64,000 nucleotides of DNA from Mycolicibacterium poriferae (GTDB lineage: Bacteria; Actinomycetota; Actinomycetes; Mycobacteriales; Mycobacteriaceae), in assembly GCF_010728325.1 (NCBI RefSeq), contig NZ_AP022570.1, forward strand, positions 2,914,001 to 2,978,000. Direction: 5' to 3'. Below the pieces are notes generated by a model, which saw only the letters and a program-made list of their open reading frames with translations, was not told the origin of the DNA and did no database searches. Made by a program: the position numbers and the translations under genes. How positions within the stretch are numbered: the stretch's first letter is position 1; the number at the start of each line of letters is the position of its first letter. Shown piece after piece: positions 1 to 64,000 of the stretch.

Positions 1-1
1 C

Positions 2-1045
2 GGGCCCAGCGATGTCGCACATCTGGTCGACCGGCACCCGAGCGTCACTCCAGAACGACTGATCGCTCAGCTGGTTCCGCCGCCCACGTTCGCCGACGTG
101 GGTTTCGACACCTACCGCCCAAACCCGGCCGAGCCGTCGCAGGCCGCAGCGGTGCAGGCGTGCCGGCAGTTCTGCGACGACGCCGTCACCCGGCGGGCCG
201 GCAGGAAGAAGTTGTTCGGCAAACGTGAGGTGCTGCCCGGGGTGGGGGTGTACCTGGACGGCGGCTTCGGGGTCGGCAAGACCCATCTGCTGGCGTCGTC
301 GTACTACCAGGTCGAGCAGGACTCGAACTTCAAGCGGGCATTCGCCACCTTCGGTGAGCTGACCCAGTTGGCGGGTGTGTTCGGGTTCGTCGAGTGCATC
401 GAGTTGTTGTCGGACTACGTGCTGGTCTGTATCGACGAGTTCGAGCTCGACGACCCCGGCAACACCACGCTGATCTCGCGGCTGCTCTCCGCACTGGTCG
501 AACGGGGTGTCTCGGTGGCGGCCACCTCCAACACCCTGCCCGAGCAGCTGGGGGAGGGCCGCTTCGCCGCGCAGGACTTCCTGCGCGAAATCCACACGCT
601 GGCAGCAATGTTCACCACCGTGCGCATCGAAGGGCCGGACTACCGGCACCGCGATCTGCCGCCGGCGCCGCAACCGCCCAGTGACGCCGAGGTGGCCCGC
701 CGCGCCGCAGCGGTGCCGGGGGCCACGCTGGACGACTTCGACGGGTTGTGCGCGCATCTGGCGACCATGCACCCGTCTCGCTACCTGACGCTGATCGAGG
801 GTGTCACCGCGGTGTTCATCACCGGCGTGCATCCCCTCGACGACCAGAACGTCGCGCTGAGGCTGGTGTCGCTGACCGACCGGCTCTACGACGCCGGCAT
901 CCCGGTCGTCGCGTCGGGCGCGAAGTTGGACACCGTGTTCAGTGACGAGATGCTCGCCGGCGGGTTCCGCAAGAAATACCTGCGCGCCACGTCACGGCTG
1001 CTGGCGTTGACCGCCGCCGGTCACGCCGGGCGCACCATCACATAG
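2..1045 (+). CDS. zapE: ZapE/AFG1-family ATPase, 5' end outside the window
   Basis: P-loop ATPase of the AFG1/ZapE family, which in other bacteria acts with the division apparatus; in actinobacteria its role is less clear. The frame is open from base 2, before the GTG at 98, and the upstream residues (HLVDRHPSVTPERLIAQLVP) read as genuine family sequence, so the true start lies left of the window. Walker A is GGFGVGKTHLL (about 260-292) and Walker B is LVCIDEFELDD (about 423-453). The ATPase core is complete. The last 25 bases overlap the 3' end of the convergent acetyltransferase gene. The order zapE, GNAT, secreted protein, clpC2 matches my memory of the M. tuberculosis Rv2670c-Rv2667 region. 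Confidence 0.88.
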   Translation, partial: GPSDVAHLVDRHPSVTPERLIAQLVPPPTFADVGFDTYRPNPAEPSQAAAVQACRQFCDDAVTRRAGRKKLFGKREVLPGVGVYLDGGFGVGKTHLLASSYYQVEQDSNFKRAFATFGELTQLAGVFGFVECIELLSDYVLVCIDEFELDDPGNTTLISRLLSALVERGVSVAATSNTLPEQLGEGRFAAQDFLREIHTLAAMFTTVRIEGPDYRHRDLPPAPQPPSDAEVARRAAAVPGATLDDFDGLCAHLATMHPSRYLTLIEGVTAVFITGVHPLDDQNVALRLVSLTDRLYDAGIPVVASGAKLDTVFSDEMLAGGFRKKYLRATSRLLALTAAGHAGRTIT

Positions 1046-1563
1046 TCGTGCTCGATCTCGGCGCCGAGGTGGAAGGTCTTGGTGCCGGCGACCTCGAATC
1101 CGTGCTTGCCGTAGAAGCGTTGCGCGCGCCGGTTCTGCTGATTGACCCCCAGCCAGACGCAGGCCGCGTGCTGTGCCGACGCGTACCGCACCACCGCGTC
1201 CATCAGCGCGGCCGACACCCCGGCGCCGTGACAGTCGGGGAGCACATACATCTTGGACAGTTCGATGGCCGGGCGCAGCGGCACGGCGCGCTGGACGTCG
1301 GGGTCGTCGGGAACACCACGCACGGTCATTGCATAGCCGAGGATCCGTCCGTCCCGACGGGCGGCCAACACGGTGCGGTCGGGGTCGGTCAGGTAGCGGG
1401 CGAAGCGGTCAGCCGACAGGTTCTCCGCGATGAACGCGTCGATGTCCTCGGACGTGCTCGACGGTGGGCAGGCCAAGGGGAACGTGCGCGCGGCGACCTC
1501 AGCCAGGGCGTCGGCCAGTTCCGTTGTGGCCGTGTCGATCTGAAGGGTCAGGCGACGTTCCAC
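1021..1563 (-). CDS. GNAT-family N-acetyltransferase
   Basis: Probable acetyl-CoA dependent N-acetyltransferase of 180 aa; the substrate is unknown. The acetyl-CoA motif A region is visible as ELSKMYVLPDCHGAGVSAAL, and the C-terminal NRRAQRFYGKHGFEV segment is the usual GNAT motif B. The frame is open further upstream, but that part lies inside the secreted-protein gene and is not family-like. I chose GTG at 1563, which gives an N-terminus VERRLTLQIDTAT and a 16-base overlap with the upstream gene's stop, as expected for a translationally coupled pair. The tail overlaps zapE convergently. Confidence 0.82.
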   Translation of the reverse strand: MERRLTLQIDTATTELADALAEVAARTFPLACPPSSTSEDIDAFIAENLSADRFARYLTDPDRTVLAARRDGRILGYAMTVRGVPDDPDVQRAVPLRPAIELSKMYVLPDCHGAGVSAALMDAVVRYASAQHAACVWLGVNQQNRRAQRFYGKHGFEVAGTKTFHLGAEIEHDYVMVRPA

Positions 1564-2042
1564 TGCGCGAGCCGGATGCCGGTGAGCTTGTCGAGCAGGA
1601 CGACGTTGGAAACGAGGTCGCGGTAGCAGTCCCACCACACCCCGCCGCTGAACGTCTGGCCGACCTGCGCGTTGGCCATGCCGAACTGCAACGCGTCGGG
1701 TGCGTCGCTGTTGCGGGGTTCGTAGGCGTCGCCGGTCGGGGTGACGCCGCGGAACTGGAACGTGATCGCCATGGCGTAGGGGGTCGGTAGCTGAACGGGT
1801 GTGATCGTGACGTCGGCGCGGAACACCTGATAGCGCGGGGCGCGCGGGGGATAGCCGAACCCGGGAGGGGGCGGGGTGGGCACGATGTTGTTGACCGAGA
1901 CGTCGGCGACCAGGCCCTCGAATTGCACGCGCAACGGCTCGCCGAGGCGCCCGATCGGAATGTTGGCCGCGGCGGCCGGCGGTGCCAGAACGCCGCCGAA
2001 GGCCGCCATGGTGGCGATCAGAAACACGAGCCAGCGACGCAT
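1548..2042 (-). CDS. Secreted MPT63-like (DUF1942) protein
   Basis: A 164-aa exported protein. Residues 1 to about 25 form a signal peptide (MRRWLVFLIATMAAFGG then LAPPAAAA). The mature part resembles the immunoglobulin-like MPT63/DUF1942 fold found only in mycobacteria and relatives, whose function is unknown. The ATG at 2042 is preceded by a strong AGGAGG ribosome site, so the longer open frame starting at 2072 is rejected. It sits just upstream of, and overlaps, the GNAT gene, so the two are probably one transcript. Family assignment is by overall look and synteny with Rv2668 and could be wrong in detail; secretion is well supported. Confidence 0.75.
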   Translation of the reverse strand: MRRWLVFLIATMAAFGGVLAPPAAAANIPIGRLGEPLRVQFEGLVADVSVNNIVPTPPPPGFGYPPRAPRYQVFRADVTITPVQLPTPYAMAITFQFRGVTPTGDAYEPRNSDAPDALQFGMANAQVGQTFSGGVWWDCYRDLVSNVVLLDKLTGIRLAQWNVA

Positions 2043-2145
2043 GTGGGTGTCCCTCCTAGACGTGCTTGGCATGATCGCACATCGACCGGCACGGCCGGGC
2101 CGTTGTGGGTGGCCGACGTTGTCGGACGCCCGGCGCGTCGCCGGG

Positions 2146-2868
2146 TCAGCTGCGAGCTATCGCGTCCAGCGCGGCGCGCAGGTCGAGCTCGAACCGGTCC
2201 CAGTCGATGCCGGCGCTGTGCAGGACACCGTCGTCGTCCTCTTCCTCGTGCAGCGCGAGCAGGAGGTGTTCGGTGCCGACGTAGTTGTGGCCCAACCGGA
2301 GCGCCTGGCGGAAGGTCAGCTCCAGGGCTTTGCGGGCGCGGGTGTCGAAGGGAATCAGTGCGGGCAGCTCGGCCGCGGCGGGGGGCAGTGTGATGGAGTC
2401 CGCGAGCGACGTGAGTTCGACGCCCTGGGTGGCGAGCAGACCTGCGGCCAGGCCGGTGGGGTCGGCGAGAAGGCCGAGGAGGAGGTGGGCCGGCTGGATT
2501 TCGGGGTTGCCCGCGGCATGGGCCCGGTTCTGGGCTTCGACGACGACGTTGCGGGCGCGGGGGGTGAACCGGTTGAACCCGGCGGCAGGGTCCAGGGCCG
2601 AGGCGTCGGCGGGAGTCTTGGGGACGAACCGCTTCTGGGCGGCCTGTTTCGTGACGCCCATGCACTGCCCGATCTGGGTCCACGATGCGCCGGAGCGGCG
2701 GGCCTGGTCCACGAAATGGCCGATCAGATGGTCGGCGACATCGCCGAGCGCCTCGGCGGCGAGCATCGCGTCGGTGAGCTGTTCCAGCGGTTCGGTGTGC
2801 ACGGCGGTGATCGCGTCGATGAGGTCGTCGAGGCGGACGGGGTGGTTGATGGAGACGGGCTGGCCCAT
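2146..2868 (-). CDS. clpC2: ClpC2-like Clp N-domain protein with N-terminal DNA-binding region
   Basis: A 240-aa protein with no ATPase module. Residues about 62-81 (SWTQIGQCMGVTKQAAQKRF) look like a helix-turn-helix. Residues about 97-240 hold the two Clp N-terminal repeats (FTPRARNVVVEAQNRAH and LELTFRQALRLGHNYVGTEH) that in ClpC1 bind substrates and cyclic-peptide antibiotics. Mycobacterial ClpC2 has been reported to bind drugs such as cyclomarin and to repress its own gene, being released by the drug. Two inverted repeats directly upstream (2871-2915) fit that autoregulation. The ATG at 2868 lies next to the first repeat, so the repressor would cover the start region. Function is inferred from the family; the operator is seen directly. 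Confidence 0.85.
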   Translation of the reverse strand: MGQPVSINHPVRLDDLIDAITAVHTEPLEQLTDAMLAAEALGDVADHLIGHFVDQARRSGASWTQIGQCMGVTKQAAQKRFVPKTPADASALDPAAGFNRFTPRARNVVVEAQNRAHAAGNPEIQPAHLLLGLLADPTGLAAGLLATQGVELTSLADSITLPPAAAELPALIPFDTRARKALELTFRQALRLGHNYVGTEHLLLALHEEEDDDGVLHSAGIDWDRFELDLRAALDAIARS

Positions 2869-2870
2869 GG

Positions 2871-2915
2871 GTCAACTCTAGGTTGACGTTGGCGCCGGGT
2901 CAACCTCAGGTTGAC
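2871..2915. promoter_or_regulatory. Paired inverted-repeat operator upstream of clpC2
   Basis: Two near-identical 17-base palindromes, GTCAACTCTAGGTTGAC (2871-2887) and GTCAACCTCAGGTTGAC (2899-2915). Their starts are 28 bases apart. Both have perfect GTCAAC/GTTGAC type arms around a 5-base centre. They lie immediately before the clpC2 start, and the distal copy overlaps the last codons of the SRPBCC gene. Most likely this is the ClpC2 autoregulatory site. Confidence 0.75.
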
Positions 2916-3391
2916 GATGGGCGTGGGTAGCCGCGTCGCACGGTCCGGTCCAGGATCCCGAGCGTGGCTTTCAGCGCCGCTTCAGATACGACCGGGAAGA
3001 TGTCGGCATCGCGCCAGTGCTGGTCGATGTCGGTCCAGTCGTAGAACGACGTGACGAGGGTGCCGTCGTCGGCGGGCTCGAGCCGGTAGCCGTAGACGTG
3101 GCCGATCTGCGGACGGATCTGGCCGAGGATCGTCCACGCGATCAGCGAATCCTGCTCGTATTCGCTGATCAGCACCGATACGTCGTAGCGGCCGAGGGGG
3201 AAGTCGCCGAGCGCTTCGCGGTCCATGTGTACGACGAAGCTGTCGCCGACCGCCTGGACGGGGGCGCCCTCGGCGTCCTGGAGCATCCCGGTGGCGTCGA
3301 TGGCGACATGGCCTTGGGGGTCGCACAGCACGGCGAAGATGTCGGCGGGGGCCGCGTCGATGGTGCGCTGGACTTCGATTCGATCGGTCAT
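2906..3391 (-). CDS. SRPBCC-family protein (polyketide cyclase/START-like)
   Basis: A 161-aa protein with the look of the SRPBCC ligand-binding fold: an N-terminal strand ending in IEVQRTIDAAPADIFAVLCD, a central run of strands, and a long C-terminal helix (VSEAALKATLGILDRTV). It has no signal peptide. The ligand or reaction is unknown; members bind hydrophobic molecules or act as cyclases. Its 3' end carries the distal half of the clpC2 operator, so the regulator might also affect read-through from this gene. It diverges from the AraC-type gene at 3467. Confidence 0.75.
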   Translation of the reverse strand: MTDRIEVQRTIDAAPADIFAVLCDPQGHVAIDATGMLQDAEGAPVQAVGDSFVVHMDREALGDFPLGRYDVSVLISEYEQDSLIAWTILGQIRPQIGHVYGYRLEPADDGTLVTSFYDWTDIDQHWRDADIFPVVSEAALKATLGILDRTVRRGYPRPSST

Positions 3392-3466
3392 GTGCTGATG
3401 GTGTCAGGCAGTGGAATAGGTCACTGCGTGTTTCGGTGCGCGTCGGGCCCGGGAATCTAGGAAGGC

Positions 3467-3820
3467 ATGGTCAATGCGAAGTCGATGGCGAAGTACCCGC
3501 GCATGTTGCGCCGGGCGCTCGACTTCATTGACGGCAACGCCGAGTACGACATCACCATCCGTGACATCGCCGCCGCCGCCGACGTGACCCCCCGTGCCAT
3601 CCAGTACGCGTTTCGCGAGCACCTGCAGACCACGCCGTTGGAGTACCTGCGTCGCGTTCGACTCGAACGGGCGCACAAGGCACTGGTGTCGGCGGACCCG
3701 GCGCGCGAAACCGTCACGTCGATCGCCGGGCGGTGCGGGTTCACCCATCCGGGACGGTTCAGCAGCGCTTACAAGGCCGTGTTCGGAATCGAGCCGAGCA
3801 GGACCCTGCGCAGCCAGTAG
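3467..3820 (+). CDS. Stand-alone AraC-type HTH regulator
   Basis: A 117-aa transcription factor made only of the AraC/XylS double helix-turn-helix domain. The first HTH is at ITIRDIAAAADVTPRAIQYAF and the second at VTSIAGRCGFTHPGRFSSAY followed by FGIEPSRTLR, the typical family ending. There is no effector-binding domain, so it is either constitutive or a partner of another protein. ATG 3467 follows AGGAAGG and is a good start. It diverges from the SRPBCC gene and converges on the secreted-protein gene, whose stop is 4 bases away. Confidence 0.82.
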   Translation: MVNAKSMAKYPRMLRRALDFIDGNAEYDITIRDIAAAADVTPRAIQYAFREHLQTTPLEYLRRVRLERAHKALVSADPARETVTSIAGRCGFTHPGRFSSAYKAVFGIEPSRTLRSQ

Positions 3821-3823
3821 CGG

Positions 3824-4246
3824 TCACATGGGGATGAAGCCGGCTCCGTTGAAGATTCCGGGTTGCCAGCCCTGCGGACCCAGGCACAGCAGTGGCCGAC
3901 CGTCCGTCGCCTGGGCGGCCGCCTGTGGCCGCGGACACGGCGCGCCGATGTCCTGCACACCGTGCAACTCGTAGGTGGCCTGCCAGAAACCGGTGTAGAC
4001 CGGCGGCCACTGGTTGGGTACCCACCGGCACTGCAGCGGTTGACCGCCGCGGCCGCGCCCGAACGTGAAGCGCTCCATGTTGGTGCAGGGTCCGGTCAGC
4101 TGTACGTCGTAGACCATGCCCGGTACGTCGCTGGCGTAACGCCCCGGGTCGTCGGGATAACTGGGGCCCGGCTCCGCCGAGGCCGTCGTGGCTGCCCACA
4201 CCGCCGCCGCGCCGAGTGCACTCACGGTGAGCATTTCGCGAATCAT
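3824..4246 (-). CDS. Small secreted Cys-containing protein
   Basis: A 140-aa exported protein of unknown function. The signal peptide is MIREMLTVSALGAAAVWAATTASA, with likely cleavage after ASA near residue 24. The mature chain is rich in Pro, Gly and Trp and has four cysteines (in GPCTNM, LQCRW, APCPR and LLCLG), which may form two disulfides outside the membrane. It resembles several small secreted mycobacterial proteins without an assigned fold. Its promoter region lies beside the 6C RNA gene, which reads in the same direction. Confidence 0.7.
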   Translation of the reverse strand: MIREMLTVSALGAAAVWAATTASAEPGPSYPDDPGRYASDVPGMVYDVQLTGPCTNMERFTFGRGRGGQPLQCRWVPNQWPPVYTGFWQATYELHGVQDIGAPCPRPQAAAQATDGRPLLCLGPQGWQPGIFNGAGFIPM

Positions 4247-4324
4247 GTCCAGACCCCTGGTCGTCGTGCCGGTACTCAGCGAACCCTAGCGGCCCCACCG
4301 GGCCCCATGTGCATTTTCCCGCCA

Positions 4325-4406
4325 GCAAACAGATCTCGGCCCGCCACCCAGGGGGGGTCGGTGGCGGGCCGAGAATATCGGGGACGTCGTTGGGGGGACG
4401 TCTGAT
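4325..4406 (-). ncRNA. 6C-type small RNA with two C-loop hairpins
   Basis: On the minus strand this about 80-nt segment forms two hairpins with C-rich loops, the defining trait of the actinobacterial 6C RNA (Rfam 6C; B11 in M. tuberculosis). Hairpin 1 (4383-4402) pairs ACGTC with GACGT around a loop containing a run of six C. Hairpin 2 (4334-4374) has a perfect 15-bp stem with seven C in the loop and works as the intrinsic terminator. A TAGTTT -10-like element reads at 4416-4411, placing the start near 4406. Known 6C RNAs bind mRNAs through the C loops and affect replication and secretion genes. The ends are estimates. Confidence 0.75.
4334..4374 (-). terminator. 15-bp stem terminator hairpin of the 6C RNA
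   Basis: Perfect inverted repeat with arms 4334-4348 and 4360-4374 around an 11-base loop. On the minus strand it is followed by ATCTGTTTGC, a weak U-tract as is usual in mycobacteria. The loop carries seven consecutive C on that strand. Confidence 0.75.
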
Positions 4407-4519
4407 AGTGAAACTAGGCAGCCAACCTGAGACGGAGCTGATAGCCACTTAGGCCGCAGCTTCGAAAACGTGCGCCCACCGGTTGGCGCGCCACCGGGAC
4501 AGGCGTTAATTTCGTTGCG

Positions 4520-4792
4520 ATGTTGGGCAATGAGCAGGCCGCCGCGGTGGCCGATTCGCAGCAGGCCGACTACTTCCGCGGCTTCCTCTCAGGGCTGCGC
4601 GCGGATCTGGAATCCGACCTGGCCAAGCAGGTCAGGCGGTTGACGGCGTCCCAGAATGCAGGAGACCTGGGGGCGGTCAATGTGCTGCGCCGCGCGATTC
4701 GCACGGCGGAGGGCGATCTGCGCGCGGTTGTGGGCATGGTCGACGCGCTCGACGGCCGGTTCCCCCAGGCCCCGGACCTACGCACCGGCTGA
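4520..4792 (+). CDS. Conserved-looking small hypothetical protein
   Basis: A 90-aa acidic, helical protein starting MLGNEQAAAVADSQQADYF. No signal peptide, membrane span or known motif was recognised. The pattern of Leu and Ala with charged residues (LRADLESDLAKQVRRL) predicts two long helices, perhaps a coiled-coil dimer. It stands alone between the 6C RNA and the convergent lipoprotein gene. I do not know its function. The codon bias and single clean frame support a real gene. Confidence 0.6.
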   Translation: MLGNEQAAAVADSQQADYFRGFLSGLRADLESDLAKQVRRLTASQNAGDLGAVNVLRRAIRTAEGDLRAVVGMVDALDGRFPQAPDLRTG

Positions 4793-4818
4793 GCCAGGTC
4801 AGCGCGTCGACGGCGCGG

Positions 4819-5457
4819 TCACCGCGTCGAGGGCTCGGTGGGCGGGTCGGCCGGCAACTGTCCGGCGGGCGAATCGATCACCGACTGCATGAGGAAGCAG
4901 TCTCCGGTGATCGTCAGGATGGCTGATCCACCTTGCCGGAGGTCGAACTCGAAGCCGCCGCCCTGCACGTGGAAGTCACGTCGGGACTGCTCGTTGAACA
5001 GGGAGTCCTCGCCATCGGCACCGAACTCGGCCGCCTCGTCGCGTACGATGTCGCTGGCCGTCGCGAATTCCTCGGACGTGAAAGGCCGACCGAACTCGAC
5101 CATGTCCGAGAGCGGGCGCCGCGCAATGTCGCCGGTGAGTTTGTCGCACGGCAGCCCGTCGCTTTTCACCTGCTGCACGTTCGGGTCGGGGCTGAACTGC
5201 CAGGTCTGGCCCGGGACGGCGCCGACGATCCGCTCGGCGATGGTCGCGGCGGCGTCGTTGATGCGCCGGCGCGCGTCCTCGTAGGAGCCGCCGGGACGCA
5301 TGCTGTCGATCAGTTCGACGGCCTCGTCACCGCGGACGGTCTGAGATTCGTACGGGTTCTCGCTCACAGAGCAGCCACCAATCAGGACGGATACGCACAC
5401 CAGACTTGCTCCGGCGCGGAGTCTGAATGTCGGTCGGGCGCGGTTGCGGGTCACCAT
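4819..5457 (-). CDS. LppA/LppV-family lipoprotein
   Basis: A 212-aa predicted lipoprotein. The signal peptide ends in the lipobox LIGGC, with the acylated Cys near residue 29. The mature part (YESQTVRGDEAVELIDSMRP and LPCDKLTGDIARRP) resembles the LppA/LppB/LppV group of mycobacteria, whose function is unknown. ATG 5457 overlaps the stop of the DUF1023 gene (ATGGTGA), so the pair is translationally coupled. The same pairing (Rv2797c with lppV) is remembered from M. tuberculosis. A disulfide between the two mature cysteines (LPCD and GDCF) is plausible. Confidence 0.78.
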   Translation of the reverse strand: MVTRNRARPTFRLRAGASLVCVSVLIGGCSVSENPYESQTVRGDEAVELIDSMRPGGSYEDARRRINDAAATIAERIVGAVPGQTWQFSPDPNVQQVKSDGLPCDKLTGDIARRPLSDMVEFGRPFTSEEFATASDIVRDEAAEFGADGEDSLFNEQSRRDFHVQGGGFEFDLRQGGSAILTITGDCFLMQSVIDSPAGQLPADPPTEPSTR

Positions 5458-6995
5458 GACAGCGGCGTCTCTCTGACCGTGAGGTCGGGGCGGTCGAGCA
5501 GGATCGCTGCCAGGTTATAGCCGGTCATTCGTTCGCCGGCGTTGCGGCCGTAGTCGGAGTGCCCCGACGCGCCGGTCTTGGACTCGTAACCCGGAATCGG
5601 TGTGTTTCCGGCGTCGGTCTCGAGGTGCTCGAAGCGGAACCGCAGCGTTCCGTCGCCGTTGTCGATGACATCGTTGGGGCTGGCGCCCCAGCCGTGCAGC
5701 GGCGCCAGGTCGGCGACGTAATTGATCGGGTCGTCAGAGGTCGCCATGACGAAGAAGTTGTCGTCGGTCATCCCGAGATCGGCAGGGGTGACGGCCTGGA
5801 AGCCGGGGGAGCCGTAGAGGACCGCGTTGTCGACGTATTCGCTCGCTCCGTCGCCCAGGGCGATGCCGGATGTCAGCGAGCCGTAGGAGTGCCCGAACAG
5901 CGCGGTCGTCTGCCCGGGGTTACGGGACGCGGCGTCGAGGTCGCCGAGGAACGAGGTCAGCTTCGGTGCGCCGGCTTGAGCGAGGTCGTCGTCGAGGACC
6001 GAGGTCTGGCCCAGGTTGGCGGGCGGCTGGTAGCCCACCCACGCCACGGTCGCGATGTTGGTGCTGATCGGGTTGTCGGGGTCGGCCGTTTTGGCTACCT
6101 CGATCGCCTCGTTGCGCAACTCGGCTGCTTCGCGGGTCATGCCGGCGATGGCGCCCCGGGTCGTGCCCGAGACGCCGGGCACGGTGGTCGAGACATGGTC
6201 GGCGGTGAACGGGTCGCCCACCGACGTCGCTGCCGGGATCATCTGCGACGGGTCGTCCGGTTTCTCCAGGTAGATCAGGTGCGAGCCCGGTGTCTGCAGT
6301 GCCTCGTCGATTGCTGCGATGTCGGCGAGCCGGTCGGTCTTGACCTGGCCGTCGGGAAGCTGTTGGTACTCCTGTCGCATCTCCTCGAGCATGTCGCGGT
6401 TGGCGTGGTCGACCTCGTTGATGTCGCCGGACGACATGTCGGTTTTGTCTGTGGCCTCATCGGGTTTCTCCTCGCCCTCCTCGACACCGCCCGACAGTTT
6501 CTCGTCGGAGGTCACCGACTCGTACTCGGTCGTGAGCTTGACGATGTCCTGCGCGACGACGCCGAGGTCGGTGTGGGTGCCGAGCACGATGTCCTGCAGC
6601 CGCCCCAGACCGGTGCTGGCGATCTGAGTGAGCTGCGCCTCCTGGAACTTGCCCGGGGGCACGCTTGCCGCGGCGTCGCTGACCCATTGCCGGAGTGCGT
6701 CGAGTCGCTGGCGGCCTGCGCCGACGAGTTCGGCGGAGCGGTCGACGCTGCGGCCGAGACGGTGATCGAGGTCGGCCAGTCGATCGAACCGCTCTCGGTG
6801 GGCGGTGTTCGTGGCCCCGTACACCGTCGCGGCTCCGCCGGACCACACTGCATGCGGCGCCGCTGATTCGACCTCGACGCCCAACTGCCGCAGTTCGGTG
6901 CCTGCATCGAATTGCGTGCCTGCCGCCGGCGTGCCCGCACCGAAGGTGCGGCGTGCGCGTGCCCAGACCGTGAAGAACGCGTCGATCGCGCTCAT
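5451..6995 (-). CDS. DUF1023 alpha/beta-hydrolase with ESX-like helical N-terminus
   Basis: A 514-aa protein. About the first 130 residues are helical and resemble the WXG100/EspC-like heads fused to mycobacterial DUF1023 proteins. A charged linker follows (SGGVEEGEEKPDEATDKTD). From about residue 240 comes the alpha/beta-hydrolase domain, with the nucleophile elbow GHSYGS and a late conserved His in GASGHSDYG. The substrate is unknown; esterase or peptidase activity is possible. No signal peptide is seen, so export, if any, would use a type VII route suggested by the N-terminal helices (inference). A possible 17-codon frame overlaps its start and is treated as unproven. Downstream it overlaps the lipoprotein gene. 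Confidence 0.8.
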   Translation of the reverse strand: MSAIDAFFTVWARARRTFGAGTPAAGTQFDAGTELRQLGVEVESAAPHAVWSGGAATVYGATNTAHRERFDRLADLDHRLGRSVDRSAELVGAGRQRLDALRQWVSDAAASVPPGKFQEAQLTQIASTGLGRLQDIVLGTHTDLGVVAQDIVKLTTEYESVTSDEKLSGGVEEGEEKPDEATDKTDMSSGDINEVDHANRDMLEEMRQEYQQLPDGQVKTDRLADIAAIDEALQTPGSHLIYLEKPDDPSQMIPAATSVGDPFTADHVSTTVPGVSGTTRGAIAGMTREAAELRNEAIEVAKTADPDNPISTNIATVAWVGYQPPANLGQTSVLDDDLAQAGAPKLTSFLGDLDAASRNPGQTTALFGHSYGSLTSGIALGDGASEYVDNAVLYGSPGFQAVTPADLGMTDDNFFVMATSDDPINYVADLAPLHGWGASPNDVIDNGDGTLRFRFEHLETDAGNTPIPGYESKTGASGHSDYGRNAGERMTGYNLAAILLDRPDLTVRETPLSW

Positions 6996-7108
6996 GCGTC
7001 AGCCAGCCCCGCCATGTCGTTCAGTATTGCGTAGCCGGCAGACATCACCCGGCCGCGTTCGTCGGAAGTCGAGCTTTGGCAATGAGCGTGCCTGACGGGG
7101 GGTAATGC

Positions 7109-7183
7109 TGGTGCGCGATACTGGGATTGAACCAGTGACCTCTTCCGTGTCAGGGAAGCGCTCTCCCGCTGAGCTAATCGCGC
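7109..7183 (-). tRNA. tRNA-Val(GAC)
   Basis: The minus strand folds as a standard tRNA: acceptor GCGCGAT pairing with ATCGCGC, discriminator A, encoded CCA (7111-7109), T-loop GGTTCAATCC, and anticodon loop CTGACAC giving GAC. It is the last of three tandem tRNAs read Gly, Cys, Val on the minus strand. Confidence 0.93.
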
Positions 7184-7195
7184 CGGGAAACACCT

Positions 7196-7269
7196 TGGAG
7201 GTGGAGACGGGAATCGAACCCGTGTGCACGGCTTTGCAGGCCGTTGCCTCACCACTCGGCCACTCCACC
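7196..7269 (-). tRNA. tRNA-Cys(GCA)
   Basis: Acceptor GGTGGAG pairs with CTCCACC, discriminator T, and CCA is encoded at 7198-7196. The anticodon loop CTGCAAA gives GCA, and the T-arm is GGGTTCGAATCCC. It lies 12 bases upstream of tRNA-Val in the same transcript direction. Confidence 0.93.
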
Positions 7270-7296
7270 GCTGGGGTTGATGCCACTGCACCTTCG

Positions 7297-7369
7297 AGCG
7301 GATGACGGGATTCGAACCCGCGACCCTCACCTTGGCAAGGTGATGCGCTACCAACTGCGCTACATCCGC
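7297..7369 (-). tRNA. tRNA-Gly(GCC)
   Basis: Acceptor GCGGATG pairs with CATCCGC with discriminator T. CCA is not encoded, unlike its two downstream neighbours. The anticodon loop TTGCCAA gives GCC. It is first in the three-tRNA unit, with its 5' side facing the insertion sequence about 77 bases away. Confidence 0.93.
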
Positions 7370-7445
7370 GCGCTACGGGCGAGATCGTCGTCCGTTGCGA
7401 AGCGCAACGATAGTCCACGCACTTACGCGGGCACAAATCCCCGAC

Positions 7446-7506
7446 GTGCCTCACCTACTTTGAGCGCGTGGCCGGTTGTGGTGCCTCACCTATTTTGAGC
7501 GCGTGG
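7446..7506. repeat. Left end of the IS: two direct 26-base terminal repeats
   Basis: Copies at 7446-7471 and 7481-7506, 35 bases apart, differ at one position in the first 26 bases. They read inward to the transposase gene and match, inverted, the pair at the right end. Confidence 0.9.
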
Positions 7507-7523
7507 TCTAGAAGGCTTGCCCG

Positions 7524-8786
7524 GTGGTGGAAGGCAAGATCGATATGGCTGCGAGGCGGCAGGTAACGAACAAACTGCGAGGTCAGTACCGCAAGGCATC
7601 CAAGGCGGACCGGAGCAAGATTTTGGACCGGGTGGTGTCCACGACCGGGATGGGTCGTTCGACGGCCCGGCGGATGCTGACCGGCCCGAAGCTGGCGGAC
7701 CCGGCCGAGCAGGTCGATGGGCGCGCGCTGCGGGCGCGGGGCTTCAGCGATGACGCCAGGGCGCTGCTGGAGCACGTGTGGGCATTGATGGGCATGCCGT
7801 GCGGCAAGTACCTGGCGGTCATGTGCGGCCTGTGGCTGCCGTTGCTGGCCGAGGCCGGTGATCTTGACAAGCCGTTCGCCACCGAGGCGGCATTGGCTGA
7901 GCTCAAGGCAATGAGCGCGGCGACCGTGGACCGGTACTTGAAACCGGCCCGAGACCGAATGCGCATCAAGGGTATCTCGACGACCAAACCCTCACCGCTG
8001 CTGCGGAACTCGATCACCATTCGCACCTGTGCCGATGAGGCGCCCGACGCCCCGGGGGTGATCGAGGCCGACACCGTGGCGCACTGCGGCCCGACGCTGA
8101 TCGGCGAGTTCGCCCGCACGCTCACGATGACCGACCTCGCGATTGGCTGGACCGAGAACTGCTCGATCCGCAACAACGCCTCGAAGGCGATCACGGCGGG
8201 CATCGCCGAGTTGCAGCAGCGGTTCCCCTTCGACCTGGTGATCTTCGACTCAGACTGCGGGTCTGAGTTCATCAATCACGATGTCGCGGGCTGGCTGCAG
8301 GCCCGCGACATCGCCCAGACTCGCTCGCGGCCGTACCAGAAGAACGACCAAGCCCATGTGGAGTCGAAGAACAACCATGTGGTGCGCAAACACGCGTTCT
8401 ACTGGCGCTATGACACCCCCGACGAGCTGGAGCTACTCAACCGACTGTGGAAGCTGGTATCGCTGCGCCTGAACTTCTTCACCCCGACCAAAAAACCCGT
8501 TGGCTACACCACCACCGAAGACGGTCGCCGCAAGCGCATCTACGACAAGCCAGCCACCCCGTGGCAGCGCCTGCAAACATCGGGAATCCTTGATGCACAC
8601 CAACTCTCGAACGTTGCCGCCCGAATCGAGGGCATCAACCCGGCCGATTTGACCCGGCAGATCAACACCATCCAGATGCAACTCCTGGATCTGGCCCAGG
8701 CCAAGACCGAGGCCCTCGCCGCCGCCCGCCACCTCGACCTGGAAGCATTGCAACCGTCAATCAACCGATTGGCCACGGCGAAGTAA
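7524..8786 (+). CDS. IS transposase with integrase (rve-type DDE) core
   Basis: A 420-aa transposase. Residues about 1-80 form a basic, HTH-like DNA-binding region (STTGMGRSTARRMLTGPK). The catalytic triad reads D in VIEADTVAHCG, D in FDSDCGSEFIN and E in DQAHVESKNN, the order of an integrase-core DDE enzyme. The C-terminal region (LNFFTPTKKPVGYT) is of the type seen in such transposases. All three catalytic residues are present and the frame is intact, so the element may be active. The start could be GTG 7524 or the in-frame ATG 7545, which is preceded by GGAAGG. It has no partner gene such as istB, so it appears self-sufficient. Confidence 0.88.
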   Translation: MVEGKIDMAARRQVTNKLRGQYRKASKADRSKILDRVVSTTGMGRSTARRMLTGPKLADPAEQVDGRALRARGFSDDARALLEHVWALMGMPCGKYLAVMCGLWLPLLAEAGDLDKPFATEAALAELKAMSAATVDRYLKPARDRMRIKGISTTKPSPLLRNSITIRTCADEAPDAPGVIEADTVAHCGPTLIGEFARTLTMTDLAIGWTENCSIRNNASKAITAGIAELQQRFPFDLVIFDSDCGSEFINHDVAGWLQARDIAQTRSRPYQKNDQAHVESKNNHVVRKHAFYWRYDTPDELELLNRLWKLVSLRLNFFTPTKKPVGYTTTEDGRRKRIYDKPATPWQRLQTSGILDAHQLSNVAARIEGINPADLTRQINTIQMQLLDLAQAKTEALAAARHLDLEALQPSINRLATAK

Positions 8787-8795
8787 CGCAAGCCC

Positions 8796-8857
8796 CCACG
8801 CGCTCATTATGCGTGAGGCACCAGCTCACCCTTCGCGCTCACATTTACGTGAGGCAC
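8796..8857. repeat. Right end of the IS: two inverted terminal repeats
   Basis: Copies CCACGCGCTCATTATGCGTG (8796 onward, ending GAGGCAC at 8821) and a diverged copy ending GTGAGGCAC at 8857. Read from outside they match the left repeats at the GTGCCTCAC block and the TGAGCGCG block; the middle bases differ. Confidence 0.85.
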
Positions 8858-8890
8858 CTCGATCCCTTGCTCATCCGGTCCCGCTGTAGA

Positions 8891-9301
8891 TCAAAACAGC
8901 GTGTAGTCCTGCCGGGAGATGGTGAACCCGTGGCCATCCGAGTTCGAGCACCGCATACCCGACGGCTCGCTGGTGCAGCTCACGCCGCCGCCCGCCTCGA
9001 ACTGCCCGTACGGCAGGGCGGGGCCGCTGCCCAAGGCGGTGTCTCCGGCGCAGACGAAGCTCGCCCGCCCGGTGGTTCCGAGGGTGATGCCTTGGCCGTA
9101 GTCGGTGAAGTCCGGGCAGTCGCTCGGGCGTGGGGGAGGTGCCCAGTCCCGCTCGGCGACGTCGCAACGCACCGTGCCGTCGGCGAGGATGCAGCCGATG
9201 TTCCCGCTCGGTGAGGTGAAGCCGACGAGGTCAGCGCCGGCCGTCGGAAGGCCGAGGCACCCGATCGCGCCCACCGCTGCTGCCGCGACCACCAGTTTCA
9301 T
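8891..9301 (-). CDS. Small secreted DUF6636-like protein
   Basis: A 136-aa exported protein. The signal peptide MKLVVAAAAVGAIGCLGLPTAGA ends near residue 23. The mature part begins LVGFTSPSGNIGCILADGTV and has a SPSGNIxC pattern plus further cysteines (RCDVAE, SDCPD, FVCAG, SCTSE, RCSNS), which fits small secreted actinobacterial proteins of the DUF6636 kind. Function is unknown, and disulfides are likely after export. The IS right end stops 33 bases beyond its stop codon, so the insertion spared this gene but may have separated it from downstream sequence. Confidence 0.72.
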   Translation of the reverse strand: MKLVVAAAAVGAIGCLGLPTAGADLVGFTSPSGNIGCILADGTVRCDVAERDWAPPPRPSDCPDFTDYGQGITLGTTGRASFVCAGDTALGSGPALPYGQFEAGGGVSCTSEPSGMRCSNSDGHGFTISRQDYTLF

Positions 9302-9408
9302 GATCCGACGATATCGGGATACGGCCGTGCTGGCGTGCCAACCAGCGGATTCTCGGGCGCACCGGGTCGCGTGTTAGTCTTCTGCCTCGTTCGATTCGTC
9401 GAATTCCC

Positions 9409-9483
9409 GGTCTCGTAGCTCAGTGGGAGAGCGTCCGCCTCACACGCGGAAGGTCGCTGGTTCGAACCCAGCCGGGACCACCA
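9409..9483 (+). tRNA. tRNA-Val(CAC)
   Basis: Acceptor GGTCTCG pairs with CGGGACC (one T-G pair), discriminator A, and encoded CCA at 9481-9483. The anticodon loop CTCACAC gives CAC. Together with tRNA-Val(GAC) it covers two valine anticodons within 2.3 kb, on opposite strands either side of the IS. Confidence 0.92.
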
Positions 9484-9717
9484 CCTCTTTCTCCTCGGTG
9501 GCAAACCCGCACCCAGCCTCTTCGCAGGTCGCTGTCTGGCGCCCCAACTCGCTTCTTTGGTATTCCTGGTGTGTGCGGTCCGCGATGAGTGGCTCCGGCC
9601 CGGTCGCGGCGAGGTCGGCCTGCCCCAGCGGTGCCCCGTAGTCCGTGCAGGTCTTGGGAGACCGCCTCCGCCGACGGATCGCCTGACTACGACGGTTGAG
9701 ACGACGTGGGTGGTGTG

Positions 9718-10434
9718 ATGAGCGACTCCTACACGGAACGCGACATTCATGCGCAGATCGCGCGGTTGGCGCGCGACCTGCATTCGTACGAACATTCCGG
9801 CAAGACGATCGACACGTTGCTGCTTGCGGTCACCCGGCAGGCGGTCGGCATGCTCGACGAGGTCGACCACGCGGGAGTCACCCTCGTCGACCGCCGCGGC
9901 CGGGTGCGCTCGACGGCGGCGACCGGGCCCGTTCCAACCCGCATCGACGAGTTGCAGGACACCCACCAGCAGGGGCCCTGCCTGCAGACGATCCGCGAAC
10001 ACATCACGGTACGGGTGAAGGATTTCGGTTCTGAGGAGCGCTGGCCCTCGTTCGTCGAAGATCTGCTCGCCCAGACGCCGGTGCGGTCGTCGTTGTCGGT
10101 GCTGCTCTACACCGAGGATTCCGAACTCGGCGCGCTGAACCTCTACGCCGAGGAGGCCGGGGTACTCGACGACAGCGTCGAGGACATGGCTGTCGCGCTG
10201 GGCGCCCACGCGGCGATCGCGCTGTCGGCGGCCCGTCGGTCCGAACAATTTCACAGCGCGCTGTTCACTCGCGACGCTATCGGGCAGGCCAAGGGAATCA
10301 TCATGGAGCGCTACAAGATCGGGGCGGGCGCGGCATTCGAGCTCCTCACCCGCCTGTCGCAGGACAGCAACACGCCGCTGGCGCAGATCGCTCAGGAGCT
10401 GATCGAGGCGGACTTCCCGCCGGCCGACTCCTGA
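9718..10434 (+). CDS. GAF-ANTAR RNA-binding antiterminator regulator
   Basis: A 238-aa protein with a GAF sensor domain (about 15-165, ending LGALNLYAEEAGVLDD) followed by an ANTAR domain (about 175-232; IGQAKGIIMERYKIGAGAAF then LLTRLSQDSN). ANTAR domains bind paired hairpins in nascent RNA and prevent termination. The ligand of the GAF domain is unknown. The start is ATG 9718; GTG 9706 is an in-frame alternative. A close paralogue lies at 56416-57126. It stands between tRNA-Val and the convergent small two-gene unit at 10.5-11.1 kb. Confidence 0.87.
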   Translation: MSDSYTERDIHAQIARLARDLHSYEHSGKTIDTLLLAVTRQAVGMLDEVDHAGVTLVDRRGRVRSTAATGPVPTRIDELQDTHQQGPCLQTIREHITVRVKDFGSEERWPSFVEDLLAQTPVRSSLSVLLYTEDSELGALNLYAEEAGVLDDSVEDMAVALGAHAAIALSAARRSEQFHSALFTRDAIGQAKGIIMERYKIGAGAAFELLTRLSQDSNTPLAQIAQELIEADFPPADS

Positions 10435-10501
10435 CGTGCTGACCTGCCCGGCCGGGGAGGGTGGCGCTTTCTTCGGGCGCGAGACGCTCGCGGCGACGCC
10501 G

Positions 10502-10651
10502 TCAGTCCGCGTCCCCTTCGGCGAGTTCGTCGAACGCGCCGAACGCCGCAACGGCCATTCTGTGGCACCGCGCGATGTCTTCCTGACGGTGCGCATCCTC
10601 GTTCGCCGATGAGATCGCGTTGGGCGCCGCGCGGTCGGATCCCGGTGTCAT
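10502..10651 (-). CDS. 49-aa small protein coupled to the upstream STAS-like gene
   Basis: A short frame reading MTPGSDRAAPNAISSANEDA and ending FGAFDELAEGDAD. Its ATG overlaps the TGA of the preceding gene as ATGA (10651-10648), the usual sign of translational coupling in this genome. The product is acidic and Ala-rich with a helix around HRQEDIARCHRMAVAAF, and no motif was recognised. It is too short for certainty, but the overlap and lack of any competing frame favour a real gene. Function is unknown. Confidence 0.45.
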   Translation of the reverse strand: MTPGSDRAAPNAISSANEDAHRQEDIARCHRMAVAAFGAFDELAEGDAD

Positions 10652-11127
10652 GACCCTGTCCGCAGAGGCGGTAACCCGGGTTCCGGCGCCGCCTGGGCGG
10701 CGCGTAGCCCCGGCAGCGGCAGGTGCCGACGCGCATAGATGACGCGGACGAAGTGCTCCAGTGCGTCAGTGACCGAAGCTGCGTACTTCACGGGTTCGGC
10801 GTCGGCCAGTGAGGCGGGACCGATGCCGGAGTCGGCGACCAGCACCCAGTCGATACTCCGAGCACGGCAGCGTTCCGCGAACTCCGTAACCAACCGGTCC
10901 ACCGTGTTGCGATGACCTGCGTCGGTGTCGTGCAGGTCCACGATCAACGGGGTGTCCAACGTGGTGAACCGGCGCATATGGTCGGCGACGAGCTGCACGT
11001 TGGTGCCGTCGACACATCCGGTGACCGTGATGATGGTGGCCACGCTCCGGATCTGTGCTCTGACCCAGGCACCGCGGCACTCCATGACATAGCCGACGGG
11101 ACTGGTGGTTCGGCGGCCGATGCTCAT
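10648..11127 (-). CDS. STAS-like hypothetical protein
   Basis: A 159-aa protein. From about residue 28 (SVATIITVTGCVDGTNVQLV) it shows the alternating strand/helix pattern of STAS domains, with DTPLIVDLHDTDAGHRNTVD at the place where the phosphorylatable loop would be. That loop lacks the DSSG-type serine motif of true anti-anti-sigma factors, so the assignment is tentative. The start could be ATG 11127 or the in-frame ATG 11085. It is the first gene of a two-gene unit and lies divergent from nothing obvious; 276 bases separate it from the hydrogenase tail. Confidence 0.6.
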   Translation of the reverse strand: MSIGRRTTSPVGYVMECRGAWVRAQIRSVATIITVTGCVDGTNVQLVADHMRRFTTLDTPLIVDLHDTDAGHRNTVDRLVTEFAERCRARSIDWVLVADSGIGPASLADAEPVKYAASVTDALEHFVRVIYARRHLPLPGLRAAQAAPEPGLPPLRTGS

Positions 11128-11403
11128 GGTTCACCAATCGGTAGTGGGTGCTCGCGGAGGGCGACTACGCGCCGCAACCGCTTCAGGCTGGGCGCTCAAC
11201 CGATGTGACGGCAACCATATCGCGGTCAGTGCTGTGCCGCACTACTGTCACGCCAAAAGTGACAACGGCCCGAGAGTCGTCAAACGCGTTGTGCTGCAAT
11301 ATGTTATGCCCGCAGCCTGGAGTATTTGAGGGCGCAGATCGTTCGTTTCTTGTCTACCGCGCCGCACGTTCGTTTCACTTCGTGGCTAGGCGCCCGGCGT
11401 CCG
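11128..11403. other. Intergenic region downstream of the hydrogenase locus
   Basis: A 276-base gap between the last hydrogenase-locus gene and the STAS-like gene. It contains the short inverted repeat TGTCAC/GTGACA around GCCAAAA (about 11246-11264) and a less GC-rich stretch (CAATATGTTATGCCC near 11300). It probably holds the promoter of the 11127 gene. I see no convincing gene. Confidence 0.4.
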
Positions 11404-11517
11404 TCACATGCGAGACAACTTGAGGTAGCGCTTCAATGCCGGATACTCCCGCCAGCCGAGGTATGCCGCCGCAGCGATTCCGGCGGTCAACACGGCAGGC
11501 TTGATAGTCCGCTTCAT
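11404..11517 (-). CDS. 37-aa DUF6893-like small protein
   Basis: A tiny gene reading MKRTIKPAVLTAGIAAAAYL then GWREYPALKRYLKLSRM. It has one hydrophobic segment (about 8-20) after a short basic head, followed by a Trp-Arg-Glu-Tyr-Pro motif and a basic tail, so it is probably a single-span membrane peptide with the tail in the cytosol. Such short proteins (DUF6893 type) are known beside actinobacterial hydrogenase genes. A strong GGAGG lies 5 bases before the ATG. It ends the hydrogenase locus. It could anchor the soluble-looking enzyme to the membrane, but that is inference. Confidence 0.7.
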   Translation of the reverse strand: MKRTIKPAVLTAGIAAAAYLGWREYPALKRYLKLSRM

Positions 11518-11555
11518 GGTTTCCTCCTAGCGGTCGAACGGTGAGAACGTGGAGG

Positions 11556-11762
11556 TCAGCCCGGTGGCAGGTTGGGCATGATCGGCAGAATCGCATCGTG
11601 ATTTTTCGGCCGGATGCCGGTGGACCGGCGCGCGTCGGCCGTCCCGTCCCCGTGGTGTCCAGGCTGCTCATCGAAGCTGCCGGCATTGCCCTGCTTGACG
11701 CGATTCATGTGCGCAGTCGAATCCGGCGCTATGTCCGGCTTCCCGACTCGGATTTCGCCCAT
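11556..11762 (-). CDS. 68-aa hydrophilic hydrogenase-locus protein
   Basis: Starts MGEIRVGKPDIAPDSTAHMN. The ATG at 11762 is preceded by AAAGGAG, which decides against the longer frame beginning with TTG at 11801. The protein is polar, rich in Gly, Pro, His and Asn (FDEQPGHHGDGTADARR), with no predicted fold, membrane segment or metal-binding Cys. The ProAspThr-type VKQGNAG segment looks conserved-like but I do not recognise the family. It sits between the DUF5947-like gene and the 37-aa gene in the same direction, so a role in hydrogenase function is assumed only from context. Confidence 0.6.
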   Translation of the reverse strand: MGEIRVGKPDIAPDSTAHMNRVKQGNAGSFDEQPGHHGDGTADARRSTGIRPKNHDAILPIMPNLPPG

Positions 11763-11797
11763 GTCAACTCCTTTCGTCAGCGTTGTCGCGCTGCGTT

Positions 11798-12412
11798 TCA
11801 AATGCCGAAGTGTCGGTTACCTCTCGGTAGCTCGTCGAAGAAGGCGTCGATGGCCGGCCACACCTCATTGCCGCCGGAAAGACCTCGCCAGTGCGTTCGG
11901 ATGATGGCCACCAGGCGGTAGCAGTCGTCGATCGGCACGATCCAGTGCTGCTCGGCGCCATGGACGGTGTTGATCAAGACCGCCTCCACGGTCGGCGCCA
12001 GACCGTCGAGCTCGGGTCGCTGTCCGACCACATCTCGCCACTGCTGGGGCTCAACCTCATAGTGGGTGGACCCCAACGGGTTGGGATAGTTCGCCACCAC
12101 CACACCGTCGGGTTGTGCGACCAGGTATGCAAGCCCGACCGGCACGCCGAGTCCCTTCGTCGGGAAGGGCGCCATTCGCACGCGTCGATCCGGGATCAGG
12201 CGGTAGTGGTCGCCGCCCGCGGCCGGACGGTCGAACAGAACTGTGCACGGATGGCAGACGCACAGCGGCGCGCCACTTCGTTCGTCGAGCAGGTGACGGT
12301 GCATGTCGGCAACCGGGGCCCCGCACAGTTCGCAATGCAGCAGTTCGGCGCCGTGGCCCGGTGGCGCCCGGCGACCGAGAATCCTTCGTAGCGCCGGTGC
12401 CGACCCCGTCAT
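11798..12412 (-). CDS. DUF5947-like hydrogenase-locus protein
   Basis: A 204-aa protein. The N-terminal part has a zinc-finger-like set, LHCELCGAPV and LCVCHPCTVLF, i.e. CxxC then CxCHxxC, about 23 residues apart; it may bind zinc or an Fe-S cluster. The rest is mixed alpha/beta (VGLAYLVAQPDGVVVANYPN) with no known catalytic motif. Similar DUF5947 proteins accompany group 1h-type hydrogenases in actinobacteria. Its ATG overlaps the NifU-like gene's stop as ATGA, so the two are coupled. Function unknown; assembly factor or electron-transfer partner are both possible. Confidence 0.72.
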   Translation of the reverse strand: MTGSAPALRRILGRRAPPGHGAELLHCELCGAPVADMHRHLLDERSGAPLCVCHPCTVLFDRPAAGGDHYRLIPDRRVRMAPFPTKGLGVPVGLAYLVAQPDGVVVANYPNPLGSTHYEVEPQQWRDVVGQRPELDGLAPTVEAVLINTVHGAEQHWIVPIDDCYRLVAIIRTHWRGLSGGNEVWPAIDAFFDELPRGNRHFGI

Positions 12413-12957
12413 GGCTGCGCTCCGTCGAGCGACGGCCGTGCGGCGACAAGATCGAGGGGGATGAAGGCCGCCTGATTCTTCTGTGCGGCGACTACCATGA
12501 CGTCCGAGAGCTCCGGGGCGATGCCGAGTACCGCCTCTCTCACGGCGTCACCGAGACCCTGGGAACCGCACCCGCTGGCGGACAGCCGGATGGTGGCCAC
12601 CTCTCCGTCGAGGCCGGCGAATTCGACGTGTCCGCCTTGCTCGGCCACCACGGGAGCCAGGTCACCGACTGCACGAGCCACCCGGACCTCGACCGGATCG
12701 GGGTGAATATCGTGGAGCACCAACAGGTGCCGCAGCAGCTCGTCCTCGAGGAAGCGGTCTCGTGCCTCGCCGACCGTGCAGGCCAGTGCGCGCTGGAGCG
12801 CCTCACCGTAGACACCGGCCAGCGTGGACACCGCATCGACGGCGATCTCTCCTGCTGGGCCGGGAACACTTTCGACCTCCGACAGCAACTCGTCGAGTCG
12901 CTGTAGTTGGGCACCGACATCCTCGTCGGACATGCCGGGGCCAGCCATGTCAGCCAT
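12409..12957 (-). CDS. NifU C-domain-like protein lacking the CxxC cluster motif
   Basis: A 182-aa protein whose C-terminal half (VAEQGGHVEFAGLDGEVATI to SQGLGDAVREAVLGIAPEL) matches the NifU C-terminal Fe-S scaffold fold. The usual CxxC at the loop is reduced to a single Cys in SASGCGSQGLG; the only other Cys is in ALACTVG. The N-terminal half is helical (QLQRLDELLSEVES). ATG 12957 overlaps the large-subunit stop by 8 bases, so the proteins are made together. It may chaperone or feed clusters to the hydrogenase, or link it to the respiratory chain; an Fe-S relay protein has been proposed at this position in M. smegmatis, but two cysteines here cannot by themselves hold a 4Fe-4S cluster. Confidence 0.75.
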   Translation of the reverse strand: MADMAGPGMSDEDVGAQLQRLDELLSEVESVPGPAGEIAVDAVSTLAGVYGEALQRALACTVGEARDRFLEDELLRHLLVLHDIHPDPVEVRVARAVGDLAPVVAEQGGHVEFAGLDGEVATIRLSASGCGSQGLGDAVREAVLGIAPELSDVMVVAAQKNQAAFIPLDLVAARPSLDGAQP

Positions 12958-14755
12958 GACCGTTCCATCCCGCCGGCGTGTGCAGCTTCTCGATGGTGCG
13001 GCCGCCGCCGACGTACATGTGCACACCGCAGGGCAGGCACGGATCGAAGCTGCGAACCGCGCGCATCACGTCGACACCGCGAAAGTCGTCGGGTCCGTTC
13101 TCCTCGAAGATCGGCATGTCCTGCACCGCGTCTTCGTAGGGGCCCGGCGTGCCGTAGATGTCGCGCGGGCTGCCGTTCCACGGGGTCGGCGGATAGGGAT
13201 GATAGTTGGCGATCTTGCCGTCTTTGATCACCATGTGATGGCTGAGCACGCCGCGGACCGCCTCGTGGAAGCCGCAACCGATCGCTTCGTCGGGTACCTC
13301 GAAATTGCTGAACACGTGGGTGTCGCCGCCACGCATCCGTTCCATGGCCCGTTCCAGGAAGTACAACGCCATGGCGGCCGAGTAGGCGATGTAGTACACC
13401 CGCGCGCGATTGCGCTCGATCGCATTGGACCACTGGGGAGGTGACCATTCGAGCTCGAGCTCCGGATGCTTGCGACTCTTGGGCAGCGAGATCTTCACGC
13501 TGTGTCCGGTCGACTTCACATAAGGTGTGTCGACCATGCCCGCCAGCGCCGTGGTGTACAGCCGGGCGAACGGTCCGCCGCCCGTGTCGAGGGCGAGGTG
13601 CTCGCCGCTGGCCTTGTCGTACCAGCGGGGGCTCATCACCCAGCTGTACTTGTCGTCGAAGTCGCGCTTGCCCGGGTCGGGCAGTGTGGTCTGGTTCCAC
13701 GGGTGGCGCATGTCGACCGGGTTGCCCAACGGGTCGTGGGTGACGAACGGATCCTCGTTGGCCCAGTCCTGGTAGTACGAACTGCCCAACAGGATTCGCA
13801 TGCCGAGGTTGATGTCGACGAGGTCGGTGGTCACCAGCTTGCCGTCGACGACGATGCCCGGGGTGACATACATCGACCGTCCCCAGTTGGACATGGTCTC
13901 GTAGCGGTAGTCGACGACATCGGGGTTCTGGAAGGCGCCCCAGCAGCCGAGCAGGACCCGCCGCCGGCCCACTTCCTCGTATCCCGGCAAGGCCTCGTAG
14001 AAGAAGTCGAAAACGTCGTTGTTCAGATAGACCGATTCCTTGACGAAGTCGAGGATGTTGATGAGCCGCGACATGTAGTCGGTGAACAGACTGGGTTCGG
14101 GCATGGTCCCGACCCCCCCGGGATACACCGTCGAAGGATGGACGTGGCGTCCCTCCATGAGGCAGAACATCTCCCGGGTAGTGCGACTGACCTGCAACGC
14201 CTCCCGATAGATCTCCCCCTCGAAAGGGTTGAAGGCCCGCATGATGTCGGCGATCGTGCGATAACCGTGCACGCCGGCGCCCGGTGCCTCGGTGTTCTCC
14301 GCGCGCGCCAGCACACTGGGGTTGGTGTCCTTGACCATCGCCTCGCAATAGTCGATGAACACCAGGTTGTCCTGAAAGATGGTGTGGTCGAACAGGTACT
14401 CGGCTGCCTCACCGAGATTGACGATCCATTCGGCCATGGGTGGATTCTTGATGCCGTACGCCATGTTCTGGGCATACACCGAACACGTGGTGTGGTTGTC
14501 GCCGCAGATGCCGCAGATGCGGCTGGTGATGAACCCGGCGTCGCGGGGGTCCTTGCCCTTCATGAACACCGAGTAGCCGCGAAACAGCGACGACGTGCTG
14601 TGGCAGTCCACCACCCGTTGGTTGGCGAAGTCGATCTTGGTGTAGACGCCGAGGTTGCCGATGATGCGGGTGATCGGGTCCCAGTTCATCTCCACGATCT
14701 GGGGCGGCTTCTGGGGTGACCCCGCCTGCTCGCCTCGCCGTTCAGTTGCCGTCAT
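12950..14755 (-). CDS. hhyL: [NiFe]-hydrogenase large subunit, group 1h type
   Basis: A 601-aa catalytic subunit of a high-affinity uptake hydrogenase. The nickel-binding motifs are complete: L1 is RICGICGDNHTTC (Cys81, Cys84) and L2 is DPCLPCGVH (Cys573, Cys576). The 22 residues after His579 (MYVGGGRTIE onward) form the C-terminal extension that a maturation protease removes once nickel is inserted; such a protease is encoded at 23609-24091. It oxidises H2 down to atmospheric levels in related mycobacteria (Hhy/Hyd2). There is no signal peptide. It follows the small subunit by 43 bases and overlaps the NifU-like gene. Expression is usually raised in stationary phase and by low oxygen or carbon; that is family knowledge. 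Confidence 0.95.
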   Translation of the reverse strand: MTATERRGEQAGSPQKPPQIVEMNWDPITRIIGNLGVYTKIDFANQRVVDCHSTSSLFRGYSVFMKGKDPRDAGFITSRICGICGDNHTTCSVYAQNMAYGIKNPPMAEWIVNLGEAAEYLFDHTIFQDNLVFIDYCEAMVKDTNPSVLARAENTEAPGAGVHGYRTIADIMRAFNPFEGEIYREALQVSRTTREMFCLMEGRHVHPSTVYPGGVGTMPEPSLFTDYMSRLINILDFVKESVYLNNDVFDFFYEALPGYEEVGRRRVLLGCWGAFQNPDVVDYRYETMSNWGRSMYVTPGIVVDGKLVTTDLVDINLGMRILLGSSYYQDWANEDPFVTHDPLGNPVDMRHPWNQTTLPDPGKRDFDDKYSWVMSPRWYDKASGEHLALDTGGGPFARLYTTALAGMVDTPYVKSTGHSVKISLPKSRKHPELELEWSPPQWSNAIERNRARVYYIAYSAAMALYFLERAMERMRGGDTHVFSNFEVPDEAIGCGFHEAVRGVLSHHMVIKDGKIANYHPYPPTPWNGSPRDIYGTPGPYEDAVQDMPIFEENGPDDFRGVDVMRAVRSFDPCLPCGVHMYVGGGRTIEKLHTPAGWNGHG

Positions 14756-14798
14756 TCCTGTGCTCCCTTCTGGTCGATTGGTGCTACGACGGCGACCG

Positions 14799-15866
14799 TC
14801 ACGGGCGCCAGCGCGGGTCGTATCCGGTGGTCAGGGCATCCTTGTTGTGCCGCCACTTCGGTTCTTTGTTGACGCTGTGATTGGTGATACCGCGCATGCG
14901 GCGAATGAAGGCGCCGTAGGGCCGCACGATCATCGAGGACAGGCTCCCGCCGGGAGGCTGATCCATGAACGGCATGAACTTGTCCGGAAACCCGGGCATG
15001 GTGCATGCGATGCAGATGCCGCCGACATTGGGGCAACCCCCGATGCCGTTCATCCAACCTCGTTTGGGGACATCACAATTGACGACCGGTCCCCAGCAGC
15101 CGATGTGGACCTGGCACTTGGGGGAGTTGTAGTCGCGGGCGAAGTCGCCCTGTTCGTAGTAACCGGCCCGATCGCACCCCTCGTGAACGGTCTTGCCGAA
15201 AATCCATTGCGGTCGGAGTTGGTCGTCCAGCGGCGGTGGCGGAGCAGACCCCGCAGCGTGGTAGAGCACCCACGTCAACGTTTCCATGAAGTTCTCCGGC
15301 TGCACCGGACAGCCCGGGATGTTGACGATGGGCAGTGCGCCGCGCGATTTGAAGTCCCAGCCCAGGTAGTCAGCCAAGCCCATGCACCCCGTCGGATTGC
15401 CTGCCATTGCGTGGATTCCGCCGTAGGTTGCGCACGTGCCGATCGCCACGACCGCCCATGCGTTCGGGGCCAGGTGATCGAGCCACCAGTTCAGCGTCAG
15501 GGGTTCGCCGGTCTCCTCATCGTTGCCGAACGATGTCCAGTAGCCTTCGCCGTTGATGTTCTCGTTGGGGATGGAACCCTCGATGACGAGGATGAACGGC
15601 TCGAGCTCGCCGCGGGCCGCGGCCCGGAACGGCGCGAGGAACTCCTCACCGCCGAGGGTGGGGGACAGGACCTTGTTGTGTAGGTGCACCCTGGGGAGTC
15701 CCGGGACCAGGCCGGAGATGACGTCTTCGATGGCGGGTTGACTGGAGGCGGTGATCGACACCGTGTCGCCGTCGCAACTCATCCCCTCCGAAATCCACAA
15801 GATGTGCATTTCATCGAAGCCTTCAGAGCCTTGAAAGCCTTGTCGCGTGGGCTGCGTCGCGGTCAC
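14799..15866 (-). CDS. hhyS: [NiFe]-hydrogenase small subunit, group 1h type
   Basis: A 355-aa electron-transfer subunit with three Fe-S clusters. The first proximal-cluster motif, normally CxGC, reads SCDGDTVS, so Cys31 is kept and the second ligand is Asp34. This 1Asp/3Cys proximal cluster is the hallmark of the oxygen-insensitive actinobacterial (group 1h) enzymes. Later ligands are in GTCATYGG and NIPGCPVQP, then the medial/distal set in HEGCDRAGYYEQ, SPKCQVHIGCWGP, NCDVPKRG, IGGCPNVGGICIACTMPG. No Tat signal peptide is present, unlike most group 1 enzymes. The start is GTG 15866 behind AAAGGATG. It diverges from no gene; upstream in the same direction lies the hemerythrin. Confidence 0.95.
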   Translation of the reverse strand: MTATQPTRQGFQGSEGFDEMHILWISEGMSCDGDTVSITASSQPAIEDVISGLVPGLPRVHLHNKVLSPTLGGEEFLAPFRAAARGELEPFILVIEGSIPNENINGEGYWTSFGNDEETGEPLTLNWWLDHLAPNAWAVVAIGTCATYGGIHAMAGNPTGCMGLADYLGWDFKSRGALPIVNIPGCPVQPENFMETLTWVLYHAAGSAPPPPLDDQLRPQWIFGKTVHEGCDRAGYYEQGDFARDYNSPKCQVHIGCWGPVVNCDVPKRGWMNGIGGCPNVGGICIACTMPGFPDKFMPFMDQPPGGSLSSMIVRPYGAFIRRMRGITNHSVNKEPKWRHNKDALTTGYDPRWRP

Positions 15867-15891
15867 TGTTCATCCTTTCGTGGCTGACGTA

Positions 15892-16437
15892 CTACGTCGG
15901 GGGCCTGCCCTGGAGCCGATCGCGCAGGCGGTCGTACAGAGCCGCAACCGGTGCGGCCAGGGCAAGAAGGGGCGGCTCGTCGGGGGCGGCCGGATGCGCG
16001 CGGGTGGGGGCGATCTTCTTGTCTTCGTCGAGGGCTTGGCCGAGGTCGTCGAGCGCCTCCTGGTCGACGGCGTCACGCAGCAGCGGCAGCAGTTCGTCTT
16101 CGTCGGCGCGGATGTGCTCTTCGACTTCACTGCGCAGATCGCTCATCAGCTCGTCGGTGCGGTCTCGGTCGTTTCGGGCGCGGTCGAGCTCCACAAGCGT
16201 GTGCTTGACATCTATGTGCAAATTCAGCCGCTCGTCGACCGCGGCGGACTGATCCGGCATGACCTGTTTGGCCAGCGGGTAGACCATGAGTTCCTCGAGC
16301 GCGGCGTGCTTGGACAATTCCCGGATCATGATGTCGACGACGCCGGTGCGCTGGCTGTCCGAGGCGCTGGCAGCGTAGTCGCGAAACAGTTGTTCGACCA
16401 TCCGGTGGTCGTGGCTCAACAGTTCGATGGCGTCCAT
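15892..16437 (-). CDS. Hemerythrin HHE-domain protein in the hydrogenase locus
   Basis: A 181-aa protein with a four-helix hemerythrin/HHE domain in the first about 140 residues. Likely di-iron ligands are in LLSHDHRMVEQLF, SKHAALEELMVYP, LHIDVKHTLVELDR and EEHIRADEDELLPLL. The C-terminal 40 residues are Pro/Ala rich and unlike the domain. Such proteins bind O2 or NO or buffer iron. ATG 16437 has AAGGAGG in front. Its place 25 bases before the small-subunit gene suggests it protects the enzyme or its assembly from oxygen, or senses oxygen; this is inference. Confidence 0.85.
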   Translation of the reverse strand: MDAIELLSHDHRMVEQLFRDYAASASDSQRTGVVDIMIRELSKHAALEELMVYPLAKQVMPDQSAAVDERLNLHIDVKHTLVELDRARNDRDRTDELMSDLRSEVEEHIRADEDELLPLLRDAVDQEALDDLGQALDEDKKIAPTRAHPAAPDEPPLLALAAPVAALYDRLRDRLQGRPPT

Positions 16438-16438
16438 G

Positions 16439-17767
16439 TCAACCTCCTTGTCCGTTTGGGTGATGCCCGCAGGGGGAGACCTCGTCGGTGTCGAAGTAGT
16501 AGAAGCGGCCGTACCACTGGTGCAGGTCGGCGCCGGGGTCGTCGTCGACGGTGACGGCAATGCGCTGTTCGCCGTCGATGTCGGTGAGGACGGCTTCGAC
16601 GAGTGCGGTGCGTCCCGAGAGGAAGACGTCATGCGCGTCGGCGCCGCGCCGGCGTGGCCGCAATCGCACGCGGCTACCCTTCGCGATCACTGCGCCGTCG
16701 ACGGTGACGGTGTCCGGATCGTCTGCGGGGCGCGCGCGCAACCCGCGCACCGCTCCGTGCAGCCGTTCCATCACTTCCGCGGGCAGGTTGTCGACCCGGT
16801 CGATGATCTCTGCCGCGCGGGGATCGGTGGCGCGTGCTTCCCGCTTCTCCTCCTCGGTCAGTGTTCCGGTGCGTAGCGACAGGATCTCGTCGATCTCCGT
16901 GGCGTCGAACAGATCTCCCGGGCTCTCGGGACTGACCTGCGGGTGGTCGTAGAGCACGATCGGTGCCGACAGCATGACGTCGCGTCTGGCCGGGTCGCCG
17001 GCGAGCACCGGAAAAGTGTGGATGTTGCGGCACGTCTGCGTCGCGGCTGCGGCCCATTCTGGTGGATCGATCGATGACAGGAAGGTGCCGGTCGACAGTC
17101 CGATGAGCGTGTGCGTCGAGACCAGCGATGAGTACAGTGCTTCGGTCCGCGGCGCAGCAGGTCTCGTCGTGTGGTCGTGGTTCTCGGTGCGCACGGTGAG
17201 CCGCCACAGCGTGAACGGGGCCGCGGCGGCGTCCAGCCAGATGGAAACCCGTGCAGAGATCGGCTCGCAGCGGCGCACGATCCGCCCAGCCCTGTCGGGT
17301 AGTTCCTCGATGCACTCGTCGGCCGGCAGCGTGATGTCGGTCTGCACCGGCTCACGGCACAGAGCTGCGAGCGTCGTCGTGACATCGTGCTCGTGGGGCA
17401 GGGCATCGTCGAAGGTGAGATAACGGTGCTCGCCGACCGTCAGTGAATCCACCTCGGCGAACTGTCCGTCGGTGGTGCGCTCTTCGACCCACCGGTGCGC
17501 CACTCGCAGGAAACGCACCCGGACCTGGACCTGCGCCGCCTCGGGCGCCTCCAGAAGGCACTCCGTGTGCTGGTACCAACCGTCGGCCGAACCGCTCAGG
17601 CCGGTGTCGTCGCGCGCTGACGCCGGCAGCCACTGCCGGGGGGCGAGAACACCGAACTGCCACCGCACGCGGTTCTTCGGCGACGAACGGCGATACGGAT
17701 ACAGCAGGTAACCCTCGTAGAGCACCGAGTCGGCGACCGCGGCCGCCTGCAGAAAAGGAGAGCTCAT
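16439..17767 (-). CDS. Unknown 442-aa hydrogenase-locus protein
   Basis: Begins MSSPFLQAAAVADSVLYEGY. I do not recognise a characterised family. It has no signal peptide or membrane span. Several segments look conserved: LLYPYRRSSPKNRVRWQFGV near the start, SLVSTHTLIGLSTGTFLSS in the middle, and a C-terminal SRVRLRPRRRGADAHDVFL with DLHQWYGRFYYFDTDEVSP. Four isolated cysteines do not form a cluster motif. ATG 17767 was preferred to the frame start at 17815 because the protein then begins with the conserved-looking segment; no strong ribosome site supports either. It ends just before the hemerythrin ATG. Context points to a role in hydrogenase biogenesis. Confidence 0.75.
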   Translation of the reverse strand: MSSPFLQAAAVADSVLYEGYLLYPYRRSSPKNRVRWQFGVLAPRQWLPASARDDTGLSGSADGWYQHTECLLEAPEAAQVQVRVRFLRVAHRWVEERTTDGQFAEVDSLTVGEHRYLTFDDALPHEHDVTTTLAALCREPVQTDITLPADECIEELPDRAGRIVRRCEPISARVSIWLDAAAAPFTLWRLTVRTENHDHTTRPAAPRTEALYSSLVSTHTLIGLSTGTFLSSIDPPEWAAAATQTCRNIHTFPVLAGDPARRDVMLSAPIVLYDHPQVSPESPGDLFDATEIDEILSLRTGTLTEEEKREARATDPRAAEIIDRVDNLPAEVMERLHGAVRGLRARPADDPDTVTVDGAVIAKGSRVRLRPRRRGADAHDVFLSGRTALVEAVLTDIDGEQRIAVTVDDDPGADLHQWYGRFYYFDTDEVSPCGHHPNGQGG

Positions 17768-17850
17768 CGCGCGCACCGTCGGTCGTTTCCCTGGCTCGAG
17801 TGCGATAAACATCACAGCCGAAGAAGTTTCTTCGGCGGCCGTTCGGGGGC

Positions 17851-18546
17851 TCAGCGCGAACGCGCGGCGTTGGTCATGTCGAGGGTGCGCCGCGTGGCGT
17901 GTTCGAGGGCCGCGCGGTCGGCATCTGTCAGTTCACCGCAGACCCAGTCCCAGTGTGCGGAGACGAGCTGGCCGGTGCGTGGCGCGGCGGTGAGGGACGC
18001 ACCGCCGCACCTCCAGCGCACGGTCTCGGTGACCGGCTCGCCCAAGCGCAGCCGACCGGACTCGAAAAGCAGCGGGGGACTGGCAAGTTCGATGTGGTCA
18101 CCCCGTACCGCCTGCACCGTGCCCCAACGAACTCGGCACTGCTGTAGCACGTGCAGTGCTGGGCCGGCGCCCCTTTCGAGAAGGCGGCTCCACGGGTACA
18201 CCACGAACACGTGGAAGCTGTGATGGGCCGACGCGGAGTCGACGTCGTGCAACAGGCCCGTCACTTGACCGTGGAACGCAGTCCGAAGTCTGCCCAGCAG
18301 CTCGACGCCGTCGACCCTGTCCTGGATGCTTCCCCCCACCCAGTAGCCGTGGGCGACGGCGTCGTCGAGTGGGTCGTCCACGCCGGCGGAGTCGGCCAGC
18401 GCCGCCAGGTACGGCAGAGCCCCGTCGAACTCGGATGCCGAGGCGGTCAACCGCTCGATGGTGCCATCGGTCAGCTGTACGGTGCCGGCAGGTCCGCAAT
18501 AGCCCAACTCATTGGGGGGGAACGCGTACCGGGCGAATTCCGCCAT
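17851..18546 (-). CDS. DUF6390-like hydrogenase-locus protein
   Basis: A 231-aa soluble protein beginning MAEFARYAFPPNELGYCGPA, a start typical of the DUF6390 family as I remember it from hydrogenase clusters. A conserved-looking central part reads SAHHSFHVFVVYPWSRLLER, and HWDWVCGELT lies near the end. No cofactor motif is evident; there are three or four scattered Cys. The ATG follows directly on the hypE stop (TGAATG), so the two are in one transcript. Function unknown; it is probably an accessory factor specific to this hydrogenase class. Confidence 0.75.
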   Translation of the reverse strand: MAEFARYAFPPNELGYCGPAGTVQLTDGTIERLTASASEFDGALPYLAALADSAGVDDPLDDAVAHGYWVGGSIQDRVDGVELLGRLRTAFHGQVTGLLHDVDSASAHHSFHVFVVYPWSRLLERGAGPALHVLQQCRVRWGTVQAVRGDHIELASPPLLFESGRLRLGEPVTETVRWRCGGASLTAAPRTGQLVSAHWDWVCGELTDADRAALEHATRRTLDMTNAARSR

Positions 18547-19611
18547 TCAGCAGATCCTGGGTAGCTGCTCGCCGATGGGCAGGTCGACCACCCTGGTGCC
18601 GCCCAGCGCGGTACGCGTCACCAGCATGCCGGGATGGTCGGCGACGCAGTGGCCGATGACGGTGGCCTGCGCGCCGAGCGGGTGGTCCCGCATCGCCTCG
18701 AGTATCTGGTCGGCGTCGTCGGCCGGTACCACCGCCAGCAGCTTGCCTTCGTTGGCCACATAGAGCGGGTCCAGGCCCAGCAGCCCACACGCGTCGCGGA
18801 CCGCAGCGGGTATCGGCAGGGCGCGCTCGACGAGTTCGATGCCGACCCCGGCCGTGCGGGCAATTTCGTTGAGGGCGGCAGCCACTCCACCCCGGGTGGG
18901 GTCGCGCAACGCGTGGAGGTCGACCCCGGTGCCGAGCATCGCCGCCACCAGTCCGTGCAGCGGGGCGGTGTCGCTGGTCACGGCGGTGGCGAACTCGAGA
19001 CCATCGCGGCAACTCATCACCGCGATGCCGTGTTCGCCGATGTCGCCGCTGACGATCACCGCGTCGCCGACCGAAGCCCGCTGTGGCCGGATGTCGGTGT
19101 GTCGGTCCAGTACGCCGATGCCCGACGTGTTGAGGTACACACCGTCACCGTGGCCCATATCGACGACTTTGGTGTCACCGGTCACCAGTTTGACCCCCGC
19201 CGCCGACGCGGCGGCCCCCATCGCCTCGGCGATGGGGGCCAACTCGTCGAGACGGAAGCCTTCCTCGAGGATGAACGCCGTGGACATCGCCAGCGGGGCT
19301 GCTCCACTCATCGCCAGGTCGTTGACGGTGCCGTTGACCGCCAGATCGCCGATCGTGCCGCCCGGGAACGTCGTCGGTTTGACGACGAACGAGTCGGTGG
19401 AGAACGCCAGTCGCACCTCTCCGACCGCGAGCACGGCCGAATCCGAGAGCTGGGAGTCGGCAGCCGGGCCGAATGCCGGCAGGAACAGGTGCTCGATCAA
19501 CTCCCCGGTCATCGCGCCGCCACCACCGTGGCCCATGACGATGTTGGGCACGCCGCGCAGCGGCGCCGGACACACCCAGGACTCCATGTCGATGGTCGCC
19601 CTGTCAGGCAT
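18547..19611 (-). CDS. hypE: HypE, carbamoyl dehydratase for the CN ligands
   Basis: A 354-aa AIR-synthase-like enzyme that dehydrates the thiocarbamate on its C-terminal cysteine to thiocyanate, the source of the active-site CN ligands. Family features: [19 protein letters not shown] near the start, ALLVGDTK-type [20 protein letters not shown] in the core, and the essential C-terminal tail ending LPRIC, with Cys354 as the last residue. ATG 19611 overlaps the hypD stop by 8 bases. The longer frame to 19650 is rejected because it runs deeper into hypD. Works with HypF (carbamoyl donor) and passes CN to HypC/HypD. Confidence 0.94.
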
Positions 19612-20704
19612 GGGTGACCTCCAGCCGCCGGTACTGGTAGTACGCCGCACACGCGCCCTCGGACGACACCATGGTGGCGCCCAACGGGTTGCGGGGCGTA
19701 CAGGTGGTCCCGAAGGCCTCGCATTCGTGCGGTTTGAGCAGGCCCTGCAGTACTTCGCCGGAGCGGCACTGCTTCGGCTCGGTGGTGTGGATGTCGGTGA
19801 CGGCGAACCGGTATTCGGCGTCGAATTCGCGGTAGCGAGGCGACAACCGCCAACCGCTGCCAGGGATCGGCCCGATACCCCGCCAATTGCGGTCGGTGAC
19901 CTCGAAGACGTCGGTCAACATCGTCTTGGCGGCCGGGTTTCCCTCGGCACGCACCGCCCGCTGATACGCGTTGTCGAGTTCGTGGCTGCCGGTTTCCAGC
20001 TGCAGCACGGTGCGTCGGATCCCTTCCAGGATGTCGAGCGGTTCGAATCCGGTCACCACGATCGGGACCCGGTATCGCTCGCACAGCGACGGGTACTCCT
20101 CGGTGCCCATCACCGAGCACACGTGCCCAGCCGCCAGGAACGCCTGGACCCGGCACGTCGGCGACTCCATGATCGCCGAGATCGCCGGCGGTACCAGCAC
20201 GTGCGAGGCGAGCAAGGTGAAGTTGGTGATGTTCTGCCGGCGGGCCTGATAGACGGTCATCGCGTTGGCCGGTGCGGTGGTCTCGAAGCCGATGCCGAAG
20301 AACACCACCTGCTTGTCGGGGTTGTCGATCGCGATGGTCAGCGCATCCAGCGGGGAGTACACCACCCGCACGTCGCCGCCCCGGCTCTTGATTCCGAACA
20401 GGTCCTGCCCACTGCCCGGTACCCGCAGCATGTCCCCGAAGGAGCAGAAGATGACGTCGGGACGGGCGGCGATGTCGAGGGCCTTGTCGATGACCTCCAA
20501 TGGGGTGACACAGACCGGGCAACCCGGTCCGTGGATCATCTCGATCTCATCGGGCAGTAGCTGGTCGATGCCGTGGCGGATGATCGAATGGGTCTGGCCG
20601 CCACAGACTTCCATGATCGCCCAGCGCTGCGTCGTGGCGGACTTGATCTGGTCGATGAGCTTCGCCGCCAGGGCAGGGTCACTGAACTCGTCGAGGTACT
20701 TCAC
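19604..20704 (-). CDS. hypD: HypD, Fe-S scaffold for Fe(CN)2CO assembly
   Basis: A 366-aa protein that, with HypC, holds the iron while CN and CO ligands are added. Typical blocks are present: [49 protein letters not shown], and the C-terminal 4Fe-4S cysteines ([20 protein letters not shown], then [25 protein letters not shown]). The start is GTG 20704, overlapping the hypC stop as GTGA. Length is normal for the family. All signature cysteines appear intact. Confidence 0.95.
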
Positions 20705-21021
20705 CGCTGAACCTCCGCATTGTTTTCCGTTCGGTCGGGATTGGCCGTCCCCGCTTGTCTGGCGGCGAGTTCGAACCCGTCGCCGAATTCCTCGTCGAGG
20801 ACGCCGAGGTGCTCGAACTCGCTCAAGGTGCGCTGCGCGGATTCTTCATCGAGGTGCTGGATGGCGAACCCCACATGGACGACGACGTAGTGGCCGACCT
20901 CCGCGTCGGGAAGGTATTGCAGGCAGACGTCTTTCGTGACGCCGCCGAAGTCGACCACGGACATCAGCGTGCCGGCCCGTTCTTCAATACTCAGAATCCG
21001 TCCCGGTACCGCCAGGCACAT
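20701..21021 (-). CDS. hypC: HypC, stand-alone hydrogenase chaperone
   Basis: A 106-aa HypC. It begins [14 protein letters not shown] with the essential Cys2 and has the conserved His in [18 protein letters not shown]. The protein binds iron with HypD and later guides the precursor large subunit. It is longer than the usual 75-90 aa because of a polar C-terminal tail ([19 protein letters not shown]). It is the second HypC domain here; the other is fused to HypF next door. It lies 25 bases after the fusion gene and overlaps hypD. Confidence 0.93.
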
Positions 21022-21046
21022 CGGCAGCTCCTTTCTGTTCGGGGGC

Positions 21047-23605
21047 TCATCCCGCTGTTCCCGCCATCAGTTGGCCGAGCGCGATACCGCCGTCGTTCGG
21101 AGGAACCCGATGGTGGGTGATGACGTTCAAGCCCAGCTCGCGCAGCAGTGCTGTTGCGGTGCGCAAGAGCAGCGCGTTCTGGAAGACTCCGCCCGACAGC
21201 GCCACCGTGTAGGGGGCTTCGGCGGTGAATGCGGCCGCCAAATGTGCGATGAGCCGAGCGACAGCGTGGTGGAAGCGCGCTCCGATCAGCGCGGCCGGTA
21301 CCTCGGAGAGGGCGTCGGCGGCGACTGCGGCGAGCACCGGCGCGGGGTCTATCACCGTCGGTGCCGAGGTGGCGTCGATGCCGAACCGGTACGTCGCGCC
21401 AGAGTCCACCGTGCGGGCCAGACCTTCCAGCTCGATCGCGGCCTGCGCCTCGTAGTCGACGACCTGGCGCACGCCGGCCAGTGCAGCGACAGCGTCGAAC
21501 AGCCGCCCCATGCTCGACGTGGGCGTGCAGTGCAGGCCGGTCTCGAGTTGATGCCGCAGGACGCGGCGTTCGTCAGCTGGACAGCACCGCACCGGCGCCA
21601 GGTCTGGGTGCCACTGCAGTCCCGCCGCCCACAGGTGGGCCAATGCCATACGGTATGGCCGCTCGACGCACGCGTCACCGCCGGGAAGGGGGACATAATT
21701 CAAGGCGGCCAGCCGCCGGTAGCCCTTGTAGTCGGCAAGCAGGACCTCGCCGCCCCAGACCGCGCCGTCGGGGCCGAAGCCGGTTCCGTCGAAGGCAAAC
21801 CCCAGCACCGGTTCGCAGCCGTCGCGGCCGTGCTCGGCCATCACCGCAGCGACATGGGCATGGTGATGCTGCACGGTGCGCACCGGGCGGCCCCCGGCGT
21901 TGCGGTGCGCCCAGGCGGCCGACCGATACCGCGGATGAGCGTCGGCGACCACGACCTCAGGTGAGACCGCGGTCAGTTCGGCCAGGTGGCGGTACGCACG
22001 GTCGAACGCCTGCAGGGTCGCCAGGTCGTCCATGTCGCCGAGGTGTTGGCTCAGCCAGGCGTACCGGCCCTCGGCGACGGCAAGCGTGTTCTTCAGATCG
22101 GCTCCGACTGCGAGTGTCGGTGGTACCGGCACCGGCAGTGCGATGGGTAACGGCGCGTATCCCCGTGACCTACGGATGGGCAGGTCGTGTCCCGCGACGC
22201 TTCGCATCACCGAGTCGTCGCACGGCACCTGAATTTCCCGGTCGTGCGTGATCCAGCCATCTGCCAAACTCGAAAGTCGTTGCAGTGCATCGCTGTCGTC
22301 GTAGCAGATCGGCTCACCGCCCAGGTTGCCCGACGTCATCACGAGCGCTTGCGGTCCCGGCTCGTCGCCGGGCAGTCCCAGCAACAGGGTGTGCAGCGGT
22401 GTGTAGGGCAGCAGGACGCCGAGGTCGGGATTGCGGGGGGCGACCGCCTCGCAGACGTGAGCACTCGCGGTCCGCGGCATCAGCACGATCGGACGCGCGG
22501 CGCTGCCGAGAAGGCGTGCGGAGGCCTCGTCGACCATGGCCACTGTGCCGGCGGCCGTCGTGTCGGGCACCATCACCGCGAACGGCTTGTCACCGCGATG
22601 CTTTCGTCCGCGCAGGGCGCTGACCGCAGCGTCGTCGTCGGCTCGGCAGGCGAGGTGATAGCCCCCGATACCTTTGACCGCCAGGACGCCGCCGTCGCGG
22701 AGCAGTTCGCGGGCCCGACGCAGTGCCTCGTCGTCACCGGTGACGACGCCCTCGACGGTGCGGTACGAAAGCCGCGGGCCGCAATCAGGGCAGCACACCG
22801 GTTGCGCGTGGAAGCGGCGGTCGGCCGGGTCGGTGTACTCGGCGGCGCAGGGCCCACACATCCGAAACCCGGCCATGGTGGTGGTAGGGCGGTCGTAGGG
22901 CAAGGCGGCGATGAGGGTGAATCGGGGCCCACAGTTGGTGCAGTTGATGAACGCGTGCCGGTACCGCCGATCGGAGGGGTCCCGCAGTTCGGCAGCGCAG
23001 TCGTCGCACATCGCGACGTCCGGCGAAACCAGGGTGCGACCGCCGCCGGAGCGCTCGGAGTCGGTGATGCAAAAGCCATTTCCGCCGCGCGGGGAGAGCT
23101 CGTGCCGCTCGACGCTGTCGATGATCGCCAGCGGCGGGGGCGCCGTACTCATCCGGGTCACGAACCCCTCGATGTCGGCGGGGTCGCCTTCCACTTCGAT
23201 CACTGCGCCGCAGCTGTCGTTGCGCACCGAACCGGACAGTCCGTGGTGAGCGGCGGTGGTGTAGACGAAGGGCCGGAACCCGACGCCTTGTACGACGCCC
23301 CGGACGGTGAGTCGATATCGGCGGCGCGGTCTCACGGTGATGTCCCGGGGCCTTGGCCGTCGGCCTGGTCCGCGGCCCCGTCCCATCAGTTTGAGCCCGG
23401 ACAGCGCAGCCTGCGCGCCGGCCTGGTCGGTCTTCTCGACGACGAAGCCCATGTGGATGATGACCCAGTCGCCGGGGGCGAACGTCTCCTCCGGCAGCAT
23501 GCCGACGTTGACCCTGCGCTGTTGACCCTCGACGTCGGCGACGGCGAGCTGGTCGCAGAAGCCGTCGACCATGCCGACGATCCGGCCAGGGATTCCCAGG
23601 CACAT
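21047..23605 (-). CDS. hypF: HypC-HypF fusion protein
   Basis: An 852-aa open frame. Residues 1 to about 78 are a complete HypC domain: MCLGIPGRIVGMVDGF with Cys2, then GDWVIIHMGFVVEKTDQAGA. A basic linker (GRGRGPGRRPRPRD) leads into HypF. HypF comprises acylphosphatase (about 97-180, VRGVVQGVGFRPFVY), two zinc-finger pairs (CDDCAAEL, CTNCGPRF, CGPCAAEY, CCPDCGPR), a YrdC-like domain, and the carbamoyltransferase with QHHHAHVAAVMAEHG and LSGGVFQNALLL. HypF makes carbamoyl-AMP and transfers carbamoyl to HypE. No stop separates the two parts; an internal ATG (in KLMGRG) or GTG could give a separate HypF as well. The whole frame is intact. Confidence 0.92.
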   Translation of the reverse strand: MCLGIPGRIVGMVDGFCDQLAVADVEGQQRRVNVGMLPEETFAPGDWVIIHMGFVVEKTDQAGAQAALSGLKLMGRGRGPGRRPRPRDITVRPRRRYRLTVRGVVQGVGFRPFVYTTAAHHGLSGSVRNDSCGAVIEVEGDPADIEGFVTRMSTAPPPLAIIDSVERHELSPRGGNGFCITDSERSGGGRTLVSPDVAMCDDCAAELRDPSDRRYRHAFINCTNCGPRFTLIAALPYDRPTTTMAGFRMCGPCAAEYTDPADRRFHAQPVCCPDCGPRLSYRTVEGVVTGDDEALRRARELLRDGGVLAVKGIGGYHLACRADDDAAVSALRGRKHRGDKPFAVMVPDTTAAGTVAMVDEASARLLGSAARPIVLMPRTASAHVCEAVAPRNPDLGVLLPYTPLHTLLLGLPGDEPGPQALVMTSGNLGGEPICYDDSDALQRLSSLADGWITHDREIQVPCDDSVMRSVAGHDLPIRRSRGYAPLPIALPVPVPPTLAVGADLKNTLAVAEGRYAWLSQHLGDMDDLATLQAFDRAYRHLAELTAVSPEVVVADAHPRYRSAAWAHRNAGGRPVRTVQHHHAHVAAVMAEHGRDGCEPVLGFAFDGTGFGPDGAVWGGEVLLADYKGYRRLAALNYVPLPGGDACVERPYRMALAHLWAAGLQWHPDLAPVRCCPADERRVLRHQLETGLHCTPTSSMGRLFDAVAALAGVRQVVDYEAQAAIELEGLARTVDSGATYRFGIDATSAPTVIDPAPVLAAVAADALSEVPAALIGARFHHAVARLIAHLAAAFTAEAPYTVALSGGVFQNALLLRTATALLRELGLNVITHHRVPPNDGGIALGQLMAGTAG

Positions 23606-23608
23606 GGC

Positions 23609-24091
23609 TCAGCCCGCCCGTGCCTGCCGGGCCGCCAGCAGCGAGGCCAGCACGTCGTCAACGGCCGACACCGCGCCGGGCACAGCGGCGGCCACCGGCG
23701 GCGACAGACCGATGCCCTCAGTGAGATCGGCCACCTCGCAGCCCACCACGATGGTGTGCGGCGGTGTCCCGCCGAGGGCGCCGAGGCTGGCGAACAGCGA
23801 TGCCGGATCCATGGCGTGGGCGTCGACGCCGGCGGCCGGGCCGAGGCTGTCGTGGTCGGCCTCGAAGACGTGCAGGGTCCCCGGGATTTCGCGCAGCGGC
23901 AGAGCATCGATCAGCACCAGCGCCGCACAGCCGTCGAGAAGGTCGTAGGCCAGGTGCATGCCGCGGATGCCGTAGTCGACAACTCGAACATCATGGGCCG
24001 GCGACTTCACCTGTCTGGCCACTTCGGAGCCGAATCCATCGTCGCCGAGGAAGATGTTGCCGATGCCCGCCACCACGATCGGGTCCGTCAT
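23609..24091 (-). CDS. Hydrogenase maturation protease (HyaD/HybD type)
   Basis: A 160-aa endopeptidase that trims the C-terminal extension of the large subunit after nickel insertion. Nickel-contacting acidic residues are in VVAGIGNIFLGDDGFGSEVA (Asp/Glu) and near VDYGIRGMHLAYDL; the conserved His is in DAHAMDP. The start overlaps the hypB stop (24088-24091) and its end is 3 bases before the HypC-HypF fusion. It is the only such protease in the window and the natural partner of HhyL, whose tail of 22 residues is its predicted substrate. Confidence 0.9.
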   Translation of the reverse strand: MTDPIVVAGIGNIFLGDDGFGSEVARQVKSPAHDVRVVDYGIRGMHLAYDLLDGCAALVLIDALPLREIPGTLHVFEADHDSLGPAAGVDAHAMDPASLFASLGALGGTPPHTIVVGCEVADLTEGIGLSPPVAAAVPGAVSAVDDVLASLLAARQARAG

Positions 24092-24897
24092 GACAGTGCA
24101 GCCTGCGCTACGGCGTCACCGTGTCGAGGGCCGGCGTCGTGGCGCGCCACCCAGTCGTACCAGCTGGCCATTCCCTCACCCGTGGTCGCCGACAGCGTCA
24201 CGATCTGCGCCGAAGGGTTCAGCGCCCGGGTGGCCGCCATGCACGTGTCGACGTCGAAATCGACGTACGGCAACAAGTCCATTTTGTTGATCACCACCAG
24301 GGAGGCGGCAGCGAACATGTGCGGATACTTGAGCGGTTTGTCGGCGCCTTCAGTCACCGACACCACCACCACCTTTGCGGCCTCGCCGAGGTCGAACATG
24401 GCTGGGCAGACGAGATTGCCGACGTTCTCGATGAAAACCACCGAGCCGATTTCGGGCTCGAGTCCGTCGAGTGCCCGGCGCACCATGTCGGCGTCGAGGT
24501 GGCAGCCGGCACCCGTGTTGACCTGTACCGCACGAGCGCCGGCCGCGCGGATTCGCTCAGCGTCCAGCACGGTCTCCTGATCGCCTTCGATGACGCACAC
24601 CGGACGCTGAGCGGACAACTCCCGGACGGAGCGCTCCAGCAGAGTGGTCTTGCCCGCGCCTGGCGAACTGGTGAGGTTCAGGGCCAGGACCCCGCGCCGG
24701 ATCAGCCAGTCCCGATTCCGCTCGGCGATCGCGTCATTCTTGGCCAGCACCTTCTGCTCGAGAGTGACCGTTTCCGTCGGAGGGCCGTGGTCGTGCGCAC
24801 GGTTGTGGGTGTGGTTGTGGTGATGGTGTGGCGGCTCGGCGCCGTCCGGGCTGTATACGACGGGCTCATCGTGTCCACAGCCGCACGTGGTGCACAT
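24088..24897 (-). CDS. hypB: HypB, nickel-delivery GTPase
   Basis: A 269-aa SIMIBI-class GTPase that loads nickel with HypA. It starts MCTTCGCGHDEPVVYS, carrying an N-terminal CxxCGC high-affinity nickel motif, followed by a His-rich stretch (PPHHHHNHTHNRAHDHGPP) that could store nickel. The P-loop is SSPGAGKTTLLE, the metal-binding C/H residues are near NTGAGCHLD, and the base-specificity motif is VINKMDLL. ATG 24897 is only 3 bases from the hypA stop. The longer frame to 25023 is out of keeping with the family and overlaps hypA, so it is rejected. Confidence 0.94.
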   Translation of the reverse strand: MCTTCGCGHDEPVVYSPDGAEPPHHHHNHTHNRAHDHGPPTETVTLEQKVLAKNDAIAERNRDWLIRRGVLALNLTSSPGAGKTTLLERSVRELSAQRPVCVIEGDQETVLDAERIRAAGARAVQVNTGAGCHLDADMVRRALDGLEPEIGSVVFIENVGNLVCPAMFDLGEAAKVVVVSVTEGADKPLKYPHMFAAASLVVINKMDLLPYVDFDVDTCMAATRALNPSAQIVTLSATTGEGMASWYDWVARHDAGPRHGDAVAQAALS

Positions 24898-24899
24898 CT

Positions 24900-25229
24900 T
24901 CAACTCACTTCCATCGAGATGATCGTCAACTCCCGACCCGAGCGCACCTCGACATCGGCGCTTCCGCAACGGCATAACAAGATCGGATCGTCCACGACGA
25001 AGTCCGTCGTACATGTGCGGCAAAACGCCCTGCCGGGGAGCACGGACAGGTCGAGGCGCGCTCCATCAGCGGCCGTACCCTGTGCGGCGAGCTCGAAACA
25101 AAAATCCATCGCATCGGGTTGAACCGCGTACAACGCGCCGATCTCGACCTGAACACTGTGCACACGGCGACCTGACGACGCCTCGCAGACTGCGTCGATC
25201 ACGCTTTGGGTCAGCGCCATCTCGTGCAC
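24900..25229 (-). CDS. hypA: HypA, nickel metallochaperone with unusual zinc knuckle
   Basis: A 109-aa protein that delivers nickel to the large subunit. The N-terminal nickel motif MHE (MHEMALTQSV) is intact. The zinc site usually consists of two CxxC knuckles; here the first is FCRTCTT and the second reads LLCRCGSADV, i.e. CxC with one residue less. The start is GTG 25229 behind AGGAGGG. It is the first gene of the hydrogenase locus and lies after the terminator of the upstream ThDP enzyme gene, so the locus promoter should lie in or near 25230-25275, or transcription reads through. Confidence 0.92.
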   Translation of the reverse strand: MHEMALTQSVIDAVCEASSGRRVHSVQVEIGALYAVQPDAMDFCFELAAQGTAADGARLDLSVLPGRAFCRTCTTDFVVDDPILLCRCGSADVEVRSGRELTIISMEVS

Positions 25230-25242
25230 GGCAGCCCTCCTG

Positions 25243-25267
25243 GGGGCGCCGGCGGGTCCGGCGCCCC
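25243..25267 (-). terminator. GC-rich hairpin between the ThDP enzyme and hypA
   Basis: Perfect 10-bp stem (GGGGCGCCGG at 25243-25252 with CCGGCGCCCC at 25258-25267) and a 5-base loop, starting 9 bases after the ThDP-enzyme stop. There is no U-tract. It leaves almost no room for a hypA promoter (the GTG is at 25229), so partial read-through is possible. Confidence 0.65.
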
Positions 25268-25275
25268 GTGTGTTC

Positions 25276-27066
25276 TCAATCGCGGTGCGGCACGAACTCC
25301 TGGGCCTTGGTCTTGGCGCCCTGCATCATCAGGTGGAAGGCGTTCGAGTCGCCCTTGAGGATGGACTCGGTGAGCTCCTTGGCCTGCTCGAAGGTCGCAT
25401 GCGGCGGGATCGGTGGCACCGCGGGGTCGCAGCGGATGTCGAGCAGCACCGGGCCGTCGGCCCCCAGCGCCTCGTCCCAGGCAGGCCCGACGCCGTCCTC
25501 GGTGTCGACCGCCACCGCGTGCAGACCCATCGCCCGTGCCACGTCGGCGTAGGACACGTCCGGCAGGCTCTGCGATTCCTCGAACTTGGGTGCCCCGCCC
25601 ATGGCCCGCAGCTCCCAGGTCACCTGGTTGAGGTCGTTGTTGTGGAACACGCACACGATCAGGCGCTTGTCCGGCCACAGCTCGGCGTAGCGCCGGATCG
25701 TCAGCAACTCGGCCAATCCGTTCATCTGCATCGCGCCGTCGCCGACCAGCGCGATGACGGGCCGGTCCGGATGGGCGAACTTCGCCCCGATCGCGTAAGG
25801 CACACCGGGGCCCATGGTGGCCAGCGTGCCCGACAGCGAACCGCGCATGCCTTCCTTGAACTTCAGCATGCGGGCATACCAGTTCGTCGACGACCCGGAG
25901 TCGGCGGTGACGATCGCGTTGGACGGCAGCCGCTCGGACAACTCCCAGGCGATCCGCATCGGGTTCACCGGCTTGGCCGTCAGCATCGCCTGGCGCTCCA
26001 TGGTGCCCCACCACCGCGTCACGTTCTTCTCGATCTTCTCCTGCCAGGACCGGTCCTGCTTGCGCTCCAGCAGCGGGATCAGTGCGTCGAGTGCGGTCGC
26101 GGCGTCGGCGACCATGTTGAGCTCGGTCGGATAGCGCATCCCGATCAACGTGCCGTCGATGTCGATGTGAATCGCGCGCGCCTGACCGAATTCCGGCATG
26201 AACTGGGTGTAGGGGAAGTTCGAGCCGACGATCAGCAGCGTGTCGCAGTCCATCATCATCTCGTAGCTGGGCCGGGTGCCGAGCAACCCGATCGCCCCGG
26301 TGACGTAGGGGATGTCGTCGGGCAGCACGTCCTTGCCGAGCAGCGCTTTGGCGACGCCGGCGCCGGTGATCTCGGCGACCTGGCGAACCTGGTCGGCGGC
26401 CCCACGGGCACCCTGCCCGACCAGTATCGCCACCTTCTCACCGGCGTTGAGGATTTCGGCGGCCTGGCTCACCTGGTCCGGTCGCGGAGCCAGCATCGGG
26501 CTGACGATGCTCGGATCGCTCGACGGCACCTGTTTGAAGGCGTGCGAGGGCGGCTCGTAGGGCTCCTCCTGCAGATCTGACGGGATGATGAGCGCCGTGG
26601 GGGCGCGCCGCGTGATCGCGGTGCGCATGGCCCGATCCAGTGCGTTGGGCAGCTGGCTGGAGACGTTGACCTCGACCAGGTATTCACTCGCGACGTCCTT
26701 GTACAACGCCTGCAGGTCCACCTCCTGCTGGTAGCTGCCGCCCATCGCGCTGCGTTCGGTCTGACCGACGATCGCGACCACGGGGACGTGGTCCAGCTTG
26801 GCGTCGTAGAGACCGTTGAGCAGATGGATCGCGCCCGGTCCGGAGGTCGCCATGCACACTCCGACCTTTCCGGAGAACTTGGCGTACCCGGTGGCCTGGA
26901 ACGCGGCCATCTCCTCGTGACGGGCCTGCACGAACCTCGGCTGGTTGTCCGACCGGCCGAAAGCGGCGACGAGCCCGTTGATTCCGTCACCGGGATAGGT
27001 GAAGACCTGCTCAACATCCCACTCCCGCAAGCGCTTCAGCACGAAATCGGCAACATCGGTGGCCAT
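25276..27066 (-). CDS. Thiamine-diphosphate-dependent enzyme (acetolactate synthase/pyruvate oxidase-like)
   Basis: A 596-aa member of the ThDP decarboxylase/ligase family. Domain order is PYR (about 1-170, with the catalytic Glu in FVQARHEEMAAFQATGYAKF), a central domain (EKVAILVGQGARGAADQVRQ), and PP (GDG motif in VIALVGDGAMQMNGLAEL ending in FHNNDLNQVTWE). The PP motif is GDGAMQ...NN, fully conserved. Mycobacterial relatives are annotated as pyruvate oxidase-like or thiamine-requiring enzymes of unsure substrate; sequence alone does not decide. ATG 27066 follows GGAGAAGGAG. It diverges from the FAD/Fe-S gene; the 106 bases between hold both promoters. Confidence 0.85.
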   Translation of the reverse strand: MATDVADFVLKRLREWDVEQVFTYPGDGINGLVAAFGRSDNQPRFVQARHEEMAAFQATGYAKFSGKVGVCMATSGPGAIHLLNGLYDAKLDHVPVVAIVGQTERSAMGGSYQQEVDLQALYKDVASEYLVEVNVSSQLPNALDRAMRTAITRRAPTALIIPSDLQEEPYEPPSHAFKQVPSSDPSIVSPMLAPRPDQVSQAAEILNAGEKVAILVGQGARGAADQVRQVAEITGAGVAKALLGKDVLPDDIPYVTGAIGLLGTRPSYEMMMDCDTLLIVGSNFPYTQFMPEFGQARAIHIDIDGTLIGMRYPTELNMVADAATALDALIPLLERKQDRSWQEKIEKNVTRWWGTMERQAMLTAKPVNPMRIAWELSERLPSNAIVTADSGSSTNWYARMLKFKEGMRGSLSGTLATMGPGVPYAIGAKFAHPDRPVIALVGDGAMQMNGLAELLTIRRYAELWPDKRLIVCVFHNNDLNQVTWELRAMGGAPKFEESQSLPDVSYADVARAMGLHAVAVDTEDGVGPAWDEALGADGPVLLDIRCDPAVPPIPPHATFEQAKELTESILKGDSNAFHLMMQGAKTKAQEFVPHRD

Positions 27067-27172
27067 GTTTCTCCTTCTCCGTCCTGGGCACACCATCCGG
27101 CGTGCCGCCTTTGCCTGTGGCGCGGGTACCCGAGGCAAAGGCCGCGAAACTCGAGCAAGGAGAACGCCGCCG

Positions 27173-30100
27173 ATGACAGCCGTGGAACATTCAGCAACCC
27201 CACAGCAACAGCTCGACAAGCTGAAAAACGCCTTGCGCAAAGCTGTGGACGGTGAGGTCAGATTCGATCTGGGTGCCAGGGCCACCTACTCGACCGATGC
27301 CTCCAACTACCGCCAGATTCCTCTCGGTGTCGTCGTCCCGCGCAGCCCTGAGGCCGCCGCAAACGCGATAGCGGTCTGCCACGACCACAACGTTCCAGTG
27401 CTCTCGAGAGGCGGGGGCACCAGTCTGGCGGGGGAGACCTGCAACGTTGCGGTGGTGCTGGACTGGAGCAAGTACTGCACCCGCGTGCTGTCGGTCGATG
27501 CCGAGGCGGGTGTCGCCACCGTGGAGCCCGGTATCAAGCTCGATGAACTCAACGATGCGCTGGCCGAATCGGGATGGATGGTCGGGCCGAAACCGGCCAC
27601 CCACGTCAGCTGCACGATCGGCGGGATGATCGGCAACAACTCGTGCGGGTCGACCGCTCAGGCGTACGGGAAGATGGTCGATTCGATCCGGCGCATGGAA
27701 GTGCTGACCTACGACGGGGTCCGCATGTGGGTGGGCCCCACCGACGACGACGACTACACACGCATCGTCGCCGAAGGGGATCGCCGCGGCGAAATCTATC
27801 GGGCACTGCGCCGGTTGCGGGACCACTACGGCGACGAGGTGCGCGCCCGCTATCCCGACATCCCGCGCCGCGTCTCCGGATACAACCTCGATTCGCTGCT
27901 GCCCGAGTCGGGATTCGACATCGCCAAACTTCTCGTCGGCAGCGAGAGCACGCTGGTCACGGTGCTGCGGGCTGAGATCGGCTTGGTGCGGGTGCCCAAG
28001 GCGCACGTGGCGGTGCTGCTCGGCTTTCCCGATATCGAGACCGCCGCCGACGCGGTACCCGCGGTGCTGGAACATGATCCGGCCGCGTTGGAGGGAATGG
28101 ACTACCGGCTGACCGAGCTCGAACACAGTCAGCACATGGCCCAAGGCGCCCTCGAGGAGTTGCCGGAGGGCCGCGCGTGGTTGTTGGTGCAGTTCAACGG
28201 TGACGATGTCGACGACGCCGCCGGATCAGCCGAAGCCATGGTCGAACACCTGCGCCGCGACGGTCTGACAGACCACGTCAAGGTGATCCGTGACCCCGCC
28301 GACCAGAAGCGGGTGTGGGCCGCTCGCGAGGGTGGCCTGGGCGCTACCGCCCACCCGCCCGGTGGCCCCGACACCCACCCCGGCTGGGAGGACGCCGCAG
28401 TGCCGCCCGACCGGGTCGGCGACTATCTGCGTGACTTCGGCGAGCTCCTCGACCGGTTCGGATACCAGGGCGCCTCACAGTACGGACACTTCGGACATGG
28501 CTGCATCCACACCCGTATCCCGTTCGATCTGAAATCTGCCGCAGGAATCGAGCGCTTCCGCGAGTTCGTCACCGCGGCAGCACATCTGGTGACCGACTAC
28601 GGTGGTTCCCTGTCGGGTGAGCACGGTGACGGGCAGGCCCGCGGCGAGCTGCTGTCGGTCATGTTCGGCGAACGCGTGGTGAACGCGTTCGAGGAGCTCA
28701 AACGCATCTTCGACCCGACCAACCGGATGAACCCGGGAAAAGTGGTGTTCCCCAACCGGTTGGACGAGAACCTGCGGTGGGGTGCGGACTACCGGCCCGC
28801 CGAGCCCGCCACCCATTTCGCCTACCCCGACGACGACCACCGGTTCAGCATCGCCGCCGACCGCTGCGTCGGTGTCGGCAAATGTCGCGGTGACGAATCC
28901 GGGGTCATGTGCCCGAGCTATCGGGCCACCGGTGAGGAGGAACACTCCACGCGCGGCCGTGCCCGTCTGCTGTTCGAGATGCTCGAAGGTGACGTCATCA
29001 CCGACGGCTGGCAGTCCACCGAGGTGCGCGACGCTCTCGATCTGTGCCTGGCCTGCAAAGGCTGTCGCAGTGACTGCCCGGTCAACGTGGACATGGCGAC
29101 CTACAAGGCCGAGTTCCTCTCCCACCACTACAAGCGGCGGCTGCGGCCGCTGGCGCACTACTCGATGGGGTGGCTGCCGCTGCTGTCCCGGGTGGCGATG
29201 ATCGCGCCGCGGCCGATCAACATGCTCGCCCACACCCCCGGGTTACAGGTGTTGCTCAAGCGCGCCGGAGGTATCGACAGCCACCGCGACATTCCCCGGT
29301 TCGCCCGCCGACGGTTCACCTCCTGGTTCGCGCGGCGCGGTGACCGGGCACAGACCGCCACCCGCGGCCCCGTCGTGCTGTGGCCGGACACCTTCACCAA
29401 CAACTTCGACACCGACATCGCCCGCGCCGCGCTGGCCGTGCTCGAGGACGCCGGGTTCGAGGTGCGGGTGCCGGAAAAGGCGGTGTGCTGTGGGCTGACG
29501 TGGATCTCGACCGGTCAGCTCGACGCCGCCAAGCATGTCGCCCGCCGCACCCTGGAGGTGTTGAAGCCGGCTCTGCGCGACAGCATCCCGGTGGTGGTCC
29601 TCGAGCCCAGCTGCGCGGCGGTGTTCCGCGCTGACCTCCCCGAACTGCTGCACGGCGACGAAGACGTGCATCGGCTGGCGTCGCTGACCCGCACGTTGGG
29701 CGAAGTGTTGCGCGAACGGGCTCCGGACTGGCGGCCGGGAGGCACCGACCAGGCCGGGTCAGCGCTGGTGCAACCGCACTGCCACCAGCATGCGATCCTC
29801 GGTACCGGCGCCGACGTCGACGCACTGGGAACGGCCGGGGTGGACGGCGAGCTCCTCGATGCCGGGTGTTGCGGCCTGGCAGGCAATTTCGGCTTCGAGA
29901 AGGGGCACTACGACGTCTCGGTGGCCTGCGCCGAGGACAAGCTGATGCCGGCGGTGCGCAGCGCTCCACCGGACAAGACCATCGTGGCCGACGGCTTCAG
30001 CTGCCGGACGCAGATCGCCCATCTCGACGGCAGTCGCGCCCCGGTGCACACCGCGCAGGTGCTCGCCGCGGCTCTGTCTGCCTCCGATGCCGGGTCCGAG

Positions 30101-30205
30101 CATCGGCCCGGCGGCCAGCGCTCCAAAGCCGGCCCTGCCGTCGCGGGCCTGGCCGCTGTGGGCGTGCTCGCCGCTGGCTGGGCGGCGGCGCGGAGGCGGC
30201 AATGA
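27173..30205 (+). CDS. Fused FAD-linked/Fe-S oxidoreductase (GlcD-GlpC type)
   Basis: A 1010-aa protein that joins a D-lactate/glycolate dehydrogenase-like part to an Fe-S reductase part. The PCMH-type FAD-binding domain is at about 20-230 (VLSRGGGTSLAGETCNVAVV and TIGGMIGNNSCGSTAQAYGK). The FAD-oxidase C domain runs to about 530 (YGHFGHGCIHTRIPF). Two 4Fe-4S motifs follow (DRCVGVGKCRGDESGVMCPS and LCLACKGCRSDCP). Two CCG domains come next (VCCGLTWISTGQLD, GCCGLAGNFGFEKGHYD). The last 25 residues are a membrane-like helix (AVAGLAAVGVLAAGWAAARR), suggesting attachment to the cytoplasmic membrane. Substrate is a 2-hydroxy acid by family. The ATG start 27173 follows CAAGGAG. Confidence 0.9.
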   Translation: MTAVEHSATPQQQLDKLKNALRKAVDGEVRFDLGARATYSTDASNYRQIPLGVVVPRSPEAAANAIAVCHDHNVPVLSRGGGTSLAGETCNVAVVLDWSKYCTRVLSVDAEAGVATVEPGIKLDELNDALAESGWMVGPKPATHVSCTIGGMIGNNSCGSTAQAYGKMVDSIRRMEVLTYDGVRMWVGPTDDDDYTRIVAEGDRRGEIYRALRRLRDHYGDEVRARYPDIPRRVSGYNLDSLLPESGFDIAKLLVGSESTLVTVLRAEIGLVRVPKAHVAVLLGFPDIETAADAVPAVLEHDPAALEGMDYRLTELEHSQHMAQGALEELPEGRAWLLVQFNGDDVDDAAGSAEAMVEHLRRDGLTDHVKVIRDPADQKRVWAAREGGLGATAHPPGGPDTHPGWEDAAVPPDRVGDYLRDFGELLDRFGYQGASQYGHFGHGCIHTRIPFDLKSAAGIERFREFVTAAAHLVTDYGGSLSGEHGDGQARGELLSVMFGERVVNAFEELKRIFDPTNRMNPGKVVFPNRLDENLRWGADYRPAEPATHFAYPDDDHRFSIAADRCVGVGKCRGDESGVMCPSYRATGEEEHSTRGRARLLFEMLEGDVITDGWQSTEVRDALDLCLACKGCRSDCPVNVDMATYKAEFLSHHYKRRLRPLAHYSMGWLPLLSRVAMIAPRPINMLAHTPGLQVLLKRAGGIDSHRDIPRFARRRFTSWFARRGDRAQTATRGPVVLWPDTFTNNFDTDIARAALAVLEDAGFEVRVPEKAVCCGLTWISTGQLDAAKHVARRTLEVLKPALRDSIPVVVLEPSCAAVFRADLPELLHGDEDVHRLASLTRTLGEVLRERAPDWRPGGTDQAGSALVQPHCHQHAILGTGADVDALGTAGVDGELLDAGCCGLAGNFGFEKGHYDVSVACAEDKLMPAVRSAPPDKTIVADGFSCRTQIAHLDGSRAPVHTAQVLAAALSASDAGSEHRPGGQRSKAGPAVAGLAAVGVLAAGWAAARRRQ

Positions 30206-31311
30206 CGTCGGCCGGCCCGACCATCGACCACGTGCAGGTCGATGCGTTCTCGTTTCCCACCCCGAACCCTGAGGCGGACGGAACGCTGGAATGGGATGCC
30301 ACCACCGCGGTCACGGTGCGGGTCCACGCCGGCGGTAAAACCGGCCTGGGCTGGACCTACAGCAGCCCCGCTGCGGCCACCTTGATCTCCGCGCACTTCG
30401 TCGCGCTGTTGCGTGACCATGACGCCCATGACATCACCGCCGCTGTCGCGGCAATGCGGCGCAAGAGCCGCAACTTCGGGATCGGTGGCCTTGCGATGCA
30501 GGCGATAAGCGCAGTCGACGTCGCGTTGTGGGATCTGAAGGCCAAATTGCTCGACGTTCCGCTGGCCGTGCTGCTCGGGAAGTGCCGTACGCGTGTGCCG
30601 ATCTATGGGTCCGGCGGCTTCGTCACTGCGAGCGATTCGGAGATTTCCAAAGACGTCGCCGCGTGGAAGGCCGCAGGATGTCGCGCCATGAAGATCAAGA
30701 TCGGAAAAAGCCGGGGCGACAGCCCGAAATGGGACCTCGAGCGCGTTGCGCTTTTTCGTGAACTCGCGCGTGACGGCGTCGAACTGATGGTGGACGCCAA
30801 CGGCGCCTATCAAGGTGCCGAGGCGATCCGTATCGGGACCGAGTTGGAGCGCTGGAATGTGCGCTGGTTCGAGGAGCCGGTCAGCAGCGACGACATCGAA
30901 GGCCTTGCGCTCGCGCGATCGGGTCTGCGTTGCGATGTCGCGGCAGGGGAATACATCAGCACGCCGTACGAGGCCGAACGGCTGGCCGCAGTGGTGGACT
31001 GTCTGCAGGTCGACGCGACGAGGTGCGGCGGCTACACCGGGTTCTTGCAGATGGCCGCCATCGCGTCGGCGCACAACCTGGAGGTTTCGGCTCACTGTGC
31101 GCCGGCGCTGCACGCGCCGGTGGCAGCCGCGGTGCCGAACCTGCGTCACGTGGAGTGGTTCAACGACCACGTACGGCTCGAACCGATGTTGCTCGACGGG
31201 GTGGCACCGGTCGACGACGGCGCGATCGTGGTGCAGTGTGAGCGTCCCGGGCACGGCATGACGCTGTCCGACGGCGTCGACGGCCATCGCGTCCGCGTCA
31301 AGGTCGGTTGA
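30202..31311 (+). CDS. Enolase-superfamily enzyme (mandelate racemase/sugar-acid dehydratase-like)
   Basis: A 369-aa member of the enolase superfamily. The capping domain is at about 1-130. The barrel has a K-x-K catalytic motif (AMKIKIGKSRGD) and metal ligands Asp, Glu and Glu in MVDANGAYQG, RWFEEPVSSDD and AAGEYISTPYE. A later His-Cys segment (LEVSAHCAPALHAPV) fits the His end of the active site in mandelate racemase-like members. A racemase or sugar-acid dehydratase is likely. ATG 30202 overlaps the oxidoreductase stop as ATGA, so both probably act on the same hydroxy- or sugar-acid substrate. Confidence 0.88.
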   Translation: MTSAGPTIDHVQVDAFSFPTPNPEADGTLEWDATTAVTVRVHAGGKTGLGWTYSSPAAATLISAHFVALLRDHDAHDITAAVAAMRRKSRNFGIGGLAMQAISAVDVALWDLKAKLLDVPLAVLLGKCRTRVPIYGSGGFVTASDSEISKDVAAWKAAGCRAMKIKIGKSRGDSPKWDLERVALFRELARDGVELMVDANGAYQGAEAIRIGTELERWNVRWFEEPVSSDDIEGLALARSGLRCDVAAGEYISTPYEAERLAAVVDCLQVDATRCGGYTGFLQMAAIASAHNLEVSAHCAPALHAPVAAAVPNLRHVEWFNDHVRLEPMLLDGVAPVDDGAIVVQCERPGHGMTLSDGVDGHRVRVKVG

Positions 31312-31322
31312 GTTTGTGGTGC

Positions 31323-31760
31323 TCAGCCGGCGACGTGTATGTGGCGCGATTGTCGCCCGGCTTCAGCGGTGAGGGAGATCCCTTCGGTGACGGTGGCGAC
31401 CGCCGGCAGCGCCGCGGCGTGCGGCGTCAGACGTAGGACGCGTGCCAGCTGTGGCCCGGTGACCAGAGCCCAAGGGCAGCTTTCGTTTCGAAAGCGCACC
31501 GCCATCGCCATCAGCAGCTGGATTCCGCCGGCCGCGACAAAGGTCATCGATGATAGATCGAGTACCAGGTCATGGCGGGTCGAGGCGAAGGGCAATATCC
31601 GCGAGGCCAGGTGGACGGTGTTGCTGGCGTCGAGTTCGCCCCGCACGGTGAGCACGACTGCGTTGTGACGACGGTAGACGCTCATCTCCAGCTGTGGCGG
31701 GCGGGCTTGGCGGATGCGTGAGCGTATTGTGACGACATCAGGTGCGGCTTGATCAGTCAT
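31323..31760 (-). CDS. STAS-domain protein lacking the phospho-serine motif
   Basis: A 145-aa anti-sigma-factor-antagonist-like protein. The STAS fold shows in NAVVLTVRGELDASNTVHLA and LVLDLSSMTFVAAGGIQLL. Canonical members have FxDSSG with a serine that is phosphorylated by the anti-sigma factor; here the segment is FVAAGG, so Asp and Ser are both replaced by Ala. It might bind its partner without phospho-control, or have another role. The N-terminal 25 residues are an extra polar tail. It is a single gene converging on the enolase gene. Confidence 0.82.
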   Translation of the reverse strand: MTDQAAPDVVTIRSRIRQARPPQLEMSVYRRHNAVVLTVRGELDASNTVHLASRILPFASTRHDLVLDLSSMTFVAAGGIQLLMAMAVRFRNESCPWALVTGPQLARVLRLTPHAAALPAVATVTEGISLTAEAGRQSRHIHVAG

Positions 31761-32042
31761 GTGCGGACAGAGCTTCCTGTGGCGGTGACCGGCAAGCCGG
31801 TGAGGTGCGACAGCGCGTCCCCCGGCGGTGCCGAGGCTGTCTGCTCAGCCTGATGAGGACTGTAATCGCGCAGCGTGGCCGGCGTGCGGTTGCCGTGGGT
31901 CCCGCAGCGCCGCTGTGCTGTGCCTGATTGGCTGTAAAGCGTTGGAGGGGAGGAGATTACCCTCCCGGAAGGGCCGGCGGCTGGACGGCTACTCTTCGTT
32001 CCACGGCCCATGCTTTTCGTTCAAAGGATGACGCCACACATG
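31761..32042. other. 282-base intergenic region
   Basis: Between the STAS gene and the DUF421 gene, which lies downstream on the same strand. It contains a small hairpin (GGGAGG at 31948-31953 with CCTCCC at 31961-31966), possibly the terminator of the DUF421/antiporter unit on the minus strand, and presumably the STAS promoter. I see no supported gene here. Confidence 0.4.
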
Positions 32043-32546
32043 CTAGGCCGGCTCACCGTCGTTGTCCGGTCGGGTGCGCCGCGCGAACACCGACACCGAT
32101 CCCTTCGCTTCGTACAGGGCGAGTTCGACGTCCGCGGCGTCCCGGTACCCGTGCTGGCGCAGGATGGCATCGAGGTCGCTGCGGGTGATGCCCGCACGCT
32201 TCAAGTTGGCGTTATCGACCGCCCCGTCGCGGACCAGGACCCGCACCGGCGGATCGACCAGGCGTCGGAACCAGCCGAAGAACCGCAGCCGTGCCGTCAC
32301 CCCGTGCGCGGTGAGCAGCGTCAGAAGTGCGGCCGAGCCGGTCAACCACGAGGTGTCGGCCGCGGTCGCGACGCGTCCGACGATCGCCCCTACGGCCACG
32401 GCGGTCACCCAGTCGAACGGGGTGAACTCGGCGATGGTCCGACGCTGTGCGAACCGGAAGGCGACCGCGGCGGTCAGGAAGAGCGCCAGTGACTTCGCCA
32501 CCGTGAACAGCGGCGTCTGCCATCCCGCGAACAGTTCGTGCAGCAT
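32043..32546 (-). CDS. DUF421 (YetF-like) membrane protein
   Basis: A 167-aa protein. Three membrane helices occupy the first about 90 residues (TPLFTVAKSLALFLTAAVAF, FDWVTAVAVGAIVGRVATAA, GSAALLTLLTAHGVTARL). The C-terminal cytosolic domain (RVLVRDGAVDNANLKRAGIT, then DLDAILRQHGYRDAADVELA) is the DUF421 fold shared with spore-associated YetF/YdfS, where it binds a lipid or ligand; the role in mycobacteria is unknown. It lies 15 bases downstream of the antiporter gene in the same direction, so they are likely cotranscribed. Confidence 0.85.
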   Translation of the reverse strand: MLHELFAGWQTPLFTVAKSLALFLTAAVAFRFAQRRTIAEFTPFDWVTAVAVGAIVGRVATAADTSWLTGSAALLTLLTAHGVTARLRFFGWFRRLVDPPVRVLVRDGAVDNANLKRAGITRSDLDAILRQHGYRDAADVELALYEAKGSVSVFARRTRPDNDGEPA

Positions 32547-32561
32547 GGCGATCCTTCCTTC

Positions 32562-33782
32562 CTATCCTGCCCGCGGCTGCTCTGGCCGACTGGTCCCGGG
32601 CGGGGCGGGGTGGGGCAGGTCGTCGGGCGGCTCGACACGCAGCAGCCGGGCGACGGGAACGTCGGTGGTGGAATGCAGCACGATCGACAGGGCGATGGTG
32701 GCGGCGACGATGTCGAAGACCGCCTCACTTTCCGGGATGCCGGACTGCAGGACGAGCAGCCCGTACACCACCGACGCGAAACCCTTGGGGCCGAACCACG
32801 CCGCGGTGAGCCGTTCCCGGGCCGGCAGCCGCGTCCACAGCAGTGACAGCAACAGTGCCGCCGGCCGCACCAAAAGGATCGCGATGACCGGTAGCAGCCA
32901 CTGCACCCAGGTCAGGTTCGCCAGACGCTCCGGGGTGATCAGCGCACCGAAGACCAGCAGCGCGGCGAACTTCGTCAACTCCGAGACCAGATCACCGAAC
33001 GACTCGAAGTTCTCGGCGGCGACGTGGTCGAGCGTCGCCAGCGTCGAACCGGCCGCAAAGGCTGCCAGGTAGGGGTTCGCGTGGGTGAGGTGGCACGTCG
33101 CGTAGACCACGACGGCGATCGCCGTGGGACCCAGTGGCTGCAGGCGGGGTTCGGCGGTGAACAGGCGCAACCGCCACAACAGCGCCACCGCGCCGGATAT
33201 CACGGCGCCGACCACCAGGCCCAGGGCCAGTTCGCCGGCGACATCGAGGGGATGGGTGTCGGCGTGCCGCGCCGTGGCCAGCAAGATCAGCACGACGGGC
33301 AGCGCCAGCCCGTCGTTGAGGCCCGACTCGACGTTGAGCAGCCGCCGTAGCCGCAGCGGCACGTCGGAACGACCCACCAGCGCCGAGGCGAACACCGGGT
33401 CGGTGGGGGACAGCACGGCGCCGATGAGGAACGCGGTGACCCAGTCCAGGCCGAGCAGGAAGTGGGCCGGAATGGCGATCCCGATCATGGTCAGCGGCAT
33501 CCCGAGCCCCAACGCGCGGCCGGATAACCGCCAGTTTTCGCGTAGTGCCGGCAGACTCGCCCGCTGACCGTCGGTGAACAGCACGGTGAACAGTGCGAGA
33601 TCGGCCAGCGCGTTCACGATCGGATCGTCGGCATGGATGTTGTCGACACCGAATCCGCCGGGCCCCAGCAGTGCACCGGCGATGAGGAACATCAACGCCG
33701 TGGACAGCACGGTGCGTGCGGCCAGACCCGACAGCGAAACGCTGATGAGCAGGACGACACCGAAAGCCAGCACCAGAGCCAT
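32562..33782 (-). CDS. Cation:proton antiporter (CPA family)
   Basis: A 406-aa membrane protein with about 12 predicted helices and no cytosolic regulatory domain. CPA1-type features include GPGGFGVDN near helix 2, the ion-site segment GAVLSPTDPVFASALVG, and LNVESGLNDGLALPVVLIL after it; both the DP pair and the NDG motif are seen. It probably exchanges Na+ or K+ for H+ at the cytoplasmic membrane. ATG 33782 is the frame's only sensible start. It lies 52 bases downstream of ctaD's stop on the same strand and may be a separate or linked unit. Confidence 0.88.
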   Translation of the reverse strand: MALVLAFGVVLLISVSLSGLAARTVLSTALMFLIAGALLGPGGFGVDNIHADDPIVNALADLALFTVLFTDGQRASLPALRENWRLSGRALGLGMPLTMIGIAIPAHFLLGLDWVTAFLIGAVLSPTDPVFASALVGRSDVPLRLRRLLNVESGLNDGLALPVVLILLATARHADTHPLDVAGELALGLVVGAVISGAVALLWRLRLFTAEPRLQPLGPTAIAVVVYATCHLTHANPYLAAFAAGSTLATLDHVAAENFESFGDLVSELTKFAALLVFGALITPERLANLTWVQWLLPVIAILLVRPAALLLSLLWTRLPARERLTAAWFGPKGFASVVYGLLVLQSGIPESEAVFDIVAATIALSIVLHSTTDVPVARLLRVEPPDDLPHPAPPGTSRPEQPRAG

Positions 33783-33834
33783 GTGTGGCTAGGTACCCAG
33801 CTCGCTGGAACGCATTCGGTGAAGAGGCCGACCC

Positions 33835-35571
33835 TCAGCTACGCACCTTGGGTTCTGCCCGGGTGACGTCCTTGTCGGCAGGCCCGTGCGCGCGGGCGAC
33901 ATGGGCCTCGCGGCGCATGCGTCCGACCATGTGGGGGTAGTGCAGTTCGAACGCGGGTCGCTCGGAGCGGATGCGGGGCAGTTCGGTGAAGTTGTGGCGC
34001 GGCGGCGGGCAGCTGGTGGCCCACTCCAGGGAGTTGCCGTAGCCCCACGGGTCGTCGACGGTGACGGGTTCGCCGTAGCGCCAGCTCTTGAAGATGTTCC
34101 AGACGAACGGCAGCATCGAGATGCCGAGGATGAACGCGCCGATGGTGGAGACGATGTTGAGGCCGGTGAATCCGTCGGTGGGCAGGTAGTCGGCGTAGCG
34201 GCGGGGCATGCCTTCGTCGCCGAGCCAGTGCTGGACCAGGAACGTGGTGTGGAAGCCGATGAAGGTGAGCCAGAAGTGCAGCTTGCCCAGCCGCTCGTCG
34301 AGCAGTCGGCCGGTCATCTTGGGGAACCAGAAGTAGATGCCGGCATAGGTGGCGAACACGATGGTGCCGAACAGCACGTAGTGGAAATGGGCCACCACGA
34401 AATAGGTGTCGGTGACGTGGAAGTCCAGCGGCGGGCTGGCCAGCAGGATGCCCGACAGCCCGCCGATGAGGAAGGTCGCCAGGAACCCCACCGAGAACAG
34501 CATCGGTGTCTCGAAGGTCAACTGGCCCTTCCACATCGTGCCGATCCAGTTGAAGAACTTGATGCCGGTGGGCACCGCGATCAGGTAGGTCATGAAGGCG
34601 AAGAACGGCAACAGCACGGCGCCGGTGGCGAACATGTGGTGCGCCCACACCGCCACCGACAATGCGCCGATGCTGACCGTGGCATACACCAGCGTGGTGT
34701 AGCCGAAGATCGGCTTACGGCTGAACACCGGGAAGATCTCGCTGACGATGCCGAAGAACGGCAACGCGACGATGTACACCTCAGGATGGCCGAAGAACCA
34801 GAACAGGTGCTGCCAGAGGATCGCACCGCCGTTGGCCGGGTCGAATACGTGCGCGCCGAGGTGACGGTCGGCGGCCAGCCCGAACAGCGCGGCGGTCAGG
34901 ATCGGGAACGCCAGCAGCACCAGGATCGAGGTCACCAGGATGTTCCAGGTGAACAGCGGCATCCGGAACATCGTCATGCCCGGCGCGCGCATGCAGACCA
35001 CCGTGGTGATCATGTTGACCGCGCCGAGGATCGTGCCCAACCCGGACAGGATGAGCCCCGCGATCCATAGGTCCCCGCCCAACCCGGGACTGAATGCTGC
35101 GTGGCTGAGCGGCGTGTAGGCCGTCCAGCCGAAGTCGGCGGCGCCCTGCGGGGTGATGAAGCCGGCCAACACCGTCAGCCCGCCGAACAAAAACAGCCAG
35201 AACGAGAACGCGTTCAGTCGGGGGAAGGCGACGTCGGGTGCGCCGATCTGCAGCGGCAGCACCAGGTTGGCGAACCCGAACACGATCGGGGTGGCATAGA
35301 GCAGCAGCATGATCGTGCCGTGCATGGTGAACAGCTGGTTGTACTGCTCGTTGGACAGGAACTGCAGCCCGGGCACCGCGAGTTCGGTGCGGATGAACAG
35401 CGCCATCAGCCCGCCGGTGAAGAAGAAGGAGAAGCTGGCGACGCAGTACATGATGCCGATCAGCTTGTGATCGGTGGTCGTGATCAGCTTGTAGATCAGG
35501 TTGCCCTTCGGGCCCAGTCGAGCCGGGAAGGGGCGTCGCACTTCCAGGTTGCGCGTGTCGGTGGCGGTCAT
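33835..35571 (-). CDS. ctaD: Cytochrome aa3 oxidase subunit I
   Basis: A 578-aa heme-copper oxidase subunit I with about 12 membrane helices. Ligand motifs: [11 protein letters not shown] for low-spin heme a, [11 protein letters not shown] for Cu-B with the covalent His-Tyr, WAHHMFATG for the other two Cu-B histidines, and [11 protein letters not shown] for both hemes. The C-terminal tail ([20 protein letters not shown]) is as in mycobacterial CtaD. It takes electrons from the bcc complex. ATG 35571 was chosen over 35637. No ctaC, ctaE or qcr genes are adjacent, so this is an isolated copy, either the only ctaD or a paralogue. Confidence 0.95.
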
Positions 35572-35731
35572 GACGATCCCCTCGGTCGGGCGTGACGACG
35601 ACGCTCGGTGGTTCCCGGACGGCACGGCCTCAAACACTCGGCCTCGAACACGTCGCCGGTTGCGGGGGCGGGTGGCGCGGGACTATGACAGAGGGGCAGG
35701 CACACACAACGACGGGTCGAGGGCGGTGATC

Positions 35732-36235
35732 ATGGCGACCGGTGCACTGTCGCGATGGGTGACGACCCCGGTGTCCAAGCTCGGCGAGATGTTTCTGCGC
35801 ACCCCGGCCCTGGCGCGAGCACCGATCGCGCTGTACAAGGCCGGTCTCGGTGGAATGCTCGGTTCGCGCATGGTGCTGCTCGAGCACACCGGCCGCAAGT
35901 CCGGCCAGCCACGCCAGGTCGTGCTCGAGGTACTCGGGCATCCCGCGCCGGACACGTACGTCGTCGCCTCGGGTTTCGGAGAGTCGGCGCAGTGGTTCCG
36001 AAACGTCATGGCCCAGCCGCAGGTACGTATCTCCGCCGGTCGACTCTCGTCGGCACCGGCCGTGGCCCGCAGGTTGGCGCCGAGTGAGGCGGACCGGGCG
36101 CTCAGCGACTACATCGCCCGCCACCCGCGGGCCTGGGCGTCGCTGAAGGGCGTCATCGAGCACAGTCTCGACGGGCGGGTCGACCCGCCGGGCACGGATC
36201 TGCCGCTGGTCGAGCTGACGGTCCGCACACCGTGA
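35732..36235 (+). CDS. F420/deazaflavin-dependent nitroreductase (DDN) family protein
   Basis: A 167-aa protein of the DDN/PNPOx-like split-barrel group, many of which use reduced F420 to reduce quinones or nitro drugs. Typical parts are VLLEHTGRKSGQPRQVVLEV, YVVASGFGESAQWFRNVMAQ and ISAGRLSSAP. The N-terminus (LYKAGLGGMLGSR) is the amphipathic helix often found in these proteins. ATG 35732 was selected because the longer frame runs through the ctaD promoter. It diverges from ctaD with 160 bases between and overlaps the lipoprotein gene by 4. Confidence 0.85.
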   Translation: MATGALSRWVTTPVSKLGEMFLRTPALARAPIALYKAGLGGMLGSRMVLLEHTGRKSGQPRQVVLEVLGHPAPDTYVVASGFGESAQWFRNVMAQPQVRISAGRLSSAPAVARRLAPSEADRALSDYIARHPRAWASLKGVIEHSLDGRVDPPGTDLPLVELTVRTP

Positions 36236-36645
36236 CGCGCCGGGGGATCGAGGTGCTGGCCGTCACGCTGACCGGGGTGGCTCTCTGCTTGGGCGCCTGC
36301 TCGACGGACGTGGCACCGCCGTCCGATCCGACGGCGCAGTCGGCTGCCGTGCCATTGGTGCCGCGCACCGCCGAGCAGATCGTCGGTGCGCTGCAGCGGG
36401 AGGGCTTCGACGTGGATCATCCCACCGAGGCCACCGACGTCAACTGCGCCGAGGCCGGCTGCACACAAGCCGTCGTCACCGACAGGTTCCGGCTATTGGT
36501 CTTCCCAAGCACCGGGTCGGCTCAGTCGTACGCCGCGTCGCAGGACATGCGGCAGATCGAAACGATCGCCGTCGGGTTCGCCCCCGTCGTGCCCGAGGCT
36601 CAGCGCGACCGGTACTGGAACGCGATCGTCCGGTTGGCGCGATAG
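36232..36645 (+). CDS. Small putative lipoprotein
   Basis: A 137-aa exported protein. The GTG start overlaps the reductase stop as GTGA. The signal peptide ends in the lipobox LGAC with Cys23 as the acylation site. The mature domain (TAEQIVGALQREGFDVDHPT then VNCAEAGCTQAVVTDRFRLL) has two cysteines likely forming a disulfide and may be a small alpha/beta fold for binding. No family was recognised. Coupling suggests it is made with the reductase, though a joint role is unclear. Confidence 0.72.
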   Translation: MTRRGIEVLAVTLTGVALCLGACSTDVAPPSDPTAQSAAVPLVPRTAEQIVGALQREGFDVDHPTEATDVNCAEAGCTQAVVTDRFRLLVFPSTGSAQSYAASQDMRQIETIAVGFAPVVPEAQRDRYWNAIVRLAR

Positions 36646-36656
36646 TTCCCAGCGGC

Positions 36657-38990
36657 CTAGTTTCTGCTCTCCACAGCGACGTGGGCGGCGCTCTGCGCGT
36701 CGATGACACGGGGGATGTCGTCTGCGGTCGTGGGCCTGCCGTAGAGATAGCCCTGGGCCACGTCGCACCGATGGTCGGTGAGCCAGGTGGCGGTGTCGGT
36801 GTCTTCGACACCTTCGGCGACCACGGTGATGTCGAGGGTGTGGGTCAGGTTGATGACGGCATCGACCACGGCGGCGGCTTTGGGATTGGTGGTGACGCGG
36901 GCGATGAAGTGCCGGTCGAGTTTGATCTCGTCGATGGGCAGGTCGCGCAGGTACGAAAGCGCCGAGTACCCGCTCCCGAAGTCGTCGATCGCGATGCGGA
37001 TGCCGAGCTGGCGCAACCGGTGCAGCACAGTGGTGACCGTGCTGACCTCGGAGAGCACCAGGTCTTCGGTGATCTCCACCGTCAGAAACTCCGGCGTCAG
37101 GCCGCGCTGCTGAAGTGCGGCGCTCAACGTGTCGGGCAACGTGGTGTCCCGCAGCGACGGCGCGAAAAGGTTGATCGCGACCGGTAGCCGGACGCCTTGC
37201 CGGGCCCAGCCGGCGACATCGTCGAGAGACTGGGCGATGACCAGGTCGGTGACCGGGCGCATGAGGCCGTGCTGTCGCACCAGGGGCAGAAACGTGTCGG
37301 GATGCAGCGTGCCCAGATGAGGGTGGGGCCAGCGCAGCAGGGCTTCCACACCGGCGATGCGCCGGGTGCCCAAATCGATCTTGGGTTGGTACACCACCTG
37401 CAGACCGCGCCGATCGATGGCTTGGCGCAGTTCGCCGAGCAGACGGATCCGCGCGGCACCCTCACTCAGCGGCGGTGCGGCGGTGGTCTCGGCGCGTTGC
37501 ACGGCGTCCGGGTGGGCTGCGGGCATGTCGGCGTCGAAGACGCGCACCTGGGTGCAGCGGGAACGTTTGGCGGCGTACATGGCGATGTCGGCGCGTTTGA
37601 CCAGAGTAGCGGCGTCCAGGTCGGGCTCGGCAGGGGACGCAACCGCCACTCCGACGCTGGGATGCAGCAGCATGTCCTGGTCGTCGATGCGGAACGGTCG
37701 TTGGAACGCGGTGAGGATTCGTTGCGCCGCGATCTGATGGGAGTCGTCGGTGCGGTCTTCGAGCAACAACGCGAAGGGGTCGCCACCGATGCGGGCGGCG
37801 GTGTCACCCGGGCGGATGCACTCGGCGATGCGCTGGCCGGCGACCGCGAGCACACTGTCGGCCGCGGGATGCCCGAGCGTGTCGTTGACGAGCCTGAAAT
37901 CGTCGAGATCCAGTGAGACCACAGCAATCGACCGGTCGTCGCGCGCCCGCAGCGCCATCGCGTGGGCCAGTCGATCGGAGAACAACGAACGGTTGGCCAG
38001 CCCTGTCAGCGGGTCGCGCAACGCCTGCTCGGCCGCCGCGGCCAGCAGCCGCCTGTTCTCCCACGCCGACACCACCTGACGGGCGCAGACCGCGACCACG
38101 ACGGCGGGCACGAGAAACCGCTCGGCCCCGGACATCACCAACGGAGGACCGATCGTGCCGGCCAGCAGCAGCGGAACATAGGGCAGCCACAGCGAGGTCG
38201 TCGACGGCAGCGCCACCACTGTGCGTGGCTCGTAGGTCTCGCGGCTGAGCAGCGCCGCCGCCGCGAACGCCGTCAACGACGCCGCCCAGAGCACATCGAC
38301 CAAATCTCCGGTGCTGTAGCGGTCTCCGGCGGTGAGGTGGGCGAACGCGCTGTCGGCGATGCTCATGAGCGTCACGGCAAGCGTGAGCACGGCCAGCATG
38401 GCACGTTGCCGAGCTTCAGCGCGTACCAACACCACGACGGCGATTGTCAGGGCGATCATGTCGAACACCGGGTAGAGGAACGCGACCGCCAGCGCGGCCC
38501 GATCTTCCCGGTAGGTGTTGTACACGCTGTTCAGCGCGAGCACCCAAGCCAACAGGAACAGACACAACGCCACGGTGATCGCGTCGAGCAGCAGGCGGAG
38601 CCGCCCCTGGTGGGTGGCGGTAGTGATCAGCTGGGCGAAGGCGGCGACCAGCAGCACCGCGAACAGCAGGTAGAACACGTCCGCCGCTGACGGCGTCGTG
38701 GGCTCGACACCCGGCACCAGATCGTAGACCAGCCACAGTCCGTCACCCAGCGACCAGGCGCCCAGCGCGACGGCCATGGTCACCCACGTCCGGCGCAGTC
38801 GGTCCTGGGCTGCCCGCGCGGCCAGCACCGCGCAGGCCGTCGCGTACAGCGCCAGCCCGAACGACACCGTGTCATCGAAGAGAACGACAGCGCGGTTACC
38901 CTGACCAACGAGCAACGCCACGGTCAGCGCCGCGGTGAACCCCACCGGAATGGCGATCGCCACCGTCGCGCGCAGCGGACGTCGGCTCAT
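36657..38990 (-). CDS. Membrane GGDEF-EAL protein with degenerate GGDEF
   Basis: A 777-aa c-di-GMP signalling protein. The first about 310 residues hold roughly nine membrane helices. The GGDEF domain (about 330-485) has DDFRLVNDTLGHPAADSVL, but the active-site motif reads IGGDPFAL, i.e. GGDPF instead of GGDEF/GGEEF, which should abolish or weaken cyclase activity. The EAL domain (about 515-770) looks intact: EALLRWPHPHLG, IDDFGSGYSALSYLR, KLDRHFIA and VAEGVEDTDTATWL. It is therefore likely a phosphodiesterase. ATG 38990 follows GGGAGG and is better than the frame start at 39014. Confidence 0.9.
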   Translation of the reverse strand: MSRRPLRATVAIAIPVGFTAALTVALLVGQGNRAVVLFDDTVSFGLALYATACAVLAARAAQDRLRRTWVTMAVALGAWSLGDGLWLVYDLVPGVEPTTPSAADVFYLLFAVLLVAAFAQLITTATHQGRLRLLLDAITVALCLFLLAWVLALNSVYNTYREDRAALAVAFLYPVFDMIALTIAVVVLVRAEARQRAMLAVLTLAVTLMSIADSAFAHLTAGDRYSTGDLVDVLWAASLTAFAAAALLSRETYEPRTVVALPSTTSLWLPYVPLLLAGTIGPPLVMSGAERFLVPAVVVAVCARQVVSAWENRRLLAAAAEQALRDPLTGLANRSLFSDRLAHAMALRARDDRSIAVVSLDLDDFRLVNDTLGHPAADSVLAVAGQRIAECIRPGDTAARIGGDPFALLLEDRTDDSHQIAAQRILTAFQRPFRIDDQDMLLHPSVGVAVASPAEPDLDAATLVKRADIAMYAAKRSRCTQVRVFDADMPAAHPDAVQRAETTAAPPLSEGAARIRLLGELRQAIDRRGLQVVYQPKIDLGTRRIAGVEALLRWPHPHLGTLHPDTFLPLVRQHGLMRPVTDLVIAQSLDDVAGWARQGVRLPVAINLFAPSLRDTTLPDTLSAALQQRGLTPEFLTVEITEDLVLSEVSTVTTVLHRLRQLGIRIAIDDFGSGYSALSYLRDLPIDEIKLDRHFIARVTTNPKAAAVVDAVINLTHTLDITVVAEGVEDTDTATWLTDHRCDVAQGYLYGRPTTADDIPRVIDAQSAAHVAVESRN

Positions 38991-39149
38991 GGCTCGACCT
39001 CCCTTGCTGCTCAAGATGCCGGGGTGGCCTACTGATCGGGGTGTGATCGGCCACCGGCGGGAATTGACGCTAGCTCAAATCACTGCCCGCGATGCATCAG
39101 ATCGCGACAATCACAGTTCTGTCGGCAAACACTACGGCGCTGGCTGCAG

Positions 39150-40235
39150 CTACCCGCTGACCGCGCCAGCGGGGTACAGCTGCACCTCCTGGGCTTTGAC
39201 GACGAAATACGCCGTTGCGCCCGGCTCCAGCTCGAGATCGGCGACCGCGGTGGCCGTGACGTCCGCTGCCAGCCCGGTCCCACCGTCGGGTTGCGTGTCT
39301 GCCCGGATGCGCACCGTTTCGCCGTGGACCTCCATCTCGGCGATCGACACCGGCACCATGTTGCGGGGGCTGCCGTGCGGGATGGTGGTGAACACCGCCA
39401 CCGCGCTCGGGCGGCACAGTGCCACCGCATCGGTGCCGGGCTCGAGGTCGCCCGTTCCGGAGATCTCAGTGCCCCAGGCGGTGCGGATGGTCCCGGGCCG
39501 CACGATCCGACCGGCGACGAGGTTGATGCCGGCGATCCTGGCGGCGAAGTCGCTGCGCGGGGTGGTCAGGACTTCTCGTGCGGGTCCGTGTTCGACGACC
39601 CGGCCGTCTTCGATGACGGCGACGTCGTCGGCGACGGCCAGCGCGTCCAGCAGGTCATGGGTGACGATGATCGCGGTGCGACGCCGTGCGCGCAGCATGG
39701 TGCGCAGCAGCCGGCGCATCGCCGGTGCGGCGGTGACGTCGAGCGCCGACAACGGCTCGTCGAGCAGCAGCAGCCGCGGCTCGGTCGCCAGCGCTCGTGC
39801 GAGGGCGACCCGCTGGGCCTGCCCGCCCGACAACTGAGCCGGTTTGCGTTCGGCCAGATCGGTCGCCTCGACCGCGGCGAGCCAGCGGTCCGCGGCGGCG
39901 CGCGCCGCCGAGCGCGACAGACCCGCGCAGCGCGGGCCGTAGGCGACGTTGGCGGCGACGGTCAGGTGCGGGAACAGCAGTGCCTGCTGCGACAGCAGCG
40001 CCACGCCGCGGCGGTGTGGCGCGACGAACGTGCCGGCGTCCGTGTCGGCGAGGACCACGTCACCGAGACAGATGCGGCCGCAGTCGGGACGGAGCAGTCC
40101 GGCGACGAGCGACAGCAGCGTGGACTTGCCGACGCCGTTGGGGCCGAGCACCGCCAACACCCGGCCCTCGTCGACGGCGAGATCGACGTCCACACCGCGC
40201 GCCGCCAGCCGCGCCTGAATCCGCAGACGGCTCAC
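39150..40235 (-). CDS. modC: Molybdate ABC transporter ATP-binding protein
   Basis: A 361-aa ATPase. Walker A is [19 protein letters not shown], signature [18 protein letters not shown], Walker [14 protein letters not shown], and the His switch [14 protein letters not shown]. The C-terminal about 130 residues form a TOBE domain ([16 protein letters not shown] and [17 protein letters not shown]) that binds oxyanion in ModC proteins. GTG 40235 overlaps modB's stop as GTGA. The unbroken frame runs on past the start to 41306, but that part is a shadow of modB and is not included. Energises molybdate (or tungstate) uptake. Confidence 0.92.
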
Positions 40236-41044
40236 AAAGGCCCCGCCAGGCGTCGGCTGGCCGTCGCGACCACGATTGCGGTGGCGACCACGATGAGCAA
40301 CAACGACAGGGCGACGGCAGCATCGGCGTCGGTCTCCCGCTGCAGGTAGATCTCCAGCGGCAAGGTGCGGGTGACACCCTGCAACGAACCCGCGAAAGTC
40401 AGCGTGGCACCGAACTCGCCGAGCGACCGGGCGAACGCCAGTACCGCGCCTGAGACGAGACCGGGCAACACCAGGGGCATGGTCACGGTCCGCAGCACGG
40501 TGGTGGGCCGGGCGCCGAGCGTCGCGGCGACCTGCTCGTAGCCGGTGCCTGCCGAGCGCAGCGCGCCCTCGAGGCTGACGACCAGAAACGGCAGAGACAC
40601 GAAGGCCTGCGCCACGATCACCGCAGTGGTCGAGAACGCGATCCGCAGCCCCAGGACCTCCAGGTACTGCCCGATCAGCCCCTGCCGACCGAACGTGTAC
40701 AGCAGCGCGATGCCGCCGACCACGGGAGGCAACACCAGCGGTAGGAGCACCAGGGCCCGCAGCACCGGACGGCCGGGGAACCCTCCCCGCGACAGTGCCA
40801 ACGCCATCGGCACACCCAACACGATGCAGATGACAGTGCTCGCCGTCGCGGTCCTGATGCTGAGAAGCAATGCGGCGAGCGATGATTCGGAGGCGATCAG
40901 AGGCACGAAGTTCGGCCAGTCGATGCTGACGAGAATGGCCAGCAGCGGGATGATCACGAACAGCGCGCCGAGCGTCGCGGGCACGTACACCCAGCGCGGA
41001 AGCCCGACCTGAACCGGACGGTGGCGTCGCCGCGGCCGACTCAT
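40232..41044 (-). CDS. modB: Molybdate ABC transporter permease
   Basis: A 270-aa integral membrane protein with five or six helices. The EAA loop that docks to ModC reads [20 protein letters not shown] with the conserved Gly. Other typical parts are [20 protein letters not shown] and [20 protein letters not shown]. It overlaps modA by 4 bases (ATGA) and modC by 4, so all subunits are made in step. Confidence 0.93.
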
Positions 41045-41823
41045 GGCGCCGCGAAGCCTGCCGATGCGAGAACCTCCCGCCCCTGCGCGCCGGTGACCAG
41101 GTCGACGAAAGCCTGCGCGCCAACAGGATTGGTCGCATTCCGCACCACGGCGATCGGATAGACGTTGACGGCAGCCGCGGCCTGCGGGAACGGGACCTCG
41201 GTGACCTCGTCTCCGGCGTCGGCGGCGTCGGTGACATAGACCAGGCCGGCGTCCGCCTGCCCGGAGACGACCTTACCGAGAACGTCGGTGACGCTCGATT
41301 CCTCACTGACCGGTCTCAACGCTACCCCGGTGGATCGTTCGATCATCTGCGTCGCTGCGCCGCACGGAACCTGCGGGGCGCAGACCACGACCTGAAGATC
41401 CGGGCCGGCGAGGTCCGAAAACTGTTGGACACCTCTCGGATTGCCGGGCGGGGTGACGATGGTCAATGTGTTCGCGGCGAAGTCGACAGGCGCGCCGGAC
41501 ACGACACCGCTGTCGACGGCCTTGGTCATGTTCTCCGCGTTTGCGGAAGCGAACACGTCAGCCGGCGCACCCTGGGTGAGCTGGGTGACCAGGCTGGACG
41601 ACCCGGCGAAATTGAAGGTCACCGTGGTGCCGGGGTGGTCGCGTTCGAACCGGTCGCCGAGGTCGGTGAAGGTCGGCTGCAGCGAGGCCGCCGCGTACAC
41701 CGTGATCTCGCCGGTGACCGCCGTGCCCTCCGCCCCGCCGGACTGCTGTTGCTGCGGCGGTGCGCATGCGGCGACGAGCACTGCGGTGACCAGTCCGGTG
41801 GCGACCCGCGCCGGTGTCGTCAT
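41041..41823 (-). CDS. modA: Molybdate-binding lipoprotein
   Basis: A 260-aa periplasmic-type binding protein. The signal peptide ends VLVAACAPP, with Cys20 as the lipid anchor. The ligand pocket signatures are [20 protein letters not shown] (Ser in AAAS), [20 protein letters not shown] and [12 protein letters not shown] (Tyr), all as in ModA. ATG 41823 was preferred to the frame start at 41952, since the latter removes the signal peptide position. It overlaps the regulator gene upstream (41820) and modB downstream. Confidence 0.93.
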
Positions 41824-42224
41824 GAGGAGGACGGTGTTTCGACGATGACGGTGGTGGCCTTGACCGCGGCCACGGCCACGGAGCCCGGCTGCAGGCCCAG
41901 CTGTCGAACCGATTCGGTGCTCATCAAGGACACGACGGTGAACGGGCCGCACTGCATCTGCACTTCGCTCATCACCCGATCGGAGGTGACCTTGGTGACC
42001 AGCCCGGTGAACCGGTTGCGCGCCGAGCTGCCGACGCCCAGCGGGTCGGGTGGGGGCGAAGCGTGGTCCCGGGCGAACTCGGCGAGCACGTCCCCGGCGA
42101 TGACCTTGCGTCCAGACTCGTCGGTGGACGACGGCAGTGTGCCGCCCTCGACCCAGCGGCGGATGGTGTCGTCGCTGACGCCGAGCAGCGCCGCCGCATC
42201 TTTGATCCGGATCGCCGGCACCAT
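41820..42224 (-). CDS. HTH-TOBE molybdate-responsive regulator or storage protein
   Basis: A 134-aa protein. A MerR/excisionase-like helix-turn-helix sits at the N-terminus (RIKDAAALLGVSDDTIRRWV). From about 65 a single molybdate-binding (Mop/TOBE) domain follows (SARNRFTGLVTKVTSDRVMS, then FTVVSLMSTESVRQLGLQPG). This pairs DNA binding with molybdate sensing, like a compact ModE. It heads the operon and overlaps modA (ATGA), so it probably controls the operon by feedback. ATG 42224 follows GGGGAG; the longer frame to 42263 is less likely. Confidence 0.85.
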   Translation of the reverse strand: MVPAIRIKDAAALLGVSDDTIRRWVEGGTLPSSTDESGRKVIAGDVLAEFARDHASPPPDPLGVGSSARNRFTGLVTKVTSDRVMSEVQMQCGPFTVVSLMSTESVRQLGLQPGSVAVAAVKATTVIVETPSSS

Positions 42225-42240
42225 CTCAACAACTCCCCGT

Positions 42241-42300
42241 CGTCCGCATGTCATTGTCCGCAAAATCGGATAACGGACTGTAGTCTAACCGCATGTGCGG
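42241..42300. promoter_or_regulatory. Candidate mod operon promoter/operator region
   Basis: The 77 bases between the mod regulator start and the DUF4032 stop include GTCCG and CGGAC arms 13 bases apart (about 42256-42278) and the perfect short palindrome CCGCATGTGCGG (42289-42300). Either could be the site of the HTH-TOBE protein. Assignment is tentative. Confidence 0.35.
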
Positions 42301-42301
42301 A

Positions 42302-43594
42302 TCAGAAAGGCTCCGCGTCGGGCTGCTCCTCGTCCTCGGGGTCGTCGAGCACCGAGAACGGTTCGGTCGGCGTCTCCACGACCTGCAGCTGCGCGGCCGA
42401 CTCCGAGGGCACCACATTGCGTGACAGTGCGTGCAGTGCCCGCTCGGTGCCGACGTCGTGCCCGGCGCGCTCCGACAACAGCCACCGCACCTCCAGCAGA
42501 TCGCAGTACGCCTGCACCGCACTGCCGCTGTTGCCGACCGCTGCGTGGGCGCGGTGCATCATCGGTGTCGCGACTTCCATCACCCACAGCTGGCCCGCCG
42601 TGCGCTCGTCGACATCGTGGCCGGCCTCCCGGCTCAACTGCCCGCGGTAGGCCTGCAGATCTCCCAGCAGGATCCGCGCCTGACCTTCGCCGACATCCAG
42701 TCCGGTCAACCGCTGCAGCGCGGTGGCGTAGTAGCGGCGGTCGCCCACCGCCACATGTAACTGGAGTTCGTCGGTGCCGGTCCCGACGGGCTGCAGCGAC
42801 ACCTCGTCCACCGCGAAGCCCAGTTCGTTGAGCTTGCGGATGGTGCCCTCCACGCGGTAGCGGTCGGCGAAGCCGAATGTCGGTGTGGCGTGCAGCAACT
42901 CCCACAGGTCCTGGTAGCGCGTCCTGATGCCCAGCGCTTCCTGGATGAAGCCCGCCTGCAGGTCTGGTCTGCCGAGCCGGGCCGCGACGTCCAGCAGGCC
43001 CGCGGCGACGTTCTCGACGGTGATGTCGATGTCGTGGGTGCGCTGCCCGTCGGACAGCGACGGGTGGGTCTCACTGGTCTCCGCGTCGACCAGGAACGCC
43101 TGCAGCACCTGACCGTCGCGGGAGAACAGCGTGTTGGCCAGGGAGCAGTCCCCCCAGAACACCCCGTGTCGGTGCAGGTCGACCAACAGCGTGGCCATCG
43201 CGTCGAACAGGCGGGTGCGGTGCTTGGGCGCGTCGGGGGGCAGCCTCATGAACATCCGTCGGTACTGCCAGGACCCGACCAGATATCGCGTCACCAGGAG
43301 TGCGGTGTCGAAATCCGGCTGGATCACCACCCCGGCCGGACGGACGGCGTTGAGGCCCATCTCTTCGAGGCGACCCAGCACGCCGTACTCACGGGCCGCG
43401 ATGCGCGGAGGCAATTCCTTGAGTGCCCACAACTGTCCGTCGGCCTCGACGAACCTGACGAGGTGTCGGCTCGGGCCCACCGCCATCTCGCGCAGCGCGA
43501 CCTGCGGTGCCGCCCAGTCGCGCAGCGGCCGGTCCCAGGGCAGCACCAGCAGCCCCGGGCAGGTGGCCCGAAGTCGCAACTCCGGAGCGGCCAT
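42302..43594 (-). CDS. DUF4032 protein with kinase-like fold
   Basis: A 430-aa protein beginning MAAPELRLRATCPGLLVLPW. It resembles a lipopolysaccharide kinase/aminoglycoside-phosphotransferase-like fold: LWALKELPPRIAAREYGVLG could hold the ATP Lys/Glu, and GVFWGDCSLANTLFSRDG and FLVDAETSETHPS give a catalytic-loop-like D and the metal Asp. The C-terminal DUF4032 part (about 230-360) follows. The phospho-acceptor is unknown. It lies 29 bases downstream of the sugar transporter ATPase in the same direction, so it may modify or control that system. Confidence 0.78.
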   Translation of the reverse strand: MAAPELRLRATCPGLLVLPWDRPLRDWAAPQVALREMAVGPSRHLVRFVEADGQLWALKELPPRIAAREYGVLGRLEEMGLNAVRPAGVVIQPDFDTALLVTRYLVGSWQYRRMFMRLPPDAPKHRTRLFDAMATLLVDLHRHGVFWGDCSLANTLFSRDGQVLQAFLVDAETSETHPSLSDGQRTHDIDITVENVAAGLLDVAARLGRPDLQAGFIQEALGIRTRYQDLWELLHATPTFGFADRYRVEGTIRKLNELGFAVDEVSLQPVGTGTDELQLHVAVGDRRYYATALQRLTGLDVGEGQARILLGDLQAYRGQLSREAGHDVDERTAGQLWVMEVATPMMHRAHAAVGNSGSAVQAYCDLLEVRWLLSERAGHDVGTERALHALSRNVVPSESAAQLQVVETPTEPFSVLDDPEDEEQPDAEPF

Positions 43595-43623
43595 CTGACG
43601 ATCCCGCCGTGACAGACCTCGGG

Positions 43624-44823
43624 TCAGCCGGTCGCTGCCGCGTGACGCCCGCGGTTCTCGGCGCTGCGCGTCAGATTGTCACCGGACTGGGGGTCGAACA
43701 GGTGCAGTCGCGACGCGTCCAGCCACAGCGTCGCCTTGTCGCCGGAGCTCACGCGGCTCATCGGATCGAGCTCCACGCAGATCTGGCTGCGCAACTGCTC
43801 ACTGTCGAGCTCGCTGGCCAACTCGGCGAGCTGGCCGGAGATCTCGGTGTCGGCGTCGAACGGCACGAAGGCGTACTGCTCGTTGCCCAGCCATTCCGTG
43901 ACGTCGATGGTCACGTCGAACGTGACACCGCGCGAACGCTTGTCGTCATCGACGAACTCGGCATCCTCGAAGGCGCCCGGTCGGATGCCGGCAATGTAGA
44001 CCTTGCCTTCCTCGACTCGGTCGCGCCACTCGTCGCGCAACGGGACGGTCGCGAACGGCAACTCGATCTCGTTGCCGCGCACCCGTGCCGGCACGAAGTT
44101 CATCGGCGGTGAGCCGATGAAACCGGCGACGAACAGGTTCACCGGCTGATCGTAGAGTTCCCGCGGACTGGCGACCTGCTGCAGCAGGCCTTTCTTCAGC
44201 ACCGCGACCCGGTCACCGAGCGTCATCGCCTCGGTCTGGTCGTGGGTGACGTAAACGGTGGTCACTCCCAGCCGGCGCTGCAGACGCAGGATCTCGGTGC
44301 GCATCTGACCGCGCAGCTTGGCGTCGAGGTTGCTCAGCGGCTCGTCGAACAGAAACGCGTCGGCCTGACGGACGATGGCGCGCCCCATGGCGACACGCTG
44401 CCGCTGGCCGCCGGAGAGGTTGGCGGGCTTGCGGTCGAGATGCTCGCCGAGCTCGAGCGTGTCGGCGGCCTCGGTGACCCGCTTGCGAATCTCCTCATCG
44501 GAGAACTTGCCGGACAACCGAAGTGGGAAAGCGATGTTCTCGAACACAGACAGGTGCGGGTACAGGGCGTAGTTCTGGAACACCATGGACAGGTTGCGGT
44601 CCCGCGGGGCCTTGTCGTTGACCCGTTTGTCGCCGATCAACATGTCACCCGAGGTGATGTCCTCGAGTCCGACGATCATCCGCAGCAAGGTCGACTTCCC
44701 GCAGCCCGACGGTCCCACCAGGATCATGAACTCCCCGTCGGCGATGTCGAGGCTGACATCGTTGACGGCCGGATAACCGTCACCGTACTTCTTGACGATG
44801 TTGCGCATCGTGATTGCTGCCAT
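43624..44823 (-). CDS. Sugar ABC transporter ATP-binding protein (SugC/UgpC-like)
   Basis: A 399-aa CUT1-type ATPase. Walker A is LVGPSGCGKSTLLRMIVGLE, signature NLSGGQRQRVAMGRAIV, Walker B AFLFDEPLSNLDAKLR, and switch His in YVTHDQTEAMTLGD. The C-terminal regulatory OB folds (PMNFVPARVRGNEIELPF onward) are of MalK length. It energises the two permeases directly upstream. It resembles SugC of the trehalose importer, but the neighbouring LacI and GH13 genes suggest a separate alpha-glucoside system. Confidence 0.9.
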   Translation of the reverse strand: MAAITMRNIVKKYGDGYPAVNDVSLDIADGEFMILVGPSGCGKSTLLRMIVGLEDITSGDMLIGDKRVNDKAPRDRNLSMVFQNYALYPHLSVFENIAFPLRLSGKFSDEEIRKRVTEAADTLELGEHLDRKPANLSGGQRQRVAMGRAIVRQADAFLFDEPLSNLDAKLRGQMRTEILRLQRRLGVTTVYVTHDQTEAMTLGDRVAVLKKGLLQQVASPRELYDQPVNLFVAGFIGSPPMNFVPARVRGNEIELPFATVPLRDEWRDRVEEGKVYIAGIRPGAFEDAEFVDDDKRSRGVTFDVTIDVTEWLGNEQYAFVPFDADTEISGQLAELASELDSEQLRSQICVELDPMSRVSSGDKATLWLDASRLHLFDPQSGDNLTRSAENRGRHAAATG

Positions 44824-44826
44824 GGG

Positions 44827-45660
44827 TTATCCCTTCACTGCTCCGGACGTCAGACCGGCGACGATGCGCCGCTGGAAGATGAGGACGAGGATGACGACGG
44901 GGATCGTCACGATCACCGACGCGGCCATGATGTAGGGCACCGGCGATTCGAAGTACGAGGCGCCCTGGAAGAACGCCAGCGCCGCCGGCACCGTGCGCGC
45001 GCTGTCCGTCGAGGTGAGCGAGATCGCGAACAGAAAGTCGTTCCAGCAGAAGAAGAACGTCAGGATCGCCGTGGTGAACACACCCGGCGCGGCCAGCGGC
45101 ACGATCACCTTGCGGAATGCCTGCCACTGCGTGGCGCCGTCGACCTGCGCGGCGTGCTCCATCTCCCAGGGGATCTGGCGGAAGAACGCCGACATGGTCC
45201 AGATCGACAGCGGCAGCGCGAAGGTGAGGTACGGGATGATCAAGCCCAGCCACGTGTCATAGATCCCCAGCCCGCGCCACATGTCGAACAGCGGTCCGAC
45301 CAGTGCGGCCTGCGGGAACATCGCGATCGCCAAGGCCAGCGACAGCAGCACCTTCTTCCCCGGAAACTCCAGGCGGGCAATCGCGTACGCCGCGAACATC
45401 GCGATGATCACCGAGATGACCGTGGCGATGAGCGCGATGCCGATCGAGTTGATCAGCGCCCTGGTGAACAACGGCTGGCTGAAGATCTGCGCGAAGTTGT
45501 CCAACGTGAACGAGCTGGGCAGGAACTGCGGATCCCGGGAGACGATGTCCGAGGGCGGCTTGAACGCCAGGCTGATCATCCACAACACCGGAAAGAAGCT
45601 GTAGATGACGATGACGATGCCGGCGAGCGTCCACCACTTGGTGTTCTTGGCGCTATTCAC
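44827..45660 (-). CDS. Sugar ABC transporter permease (MalG/SugB-like)
   Basis: A 277-aa permease with six membrane helices. The EAA motif reads MEHAAQVDGATQWQAFRKVI with the conserved Asp-Gly-Ala, followed by VPLAAPGVFTTAILTFFFCW NDFLF-type sequence. The ending (VTIPVVILVLIFQRRIVAGL TSGAVKG) is the MalG signature. It overlaps the upstream permease (ATGA) and is 3 bases from the ATPase gene. Confidence 0.92.
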   Translation of the reverse strand: MNSAKNTKWWTLAGIVIVIYSFFPVLWMISLAFKPPSDIVSRDPQFLPSSFTLDNFAQIFSQPLFTRALINSIGIALIATVISVIIAMFAAYAIARLEFPGKKVLLSLALAIAMFPQAALVGPLFDMWRGLGIYDTWLGLIIPYLTFALPLSIWTMSAFFRQIPWEMEHAAQVDGATQWQAFRKVIVPLAAPGVFTTAILTFFFCWNDFLFAISLTSTDSARTVPAALAFFQGASYFESPVPYIMAASVIVTIPVVILVLIFQRRIVAGLTSGAVKG

Positions 45661-46589
45661 TGATCACCCCTGACCTGAGAGAGATCGGTCTTGAAGACCT
45701 TGATGAAGATCCACGCGATCGCCACGACGGTCAGGAACAGCAGCACCGAGACCGCTGAACCCATGCCGAGATTCACCAGCGTGACGTTCTGCCGGTAGGC
45801 CAGGAACGAGATCGGTTCGGTGTTGTTGGCGCCGGCCGTCATGACGTACGGGTTGTCGAAGATGCGCCACGCATCGAGCGTGCGGAACAGCAGGGCCACC
45901 ATGATGGCGGCCTTCATGTTCGGCAGTGTCACCTTCCACAACCGCTGCCAGGCCGTGGCGCCATCGACCTTCGCCGCCTCCTGCATGTCCTCGGGAACCT
46001 GGACCAGGCCCGCGAGCAGCAACAGCGAGATGAACGGTGTGGTCTTCCAGATCTCGGATAGGCAGATCACGAAGATGGCCGACCAGCGGTCGCCGAACCA
46101 GTCGAAGCCGGTCAGGTTCAGCCACTGGTTGACGAATCCGGAGTCGATGGCGAAGGCGTAACGCCAGATGAACGCCGAGACGACGGTGACGATGCCGTAG
46201 GGGATCAGGATCGCCGTGCGCAGCGGGCCGCGCCCCCGGATGATGCGAAGCATCACGAAGGCGAACCACAGCCCCAGGACCAACTCGATGGCCACCGTGA
46301 TCACCGTGATCGCCGCCGTGGTCACGAAGTCGTTCCACCAGACCGGATCGGTGAGGATCACCAGATAGTTGCTCAGCCCGACGAAGCTGCGCCCACCCGG
46401 ATCGGTGAGCCGGAAGTTGTACAGCGACAACACCAGCGCGTAACCCAGCGGGTACGCGGTGACCAGCAGCATCACCGCATACGACGGGAGCGTCAGGTAG
46501 ATGCCCAGCCGTCGTTCCCCGCGGGCGCGCTCACTGAGCGCGGCCTTGCCGGGATCCTGCTGCAACGGACGAGTCGGCGTCGCGGTCAC
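45657..46589 (-). CDS. Sugar ABC transporter permease (MalF/SugA-like)
   Basis: A 310-aa permease with six helices. The N-terminus is cytosolic (ALSERARGERRLGIYLTLPS). The EAA loop is MQEAAKVDGATAWQRLWKVT. TVVSAFIWRYAFAIDSGFVN and the later RTLDAWRIFDNPYVMTAG are typical of MalF/SugA partners of lipoprotein-fed importers. It overlaps the binding-protein gene by 4 bases and its partner permease by 4. Confidence 0.92.
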   Translation of the reverse strand: MTATPTRPLQQDPGKAALSERARGERRLGIYLTLPSYAVMLLVTAYPLGYALVLSLYNFRLTDPGGRSFVGLSNYLVILTDPVWWNDFVTTAAITVITVAIELVLGLWFAFVMLRIIRGRGPLRTAILIPYGIVTVVSAFIWRYAFAIDSGFVNQWLNLTGFDWFGDRWSAIFVICLSEIWKTTPFISLLLLAGLVQVPEDMQEAAKVDGATAWQRLWKVTLPNMKAAIMVALLFRTLDAWRIFDNPYVMTAGANNTEPISFLAYRQNVTLVNLGMGSAVSVLLFLTVVAIAWIFIKVFKTDLSQVRGDQ

Positions 46590-47896
46590 AGGAGTCGCCT
46601 GCCCGCCAGCACGTCAGCCATGAATTGGTCCGTCCTTTCCGGGGTCTGCTCGGTCACCGACGACGGCGGGTGCCAGGTCTGGGTGACGGCCCCGGAGATG
46701 TCGGTGTAGAACGGGGTCAGCGGACGCGGTCCGCCCTCGGCGATGGATTCCCGGATCAGATCGGCGTTTTCGTACTCCGCACGGATCTCGGGGTCGTCGT
46801 ACGAAGCGGCGTACGGCGACGGTTCGCCTTCGTCGAGCATGTACTGCGTGGCCTTGGGCAGCGCATTGATGCATTCGACCAACTGCATGGCCAGATCGGG
46901 ATGCTCGGAGTAGGCGCCGATGCCGAGGTTGGCCCCGCCCAGCGGTGGCGCGCTGGGCCGGTCGGCCTGCACCCGCGGGTAACGTGCCCACCCGATGTCG
47001 TCGACCACCGCCTGCGCCAGGGTGCCTTCTTCGGCGGCGCTGCGCGCGGCGGCGAGCACGTAGGGCCAGTTGAGCATGAACATGCCGGCGTCGGACTGGA
47101 AGGTGGCACGCGCCTGTTCCTCGGCGGCGTTGGACAGGTCGGCCGGTGCGGCAGGGGACCGGGCGATCGTTCCGACGATCTCGGCGGCTTTGTCTCCGGC
47201 CGGGCTGGCCATCGCGGGCTCGGCGTCACGGCCGGCGTCGACGTTCTTGAGCACCTCGCCGCCGGCGGAGAGCACGAGTGCATTGATCCACACCATGTAA
47301 CCCTCGTAGCGCTGGGCCTGCACCGCGATCTTCTTGTTCTGCCCCACAGCGGCTTTGAACATCTCGTCCCAGGTGAACGTCGGGCTCGTCGGATCCACCC
47401 CGGCCGCGTCGGCCAGCGACTTGCGGTACCAGAGCAACTGGGTGTTCGACTTGTAGGGCAGCCCGAACAGTTGGTCGTCCCACATCCCGGTCTCCACCGG
47501 CGACGGCAGCATGCCGGCGGTGAGCCGGCTGGTCTCCTCGGCGGTGTACGGACGCAGGAACCCGGCATTGGCGAACTCCGGGGTGAACACCACGTCGAGG
47601 CTCACCAGATCGATCGAGGAGTCGCGGGCGGCAAGGCGGCGGACCATCTGCTCGCGTTGGGCGGTCGCGGTGCTCGGGAGCGCTTCGATGCGGACCTGAT
47701 AGGCGCCGCCGGAGGCGTCCTCGCACTGCCGGGCCCTCGCCTCGGACCCGCCGTTGTCGGGAAGGATGTACCACGTGAGCGTCGGCGGGCCACCCTGACT
47801 GCCGCAGCCGGACAACAACGTTGCCGCCACGAGGGGCGCGCTGGCCAGCGCCATCGCGCGGCGGCACCGCCCCCCGGCGAATCGAATTCGTCTCAT
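46586..47896 (-). CDS. Sugar-binding lipoprotein (LpqY-like)
   Basis: A 436-aa extracellular solute-binding protein, family 1. The signal peptide ends TLLSGCGSQGG (lipobox LSGC). Ligand-domain marks are TWYILPDNGG near the N-terminus, GLPYKSNTQLLWYRKSLADA, and LNWPYVLAAA. The sequence resembles LpqY, which binds trehalose-like disaccharides; the sugar here is unproven. ATG 47896 was taken because the frame start at 47983 would bury the signal peptide. It heads the four-gene transporter run; the LacI gene lies upstream on the same strand. Confidence 0.88.
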   Translation of the reverse strand: MRRIRFAGGRCRRAMALASAPLVAATLLSGCGSQGGPPTLTWYILPDNGGSEARARQCEDASGGAYQVRIEALPSTATAQREQMVRRLAARDSSIDLVSLDVVFTPEFANAGFLRPYTAEETSRLTAGMLPSPVETGMWDDQLFGLPYKSNTQLLWYRKSLADAAGVDPTSPTFTWDEMFKAAVGQNKKIAVQAQRYEGYMVWINALVLSAGGEVLKNVDAGRDAEPAMASPAGDKAAEIVGTIARSPAAPADLSNAAEEQARATFQSDAGMFMLNWPYVLAAARSAAEEGTLAQAVVDDIGWARYPRVQADRPSAPPLGGANLGIGAYSEHPDLAMQLVECINALPKATQYMLDEGEPSPYAASYDDPEIRAEYENADLIRESIAEGGPRPLTPFYTDISGAVTQTWHPPSSVTEQTPERTDQFMADVLAGRRLL

Positions 47897-48011
47897 CACG
47901 TCCTCGTCGTCGATGCCAGATGCGCAGTCCGCCTCCGGATGGGGCCGCGAACTGCACATTCGGTACGTCGAAGAGTGTGTCATACCTCACAGAGGAGGTG
48001 GGGTAGCGGTG

Positions 48012-49040
48012 TCAGTGCGGCGGGGCGGTCGAGTTCCGGATCACCAGCCGAGTCGGCAACGTGGTGCGCGCCGGCATCGCGCCACCGTCGTCCTGCAGGG
48101 CGCCGAGCACGCTCACGGCTGCGAGGCGCCCCTGTTCGCGCACCGGCTGCGCGACCGTGGTCAGCTCACTCAATTCGGCGGACGGGTGGTCATCGACGCC
48201 GATGACCGAAATCTGCTGCGGTACTGCGACTCCCGCTTTCCGTAGGGTGCGCAGCGCACCGAGGGCGATCTCGTCGGAGTGGCAGAACACCGCCGACGGT
48301 AATCGGGAGCGGCTCAGCAGCGTCTCCATGCCGTGGGCGCCGCCGTCGATACCCCACGGCACCCGCACGACGGTCGGCTCCGCCACGCCGGCGGCCGTCA
48401 TCTGATCATGAAATCCACGGATGCGGGCCTCATCCGCGGCCCAGGCGGTGCCCTCCTGGTCGACAGCCTGGATCATGGCGATGTCGCGGTGGCCTATTCG
48501 CAGCAGGTGTCCCACCGCCTGCGACGCGGCCAGTTCGTCGTCGATGCCGACCCAGGGCCGGCCCCCCGTCGGGTGGTGGCCCCCGACCTGAACGGTCGGC
48601 ACGCCCAGTTGGTCCAGGCGGGTGCGTTCCCGCGCGGACAGCGGGACGGACACGATGATCACCGCATCCACCTTGCGCCGCAACGGAAGTGCTTCGAAGA
48701 ATCGGTGCCGGGCAGACGAGTCGGGCAGCGTGCACAGGACCAGATCGACACCGACGGCATCGAATTCACCGGCCACCCCGGCAAGCACCGTGGCGTAGAA
48801 CCAGGCATCGATGCGCGGCACCACCACGCCGACGCGGCCGGTGGAGCCCCCTGACAGGCGGGACGCCTCGGGCGAGACCACATAGGCCAATTCGCGCGCC
48901 GCGGACATGATCCTGTCTCTGGTGGCGGGGGAGACGCCGGGCTCGCCGCGGAGCGCACGGGACACCGACGCGATCGAGACCCCGCACCGCTGCGCGACGT
49001 CGGTCATGTTGACCGTCTGCCTGGGAATCATCGGGACCAT
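48012..49040 (-). CDS. LacI-family regulator of the sugar locus
   Basis: A 342-aa repressor. The DNA-binding HTH is VNMTDVAQRCGVSIASVSRA, with the hinge helix around ASRLSGGSTGRVGVVVP. The sugar-binding domain follows (VLAGVAGEFDAVGVDLVLCT, FCHSDEIALGALRTLRKAGV, VIGVDDHPSAELSELTTVAQ). Several in-frame starts exist (49055 TTG, 49040 ATG, 49031 ATG, 49007 ATG); 49040 follows GAAGAG. The start region is covered by tandem repeats. It probably represses the GH13 gene it diverges from, and the transporter genes downstream. Confidence 0.9.
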   Translation of the reverse strand: MVPMIPRQTVNMTDVAQRCGVSIASVSRALRGEPGVSPATRDRIMSAARELAYVVSPEASRLSGGSTGRVGVVVPRIDAWFYATVLAGVAGEFDAVGVDLVLCTLPDSSARHRFFEALPLRRKVDAVIIVSVPLSARERTRLDQLGVPTVQVGGHHPTGGRPWVGIDDELAASQAVGHLLRIGHRDIAMIQAVDQEGTAWAADEARIRGFHDQMTAAGVAEPTVVRVPWGIDGGAHGMETLLSRSRLPSAVFCHSDEIALGALRTLRKAGVAVPQQISVIGVDDHPSAELSELTTVAQPVREQGRLAAVSVLGALQDDGGAMPARTTLPTRLVIRNSTAPPH

Positions 49041-49125
49041 CTGCTCTTCGCGCAAGCGCTCATCGGGACCATCTGCTCACCGCGCAGGCACTCGTTGGCA
49101 CGATCTGCTCATCAGGCGTCGAGGT
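49030..49125. repeat. Three tandem 32-base repeats over the lacI start
   Basis: Units begin at 49030, 49062 and 49094. The first two share ATCGGGACCATCTGCTC and differ at a few positions after it; the third keeps GATCTGCTC. On the minus strand each contains GAGCAGATGGTCCCGAT, so the second unit offers another ATG (49072) opening a 14-codon frame that stops at 49028, overlapping the ATG at 49031 as ATGA. Confidence 0.85.
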
Positions 49126-49130
49126 TAGCG

Positions 49131-49147
49131 CAACGAAAGTACTTACG
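49131..49147. promoter_or_regulatory. Second candidate LacI-type site
   Basis: GAAAGTACTTAC with a perfect AAGTACTT core (49137-49144). It matches the better palindrome at 49198 at the outer positions and lies 67 bases upstream of it in the same divergent region. Confidence 0.4.
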
Positions 49148-49197
49148 TCTAGGCCGCGACGTTTGACACACATGACCTGATGCACGACTCTGGTACC

Positions 49198-49213
49198 GCA
49201 AACGTTTACGCAA
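49198..49213. promoter_or_regulatory. Candidate LacI operator before the GH13 gene
   Basis: CGCAAACGTTTACGC is an almost perfect palindrome with a central CG, as bound by LacI/GalR-type repressors. It lies 15 bases before the GTG start at 49228, just upstream of the GAGGAG ribosome site, well placed for repression. Confidence 0.65.
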
Positions 49214-49227
49214 CGCCGAGGAGTACC

Positions 49228-50874
49228 GTGCCCGTCCCGAGCCCGTCGTGGTGGCAGACCGCCGTCGTCTACCAGGTCTACATCCGCAGCTTCGCCGACG
49301 GAAGCGGAGACGGTATCGGCGACGTCCAGGGGCTGCGGCAGCGATTGCCGTATCTCGCCGAGCTGGGTGTCGACGCGATCTGGATCAACCCGTGGTACCC
49401 CTCGCCGATGGCCGATGCCGGCTACGACGTCGCCGACTACCGCGATATCGAGCCGAGCTACGGCACGCTCGACGAGGCACAGGCAGCCATTGCCGAGGCC
49501 CACACGCTGGGGATCAAGGTGCTTCTGGACATCGTGCCCAACCACACCTCCGATCAGCATGCATGGTTTCGCGCGGCACTCTCCGGACAGCCCCAGGCCC
49601 GCGCGCGTTATCACGTGCGGCCGGGACGCGGGGCGGGCGGCGAACTGCCGCCGAACAACTGGCAGAGCATCTTCGGCGGACCGGCATGGACGCGGCTACC
49701 TGACGGCGACTGGTACCTGCACCTGTTCGCTCCCGGACAGCCGGACCTGAACTGGGAACACCCCGAGGTCCGTGCCGAGTTCGAGGACATCCTGGCGTTC
49801 TGGTTCGACCGCGGCGTGGACGGGTTCCGTATCGACGTGGCGCACGGACTGGTGAAGAAGGCCGGCCTGCCCGACACGGTCTCGGCGGCGCCCGGATCAC
49901 TGGTCGAGAGCAACGAGGGACACCCGGCGTGGGACCAGGACGGCGTGCACGAGATCTACCGCGGCTGGCGTGCCGTCGCCGACCGGTATGCGCCCGAGCG
50001 CATCTTCATCGCCGAGGCGTGGGTGGGCAGCAACGAGCGGCTGGCCCGCTACCTGCGACCCGATGAGCTGCACACCGCCTTTCAGTTCGACTTCCTGCGG
50101 ACCCCGTGGCGAGCCGAGGTGATGCGCGCGGTGATCGACGACGCGATCGGCGCCGCCGCGACCGTCGGCGCCCCGCCGACGTGGGTGCTGTCCAACCACG
50201 ACGTGACCAGGACCGTGACCCGCTTCGCCCGGTCACAACCCGAGCATCTCGTCGGCACGGATTGGGAGCGCAACCGCTGGGCCGACGAGGACCCCGACCA
50301 CGCCCTGGGCCGCAAGCGTGCCCGCGCCGCGGCGTTGGTGCAGCTGGCGCTGCCCGGTACCGCTTACGTGTACCAGGGTGAGGAACTGGCCCTGGAGGAG
50401 ATCGAGGACCTTCCTGATGACGTGCGCCAGGACCCCACCTGGGCGCAGTCCGGCTTCACCGACGTTGGCCGGGACGGCTGCCGGATCCCGCTGCCGTGGA
50501 CCGACACCGCCCCGCCCTACGGGTTCGCCGCCGAGTCGGGCTCGGCGACCTGGTTGCCCCAGCCGGCGCACTGGGGTGAGCACAGTGTCGAGGCGCAGGA
50601 ACGTGACCCCGACTCGACGCTGAACCTGTATCGCGCCGCCCTGGCGCTGCGCCGGACGATGTGGCGCGACGCCGGTGACGTCAAGTGGCTGACCGTCGCA
50701 CCGGACGTCGCGGCGTTCGAACGCGGCGGCGCGCAGTGCTGGGTGAACACCGGCGACGCCGACGTCGCGCTACCCGACGTCGCCACCGTGGCGCTCGCCT
50801 CGGCGCCGGGGGTCGATCGGGTGTTGCCGCCCGACTGTGCGGTGTGGTTGCACAGCGGTACCCCGACGGACTGA
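49228..50874 (+). CDS. GH13 alpha-glucosidase
   Basis: A 548-aa family GH13 hydrolase. Conserved regions: I LLDIVPNHTSDQH, II GVDGFRIDVAHGL with the nucleophile Asp, III FIAEAWVGSNERL with the acid Glu, and IV WVLSNHDVTRT with the stabilising Asp. The type (WPSPMADAGYDVADYRDIEP) is that of alpha-1,4/1,6-glucosidases such as mycobacterial AglA. No signal peptide is present, so it acts in the cytosol on sugars brought in by the adjacent importer. GTG 49228 with AGGAG in front was chosen over 49180, whose extra residues span the operator. Confidence 0.9.
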   Translation: MPVPSPSWWQTAVVYQVYIRSFADGSGDGIGDVQGLRQRLPYLAELGVDAIWINPWYPSPMADAGYDVADYRDIEPSYGTLDEAQAAIAEAHTLGIKVLLDIVPNHTSDQHAWFRAALSGQPQARARYHVRPGRGAGGELPPNNWQSIFGGPAWTRLPDGDWYLHLFAPGQPDLNWEHPEVRAEFEDILAFWFDRGVDGFRIDVAHGLVKKAGLPDTVSAAPGSLVESNEGHPAWDQDGVHEIYRGWRAVADRYAPERIFIAEAWVGSNERLARYLRPDELHTAFQFDFLRTPWRAEVMRAVIDDAIGAAATVGAPPTWVLSNHDVTRTVTRFARSQPEHLVGTDWERNRWADEDPDHALGRKRARAAALVQLALPGTAYVYQGEELALEEIEDLPDDVRQDPTWAQSGFTDVGRDGCRIPLPWTDTAPPYGFAAESGSATWLPQPAHWGEHSVEAQERDPDSTLNLYRAALALRRTMWRDAGDVKWLTVAPDVAAFERGGAQCWVNTGDADVALPDVATVALASAPGVDRVLPPDCAVWLHSGTPTD

Positions 50875-50913
50875 GCCCAGGCCACAGGAGGGGCCCTCTG
50901 AAGGGACGAGCAG

Positions 50914-50927
50914 AGGTCTTTGTGCCC
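50914..50927. promoter_or_regulatory. Weak DosR-like box upstream of the Acg-like gene
   Basis: AGGTCTTTGTGCCC agrees with the 14-base core GGGACTWWAGTCCC at nine positions, 65 bases before the start of the 50992 gene. Support is weak and rests mainly on the Dos context. Confidence 0.25.
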
Positions 50928-50991
50928 TCTGCAAACGCTTCGCCGCCACGCACTCTGGACGGAGCAACTACTCCGGACAGGTGATGAGGCG

Positions 50992-52020
50992 ATGAGTGGC
51001 TCCTTTCCCGACCCCGCGACTCTGCGGTCCGCGTTGGCCCTCGCCGGCCGGGCGCCGTCGGTGCACAATTCGCAGCCCTGGCAGTGGCGGGTGGAGGGCG
51101 AGCGCATCCACCTGTATGCCAACCCCGATCTGCTGCTGCCGCACACCGACCCCGACGCCCGCGACCTGATGCTCAGTTGCGGTGCGGCACTGAATCACTG
51201 CGTGGTGGCGTTGGCCGCACTCGACTGGCAGACCCGCGTGCACCGGCTGCCAGACCCTGCCGACCCGAACCATCTGGCCGTCATCGAGCCCTACCCTTAT
51301 CCCGCGGCGGATCTGGACATCACGCTGGCCGCCGCCATTCCGCGCCGGCGCACCGACCGCCGCCATTACAGCTCGTGGCCGGTTCCGCGCGGCGACATCG
51401 CGCTGATGGGCGCGCGGGCGGCCCGCGCCGGCGTGATCCTGCGCCGCGTGGAGGATCTGGCCACGTTACGTGCGCTGGTCACCGAGGCCGCGTTCCGGCA
51501 CCGCTCGGATCGGGAGTACCTCGCCGAGCTGGCGGTCTGGAGCGGACGCTATGCATCGACGGCCGGGGTTCCGGCTCGCAGCGTGCCGGGGCCGGACGGG
51601 GTCGCGCGCGTCCCCGCGCGCGACTTCGCCGGCGGTGTACTGGCGCACAACGCGAACACCCAGGGCGTCGATGACAACGCCGCCGTGCTGGCGCTGGGAA
51701 CCGTCGAGGACGATCCGCTGTCTCGCCTGCGGGCGGGCGAGGCCACCAGCCTGGTGTTGCTCACTGCGACGGCACAGGGGCTGGCCAGCTGCCCGATCAC
51801 CGAGCCGCTGGAGGTCGTGGAAACCCGGGCGGCCGTGCGCGCCGACGTCTTCGGCGCCGAGGGCCATCCGCAGATGCTGCTGCGCATCGGGTGGGCGCCG
51901 GTCAACGCCGACCCGCTGCCTTCCACACCACGCCGCGCGCTGTCGGACTACGTCTCAGACCTGGACAACGCTTCCGGGCTCGGCGACACCTCCGACCTCG
52001 ACGACACGACGACCGCCTGA
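50992..52020 (+). CDS. Acg-type nitroreductase-family protein
   Basis: A 342-aa protein of the Acg (Rv2032/Rv3131) group, flavin-binding nitroreductase-fold proteins induced in dormancy. The family start is seen as LALAGRAPSVHNSQPWQWRV. Other marks are LMLSCGAALNHCVVALAALD, RRRTDRRHYSS and ARVPARDFAGG. Acg proteins are thought to sequester FMN rather than catalyse. A second member is encoded at 53556-54551, in the dosR operon. It ends in a Thr/Asp-rich tail (GDTSDLDDTTTA). ATG 50992; convergent with dosR. Confidence 0.87.
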   Translation: MSGSFPDPATLRSALALAGRAPSVHNSQPWQWRVEGERIHLYANPDLLLPHTDPDARDLMLSCGAALNHCVVALAALDWQTRVHRLPDPADPNHLAVIEPYPYPAADLDITLAAAIPRRRTDRRHYSSWPVPRGDIALMGARAARAGVILRRVEDLATLRALVTEAAFRHRSDREYLAELAVWSGRYASTAGVPARSVPGPDGVARVPARDFAGGVLAHNANTQGVDDNAAVLALGTVEDDPLSRLRAGEATSLVLLTATAQGLASCPITEPLEVVETRAAVRADVFGAEGHPQMLLRIGWAPVNADPLPSTPRRALSDYVSDLDNASGLGDTSDLDDTTTA

Positions 52021-52048
52021 CCGGACGAGGGGGAGCAGGCGGTGGTGT

Positions 52049-52699
52049 TCACTCCATCTCGGGGCGATGATGCCGTTCGAGTTTGGACACGAACACCGCC
52101 GCCTGCGTCCGGCGTTCCATGCCGAGTTTGGCCAACAGGCGCGACACGTAGTTCTTGACGGTCTTCTCCGCCAGGAACATCCGGGCGGCGATCTGCTTGT
52201 TCGTCAGCCCTTCGCCGAGCAGATCGAGCAGGACGCGTTCCTGATCGGTCAGACCTGACAGCGGGTCGCGCTCCTCGCCTTCGCCGCGCAGTTTCGCCAT
52301 CAGCGCTGCCGCGGCGCGGTTGTCGAGCAGGGACCGGCCGGCGCCGACCTCTTTGATGGCTTGGGCGAGCTCCATGCCTTTGATGTCCTTGACCACATAG
52401 CCGCTGGCGCCGGCCAGAATCGCGTCGAGCATCGCCTCGTCGGAGGTGAACGACGTCAGCATCAGGCACCGCAGGTCGGGTAACCGCGACAACAGGTCGC
52501 GGCACAGCTCGATGCCGTTGCCGTCGGGCAGGCGGACGTCGAGGACCGCCACATCGGGCTGCAGAGCCGGGATGCGGGCCAACGCCTCGGACACCGACCC
52601 CGCCTCGCCGACGACCTCGAGTTCGGGATCACTGCTGAGCAGGTCGACCAGCCCCCGCCGTACTACTTCGTGGTCGTCTACCAGGAAAACCTTCACCAT
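52049..52699 (-). CDS. dosR: DosR/DevR dormancy response regulator
   Basis: A 216-aa NarL/FixJ-type regulator, very like M. tuberculosis DevR/DosR as I remember it. Receiver residues: Asp8, Asp9, phospho-acceptor Asp54 ([10 protein letters not shown]), Thr82 and Lys104. The C-terminal LuxR HTH is [20 protein letters not shown] with the DNA-contacting [15 protein letters not shown]. Activates hypoxia genes at palindromic boxes when phosphorylated by DosS/DosT. It is the last gene of a unit nitroreductase-usp-dosR. In M. tuberculosis the kinase gene follows it directly; here dosS is divergent on the other side of the operon. Confidence 0.95.
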
Positions 52700-52737
52700 G
52701 TCGAGACGTCCCTATCCTCTGGAGGTCGGCACCGGTG

Positions 52738-53562
52738 TCACAGTGCGTTGTGCGGTTCGCACACCAGTATCGAACAGTCGGTGTCCCGCAGCGCGGTATT
52801 GCCCGGCGCGTTGACGAGCGGGGTGACGCCCCCGGGCCGCTGTCGGCTGGTCACCACGAGCTGGATCGAGCCGGCATGTCCGGCCAGGTAGTCCAGGATG
52901 TCGCCCCGCATGTTCACGGTGGTGAGGTCCAGATCGGGGTAGCTGCGCCGCCATTCGGCAAGGCGGCGCTCCCACGGATCCTGGATGTCCCCGTGCATCC
53001 GGGTCGGAGTCAGGACCCGCACCGGCGCATGACGACGCCGCGCTGCCGCCAGACCGCGCTGCAACACCGTGCTGCCGGCGGCGTTGTCGTCGATCTCGAT
53101 GACCACCGCGCGTTCGCCGGGACGGTGCGGGCGGTGCGCGCGGACGACGGCGACGGGGCAGTGCGCAGAAGCCGCCAGCGTGGCGGCGGTCGAACCGATG
53201 CGCCCTTCGGTGGCGTGGCGCAGGCCGCGGGCCCCGACACAGAGCAGCGCCGCTGGACGGGACGCTTCCAGCAGCGTCGGGACCACGGCGCCCTGCAGGA
53301 TCTCGACTTCCATCTTCACCGGGGTCTCGGTCGACTCCACGGCGGTCACCGCATAGCGCACCGCCACCTCGGCGGTGGCCAGCCGGCGCGCGATGTCCTG
53401 GGAGTCGGCGACGTCCGGGCGGGCGGGCTCGATGACGTAGACGAAGCGCAACGGCACGTCGCGATCGAGGGCCTCGTCCACCGCCCACAGCGCGGCGTCG
53501 ACGGCCGACGCCGAACCGTCGATGGCGACCACGACACTGGTGGTGGCGGCGCTGTCTAGCAT
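52738..53562 (-). CDS. Universal stress protein, two Usp domains
   Basis: A 274-aa tandem UspA protein like Rv3134c, the gene ahead of dosR in M. tuberculosis. Domain 1 has SVVVAIDGSASAVDAALWAV and the ATP motif GARGLRHATEGRIGSTAATL. Domain 2 is shorter in its ATP loop (VTSRQRPGGVTPLVNAPGNT). Nucleotide binding is thus likely for domain 1. ATG 53562 with GAGAGGAG overlaps the nitroreductase stop by 7 bases; dosR follows after 39. Confidence 0.92.
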   Translation of the reverse strand: MLDSAATTSVVVAIDGSASAVDAALWAVDEALDRDVPLRFVYVIEPARPDVADSQDIARRLATAEVAVRYAVTAVESTETPVKMEVEILQGAVVPTLLEASRPAALLCVGARGLRHATEGRIGSTAATLAASAHCPVAVVRAHRPHRPGERAVVIEIDDNAAGSTVLQRGLAAARRRHAPVRVLTPTRMHGDIQDPWERRLAEWRRSYPDLDLTTVNMRGDILDYLAGHAGSIQLVVTSRQRPGGVTPLVNAPGNTALRDTDCSILVCEPHNAL

Positions 53563-54551
53563 GGTCGGCTCCTCTCGATACGCAGCACGTGTTCGATCGG
53601 CCTCCGGGGGGTGGGTGGTGGTGTCTCCGCCAGCGCGGGCGCCTGTCCCAGCCGGACGATGACGTGCGGCAGCGTCCCGGTGCCCACCAGGGCGGCCACC
53701 ACCTCGCGTCCCTGGGCCATCTCGGTGATGTGGGTCAGCGTGCAGCTCGACAGCCCTGCCTCGGTGGCGTTGAGCAGCAGCGCCGACAGTGCTTCACCGC
53801 AGCGCAGGATGCTCTCCCGGCTCTCGTCGAGGGTGGACAGCACCAACACCGCCGCCCGGTCGTCGAGGATCTCCGCGCGTCGCTCGGTGCGCGCGACGAC
53901 GGGGAAGTTGCGGCCGATCTGCACCCGGTCGCTTTCCGTCGCCGTGACCAGCGAGGTTCTCGGGATTCCGTCATCGGAGACGAAATCGGCTGTCCACCAG
54001 CTGAGTTCGGTGTGATACTCGGCGTCGTAGCGGCGCAACGCCTCGGTCAGGTGGGACGCCTCGGCGAGGAATTCGTGCACGTCTTCGGACAGGACGTCGA
54101 GTCGCACGGCGTGGTTCTCGGCGACCGCACTGAGTGCGTGCATCAGGGCCTCGGGGTCCGGTGGGGCCACGAAGGGCAGGCGGTCGGTGTGGCGGAGCAG
54201 GATCGCGTCGGCGCGGCCCCGCTGCTCCTCGGTGACCGACCGGGCTGCGGTGAACTGCACGCTGGCCAGATGCAGCGGATCGTCGGCGGTGGGGAACCGG
54301 GTCACGGCGGTGTCCCACCCGGCCGCGGCCATCGCGGTGCGGAAGTGGTGCAGGACAGCGCCGCAACTGATCAGCGCCTCGCGTCCGGTGGCGTCCGCTC
54401 CGCGGACGAAACGTTCGGGGTCGGCGAACAACTCGACCGAGTCGTCGGTCAACACCCAGCGCCACGGTTGGCTGTTGTGCAGAGACGGAGCCCGACAGGC
54501 CAGCCGCAGAGCCTCGGTGATCAGCTCGGTGCGGACCTGCGTCGCGGTCAT
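53556..54551 (-). CDS. Acg/Rv3131-type nitroreductase-family protein
   Basis: A 331-aa protein of the same family as the gene at 50992. The start reads LRLACRAPSLHNSQPWRWVL; further marks are ALISCGAVLHHFRTAMAAAG and RHTDRLPFVAPPD. The tail PPTPRRPIEHVLRIER matches the family end. Probably FMN-binding and hypoxia-induced. It is the first gene of the dosR operon; ATG 54551 follows AAGGGAG. A candidate DosR box lies 56 bases upstream, shared with dosS. Confidence 0.88.
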   Translation of the reverse strand: MTATQVRTELITEALRLACRAPSLHNSQPWRWVLTDDSVELFADPERFVRGADATGREALISCGAVLHHFRTAMAAAGWDTAVTRFPTADDPLHLASVQFTAARSVTEEQRGRADAILLRHTDRLPFVAPPDPEALMHALSAVAENHAVRLDVLSEDVHEFLAEASHLTEALRRYDAEYHTELSWWTADFVSDDGIPRTSLVTATESDRVQIGRNFPVVARTERRAEILDDRAAVLVLSTLDESRESILRCGEALSALLLNATEAGLSSCTLTHITEMAQGREVVAALVGTGTLPHVIVRLGQAPALAETPPPTPRRPIEHVLRIERSRPC

Positions 54552-54606
54552 CGTGGCTCCCTTCGATCCCCCCTCTCACGGTGCCCTGCGGCGGGTGCTG
54601 CGGCAC

Positions 54607-54621
54607 AGGGCCAATGGTCCT
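54607..54621. promoter_or_regulatory. Candidate DosR box in the dosS/dosR-operon divergent region
   Basis: AGGGCCAATGGTCCT is an imperfect palindrome that agrees with the DosR core at 10 of 14 positions, including GGG and GTCC. It sits 56 bases from the nitroreductase start and 44 from the dosS start, allowing it to control both directions. Confidence 0.6.
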
Positions 54622-54631
54622 CAACAGGTGA

Positions 54632-56371
<1,740 letters not shown>

Positions 56372-56415
56372 GCGACCCTCCGGTCACGCCCCCGGGGTGG
56401 TACCGAACGTCTCGG

Positions 56416-57126
56416 TCAGGCCCCGTTCGCCCCGTTCTCCACCAATTCACTGGCGATCTGCAGCAACGGCACGTTGGAATCCTGGGAGAGCTTGCGCAGG
56501 ACCTCGAAGGCCTGCACCGCATCGACCCGGTAGCGCTCCATGATCATGCCCTTGGCCTGGCCGATGACGTCGCGGCTCGACAGAGCCCGCTGGAACTGCT
56601 CGTCACGGCGTGCCGAGTTCCACGCCACCGACGAATGCGCGGCGAAGATCAGCCCGAGCGTACGGGCCTCCGCGGAGAACGCATGGGGCTCTTCGGCGTA
56701 GATGTTCAGCGCGCCGAGGGATTCACCGGCGATGAAAAGCTGAAAAGCCATGATCGAGCGGATCGGCGTCTCGGCCAGCGCGTCGCGGCGGTAGTCGGGG
56801 AAGCGTTCCTCGGCCTCCATGTCGGGAACGTGGACGGTCTTCTCGTCCCAGGCCGCGGTCAGGCACGGGCCCTCGAGATGGCGCTGCTGGATCTTGTCCA
56901 GCAGCACCGGCCAGTAATGGGTCGCCGCCGGCGTGTCGATGTGCTTGGCGTTGCGCGTCAGCGTGATCCCCGCGTATTGCGCACCCGGGATCTCGGCCGC
57001 GGCGTGTTCGGCCAACTCCGCCACCACCGTGTCCGAATCGGTATCGGGCCTGTTGTGCAGACCTTGCACCAGCTCGGCCACCCGAAGGTGCGCCGCCTCT
57101 AAGCCGGCTTGATCGTTCACCGTCAC
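56416..57126 (-). CDS. GAF-ANTAR regulator
   Basis: A 236-aa protein with the same layout as the one at 9718. GAF covers about 15-165 (EIPGAQYAGITLTRNAKHID, LGALNIYAEEPHAFS) and ANTAR about 180-232 (VIGQAKGMIMERYRVDAVQA, LRKLSQDSNVP). It likely binds two-hairpin RNA to prevent early termination. Start codon uncertain: GTG 57126 is given, with TTG 57141 and GTG 57120 as alternatives. It is convergent with dosS and stands alone. Confidence 0.86.
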   Translation of the reverse strand: MTVNDQAGLEAAHLRVAELVQGLHNRPDTDSDTVVAELAEHAAAEIPGAQYAGITLTRNAKHIDTPAATHYWPVLLDKIQQRHLEGPCLTAAWDEKTVHVPDMEAEERFPDYRRDALAETPIRSIMAFQLFIAGESLGALNIYAEEPHAFSAEARTLGLIFAAHSSVAWNSARRDEQFQRALSSRDVIGQAKGMIMERYRVDAVQAFEVLRKLSQDSNVPLLQIASELVENGANGA

Positions 57127-57231
57127 CGTCCGTGCTCTCAAACCCGATAATCAGGTCGAGATTACCGCTGACCGCGCATCGTCACCTTCGGATGCGCTGT
57201 GTCGACTCGATGACGCCGGTCCGTGCCGGCG

Positions 57232-57729
57232 TCACAGCGCGCGCAGGTAACGGTTGGTGACCAGCCGCTGCACCAGCGACGTCACCGGCGCGCCCAGCCT
57301 GCTCCACCACGTCGCGTGCCGGGAGAACGCCGCCACCTGCGCCCGCACCTCGGTGGTCACGGGGTCATAGGACACCAGGAACAGCTCCTCGCCCGACTCC
57401 GCGTGCCCAGGCAGCGTCCCGTAGGCGAAACCCCGCCGATCCTGCTCGTCGACCACGTAGACCACCCGGCACGGCGCCTTCACCGGGCCCAGGTGGACCA
57501 GCACGTCACAGCCGACATCGGCGACCGGCTCGGCGGCGTCGACCCGCAGCCCGGCGCCGCGCAGCATGCCCCACCGCATCCCCGCCGCCGCGGCCTGCTC
57601 GAACCGATCCCGGCCGCGGCCGATCACCGACGATTTGCGCAGGTGGTGGTAGCCGGCGGGCATCGTGGTCGCGGTGGCTCCCACCTCGGTGTAGGTCAGC
57701 GGCTTCCCGGCCAGCTCGTCGAGCTTCAC
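57232..57729 (-). CDS. DUF1990-family protein
   Basis: A 165-aa cytosolic protein of the DUF1990 family, similar in outline to SRPBCC folds. Typical parts are YTEVGATATTMPAGYHHLRK, GRGRDRFEQAAAAGMRWGML and RGFAYGTLPGHAESGEELFL. Function unknown. The ATG is at 57729 with a 150-base gap to the divergent thioesterase gene; the next gene downstream is the GAF-ANTAR gene 105 bases away. Confidence 0.85.
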   Translation of the reverse strand: MKLDELAGKPLTYTEVGATATTMPAGYHHLRKSSVIGRGRDRFEQAAAAGMRWGMLRGAGLRVDAAEPVADVGCDVLVHLGPVKAPCRVVYVVDEQDRRGFAYGTLPGHAESGEELFLVSYDPVTTEVRAQVAAFSRHATWWSRLGAPVTSLVQRLVTNRYLRAL

Positions 57730-57879
57730 ACCTGCCAGCTTGGCACCGCTTCGGTACCGTCGTCACGTGACCTCCCGGCCCCGTCCGACGCGTGGCGAAG
57801 CTCTGCTGACGGGTGTGACAGCCGGGCCGTTGCCGAAGCCAGGGCGGCTACCGGGCCGGCCACCCAATACGGTGGCCAG

Positions 57880-58512
57880 GTGAGCGCCAACGAACCCGCC
57901 GATGCGCACCCCGGGGGAGGCTTCAATCCCCCCGAGCCGTCCACCCGCGGGGGCCCCGATTACGGCCGGTTCATCGACGCGGTCCGCACGCTGCAGGACC
58001 ACGCCCGCAGCGCCGACGCACCCGACCACGTCATCACCGAGGCCGCCGACCTCATCGAGCAGGCATCCCGGTTGCTGGAGCCACATGCCGCCGACGAGTG
58101 GAACTCCCCGTCGGGTCGGCGCATGGACCTGCCCAACCGGGGCAACATCCTGGCCGTTCCGGTCGACCTGCATGTCACCGAGGCGGGGACGATCGTCGGA
58201 ACGGCCCACTTCCGGCGCTACCACCTGGGGCGCAACGGCGCGGCGCACGGCGGCGCCGTGGCCCACCTGTTCGACTCGCTGCTCGGCTTCACCGCGTTCA
58301 AACTCAGCGGCAGCCGGGCCCAGCGCACCGCATTCCTGCACGTCGACTACCGCCGCATCGTGCCCGTCTGCAGGCAGGTCCGCGTCGAGGCCGCCATTGA
58401 CGACATCGTCGACCGCAAGATCAGGGTCTCCGGGCGCATCCTCGACGACGACGACCATGTGCTGGCCGAGGCCCACGCGCTGTTCGTGAAGTTGAAGCCG
58501 GGGCAACCATGA
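57880..58512 (+). CDS. PaaI-type hotdog thioesterase
   Basis: A 210-aa protein. A Pro/Gly-rich N-terminal stretch (about 1-30) precedes a hotdog domain. The key motif is RNGAAHGGAVAHLFDSLLGF, with HGG and an acidic residue as in acyl-CoA thioesterases of the PaaI group; DYRRIVPVCRQVRVEAAI is the second half. GTG 57880 is the best start available; the open frame continues upstream to 57223 but only as antisense of DUF1990. It overlaps the next gene by 4 bases (ATGA). Confidence 0.8.
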   Translation: MSANEPADAHPGGGFNPPEPSTRGGPDYGRFIDAVRTLQDHARSADAPDHVITEAADLIEQASRLLEPHAADEWNSPSGRRMDLPNRGNILAVPVDLHVTEAGTIVGTAHFRRYHLGRNGAAHGGAVAHLFDSLLGFTAFKLSGSRAQRTAFLHVDYRRIVPVCRQVRVEAAIDDIVDRKIRVSGRILDDDDHVLAEAHALFVKLKPGQP

Positions 58513-58937
58513 ACGACGGCGAGCGCGCCGGGTTCACCCGGCGGTGGGCGGCCTGGCGCGACGGGCTACGTAATCGGCCCGCTGTGGACGCCGGTTACCG
58601 GCTCGGGGTAGCCGTCACCGGTTTGGTGGTCCTGTGCGTCGGCATCATCGCGATTCCGTATCCCGGGCCCGGGTGGGCGATCGTGTTCGTCGGGCTCGCG
58701 ATCCTGGCGACCGAGTTCGATTGGGCGCGACGGCTGCTCTCCTACGTGCGCCGGCGCTACGACGCGGCGATGGCGTGGTTCACCCAGCAGGGGCTGTGGG
58801 TGCAGGCGCTGGGCGTGGTGTTCACCGCCGCGGTGGTGCTGGGCACGTTGTGGCTGCTGGGTGCGCTCGACTTCGTCGGGGAAGTGTTCGGCTACGAGCC
58901 CCGGTGGCTGGATAGCCCTATTGGTATCGGGACGTAG
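58509..58937 (+). CDS. TIGR02611-type membrane protein
   Basis: A 142-aa protein with three membrane helices (LGVAVTGLVVLCVGIIAIPY, then PGWAIVFVGLAILATEF, and LGVVFTAAVVLGTLWLLGAL). The PYPGPGW turn between helices one and two identifies the actinobacterial TIGR02611 family, function unknown. The N-terminus is cytosolic and basic. It is translationally coupled to the thioesterase, and 78 bases precede thrS. Confidence 0.85.
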   Translation: MNDGERAGFTRRWAAWRDGLRNRPAVDAGYRLGVAVTGLVVLCVGIIAIPYPGPGWAIVFVGLAILATEFDWARRLLSYVRRRYDAAMAWFTQQGLWVQALGVVFTAAVVLGTLWLLGALDFVGEVFGYEPRWLDSPIGIGT

Positions 58938-59015
58938 CGACCGACCCCGATAGCATGGTCGCGGTCGACGCCCGACCATCACCGTTGGCACGCCCGAGAG
59001 TTTGGAGAACCCGCG

Positions 59016-61085
59016 ATGAGCGCCCCCGTCAGCCCGGCCCCGGCAGTCCCGATCCGGGTCGCCGCCGGGACTACCGCAGGGCAGGCGGTGCGTGACGCCG
59101 GCCTGCCGGGACGGGGCGCCCCCGACGCCGTCGTGGTCGTCCGCGACGCCGAGGGACGCCTGCGCGACCTGTCCTGGGCACCCGACGAGGACGTCGAGGT
59201 GACGCCCGTTGCCGCCGACACCGAGGACGGGCGCAGCGTCATCCGCCATTCCGCGGCCCACGTGCTGGCCCAGGCGGTGCAGGCGATGTTCCCCGACGCG
59301 AAGCTGGGCATCGGCCCGCCCATCACCGACGGGTTCTACTACGACTTCGAGGTTGCCGAACCATTCACCCCCGAAGACCTCGAAGCGCTCGAGAAGCGCA
59401 TGCGCCAGATCGTCAAACAAGGCCAGCTGTTCTCCCGGCGGGTGTTCGAGTCCAAGGACCAGGCGCGCCACGAACTGGCCGGCGAGCCCTACAAGCTCGA
59501 GCTGATCGACGACAAGTCCGGTGCCGACGATCCCGAGGTCATGGAGGTCGGTGGTGACGAGCTGACCGCCTACGACAACCTCAACCCCCGCACCCGCGAG
59601 CGCGAATGGGGCGACCTGTGCCGCGGCCCGCACATCCCCACCACCCGCTACATCCCGGCGTTCAAGCTGACCCGCAGCTCGGCGGCGTACTGGCGCGGCG
59701 ACCAGAACAACGCCAGCCTGCAACGCATCTACGGCACCGCGTGGGAGACCCAGGAGGCGCTCGACCGCCACCTGGAGCTGATCGAGGAGGCGCAGCGTCG
59801 CGATCACCGCCGGGTGGGCGCCGAGCTGGACCTGTTCAGCTTTCCCGACGAGTTGGGGTCCGGTCTGCCGGTGTTCCATCCCAAGGGCGGGATCGTGCGG
59901 CGCGAGCTGGAGGAGTACTCGCGGCGCAAGCACATCGAGGCGGGCTACGAGTTCGTCAACACCCCGCACATCACCAAGGAGCAGCTCTACATCACCTCGG
60001 GGCATCTGGAGTGGTACGCCGACGGGATGTTCCCCCCCATGCACATCGACGCCGAGTACGACGCCGACGGCAATGTGCGCAAACCGGGCCAGGACTACTA
60101 CCTCAAGCCCATGAACTGCCCGATGCATCACCTGATCTACCGCTCGCGCGGCCGTTCCTACCGCGAACTGCCGCTGCGGTTGTTCGAGTTCGGCAGCGTG
60201 TACCGCTACGAGAAGTCGGGCGTGGTGCACGGCCTGACCCGGGTGCGGGGCATGACGCAGGACGACGCCCACATCTACTGCACCCGCGAGCAGATGGGCG
60301 AGGAACTGGCGTCGCTGCTGCAGTTCGTGCTGGAGCTGCTCGCCGACTACGGCCTGGACGACTACTACCTCGAGCTGTCCACGAAGGACCCGGAGAAGTT
60401 CGTGGGCTCCGACGAGGTGTGGGAAGAGGCCACCGAGACGCTGCGCGAGGTTGCCGTGGCGTCGGGCCTGGAGCTGGTGCCCGATCCCGGCGGCGCCGCG
60501 TTCTACGGACCGAAGATCTCGGTGCAGGTCCGCGACGCACTGGGTCGTAGCTGGCAGATGTCGACCATCCAGCTCGACTTCAACATGCCGGACAGGTTCG
60601 AACTGGAATACACCGCGGCCGACGGGTCGCGGAAGCGACCGGTACTCATCCACCGCGCGCTGTTCGGATCCATCGAACGGTTCTTCGGCATCCTCACCGA
60701 GCACTACGCCGGAGCCTTCCCGGCCTGGCTGGCCCCGGTGCAGGTGGTCGGTATCCCGGTCGCCGACGACCACGTCGCCTACCTCAACGGACTGGTCACC
60801 CGGCTGCGGAAACTCGGTATCCGCGCCGAGGTCGACAGCAGCGACGACCGGATGGCCAAGAAGATCGTCAACCACACCAACCAGAGGGTGCCGTTCATGC
60901 TGCTGGCCGGTGACCGCGATCTGGAGGCGGAGGCGGTCAGTTTCCGGTTCGGGGACCGGACGCAGATCAACGGCGTGCCGGTCGACACGGCCGTGGACGC
61001 GATCGTGGACTGGGTGCGCCGCCGTGAGAACGCCACGCCGACTGCCGAACTGGTCGCCATCGACGCGCACGCGGACAAGGGGTGA
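59016..61085 (+). CDS. thrS: Threonyl-tRNA synthetase
   Basis: A 689-aa class II synthetase that charges tRNA-Thr. Domains: N-terminal TGS (about 1-75), editing domain with [11 protein letters not shown] and the later Cys/His region (DLCRGPHIP), catalytic core with zinc ligands in [15 protein letters not shown], motif 2 [20 protein letters not shown], motif 3 end [14 protein letters not shown], and the anticodon-binding domain ([20 protein letters not shown]). ATG 59016 has GGAG in front. No T-box leader was noticed. It starts the run leading to phosphatidylinositol mannoside genes. Confidence 0.97.
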
Positions 61086-61086
61086 C

Positions 61087-61635
61087 GTGGATCCGGAGGA
61101 CAGGATCGTAGACCGGGGAGTCGGCGAGCCGGACCACCTGCAGCGGTTGTGGACGCCGCACCGGATGACCTACATCGCCGACGCGGTGAAGGCCGGCTCG
61201 GCATCGTCGTCCGAGCCGTTCACCGACATCCCCAACATGTCCGACGAGGACGGGTTGGTGGTGGCGCGCGGCGAGCTGGTGTACGCAGTGCTCAACCTGT
61301 ACCCCTACAACCCGGGGCACCTGATGGTGGTGCCCTACCGCCGGGTGGCGGAGCTGGAGAACCTCACCGACGCCGAGAGCTGCGAGCTGATGGCGTTCAC
61401 GCAGAAAGCGATCCGGGTGATGAAGGCCGTGTCGCGGCCGCACGGCTTCAACGTGGGCCTCAACCTCGGCACGTCGGCCGGAGGCTCGCTGTCCGAGCAC
61501 CTGCACATGCACGTGGTCCCGCGCTGGGGCGGCGACGCCAACTTCATCACCGTCATCGGCGACTCCAAGGTGATCCCGCAGCTGCTGCGCGACACCCGCG
61601 CCCTGCTGGCCACCGAATGGGACAAGCAGCCGTGA
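61087..61635 (+). CDS. HIT-family Ap4A phosphorylase
   Basis: A 182-aa HIT protein. The catalytic motif is HLHMHVVPRW (HxHxH) after GTSAGGSLSE, typical of the Rv2613c type, which phosphorolyses diadenosine tetraphosphate to ATP and ADP. The N-terminal family segment is RLWTPHRMTYIADAV. GTG 61087 is just after the thrS stop; the reading frame upstream belongs to thrS. Synthetases produce Ap4A as a by-product, which gives the neighbourhood sense. It overlaps pgsA by 4 bases (GTGA). Confidence 0.92.
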   Translation: MDPEDRIVDRGVGEPDHLQRLWTPHRMTYIADAVKAGSASSSEPFTDIPNMSDEDGLVVARGELVYAVLNLYPYNPGHLMVVPYRRVAELENLTDAESCELMAFTQKAIRVMKAVSRPHGFNVGLNLGTSAGGSLSEHLHMHVVPRWGGDANFITVIGDSKVIPQLLRDTRALLATEWDKQP

Positions 61636-62300
61636 GTGACTTCTATCTGATGACGCGGGCCGCGTACGCGAAGTTGGCGCGGCCCCTCGCCAGAGGTGCG
61701 TTACGGCTGGGCCTGACCCCCGACAGCGTGACGATCCTGGGAACCGCGGGCACGGTGCTGGGTGCGCTGACCCTGTTCCCGATGGGGCAGCTGTTCGCCG
61801 GCGCCCTGGTGGTCGGGTTCTTCGTGCTGGCCGACATGCTCGACGGGGCGATGGCCCGCCAGCGTGGCGGCGGCACCCGGTTCGGGGCGGTGCTCGATGC
61901 CACCTGCGACCGGATCAGCGACGGGGCGGTGTTCTGCGGGCTGCTGTGGTGGGCGGCGTTCGGCCTGGACAGCCCCGAACTGGTGGTCGCGACGATGATC
62001 TGCCTGGTCTCCTCGCAGGTCATCTCCTACATCAAGGCCCGCGCGGAGGCGACCGCGCTGTCGGGCGACGGCGGCCTGATCGAGCGTCCCGAGCGGCTGG
62101 TGATCGTGCTGCTCGGCTGCCTGCTGGCCGACCTGCCGTTCTTCCCCCTGCCCTGGATGCTGCCCGCCGCCATGTGGGTGCTCGCCGTGGCCAGCGTGGT
62201 CACGGTGGGCCAGCGGCTGCACAGCGTGCGGACGTCGCCGACCGCGATGGACCGCGCCTGCGGTGAGCGCGCCGACAAACCGGAGCCCACCGACCAATGA
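61632..62300 (+). CDS. pgsA: Phosphatidylinositol phosphate synthase
   Basis: A 222-aa CDP-alcohol phosphotransferase that makes phosphatidylinositol phosphate from CDP-diacylglycerol and inositol-1-phosphate. The signature D-x2-D-G-x2-A-R-x8-G-x3-D-x3-D is complete in DMLDGAMARQRGGG and FGAVLDATCDRISD. Six membrane helices are expected. GTG 61632 overlaps the HIT gene. This PgsA1 type supplies the lipid for PIM, LM and LAM synthesis, made by the next two gene products; essential in mycobacteria by family knowledge. Confidence 0.94.
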   Translation: MSDFYLMTRAAYAKLARPLARGALRLGLTPDSVTILGTAGTVLGALTLFPMGQLFAGALVVGFFVLADMLDGAMARQRGGGTRFGAVLDATCDRISDGAVFCGLLWWAAFGLDSPELVVATMICLVSSQVISYIKARAEATALSGDGGLIERPERLVIVLLGCLLADLPFFPLPWMLPAAMWVLAVASVVTVGQRLHSVRTSPTAMDRACGERADKPEPTDQ

Positions 62301-63304
62301 CGCAGCATGTGACGGCTGCCGGCGACGGCCACGGTGGCCTGCTCGCCGTCCCGTCCCTGGTGCGGTCCCAGCTCAGCGACTGGGGATACGCGGCCGGCTG
62401 GCGATTGGTGCGAGCCGCTCCGGAATTCGTGGCGCGCGGTGTGTTCGGGGCCGGTGCCGGTTATGCGGCGCGCAACGGCGGACCCGAGCAGCTGCGCAGG
62501 AATCTCGCCCGGGTCCTCGGGGTGGCGCCCGACGAGGTACCTGACGAGGTGATGCGGGCGTCGCTGGCGTCCTACGCCCGCTACTGGCGCGAGGCATTCC
62601 GGTTGCCGTCGATGGACCATGCCGAGATCGGCCGGCGGCTCACCGTGGCCGGCATCGACATGCTGTGGGCAGCGCTCGAGGCTGGCCGGGGTGCGGTGCT
62701 GGCGCTGCCGCACAGCGGCAACTGGGACATGGCCGGGGTGTGGCTGGTGCAGCACCACGGATCGTTCGCGACGGTCGCCGAGCGGCTCAAACCCGAATCG
62801 TTGTACAACCGGTTCCTGGCCTACCGGGAGCGCCTCGGCTTCGAGGTGGTGCCGCTGTCGGGTGGTCCGCGACCGCCGTTCGAGGTGCTGCGGGACCGGC
62901 TGCTGGACAACGGTGTGGTCTGTTTGATGGCCGACCGCGACATGACCCGCACCGGGGTCCAGGTCGACTTCTTCGGGGAGCCGAGCCGACTGCCCGGCGG
63001 CCCCGCCCGGCTGGCCCTGGCCACCGGCGCCGCCCTGTTCCCGGTGCACTGCTGGTTCGACGGCGACGGGTGGGGGATGGAGGTCTACCCGGAACTGGAC
63101 ACCTCCTCCGGCGACGTCACGGTCATCACCCAGGCCATGGCCGACCGGTTCGCCGCCAACATCGCCGCGCACCCCGCCGACTGGCACATGATGCAGCCTC
63201 AGTGGCTCGCGGACCTGTCCGCGGAACGCCGCGCCCGGCTGGCGGACGAGCTCGACCGCCGGGGCCCCGCGCGAGGCGCCGGGGACGATCTCGGGACCGG
63301 GTGA
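62297..63304 (+). CDS. PIM acyltransferase (PatA-like)
   Basis: A 335-aa acyltransferase of the HtrB/LpxL type. The HxxxxD catalytic motif reads PHSGNWDMAG (His139, Asp144), with a following DMTRTGVQVDFFGEPSRLP acceptor region. Matches Rv2611c/PatA, which adds palmitate to the mannose of PIM on the cytosolic face. ATG 62297 overlaps pgsA by 4 bases and its end is 11 bases before pimA. A C-terminal tail (RRGPARGAGDDLGTG) is of low complexity. Confidence 0.93.
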   Translation: MTQHVTAAGDGHGGLLAVPSLVRSQLSDWGYAAGWRLVRAAPEFVARGVFGAGAGYAARNGGPEQLRRNLARVLGVAPDEVPDEVMRASLASYARYWREAFRLPSMDHAEIGRRLTVAGIDMLWAALEAGRGAVLALPHSGNWDMAGVWLVQHHGSFATVAERLKPESLYNRFLAYRERLGFEVVPLSGGPRPPFEVLRDRLLDNGVVCLMADRDMTRTGVQVDFFGEPSRLPGGPARLALATGAALFPVHCWFDGDGWGMEVYPELDTSSGDVTVITQAMADRFAANIAAHPADWHMMQPQWLADLSAERRARLADELDRRGPARGAGDDLGTG

Positions 63305-63314
63305 GGGCACGCTG

Positions 63315-64000
63315 ATGCGGATCGGCATGGTCTGTCCCTACTCGTTCGACGTACCGGGCGGGGTGCAGTCGCACGTGCTGCAGTTGGCCGACGTGATGAC
63401 CGGGCTCGGCCACGAGGTCAGCGTGCTCGCACCGGCGTCCGCCGAGGGCGTGTTGCCCGACTACGTGGTCTCCGGTGGGCGTGCGGTGCCGATTCCCTAC
63501 AACGGGTCGGTGGCTCGGCTGCGCTTCGGCCCGGCCACCCACCGCCGGGTGAAGAGATGGTTGATACAGGGTGATTTCGACGTGCTGCATCTGCACGAGC
63601 CGAACGCCCCGAGCCTGTCGATGCTGGCGCTGAACATCGCCGAAGGCCCGATCGTGGCCACCTTTCACACGTCGACGACGAAGTCGCTGACGCTGTCGGT
63701 GTTCGAGCCGATCCTGCGGCCCATGCACGAGAAGATCGTCGGCCGCATCGCGGTGTCCGACCTGGCGCGGCGCTGGCAGATGGAGGCGCTGGGCAGTGAC
63801 GCCGTCGAGATTCCCAACGGTGTCGACGTCGAGTCGTTCGCCTCGGCTCCGCCGCTGCCCGGCTATCCGCGTCGCGGCAGGACGGTGTTGTTCCTCGGGC
63901 GCTTCGACGAGCCGCGCAAGGGCATGAGCGTGCTCCTGGGGGCCCTGCCGGCGCTGGTGGACCGCTTCGCCGACGTGGAGGTCCTGGTGGTGGGCCGCGG
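63315..64000 (+). CDS. pimA: GDP-mannose phosphatidylinositol mannosyltransferase, 3' end outside the window
   Basis: The first about 228 residues of a GT-B glycosyltransferase. It starts MRIGMVCPYSFDVPGGVQSH, with the GGVQ loop that binds the nucleotide and an amphipathic membrane-binding patch; then FDVLHLHEPNAPSLSMLALN and FHTSTTKSLTL, and the linker VVFLGRF-like VLFLGRFDEPRKGM at the start of the C-terminal domain. It transfers the first mannose of PIM to phosphatidylinositol. The window ends within the GDP-mannose-binding half. ATG 63315 is close behind the acyltransferase stop. Confidence 0.94.
   Translation, partial: MRIGMVCPYSFDVPGGVQSHVLQLADVMTGLGHEVSVLAPASAEGVLPDYVVSGGRAVPIPYNGSVARLRFGPATHRRVKRWLIQGDFDVLHLHEPNAPSLSMLALNIAEGPIVATFHTSTTKSLTLSVFEPILRPMHEKIVGRIAVSDLARRWQMEALGSDAVEIPNGVDVESFASAPPLPGYPRRGRTVLFLGRFDEPRKGMSVLLGALPALVDRFADVEVLVVGR

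Follow-up and report, generated by a model that had tools for sequence, protein, structure and literature searches.

Group 1h hydrogenases and the locus of the window

Bacteria with high-affinity hydrogenases of this kind are, according to the accessible part of PMC6883350, the main sink in the atmospheric hydrogen cycle. The group 1h (Hhy) enzymes are membrane-associated but have no known anchor (PMC7174314, PMC13332983): in July 2026 no anchoring membrane subunit had been identified (PMC13332983), and membrane contact was proposed to set the affinity of the enzyme (PMC7174314).

One described cluster is that of the actinobacterial hydrogenase (AH) on pHG1 of Cupriavidus necator H16 (hofKG, PHG066-PHG070), where PHG066-069 were listed as four genes of unknown function in a cluster of this type (available portion of PMC4377017). 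It shares a NifU-family gene, DUF5947, a homologue of a 442-aa protein and the protease with the window, i.e., the whole stretch of 64,000 nucleotides of Mycolicibacterium poriferae DNA analysed here. The pHG1 HhyL is 71.5% identical to the window HhyL and the 442-aa homologue 35% identical to the window protein. Unlike the window, pHG1 carries DUF6084, its 442-aa homologue sits downstream and no 68-aa gene was found there. A frame for the 37-aa micropeptide is present on pHG1 (L111, 14008-14109) and absent from the gene table used, which is itself incomplete.

The hhy operon of M. smegmatis (MSMEG_2722-2718, PMC6883350) belongs to the same hydrogenase group and has hhyE directly 3' of hhyL as in the window, whereas the same-genus loci L094, L097 and L112 differ from the window in that their HhyE is long and carries additional CxxC motifs, in having DUF6084 and in lacking a 68-aa gene. 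Huc (group 2a, HucM and HucE) resembles Hhy in oxidizing atmospheric H2 at the membrane, and the window genome encodes a HucE-like protein (L109) that can be aligned with HhyE; however, Huc binds the membrane via the HucM stalk (PMC10017518, in the part available). In four control hydrogenase loci matching HhyL, including L109, no 442-aa, DUF5947 or micropeptide gene was found.

The genes of the locus are listed below.

11404..11517, minus strand: 37-aa micropeptide with a single helix (DUF6893, PF21833), a candidate for tethering HhySL to the membrane
11556..11762, minus strand: 68-aa protein in which no domain was recognised, a marker of clade-I hhy loci
11798..12412, minus strand: DUF5947 protein, homologue of PHG067 (PF19372, E 2.9e-62)
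12409..12957, minus strand: reduced HhyE (NifU-like), N-terminal domain and degenerate NifU domain
12950..14755, minus strand: HhyL, large subunit of a group 1h NiFe-hydrogenase (closest solved chain 5aa5)
14799..15866, minus strand: small hydrogenase subunit HhyS, proximal-cluster motif CxGD
15892..16437, minus strand: hemerythrin-domain protein, optional member (PF01814, E 1.5e-11)
16439..17767, minus strand: 442-aa protein, homologue of PHG069
17851..18546, minus strand: DUF6390 protein, 231 aa (PF19927, E 1.6e-82), end of the hyp block
18547..25229, minus strand: hyp block (hypE, hypD, hypC, hypF, HycI-type protease, hypB, hypA)

On the minus strand the order of transcription is hypA, hypB, protease, hypF (with an N-terminal HypC domain), hypC, hypD, hypE and DUF6390, followed by the 442-aa gene, hemerythrin, hhyS, hhyL, the NifU-like gene, DUF5947 and the 68-aa and 37-aa genes. 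The first-pass annotation had described the genes from DUF6390 to the 37-aa gene as a tightly spaced set on one strand. The shared strand was confirmed and the tight spacing for the most part: gaps between neighbours are -8 to +43 bp, apart from the 83 bp that separate DUF6390 from the 442-aa gene. This wider gap splits off a hyp-DUF6390 block from a second block, which extends from the 442-aa to the 37-aa gene.

Because 20 kb of this GC-rich DNA hold 185 open reading frames of at least 35 aa, a 37-aa or 68-aa frame alone is no evidence of a gene, and both genes were taken as real on account of their conservation. In pairs of Micromonospora sequences pN was lower than pS in 34/36 cases for the 37-aa gene and in 36/36 for the 68-aa gene; both are under purifying selection.

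Among solved chains the closest relative of HhyL is 5aa5, which we take to be the C. necator AH; it scored 1034 bits and the next chain 162 bits. In the work on 5aa5 an aspartate reportedly replaces one cysteine at the proximal cluster (CxGD) in group 1h. The window HhyS reads SCDGD, and among 72 small-subunit rows this pattern was seen in 64 and SCDGC in three, while in five the pattern was not found. HhyS starts with GTG, with AAAGGA upstream, and a shorter form from an ATG at 15809 is possible. Window HhyL contains both the L1 (RICGICGDNH) and the L2 (DPCLPCGVH) motif, which are given for group 1h/5 NiFe-hydrogenases in the available part of PMC5364354. The locus is that of a group 1h (Hhy) high-affinity hydrogenase of clade I. 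This type is rare in the genus, with 2 of 57 hhyL-positive genomes sampled; in the remaining 55, HhyL is 69-72% identical to the window HhyL. We propose that the clade-I locus was acquired horizontally.

Distribution of the accompanying genes

Two samples were searched, a phylum sample of 149 genomes (20 with group 1h HhyL, 129 without) and a class sample of 197 (37 with HhyL, 160 without); the searches of each were treated as one draw of genomes because the genome handles agree. For the survey of loci, 51 were collected via peptide patterns of the window HhyL, which favours clade I, and the clades of 81 loci (53 clade I and 28 other group-1h) were assigned from the tree, the 68-aa gene and gene order. 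No conclusion rests on the tree rows L114_pl and L130_genus, which are wrong-frame artefacts, or on the distant L109.

The 442-aa family was present in 19/20 group-1h genomes and in 0/129 others of the phylum sample, and the Pfam model of DUF5947 gave the same counts. Both families show linkage to the group 1h hydrogenase across the genomes sampled. The single genome missing both is G042, in which HhyE is fused straight to DUF6084 (L100); a search of this genome did not find DUF5947, which may therefore be dispensable there. Among the loci, L098 and L100, whose contigs end 1.0 and 1.5 kb after hhyL, lack the 442-aa gene; DUF5947 is absent from L038 and L098, where the contig ends, and from L100, where HhyE runs into DUF6084. 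The 442-aa protein consists of a beta-rich N-terminal domain, a helical linker and an SH3-like C-terminal barrel, and matched none of the Pfam or NCBIfam models at E values up to 1.

The 68-aa gene was found in 12/12 genomes with an HhyL identity of at least 75% and in 0/185 others (class sample), and in 50/53 clade-I loci, clades being partly assigned by this very gene. The 68-aa protein marks clade I. Hemerythrin occurs in 22/53 clade-I loci versus 0/28 other group-1h loci and is optional, outside the core set; the role in oxygen protection suggested for the set is accordingly weak. Assembly and membrane docking, suggested alongside it, are plausible roles. DUF6390, which had also been counted as a member, was present in 8/20 group-1h genomes and in 2/129 others of the phylum sample, in both of the latter near another type of NiFe hydrogenase. 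It is neither core nor specific for group 1h.

A check for families common away from hydrogenases left the proposed set standing for the 442-aa, DUF5947, 68-aa and 37-aa families. That the system is incompletely described holds in part: the set is real and hydrogenase-linked, but some of it was known, namely HhyE (PMC6883350) and PHG066-069 (PMC4377017, each as far as available). A statistical association of DUF6893 and of DUF5947 with the group 1h hydrogenase is new here, the p-values being uncorrected for kinship. The window proteins pass the curated cut-offs of PF21833, PF19372 and PF19927, Pfam entries without assigned function.

The NifU-like protein is a reduced HhyE

The gene of the NifU-like protein adjoins hhyL, and the N-terminal domain of the 182-aa product can be aligned with HhyE. 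Its NifU domain keeps one Cys of the CxxC motif (GCGS), and no C-terminal domain with two CxxC is present in the 182 aa; HhyE forms without this domain have been called truncated (PMC6883350). The protein is a reduced form of HhyE/PHG066, and its match to PF01106 is weak (17.3 bits, gathering cut-off 27). An HhyE gene was present in every group-1h locus read, and the pHG1 HhyE, PHG066 by gene order, has one Cys.

In M. smegmatis, loss of hhyE abolishes activity staining of Hhy, and an artificial acceptor is no remedy (PMC6883350), which speaks for assembly over electron transfer. The requirement of HhyE for activity and the CxxC motifs of the mycobacterial protein (PMC6883350), on the other hand, favour a role of HhyE and/or DUF5947 as redox subunits that would pass electrons from HhyS to menaquinone. 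MSMEG_2717, a homologue of PHG067, was named as an acceptor candidate (PMC6883350), and DUF5947 corresponds to PHG067 by gene order on pHG1. Its residues C27, C30, H38, H40, C51, C53 and C56 are invariant in 47/47 rows, and judging from these seven Cys/His, DUF5947 may be an electron carrier or metal site. However, HhyE is without any CxxC in 46/51 clade-I loci, four of these proteins having just 102-116 aa, and therefore an iron-sulfur carrier role cannot be general. Overall, we regard an electron relay through these proteins as unlikely.

An assembly role would, from the sequences, fit HhyE better than that of an iron-sulfur carrier. On native gels HhyE is found together with HhyL and HhyS (work cited in the available part of PMC6883350), which would also suit HhyE as a subunit. 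The main text on purified Huc, in the portion available, does not mention HucE, the relative of HhyE, and purified Huc reduces menaquinone analogues without it (PMC10017518), a further point for assembly over electron transfer. In M. fumariolicum there are no HhyE-type genes and the enzyme is still membrane-associated (PMC7174314), so that part of the set is not essential in all group 1h enzymes.

A single-helix micropeptide follows the hydrogenase

The 37-aa protein belongs to the Pfam family DUF6893 (PF21833; 29.2 bits, cut-off 24.6). It is easily overlooked because of its small size. AGGAGG lies just upstream of its ATG, and across loci the gene has about 31-49 codons. In a set of 43 micropeptides, 38 match PF21833 at E 0.01. 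The tail ends R-[YE]-x5-M, in fuller form P-x-[LIM]-x-R-[YE]-[LI]-[KR]-[IML]-x-x-M, positions -7 (R) and 0 (Met) being invariant in 43/43 and Pro standing at -11 in 37/43. The hydrophobic segment has a median hydropathy of 2.09 (43 rows), and in 39/43 the C side is more positive than the N side, a C-in charge bias. The b-type cytochrome anchors of other group 1 hydrogenases have several membrane helices and haem-binding histidines; the window micropeptide is unlike these, having 37 aa, one hydrophobic segment and no His.

With our own model the micropeptide was detected in 36/37 HhyL-positive genomes of the class sample, and in 30/31 when the six genomes that supplied model peptides were left out, some of these 31 possibly being species of named loci used in the model. 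In 33/36 genomes its gene shares a contig with hhyL, at a distance of no more than about 7 kb, and in the remaining three it adjoins hhy or hyp genes on another contig. The 160 HhyL-negative genomes gave one comparable match, in G174, next to an HhyS fragment and hyp genes; this site is a decayed hhy locus. Matches to the inner part of longer frames were not counted (class sample, G371 at 1.7e-4 and further ones as weak as 0.01; phylum sample, G112 at 7.5e-4). The Pfam model was over its cut-off in 30/37 HhyL-positive genomes versus 2/160 others of the class sample, one of the two being G174 and the other a segment inside a 795-aa frame, and in 0/14 control genomes.

In the phylum sample the micropeptide was found at E 1.3e-4 or better in 16/20 group-1h genomes, 13 of which 20 gave rows to the model while 3 of the other 7 were detected; it was not found in G042, G100, G103 and G124. 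Held-out plasmid loci had it in 7/7 cases, one weak (E 0.05), all downstream of the protease or the 68-aa gene. DUF6893 is linked to group 1h hydrogenases in the sampled genomes. In the locus survey 9/81 loci were without a match. Four of these (L038, L057, L098, L100) end on a short contig and L115 has a micropeptide at E 0.05 by a separate search; none was found in L102, L103 (just 2.8 kb downstream), L104 and L166 (G331), L102-L104 being the deepest group-1h branch here.

Proposed function of the set

We propose that HhyE, DUF5947 and the 442-aa protein may form a dedicated assembly set, joined in other clades by DUF6084, which would help to build HhyS and HhyL or to bring the two together, loaded with cofactor, in the presence of air. 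In other hydrogenase groups this task presumably falls to different chaperones. The micropeptide would cross the membrane once, with the N-terminus outside and the basic tail in the cytoplasm. This tail would bind the cytoplasmic HhySL dimer and keep its electron-exit side at the menaquinone pool, thereby providing the anchor thought to be lacking in group 1h. The micropeptide is the best membrane-anchor candidate found for group 1h, a function that we infer. For the whole, an acquired clade-I Hhy locus with an assembly set and a micropeptide anchor, its functions likewise deduced, we see an even chance. That DUF6893 is a one-helix anchor subunit, with a basic tail that attaches HhySL at the quinone pool and thereby brings about the high affinity towards atmospheric H2, is put forward more tentatively, at somewhat less than an even chance. 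Against an anchor stands the case of C. necator, which has a frame for the micropeptide although a cytoplasmic location has been given for its enzyme (PMC4377017, in the part available; PMC7174314); nor was a micropeptide found in the deepest group-1h branch (L102-L104) or in G331.

The micropeptide could instead be a small assembly or regulatory protein acting on the maturation machinery (protease, Hyp) and not on the mature enzyme. In clade II its gene either follows the protease directly or sits between it and the 442-aa gene, and on pHG1 the frame lies between the protease and hypF. In clade I, however, the gene closes the structural block, and the micropeptide tracks hhyL and not hyp genes in general, since the four control loci matching HhyL all have hyp genes and none has the micropeptide. 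We consider this role doubtful. That the small genes hitch-hike in an ordinary operon with no role for the hydrogenase, as the coming and going of hemerythrin and DUF6390 might suggest, is already disfavoured and highly improbable in view of the near-perfect presence/absence of four families across different gene orders and two phyla, and of the purifying selection on both small genes.

With the micropeptide as the candidate anchor, a named gene that follows the enzyme over four clades makes the question of membrane attachment addressable via one gene. The loss of CxxC in HhyE bears on whether HhyE carries electrons or helps assembly.

The hhy Locus of Mycolicibacterium poriferae

The window (G000:C1:2914001-2978000) is part of the 5.9-Mb genome of M. 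poriferae. Its hhy genes are arranged in two blocks, listed in order of transcription:

from 25229, minus strand: hypA, hypB, HycI-type protease, hypF, hypC, hypD, hypE, DUF6390
to 11404, minus strand: 442-aa protein, hemerythrin, hhyS, hhyL, NifU-like protein (HhyE), DUF5947, 68-aa protein, 37-aa protein (hereafter the micropeptide)

A gap of 83 bp separates the DUF6390 gene from the 442-aa gene, and the remaining gaps range from -8 to +43 bp. HhyL and HhyS are of group 1h, as the L1/L2 motifs and the CxGD motif are present, and the nearest solved structure is 5aa5. A perfect 9-nt inverted repeat (17817-17836) lies inside the 83-bp gap, where the hyp block meets the structural block; the stretch that holds it is no more stable than shuffled sequences. 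In HypF (21047-23605) a HypC-type domain (PF01455) is fused N-terminally, ahead of the acylphosphatase domain. The genome encodes two further NiFe-hydrogenase large subunits, in loci L108 and L109 (G000:C1 near 2240823-2242097 and 2796688-2798118); near the latter a HucE-like NifU protein with an extra Cys/His-bearing C-terminal part is encoded.

HhyL was found in 57 of 98 genomes of the genus. The window type is restricted to M. poriferae and genome G230 (91% identity), the other 55 HhyL being at 69-72%. Searching with HhyL patterns yielded 51 named loci, of which 49 are actinobacterial, including Amycolatopsis, Micromonospora, Actinomadura and Frankia and no mycobacteria, and two are alphaproteobacterial. 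In the HhyL tree the window and G230 fall with those actinobacteria in a supported group of 55 rows, and the other mycobacteria form a separate supported group. The simplest reading is that a clade-I locus was gained horizontally.

Genes Linked to the Group 1h Hydrogenase

Co-occurrence was determined in a phylum sample of 149 genomes, 20 of which carry group-1h HhyL (at least 62% identity; in G028 in two pieces); six genomes with only a 39-43% HhyL relative were scored as without. The 442-aa family and DUF5947 were each present in 19/20 group-1h genomes and in 0/129 others (Fisher p = 4e-23 for each), and DUF5947 also in none of 14 control genomes. The single group-1h genome lacking matches to both is G042. 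Its hhyL contig stops 1.5 kb downstream, which can account for the absent 442-aa gene, not for the absent DUF5947: in its locus L100 (18376-19824) HhyE and DUF6084 are directly fused in one 483-aa frame reaching the contig end, with no DUF5947 between them and none elsewhere in the genome. DUF6390 was found in 8/20 group-1h genomes and 2/129 others, the latter two with a NiFe-hydrogenase large subunit and a NAD-binding protein within about 5 kb; in G140 it sits apart from any recognised hydrogenase gene. In a class sample of 197 genomes, 37 with HhyL at ≥66%, the 68-aa protein occurs in 12 genomes, exactly the 12 whose HhyL reaches ≥75%. It is almost certain that the gene set is genetically linked to the hydrogenase.

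The 81 group-1h loci compared (clade I 53, I-basal 2, II 19, Proteobacteria 4, deep branch 3) hold HhyE in 81, DUF5947 in 78, the 442-aa gene in 79 and the micropeptide in 72. Clade I shows the order 442-aa, [protease, hypA], [hemerythrin], hhyS, hhyL, short HhyE, DUF5947, 68-aa, micropeptide. In clade II and Proteobacteria, hhyS is followed by hhyL, HhyE, DUF5947, DUF6084 and the 442-aa homologue; the protease and the micropeptide come last, and either may precede the other. On plasmid pHG1 of Cupriavidus necator the succession NifU family, DUF5947, DUF6084, hypothetical protein, protease fits the PHG066-PHG070 order in PMC4377017; therefore the unknowns of this locus are partly the known unknowns PHG066, 067 and 069. 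SIS-type proteins (cluster c12) occur among the hyp genes in 41/74 loci (e.g., L037, 1765-3298), often paired and flanking a short Cys-bearing protein (c14), and a pHG1 gene is annotated as SIS domain protein. In L112, on a Mycobacterium intracellulare plasmid, nuoA-nuoH genes of a complex-I-type enzyme follow the hhy locus. In G382, hhyS, hemerythrin, 68-aa gene and micropeptide are on one contig and hhyL, 442-aa gene, HhyE and DUF5947 on another (L167, L168), either a split locus or an assembly artefact.

The AlphaFold models of the 442-aa protein and DUF5947 have mean pLDDT values of 85.8 and 88.0. In the former, about 65-270 is rich in beta structure, 292-336 is helical, and about 350-433 forms an SH3-like barrel. 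This last part is a gene of its own adjoining a 328-335-aa form in L089 and L090, and a separate copy is present further along in L078. Public data hold at least 7998 relatives of the protein. In DUF5947, C27, C30, H38, H40, C51, C53 and C56 are invariant (47/47) and likely form a metal site.

According to PMC6883350, Hhy activity requires HhyE, with an electron-carrier role favoured and assembly allowed. CxxC is missing from 46 of 51 clade-I HhyE, and those of L067, L072, L074 and L082 are cut to 102-116 aa, with the NifU stretch gone. In the HhyE of pHG1 a single Cys remains, and the L086 protein has no Cys at all; in the other groups CxxC is found in clade II (9/11 rows), basal (2/2) and deep-branch (3/3) proteins. 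PMC12319191 describes Methylocystis bryophila as likewise without the NifU domain. The general function of HhyE therefore does not lie in an iron-sulfur site of the NifU domain. The features shared by the 17 aligned rows include three residues in the N-terminal domain, L54, D72 and H82.

A Conserved Micropeptide

In the class sample the micropeptide was detected in 36/37 HhyL genomes (E ≤2.3e-4, match reaching model position 34 or 35), the one without a match being G331. Thirty-three lie within about 7 kb of hhyL on the same contig; those of G361 and G382 are on contigs carrying other hhy genes, and that of G287 lies between protease and hypF. Among 160 genomes without HhyL one comparable match was obtained, in G174 of the same genus, where the gene is flanked by an HhyS fragment and the protease, and hhyL is absent from the locus. 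This locus (L165, G174:C1:2940000-2958000; hypA, hypB, protease, hypF, hypE, hypC, hypD, HhyS and DUF6390 fragments, micropeptide) is a decayed or decaying hhy locus. The Pfam model DUF6893 is less sensitive than ours, scoring above cut-off in 30/37 genomes with HhyL and 2/160 without. All seven plasmid loci outside model building encode the micropeptide, six between protease and the next hyp gene and one after the 68-aa gene. The frames on pHG1 (L111, 14008-14109, GGAGG upstream) and the M. intracellulare plasmid (L112, 11335-11454) are not in the PLSDB gene tables used, which are incomplete. No micropeptide was found in the deep branch (L102-L104).

The 43 aligned micropeptides, 38 of them matched by DUF6893, have 31-49 aa (median 36) and a hydrophobic segment (median of mean hydropathy 2.09 over 17 residues), with more positive charge on the C side than on the N side in 39/43. 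Every tail (43/43) has R at position -7 and M at position 0; Pro is at -11 in 37/43, and position -6 is Y in 37 and E in six; a few have some residues beyond the Met. pN was below pS in 34/36 Micromonospora and 18/21 Actinomadura pairs.

Proposed Roles

PMC7174314 and PMC13332983 describe group 1h enzymes as membrane-associated, with no known anchor and a lower affinity off the membrane. Genetic linkage, sequence conservation, ligand loss in HhyE and charge bias are observed; in the proposed model HhyE, DUF5947 and the 442-aa protein would help assembly and the micropeptide would tie HhySL to the membrane, its tail on the cytoplasmic side. Against this, PMC4377017 and PMC7174314 describe a cytoplasmic enzyme in C. 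necator, though the micropeptide frame is present there; according to PMC7174314, genes of the HhyE type are absent from M. fumariolicum, where other membrane proteins are found close by; and the micropeptide is missing from the deep branch and from G331. A role of the core three proteins in assembly is somewhat favoured, and the micropeptide may be the tether of HhySL, a tentative assignment with an even chance or slightly less.
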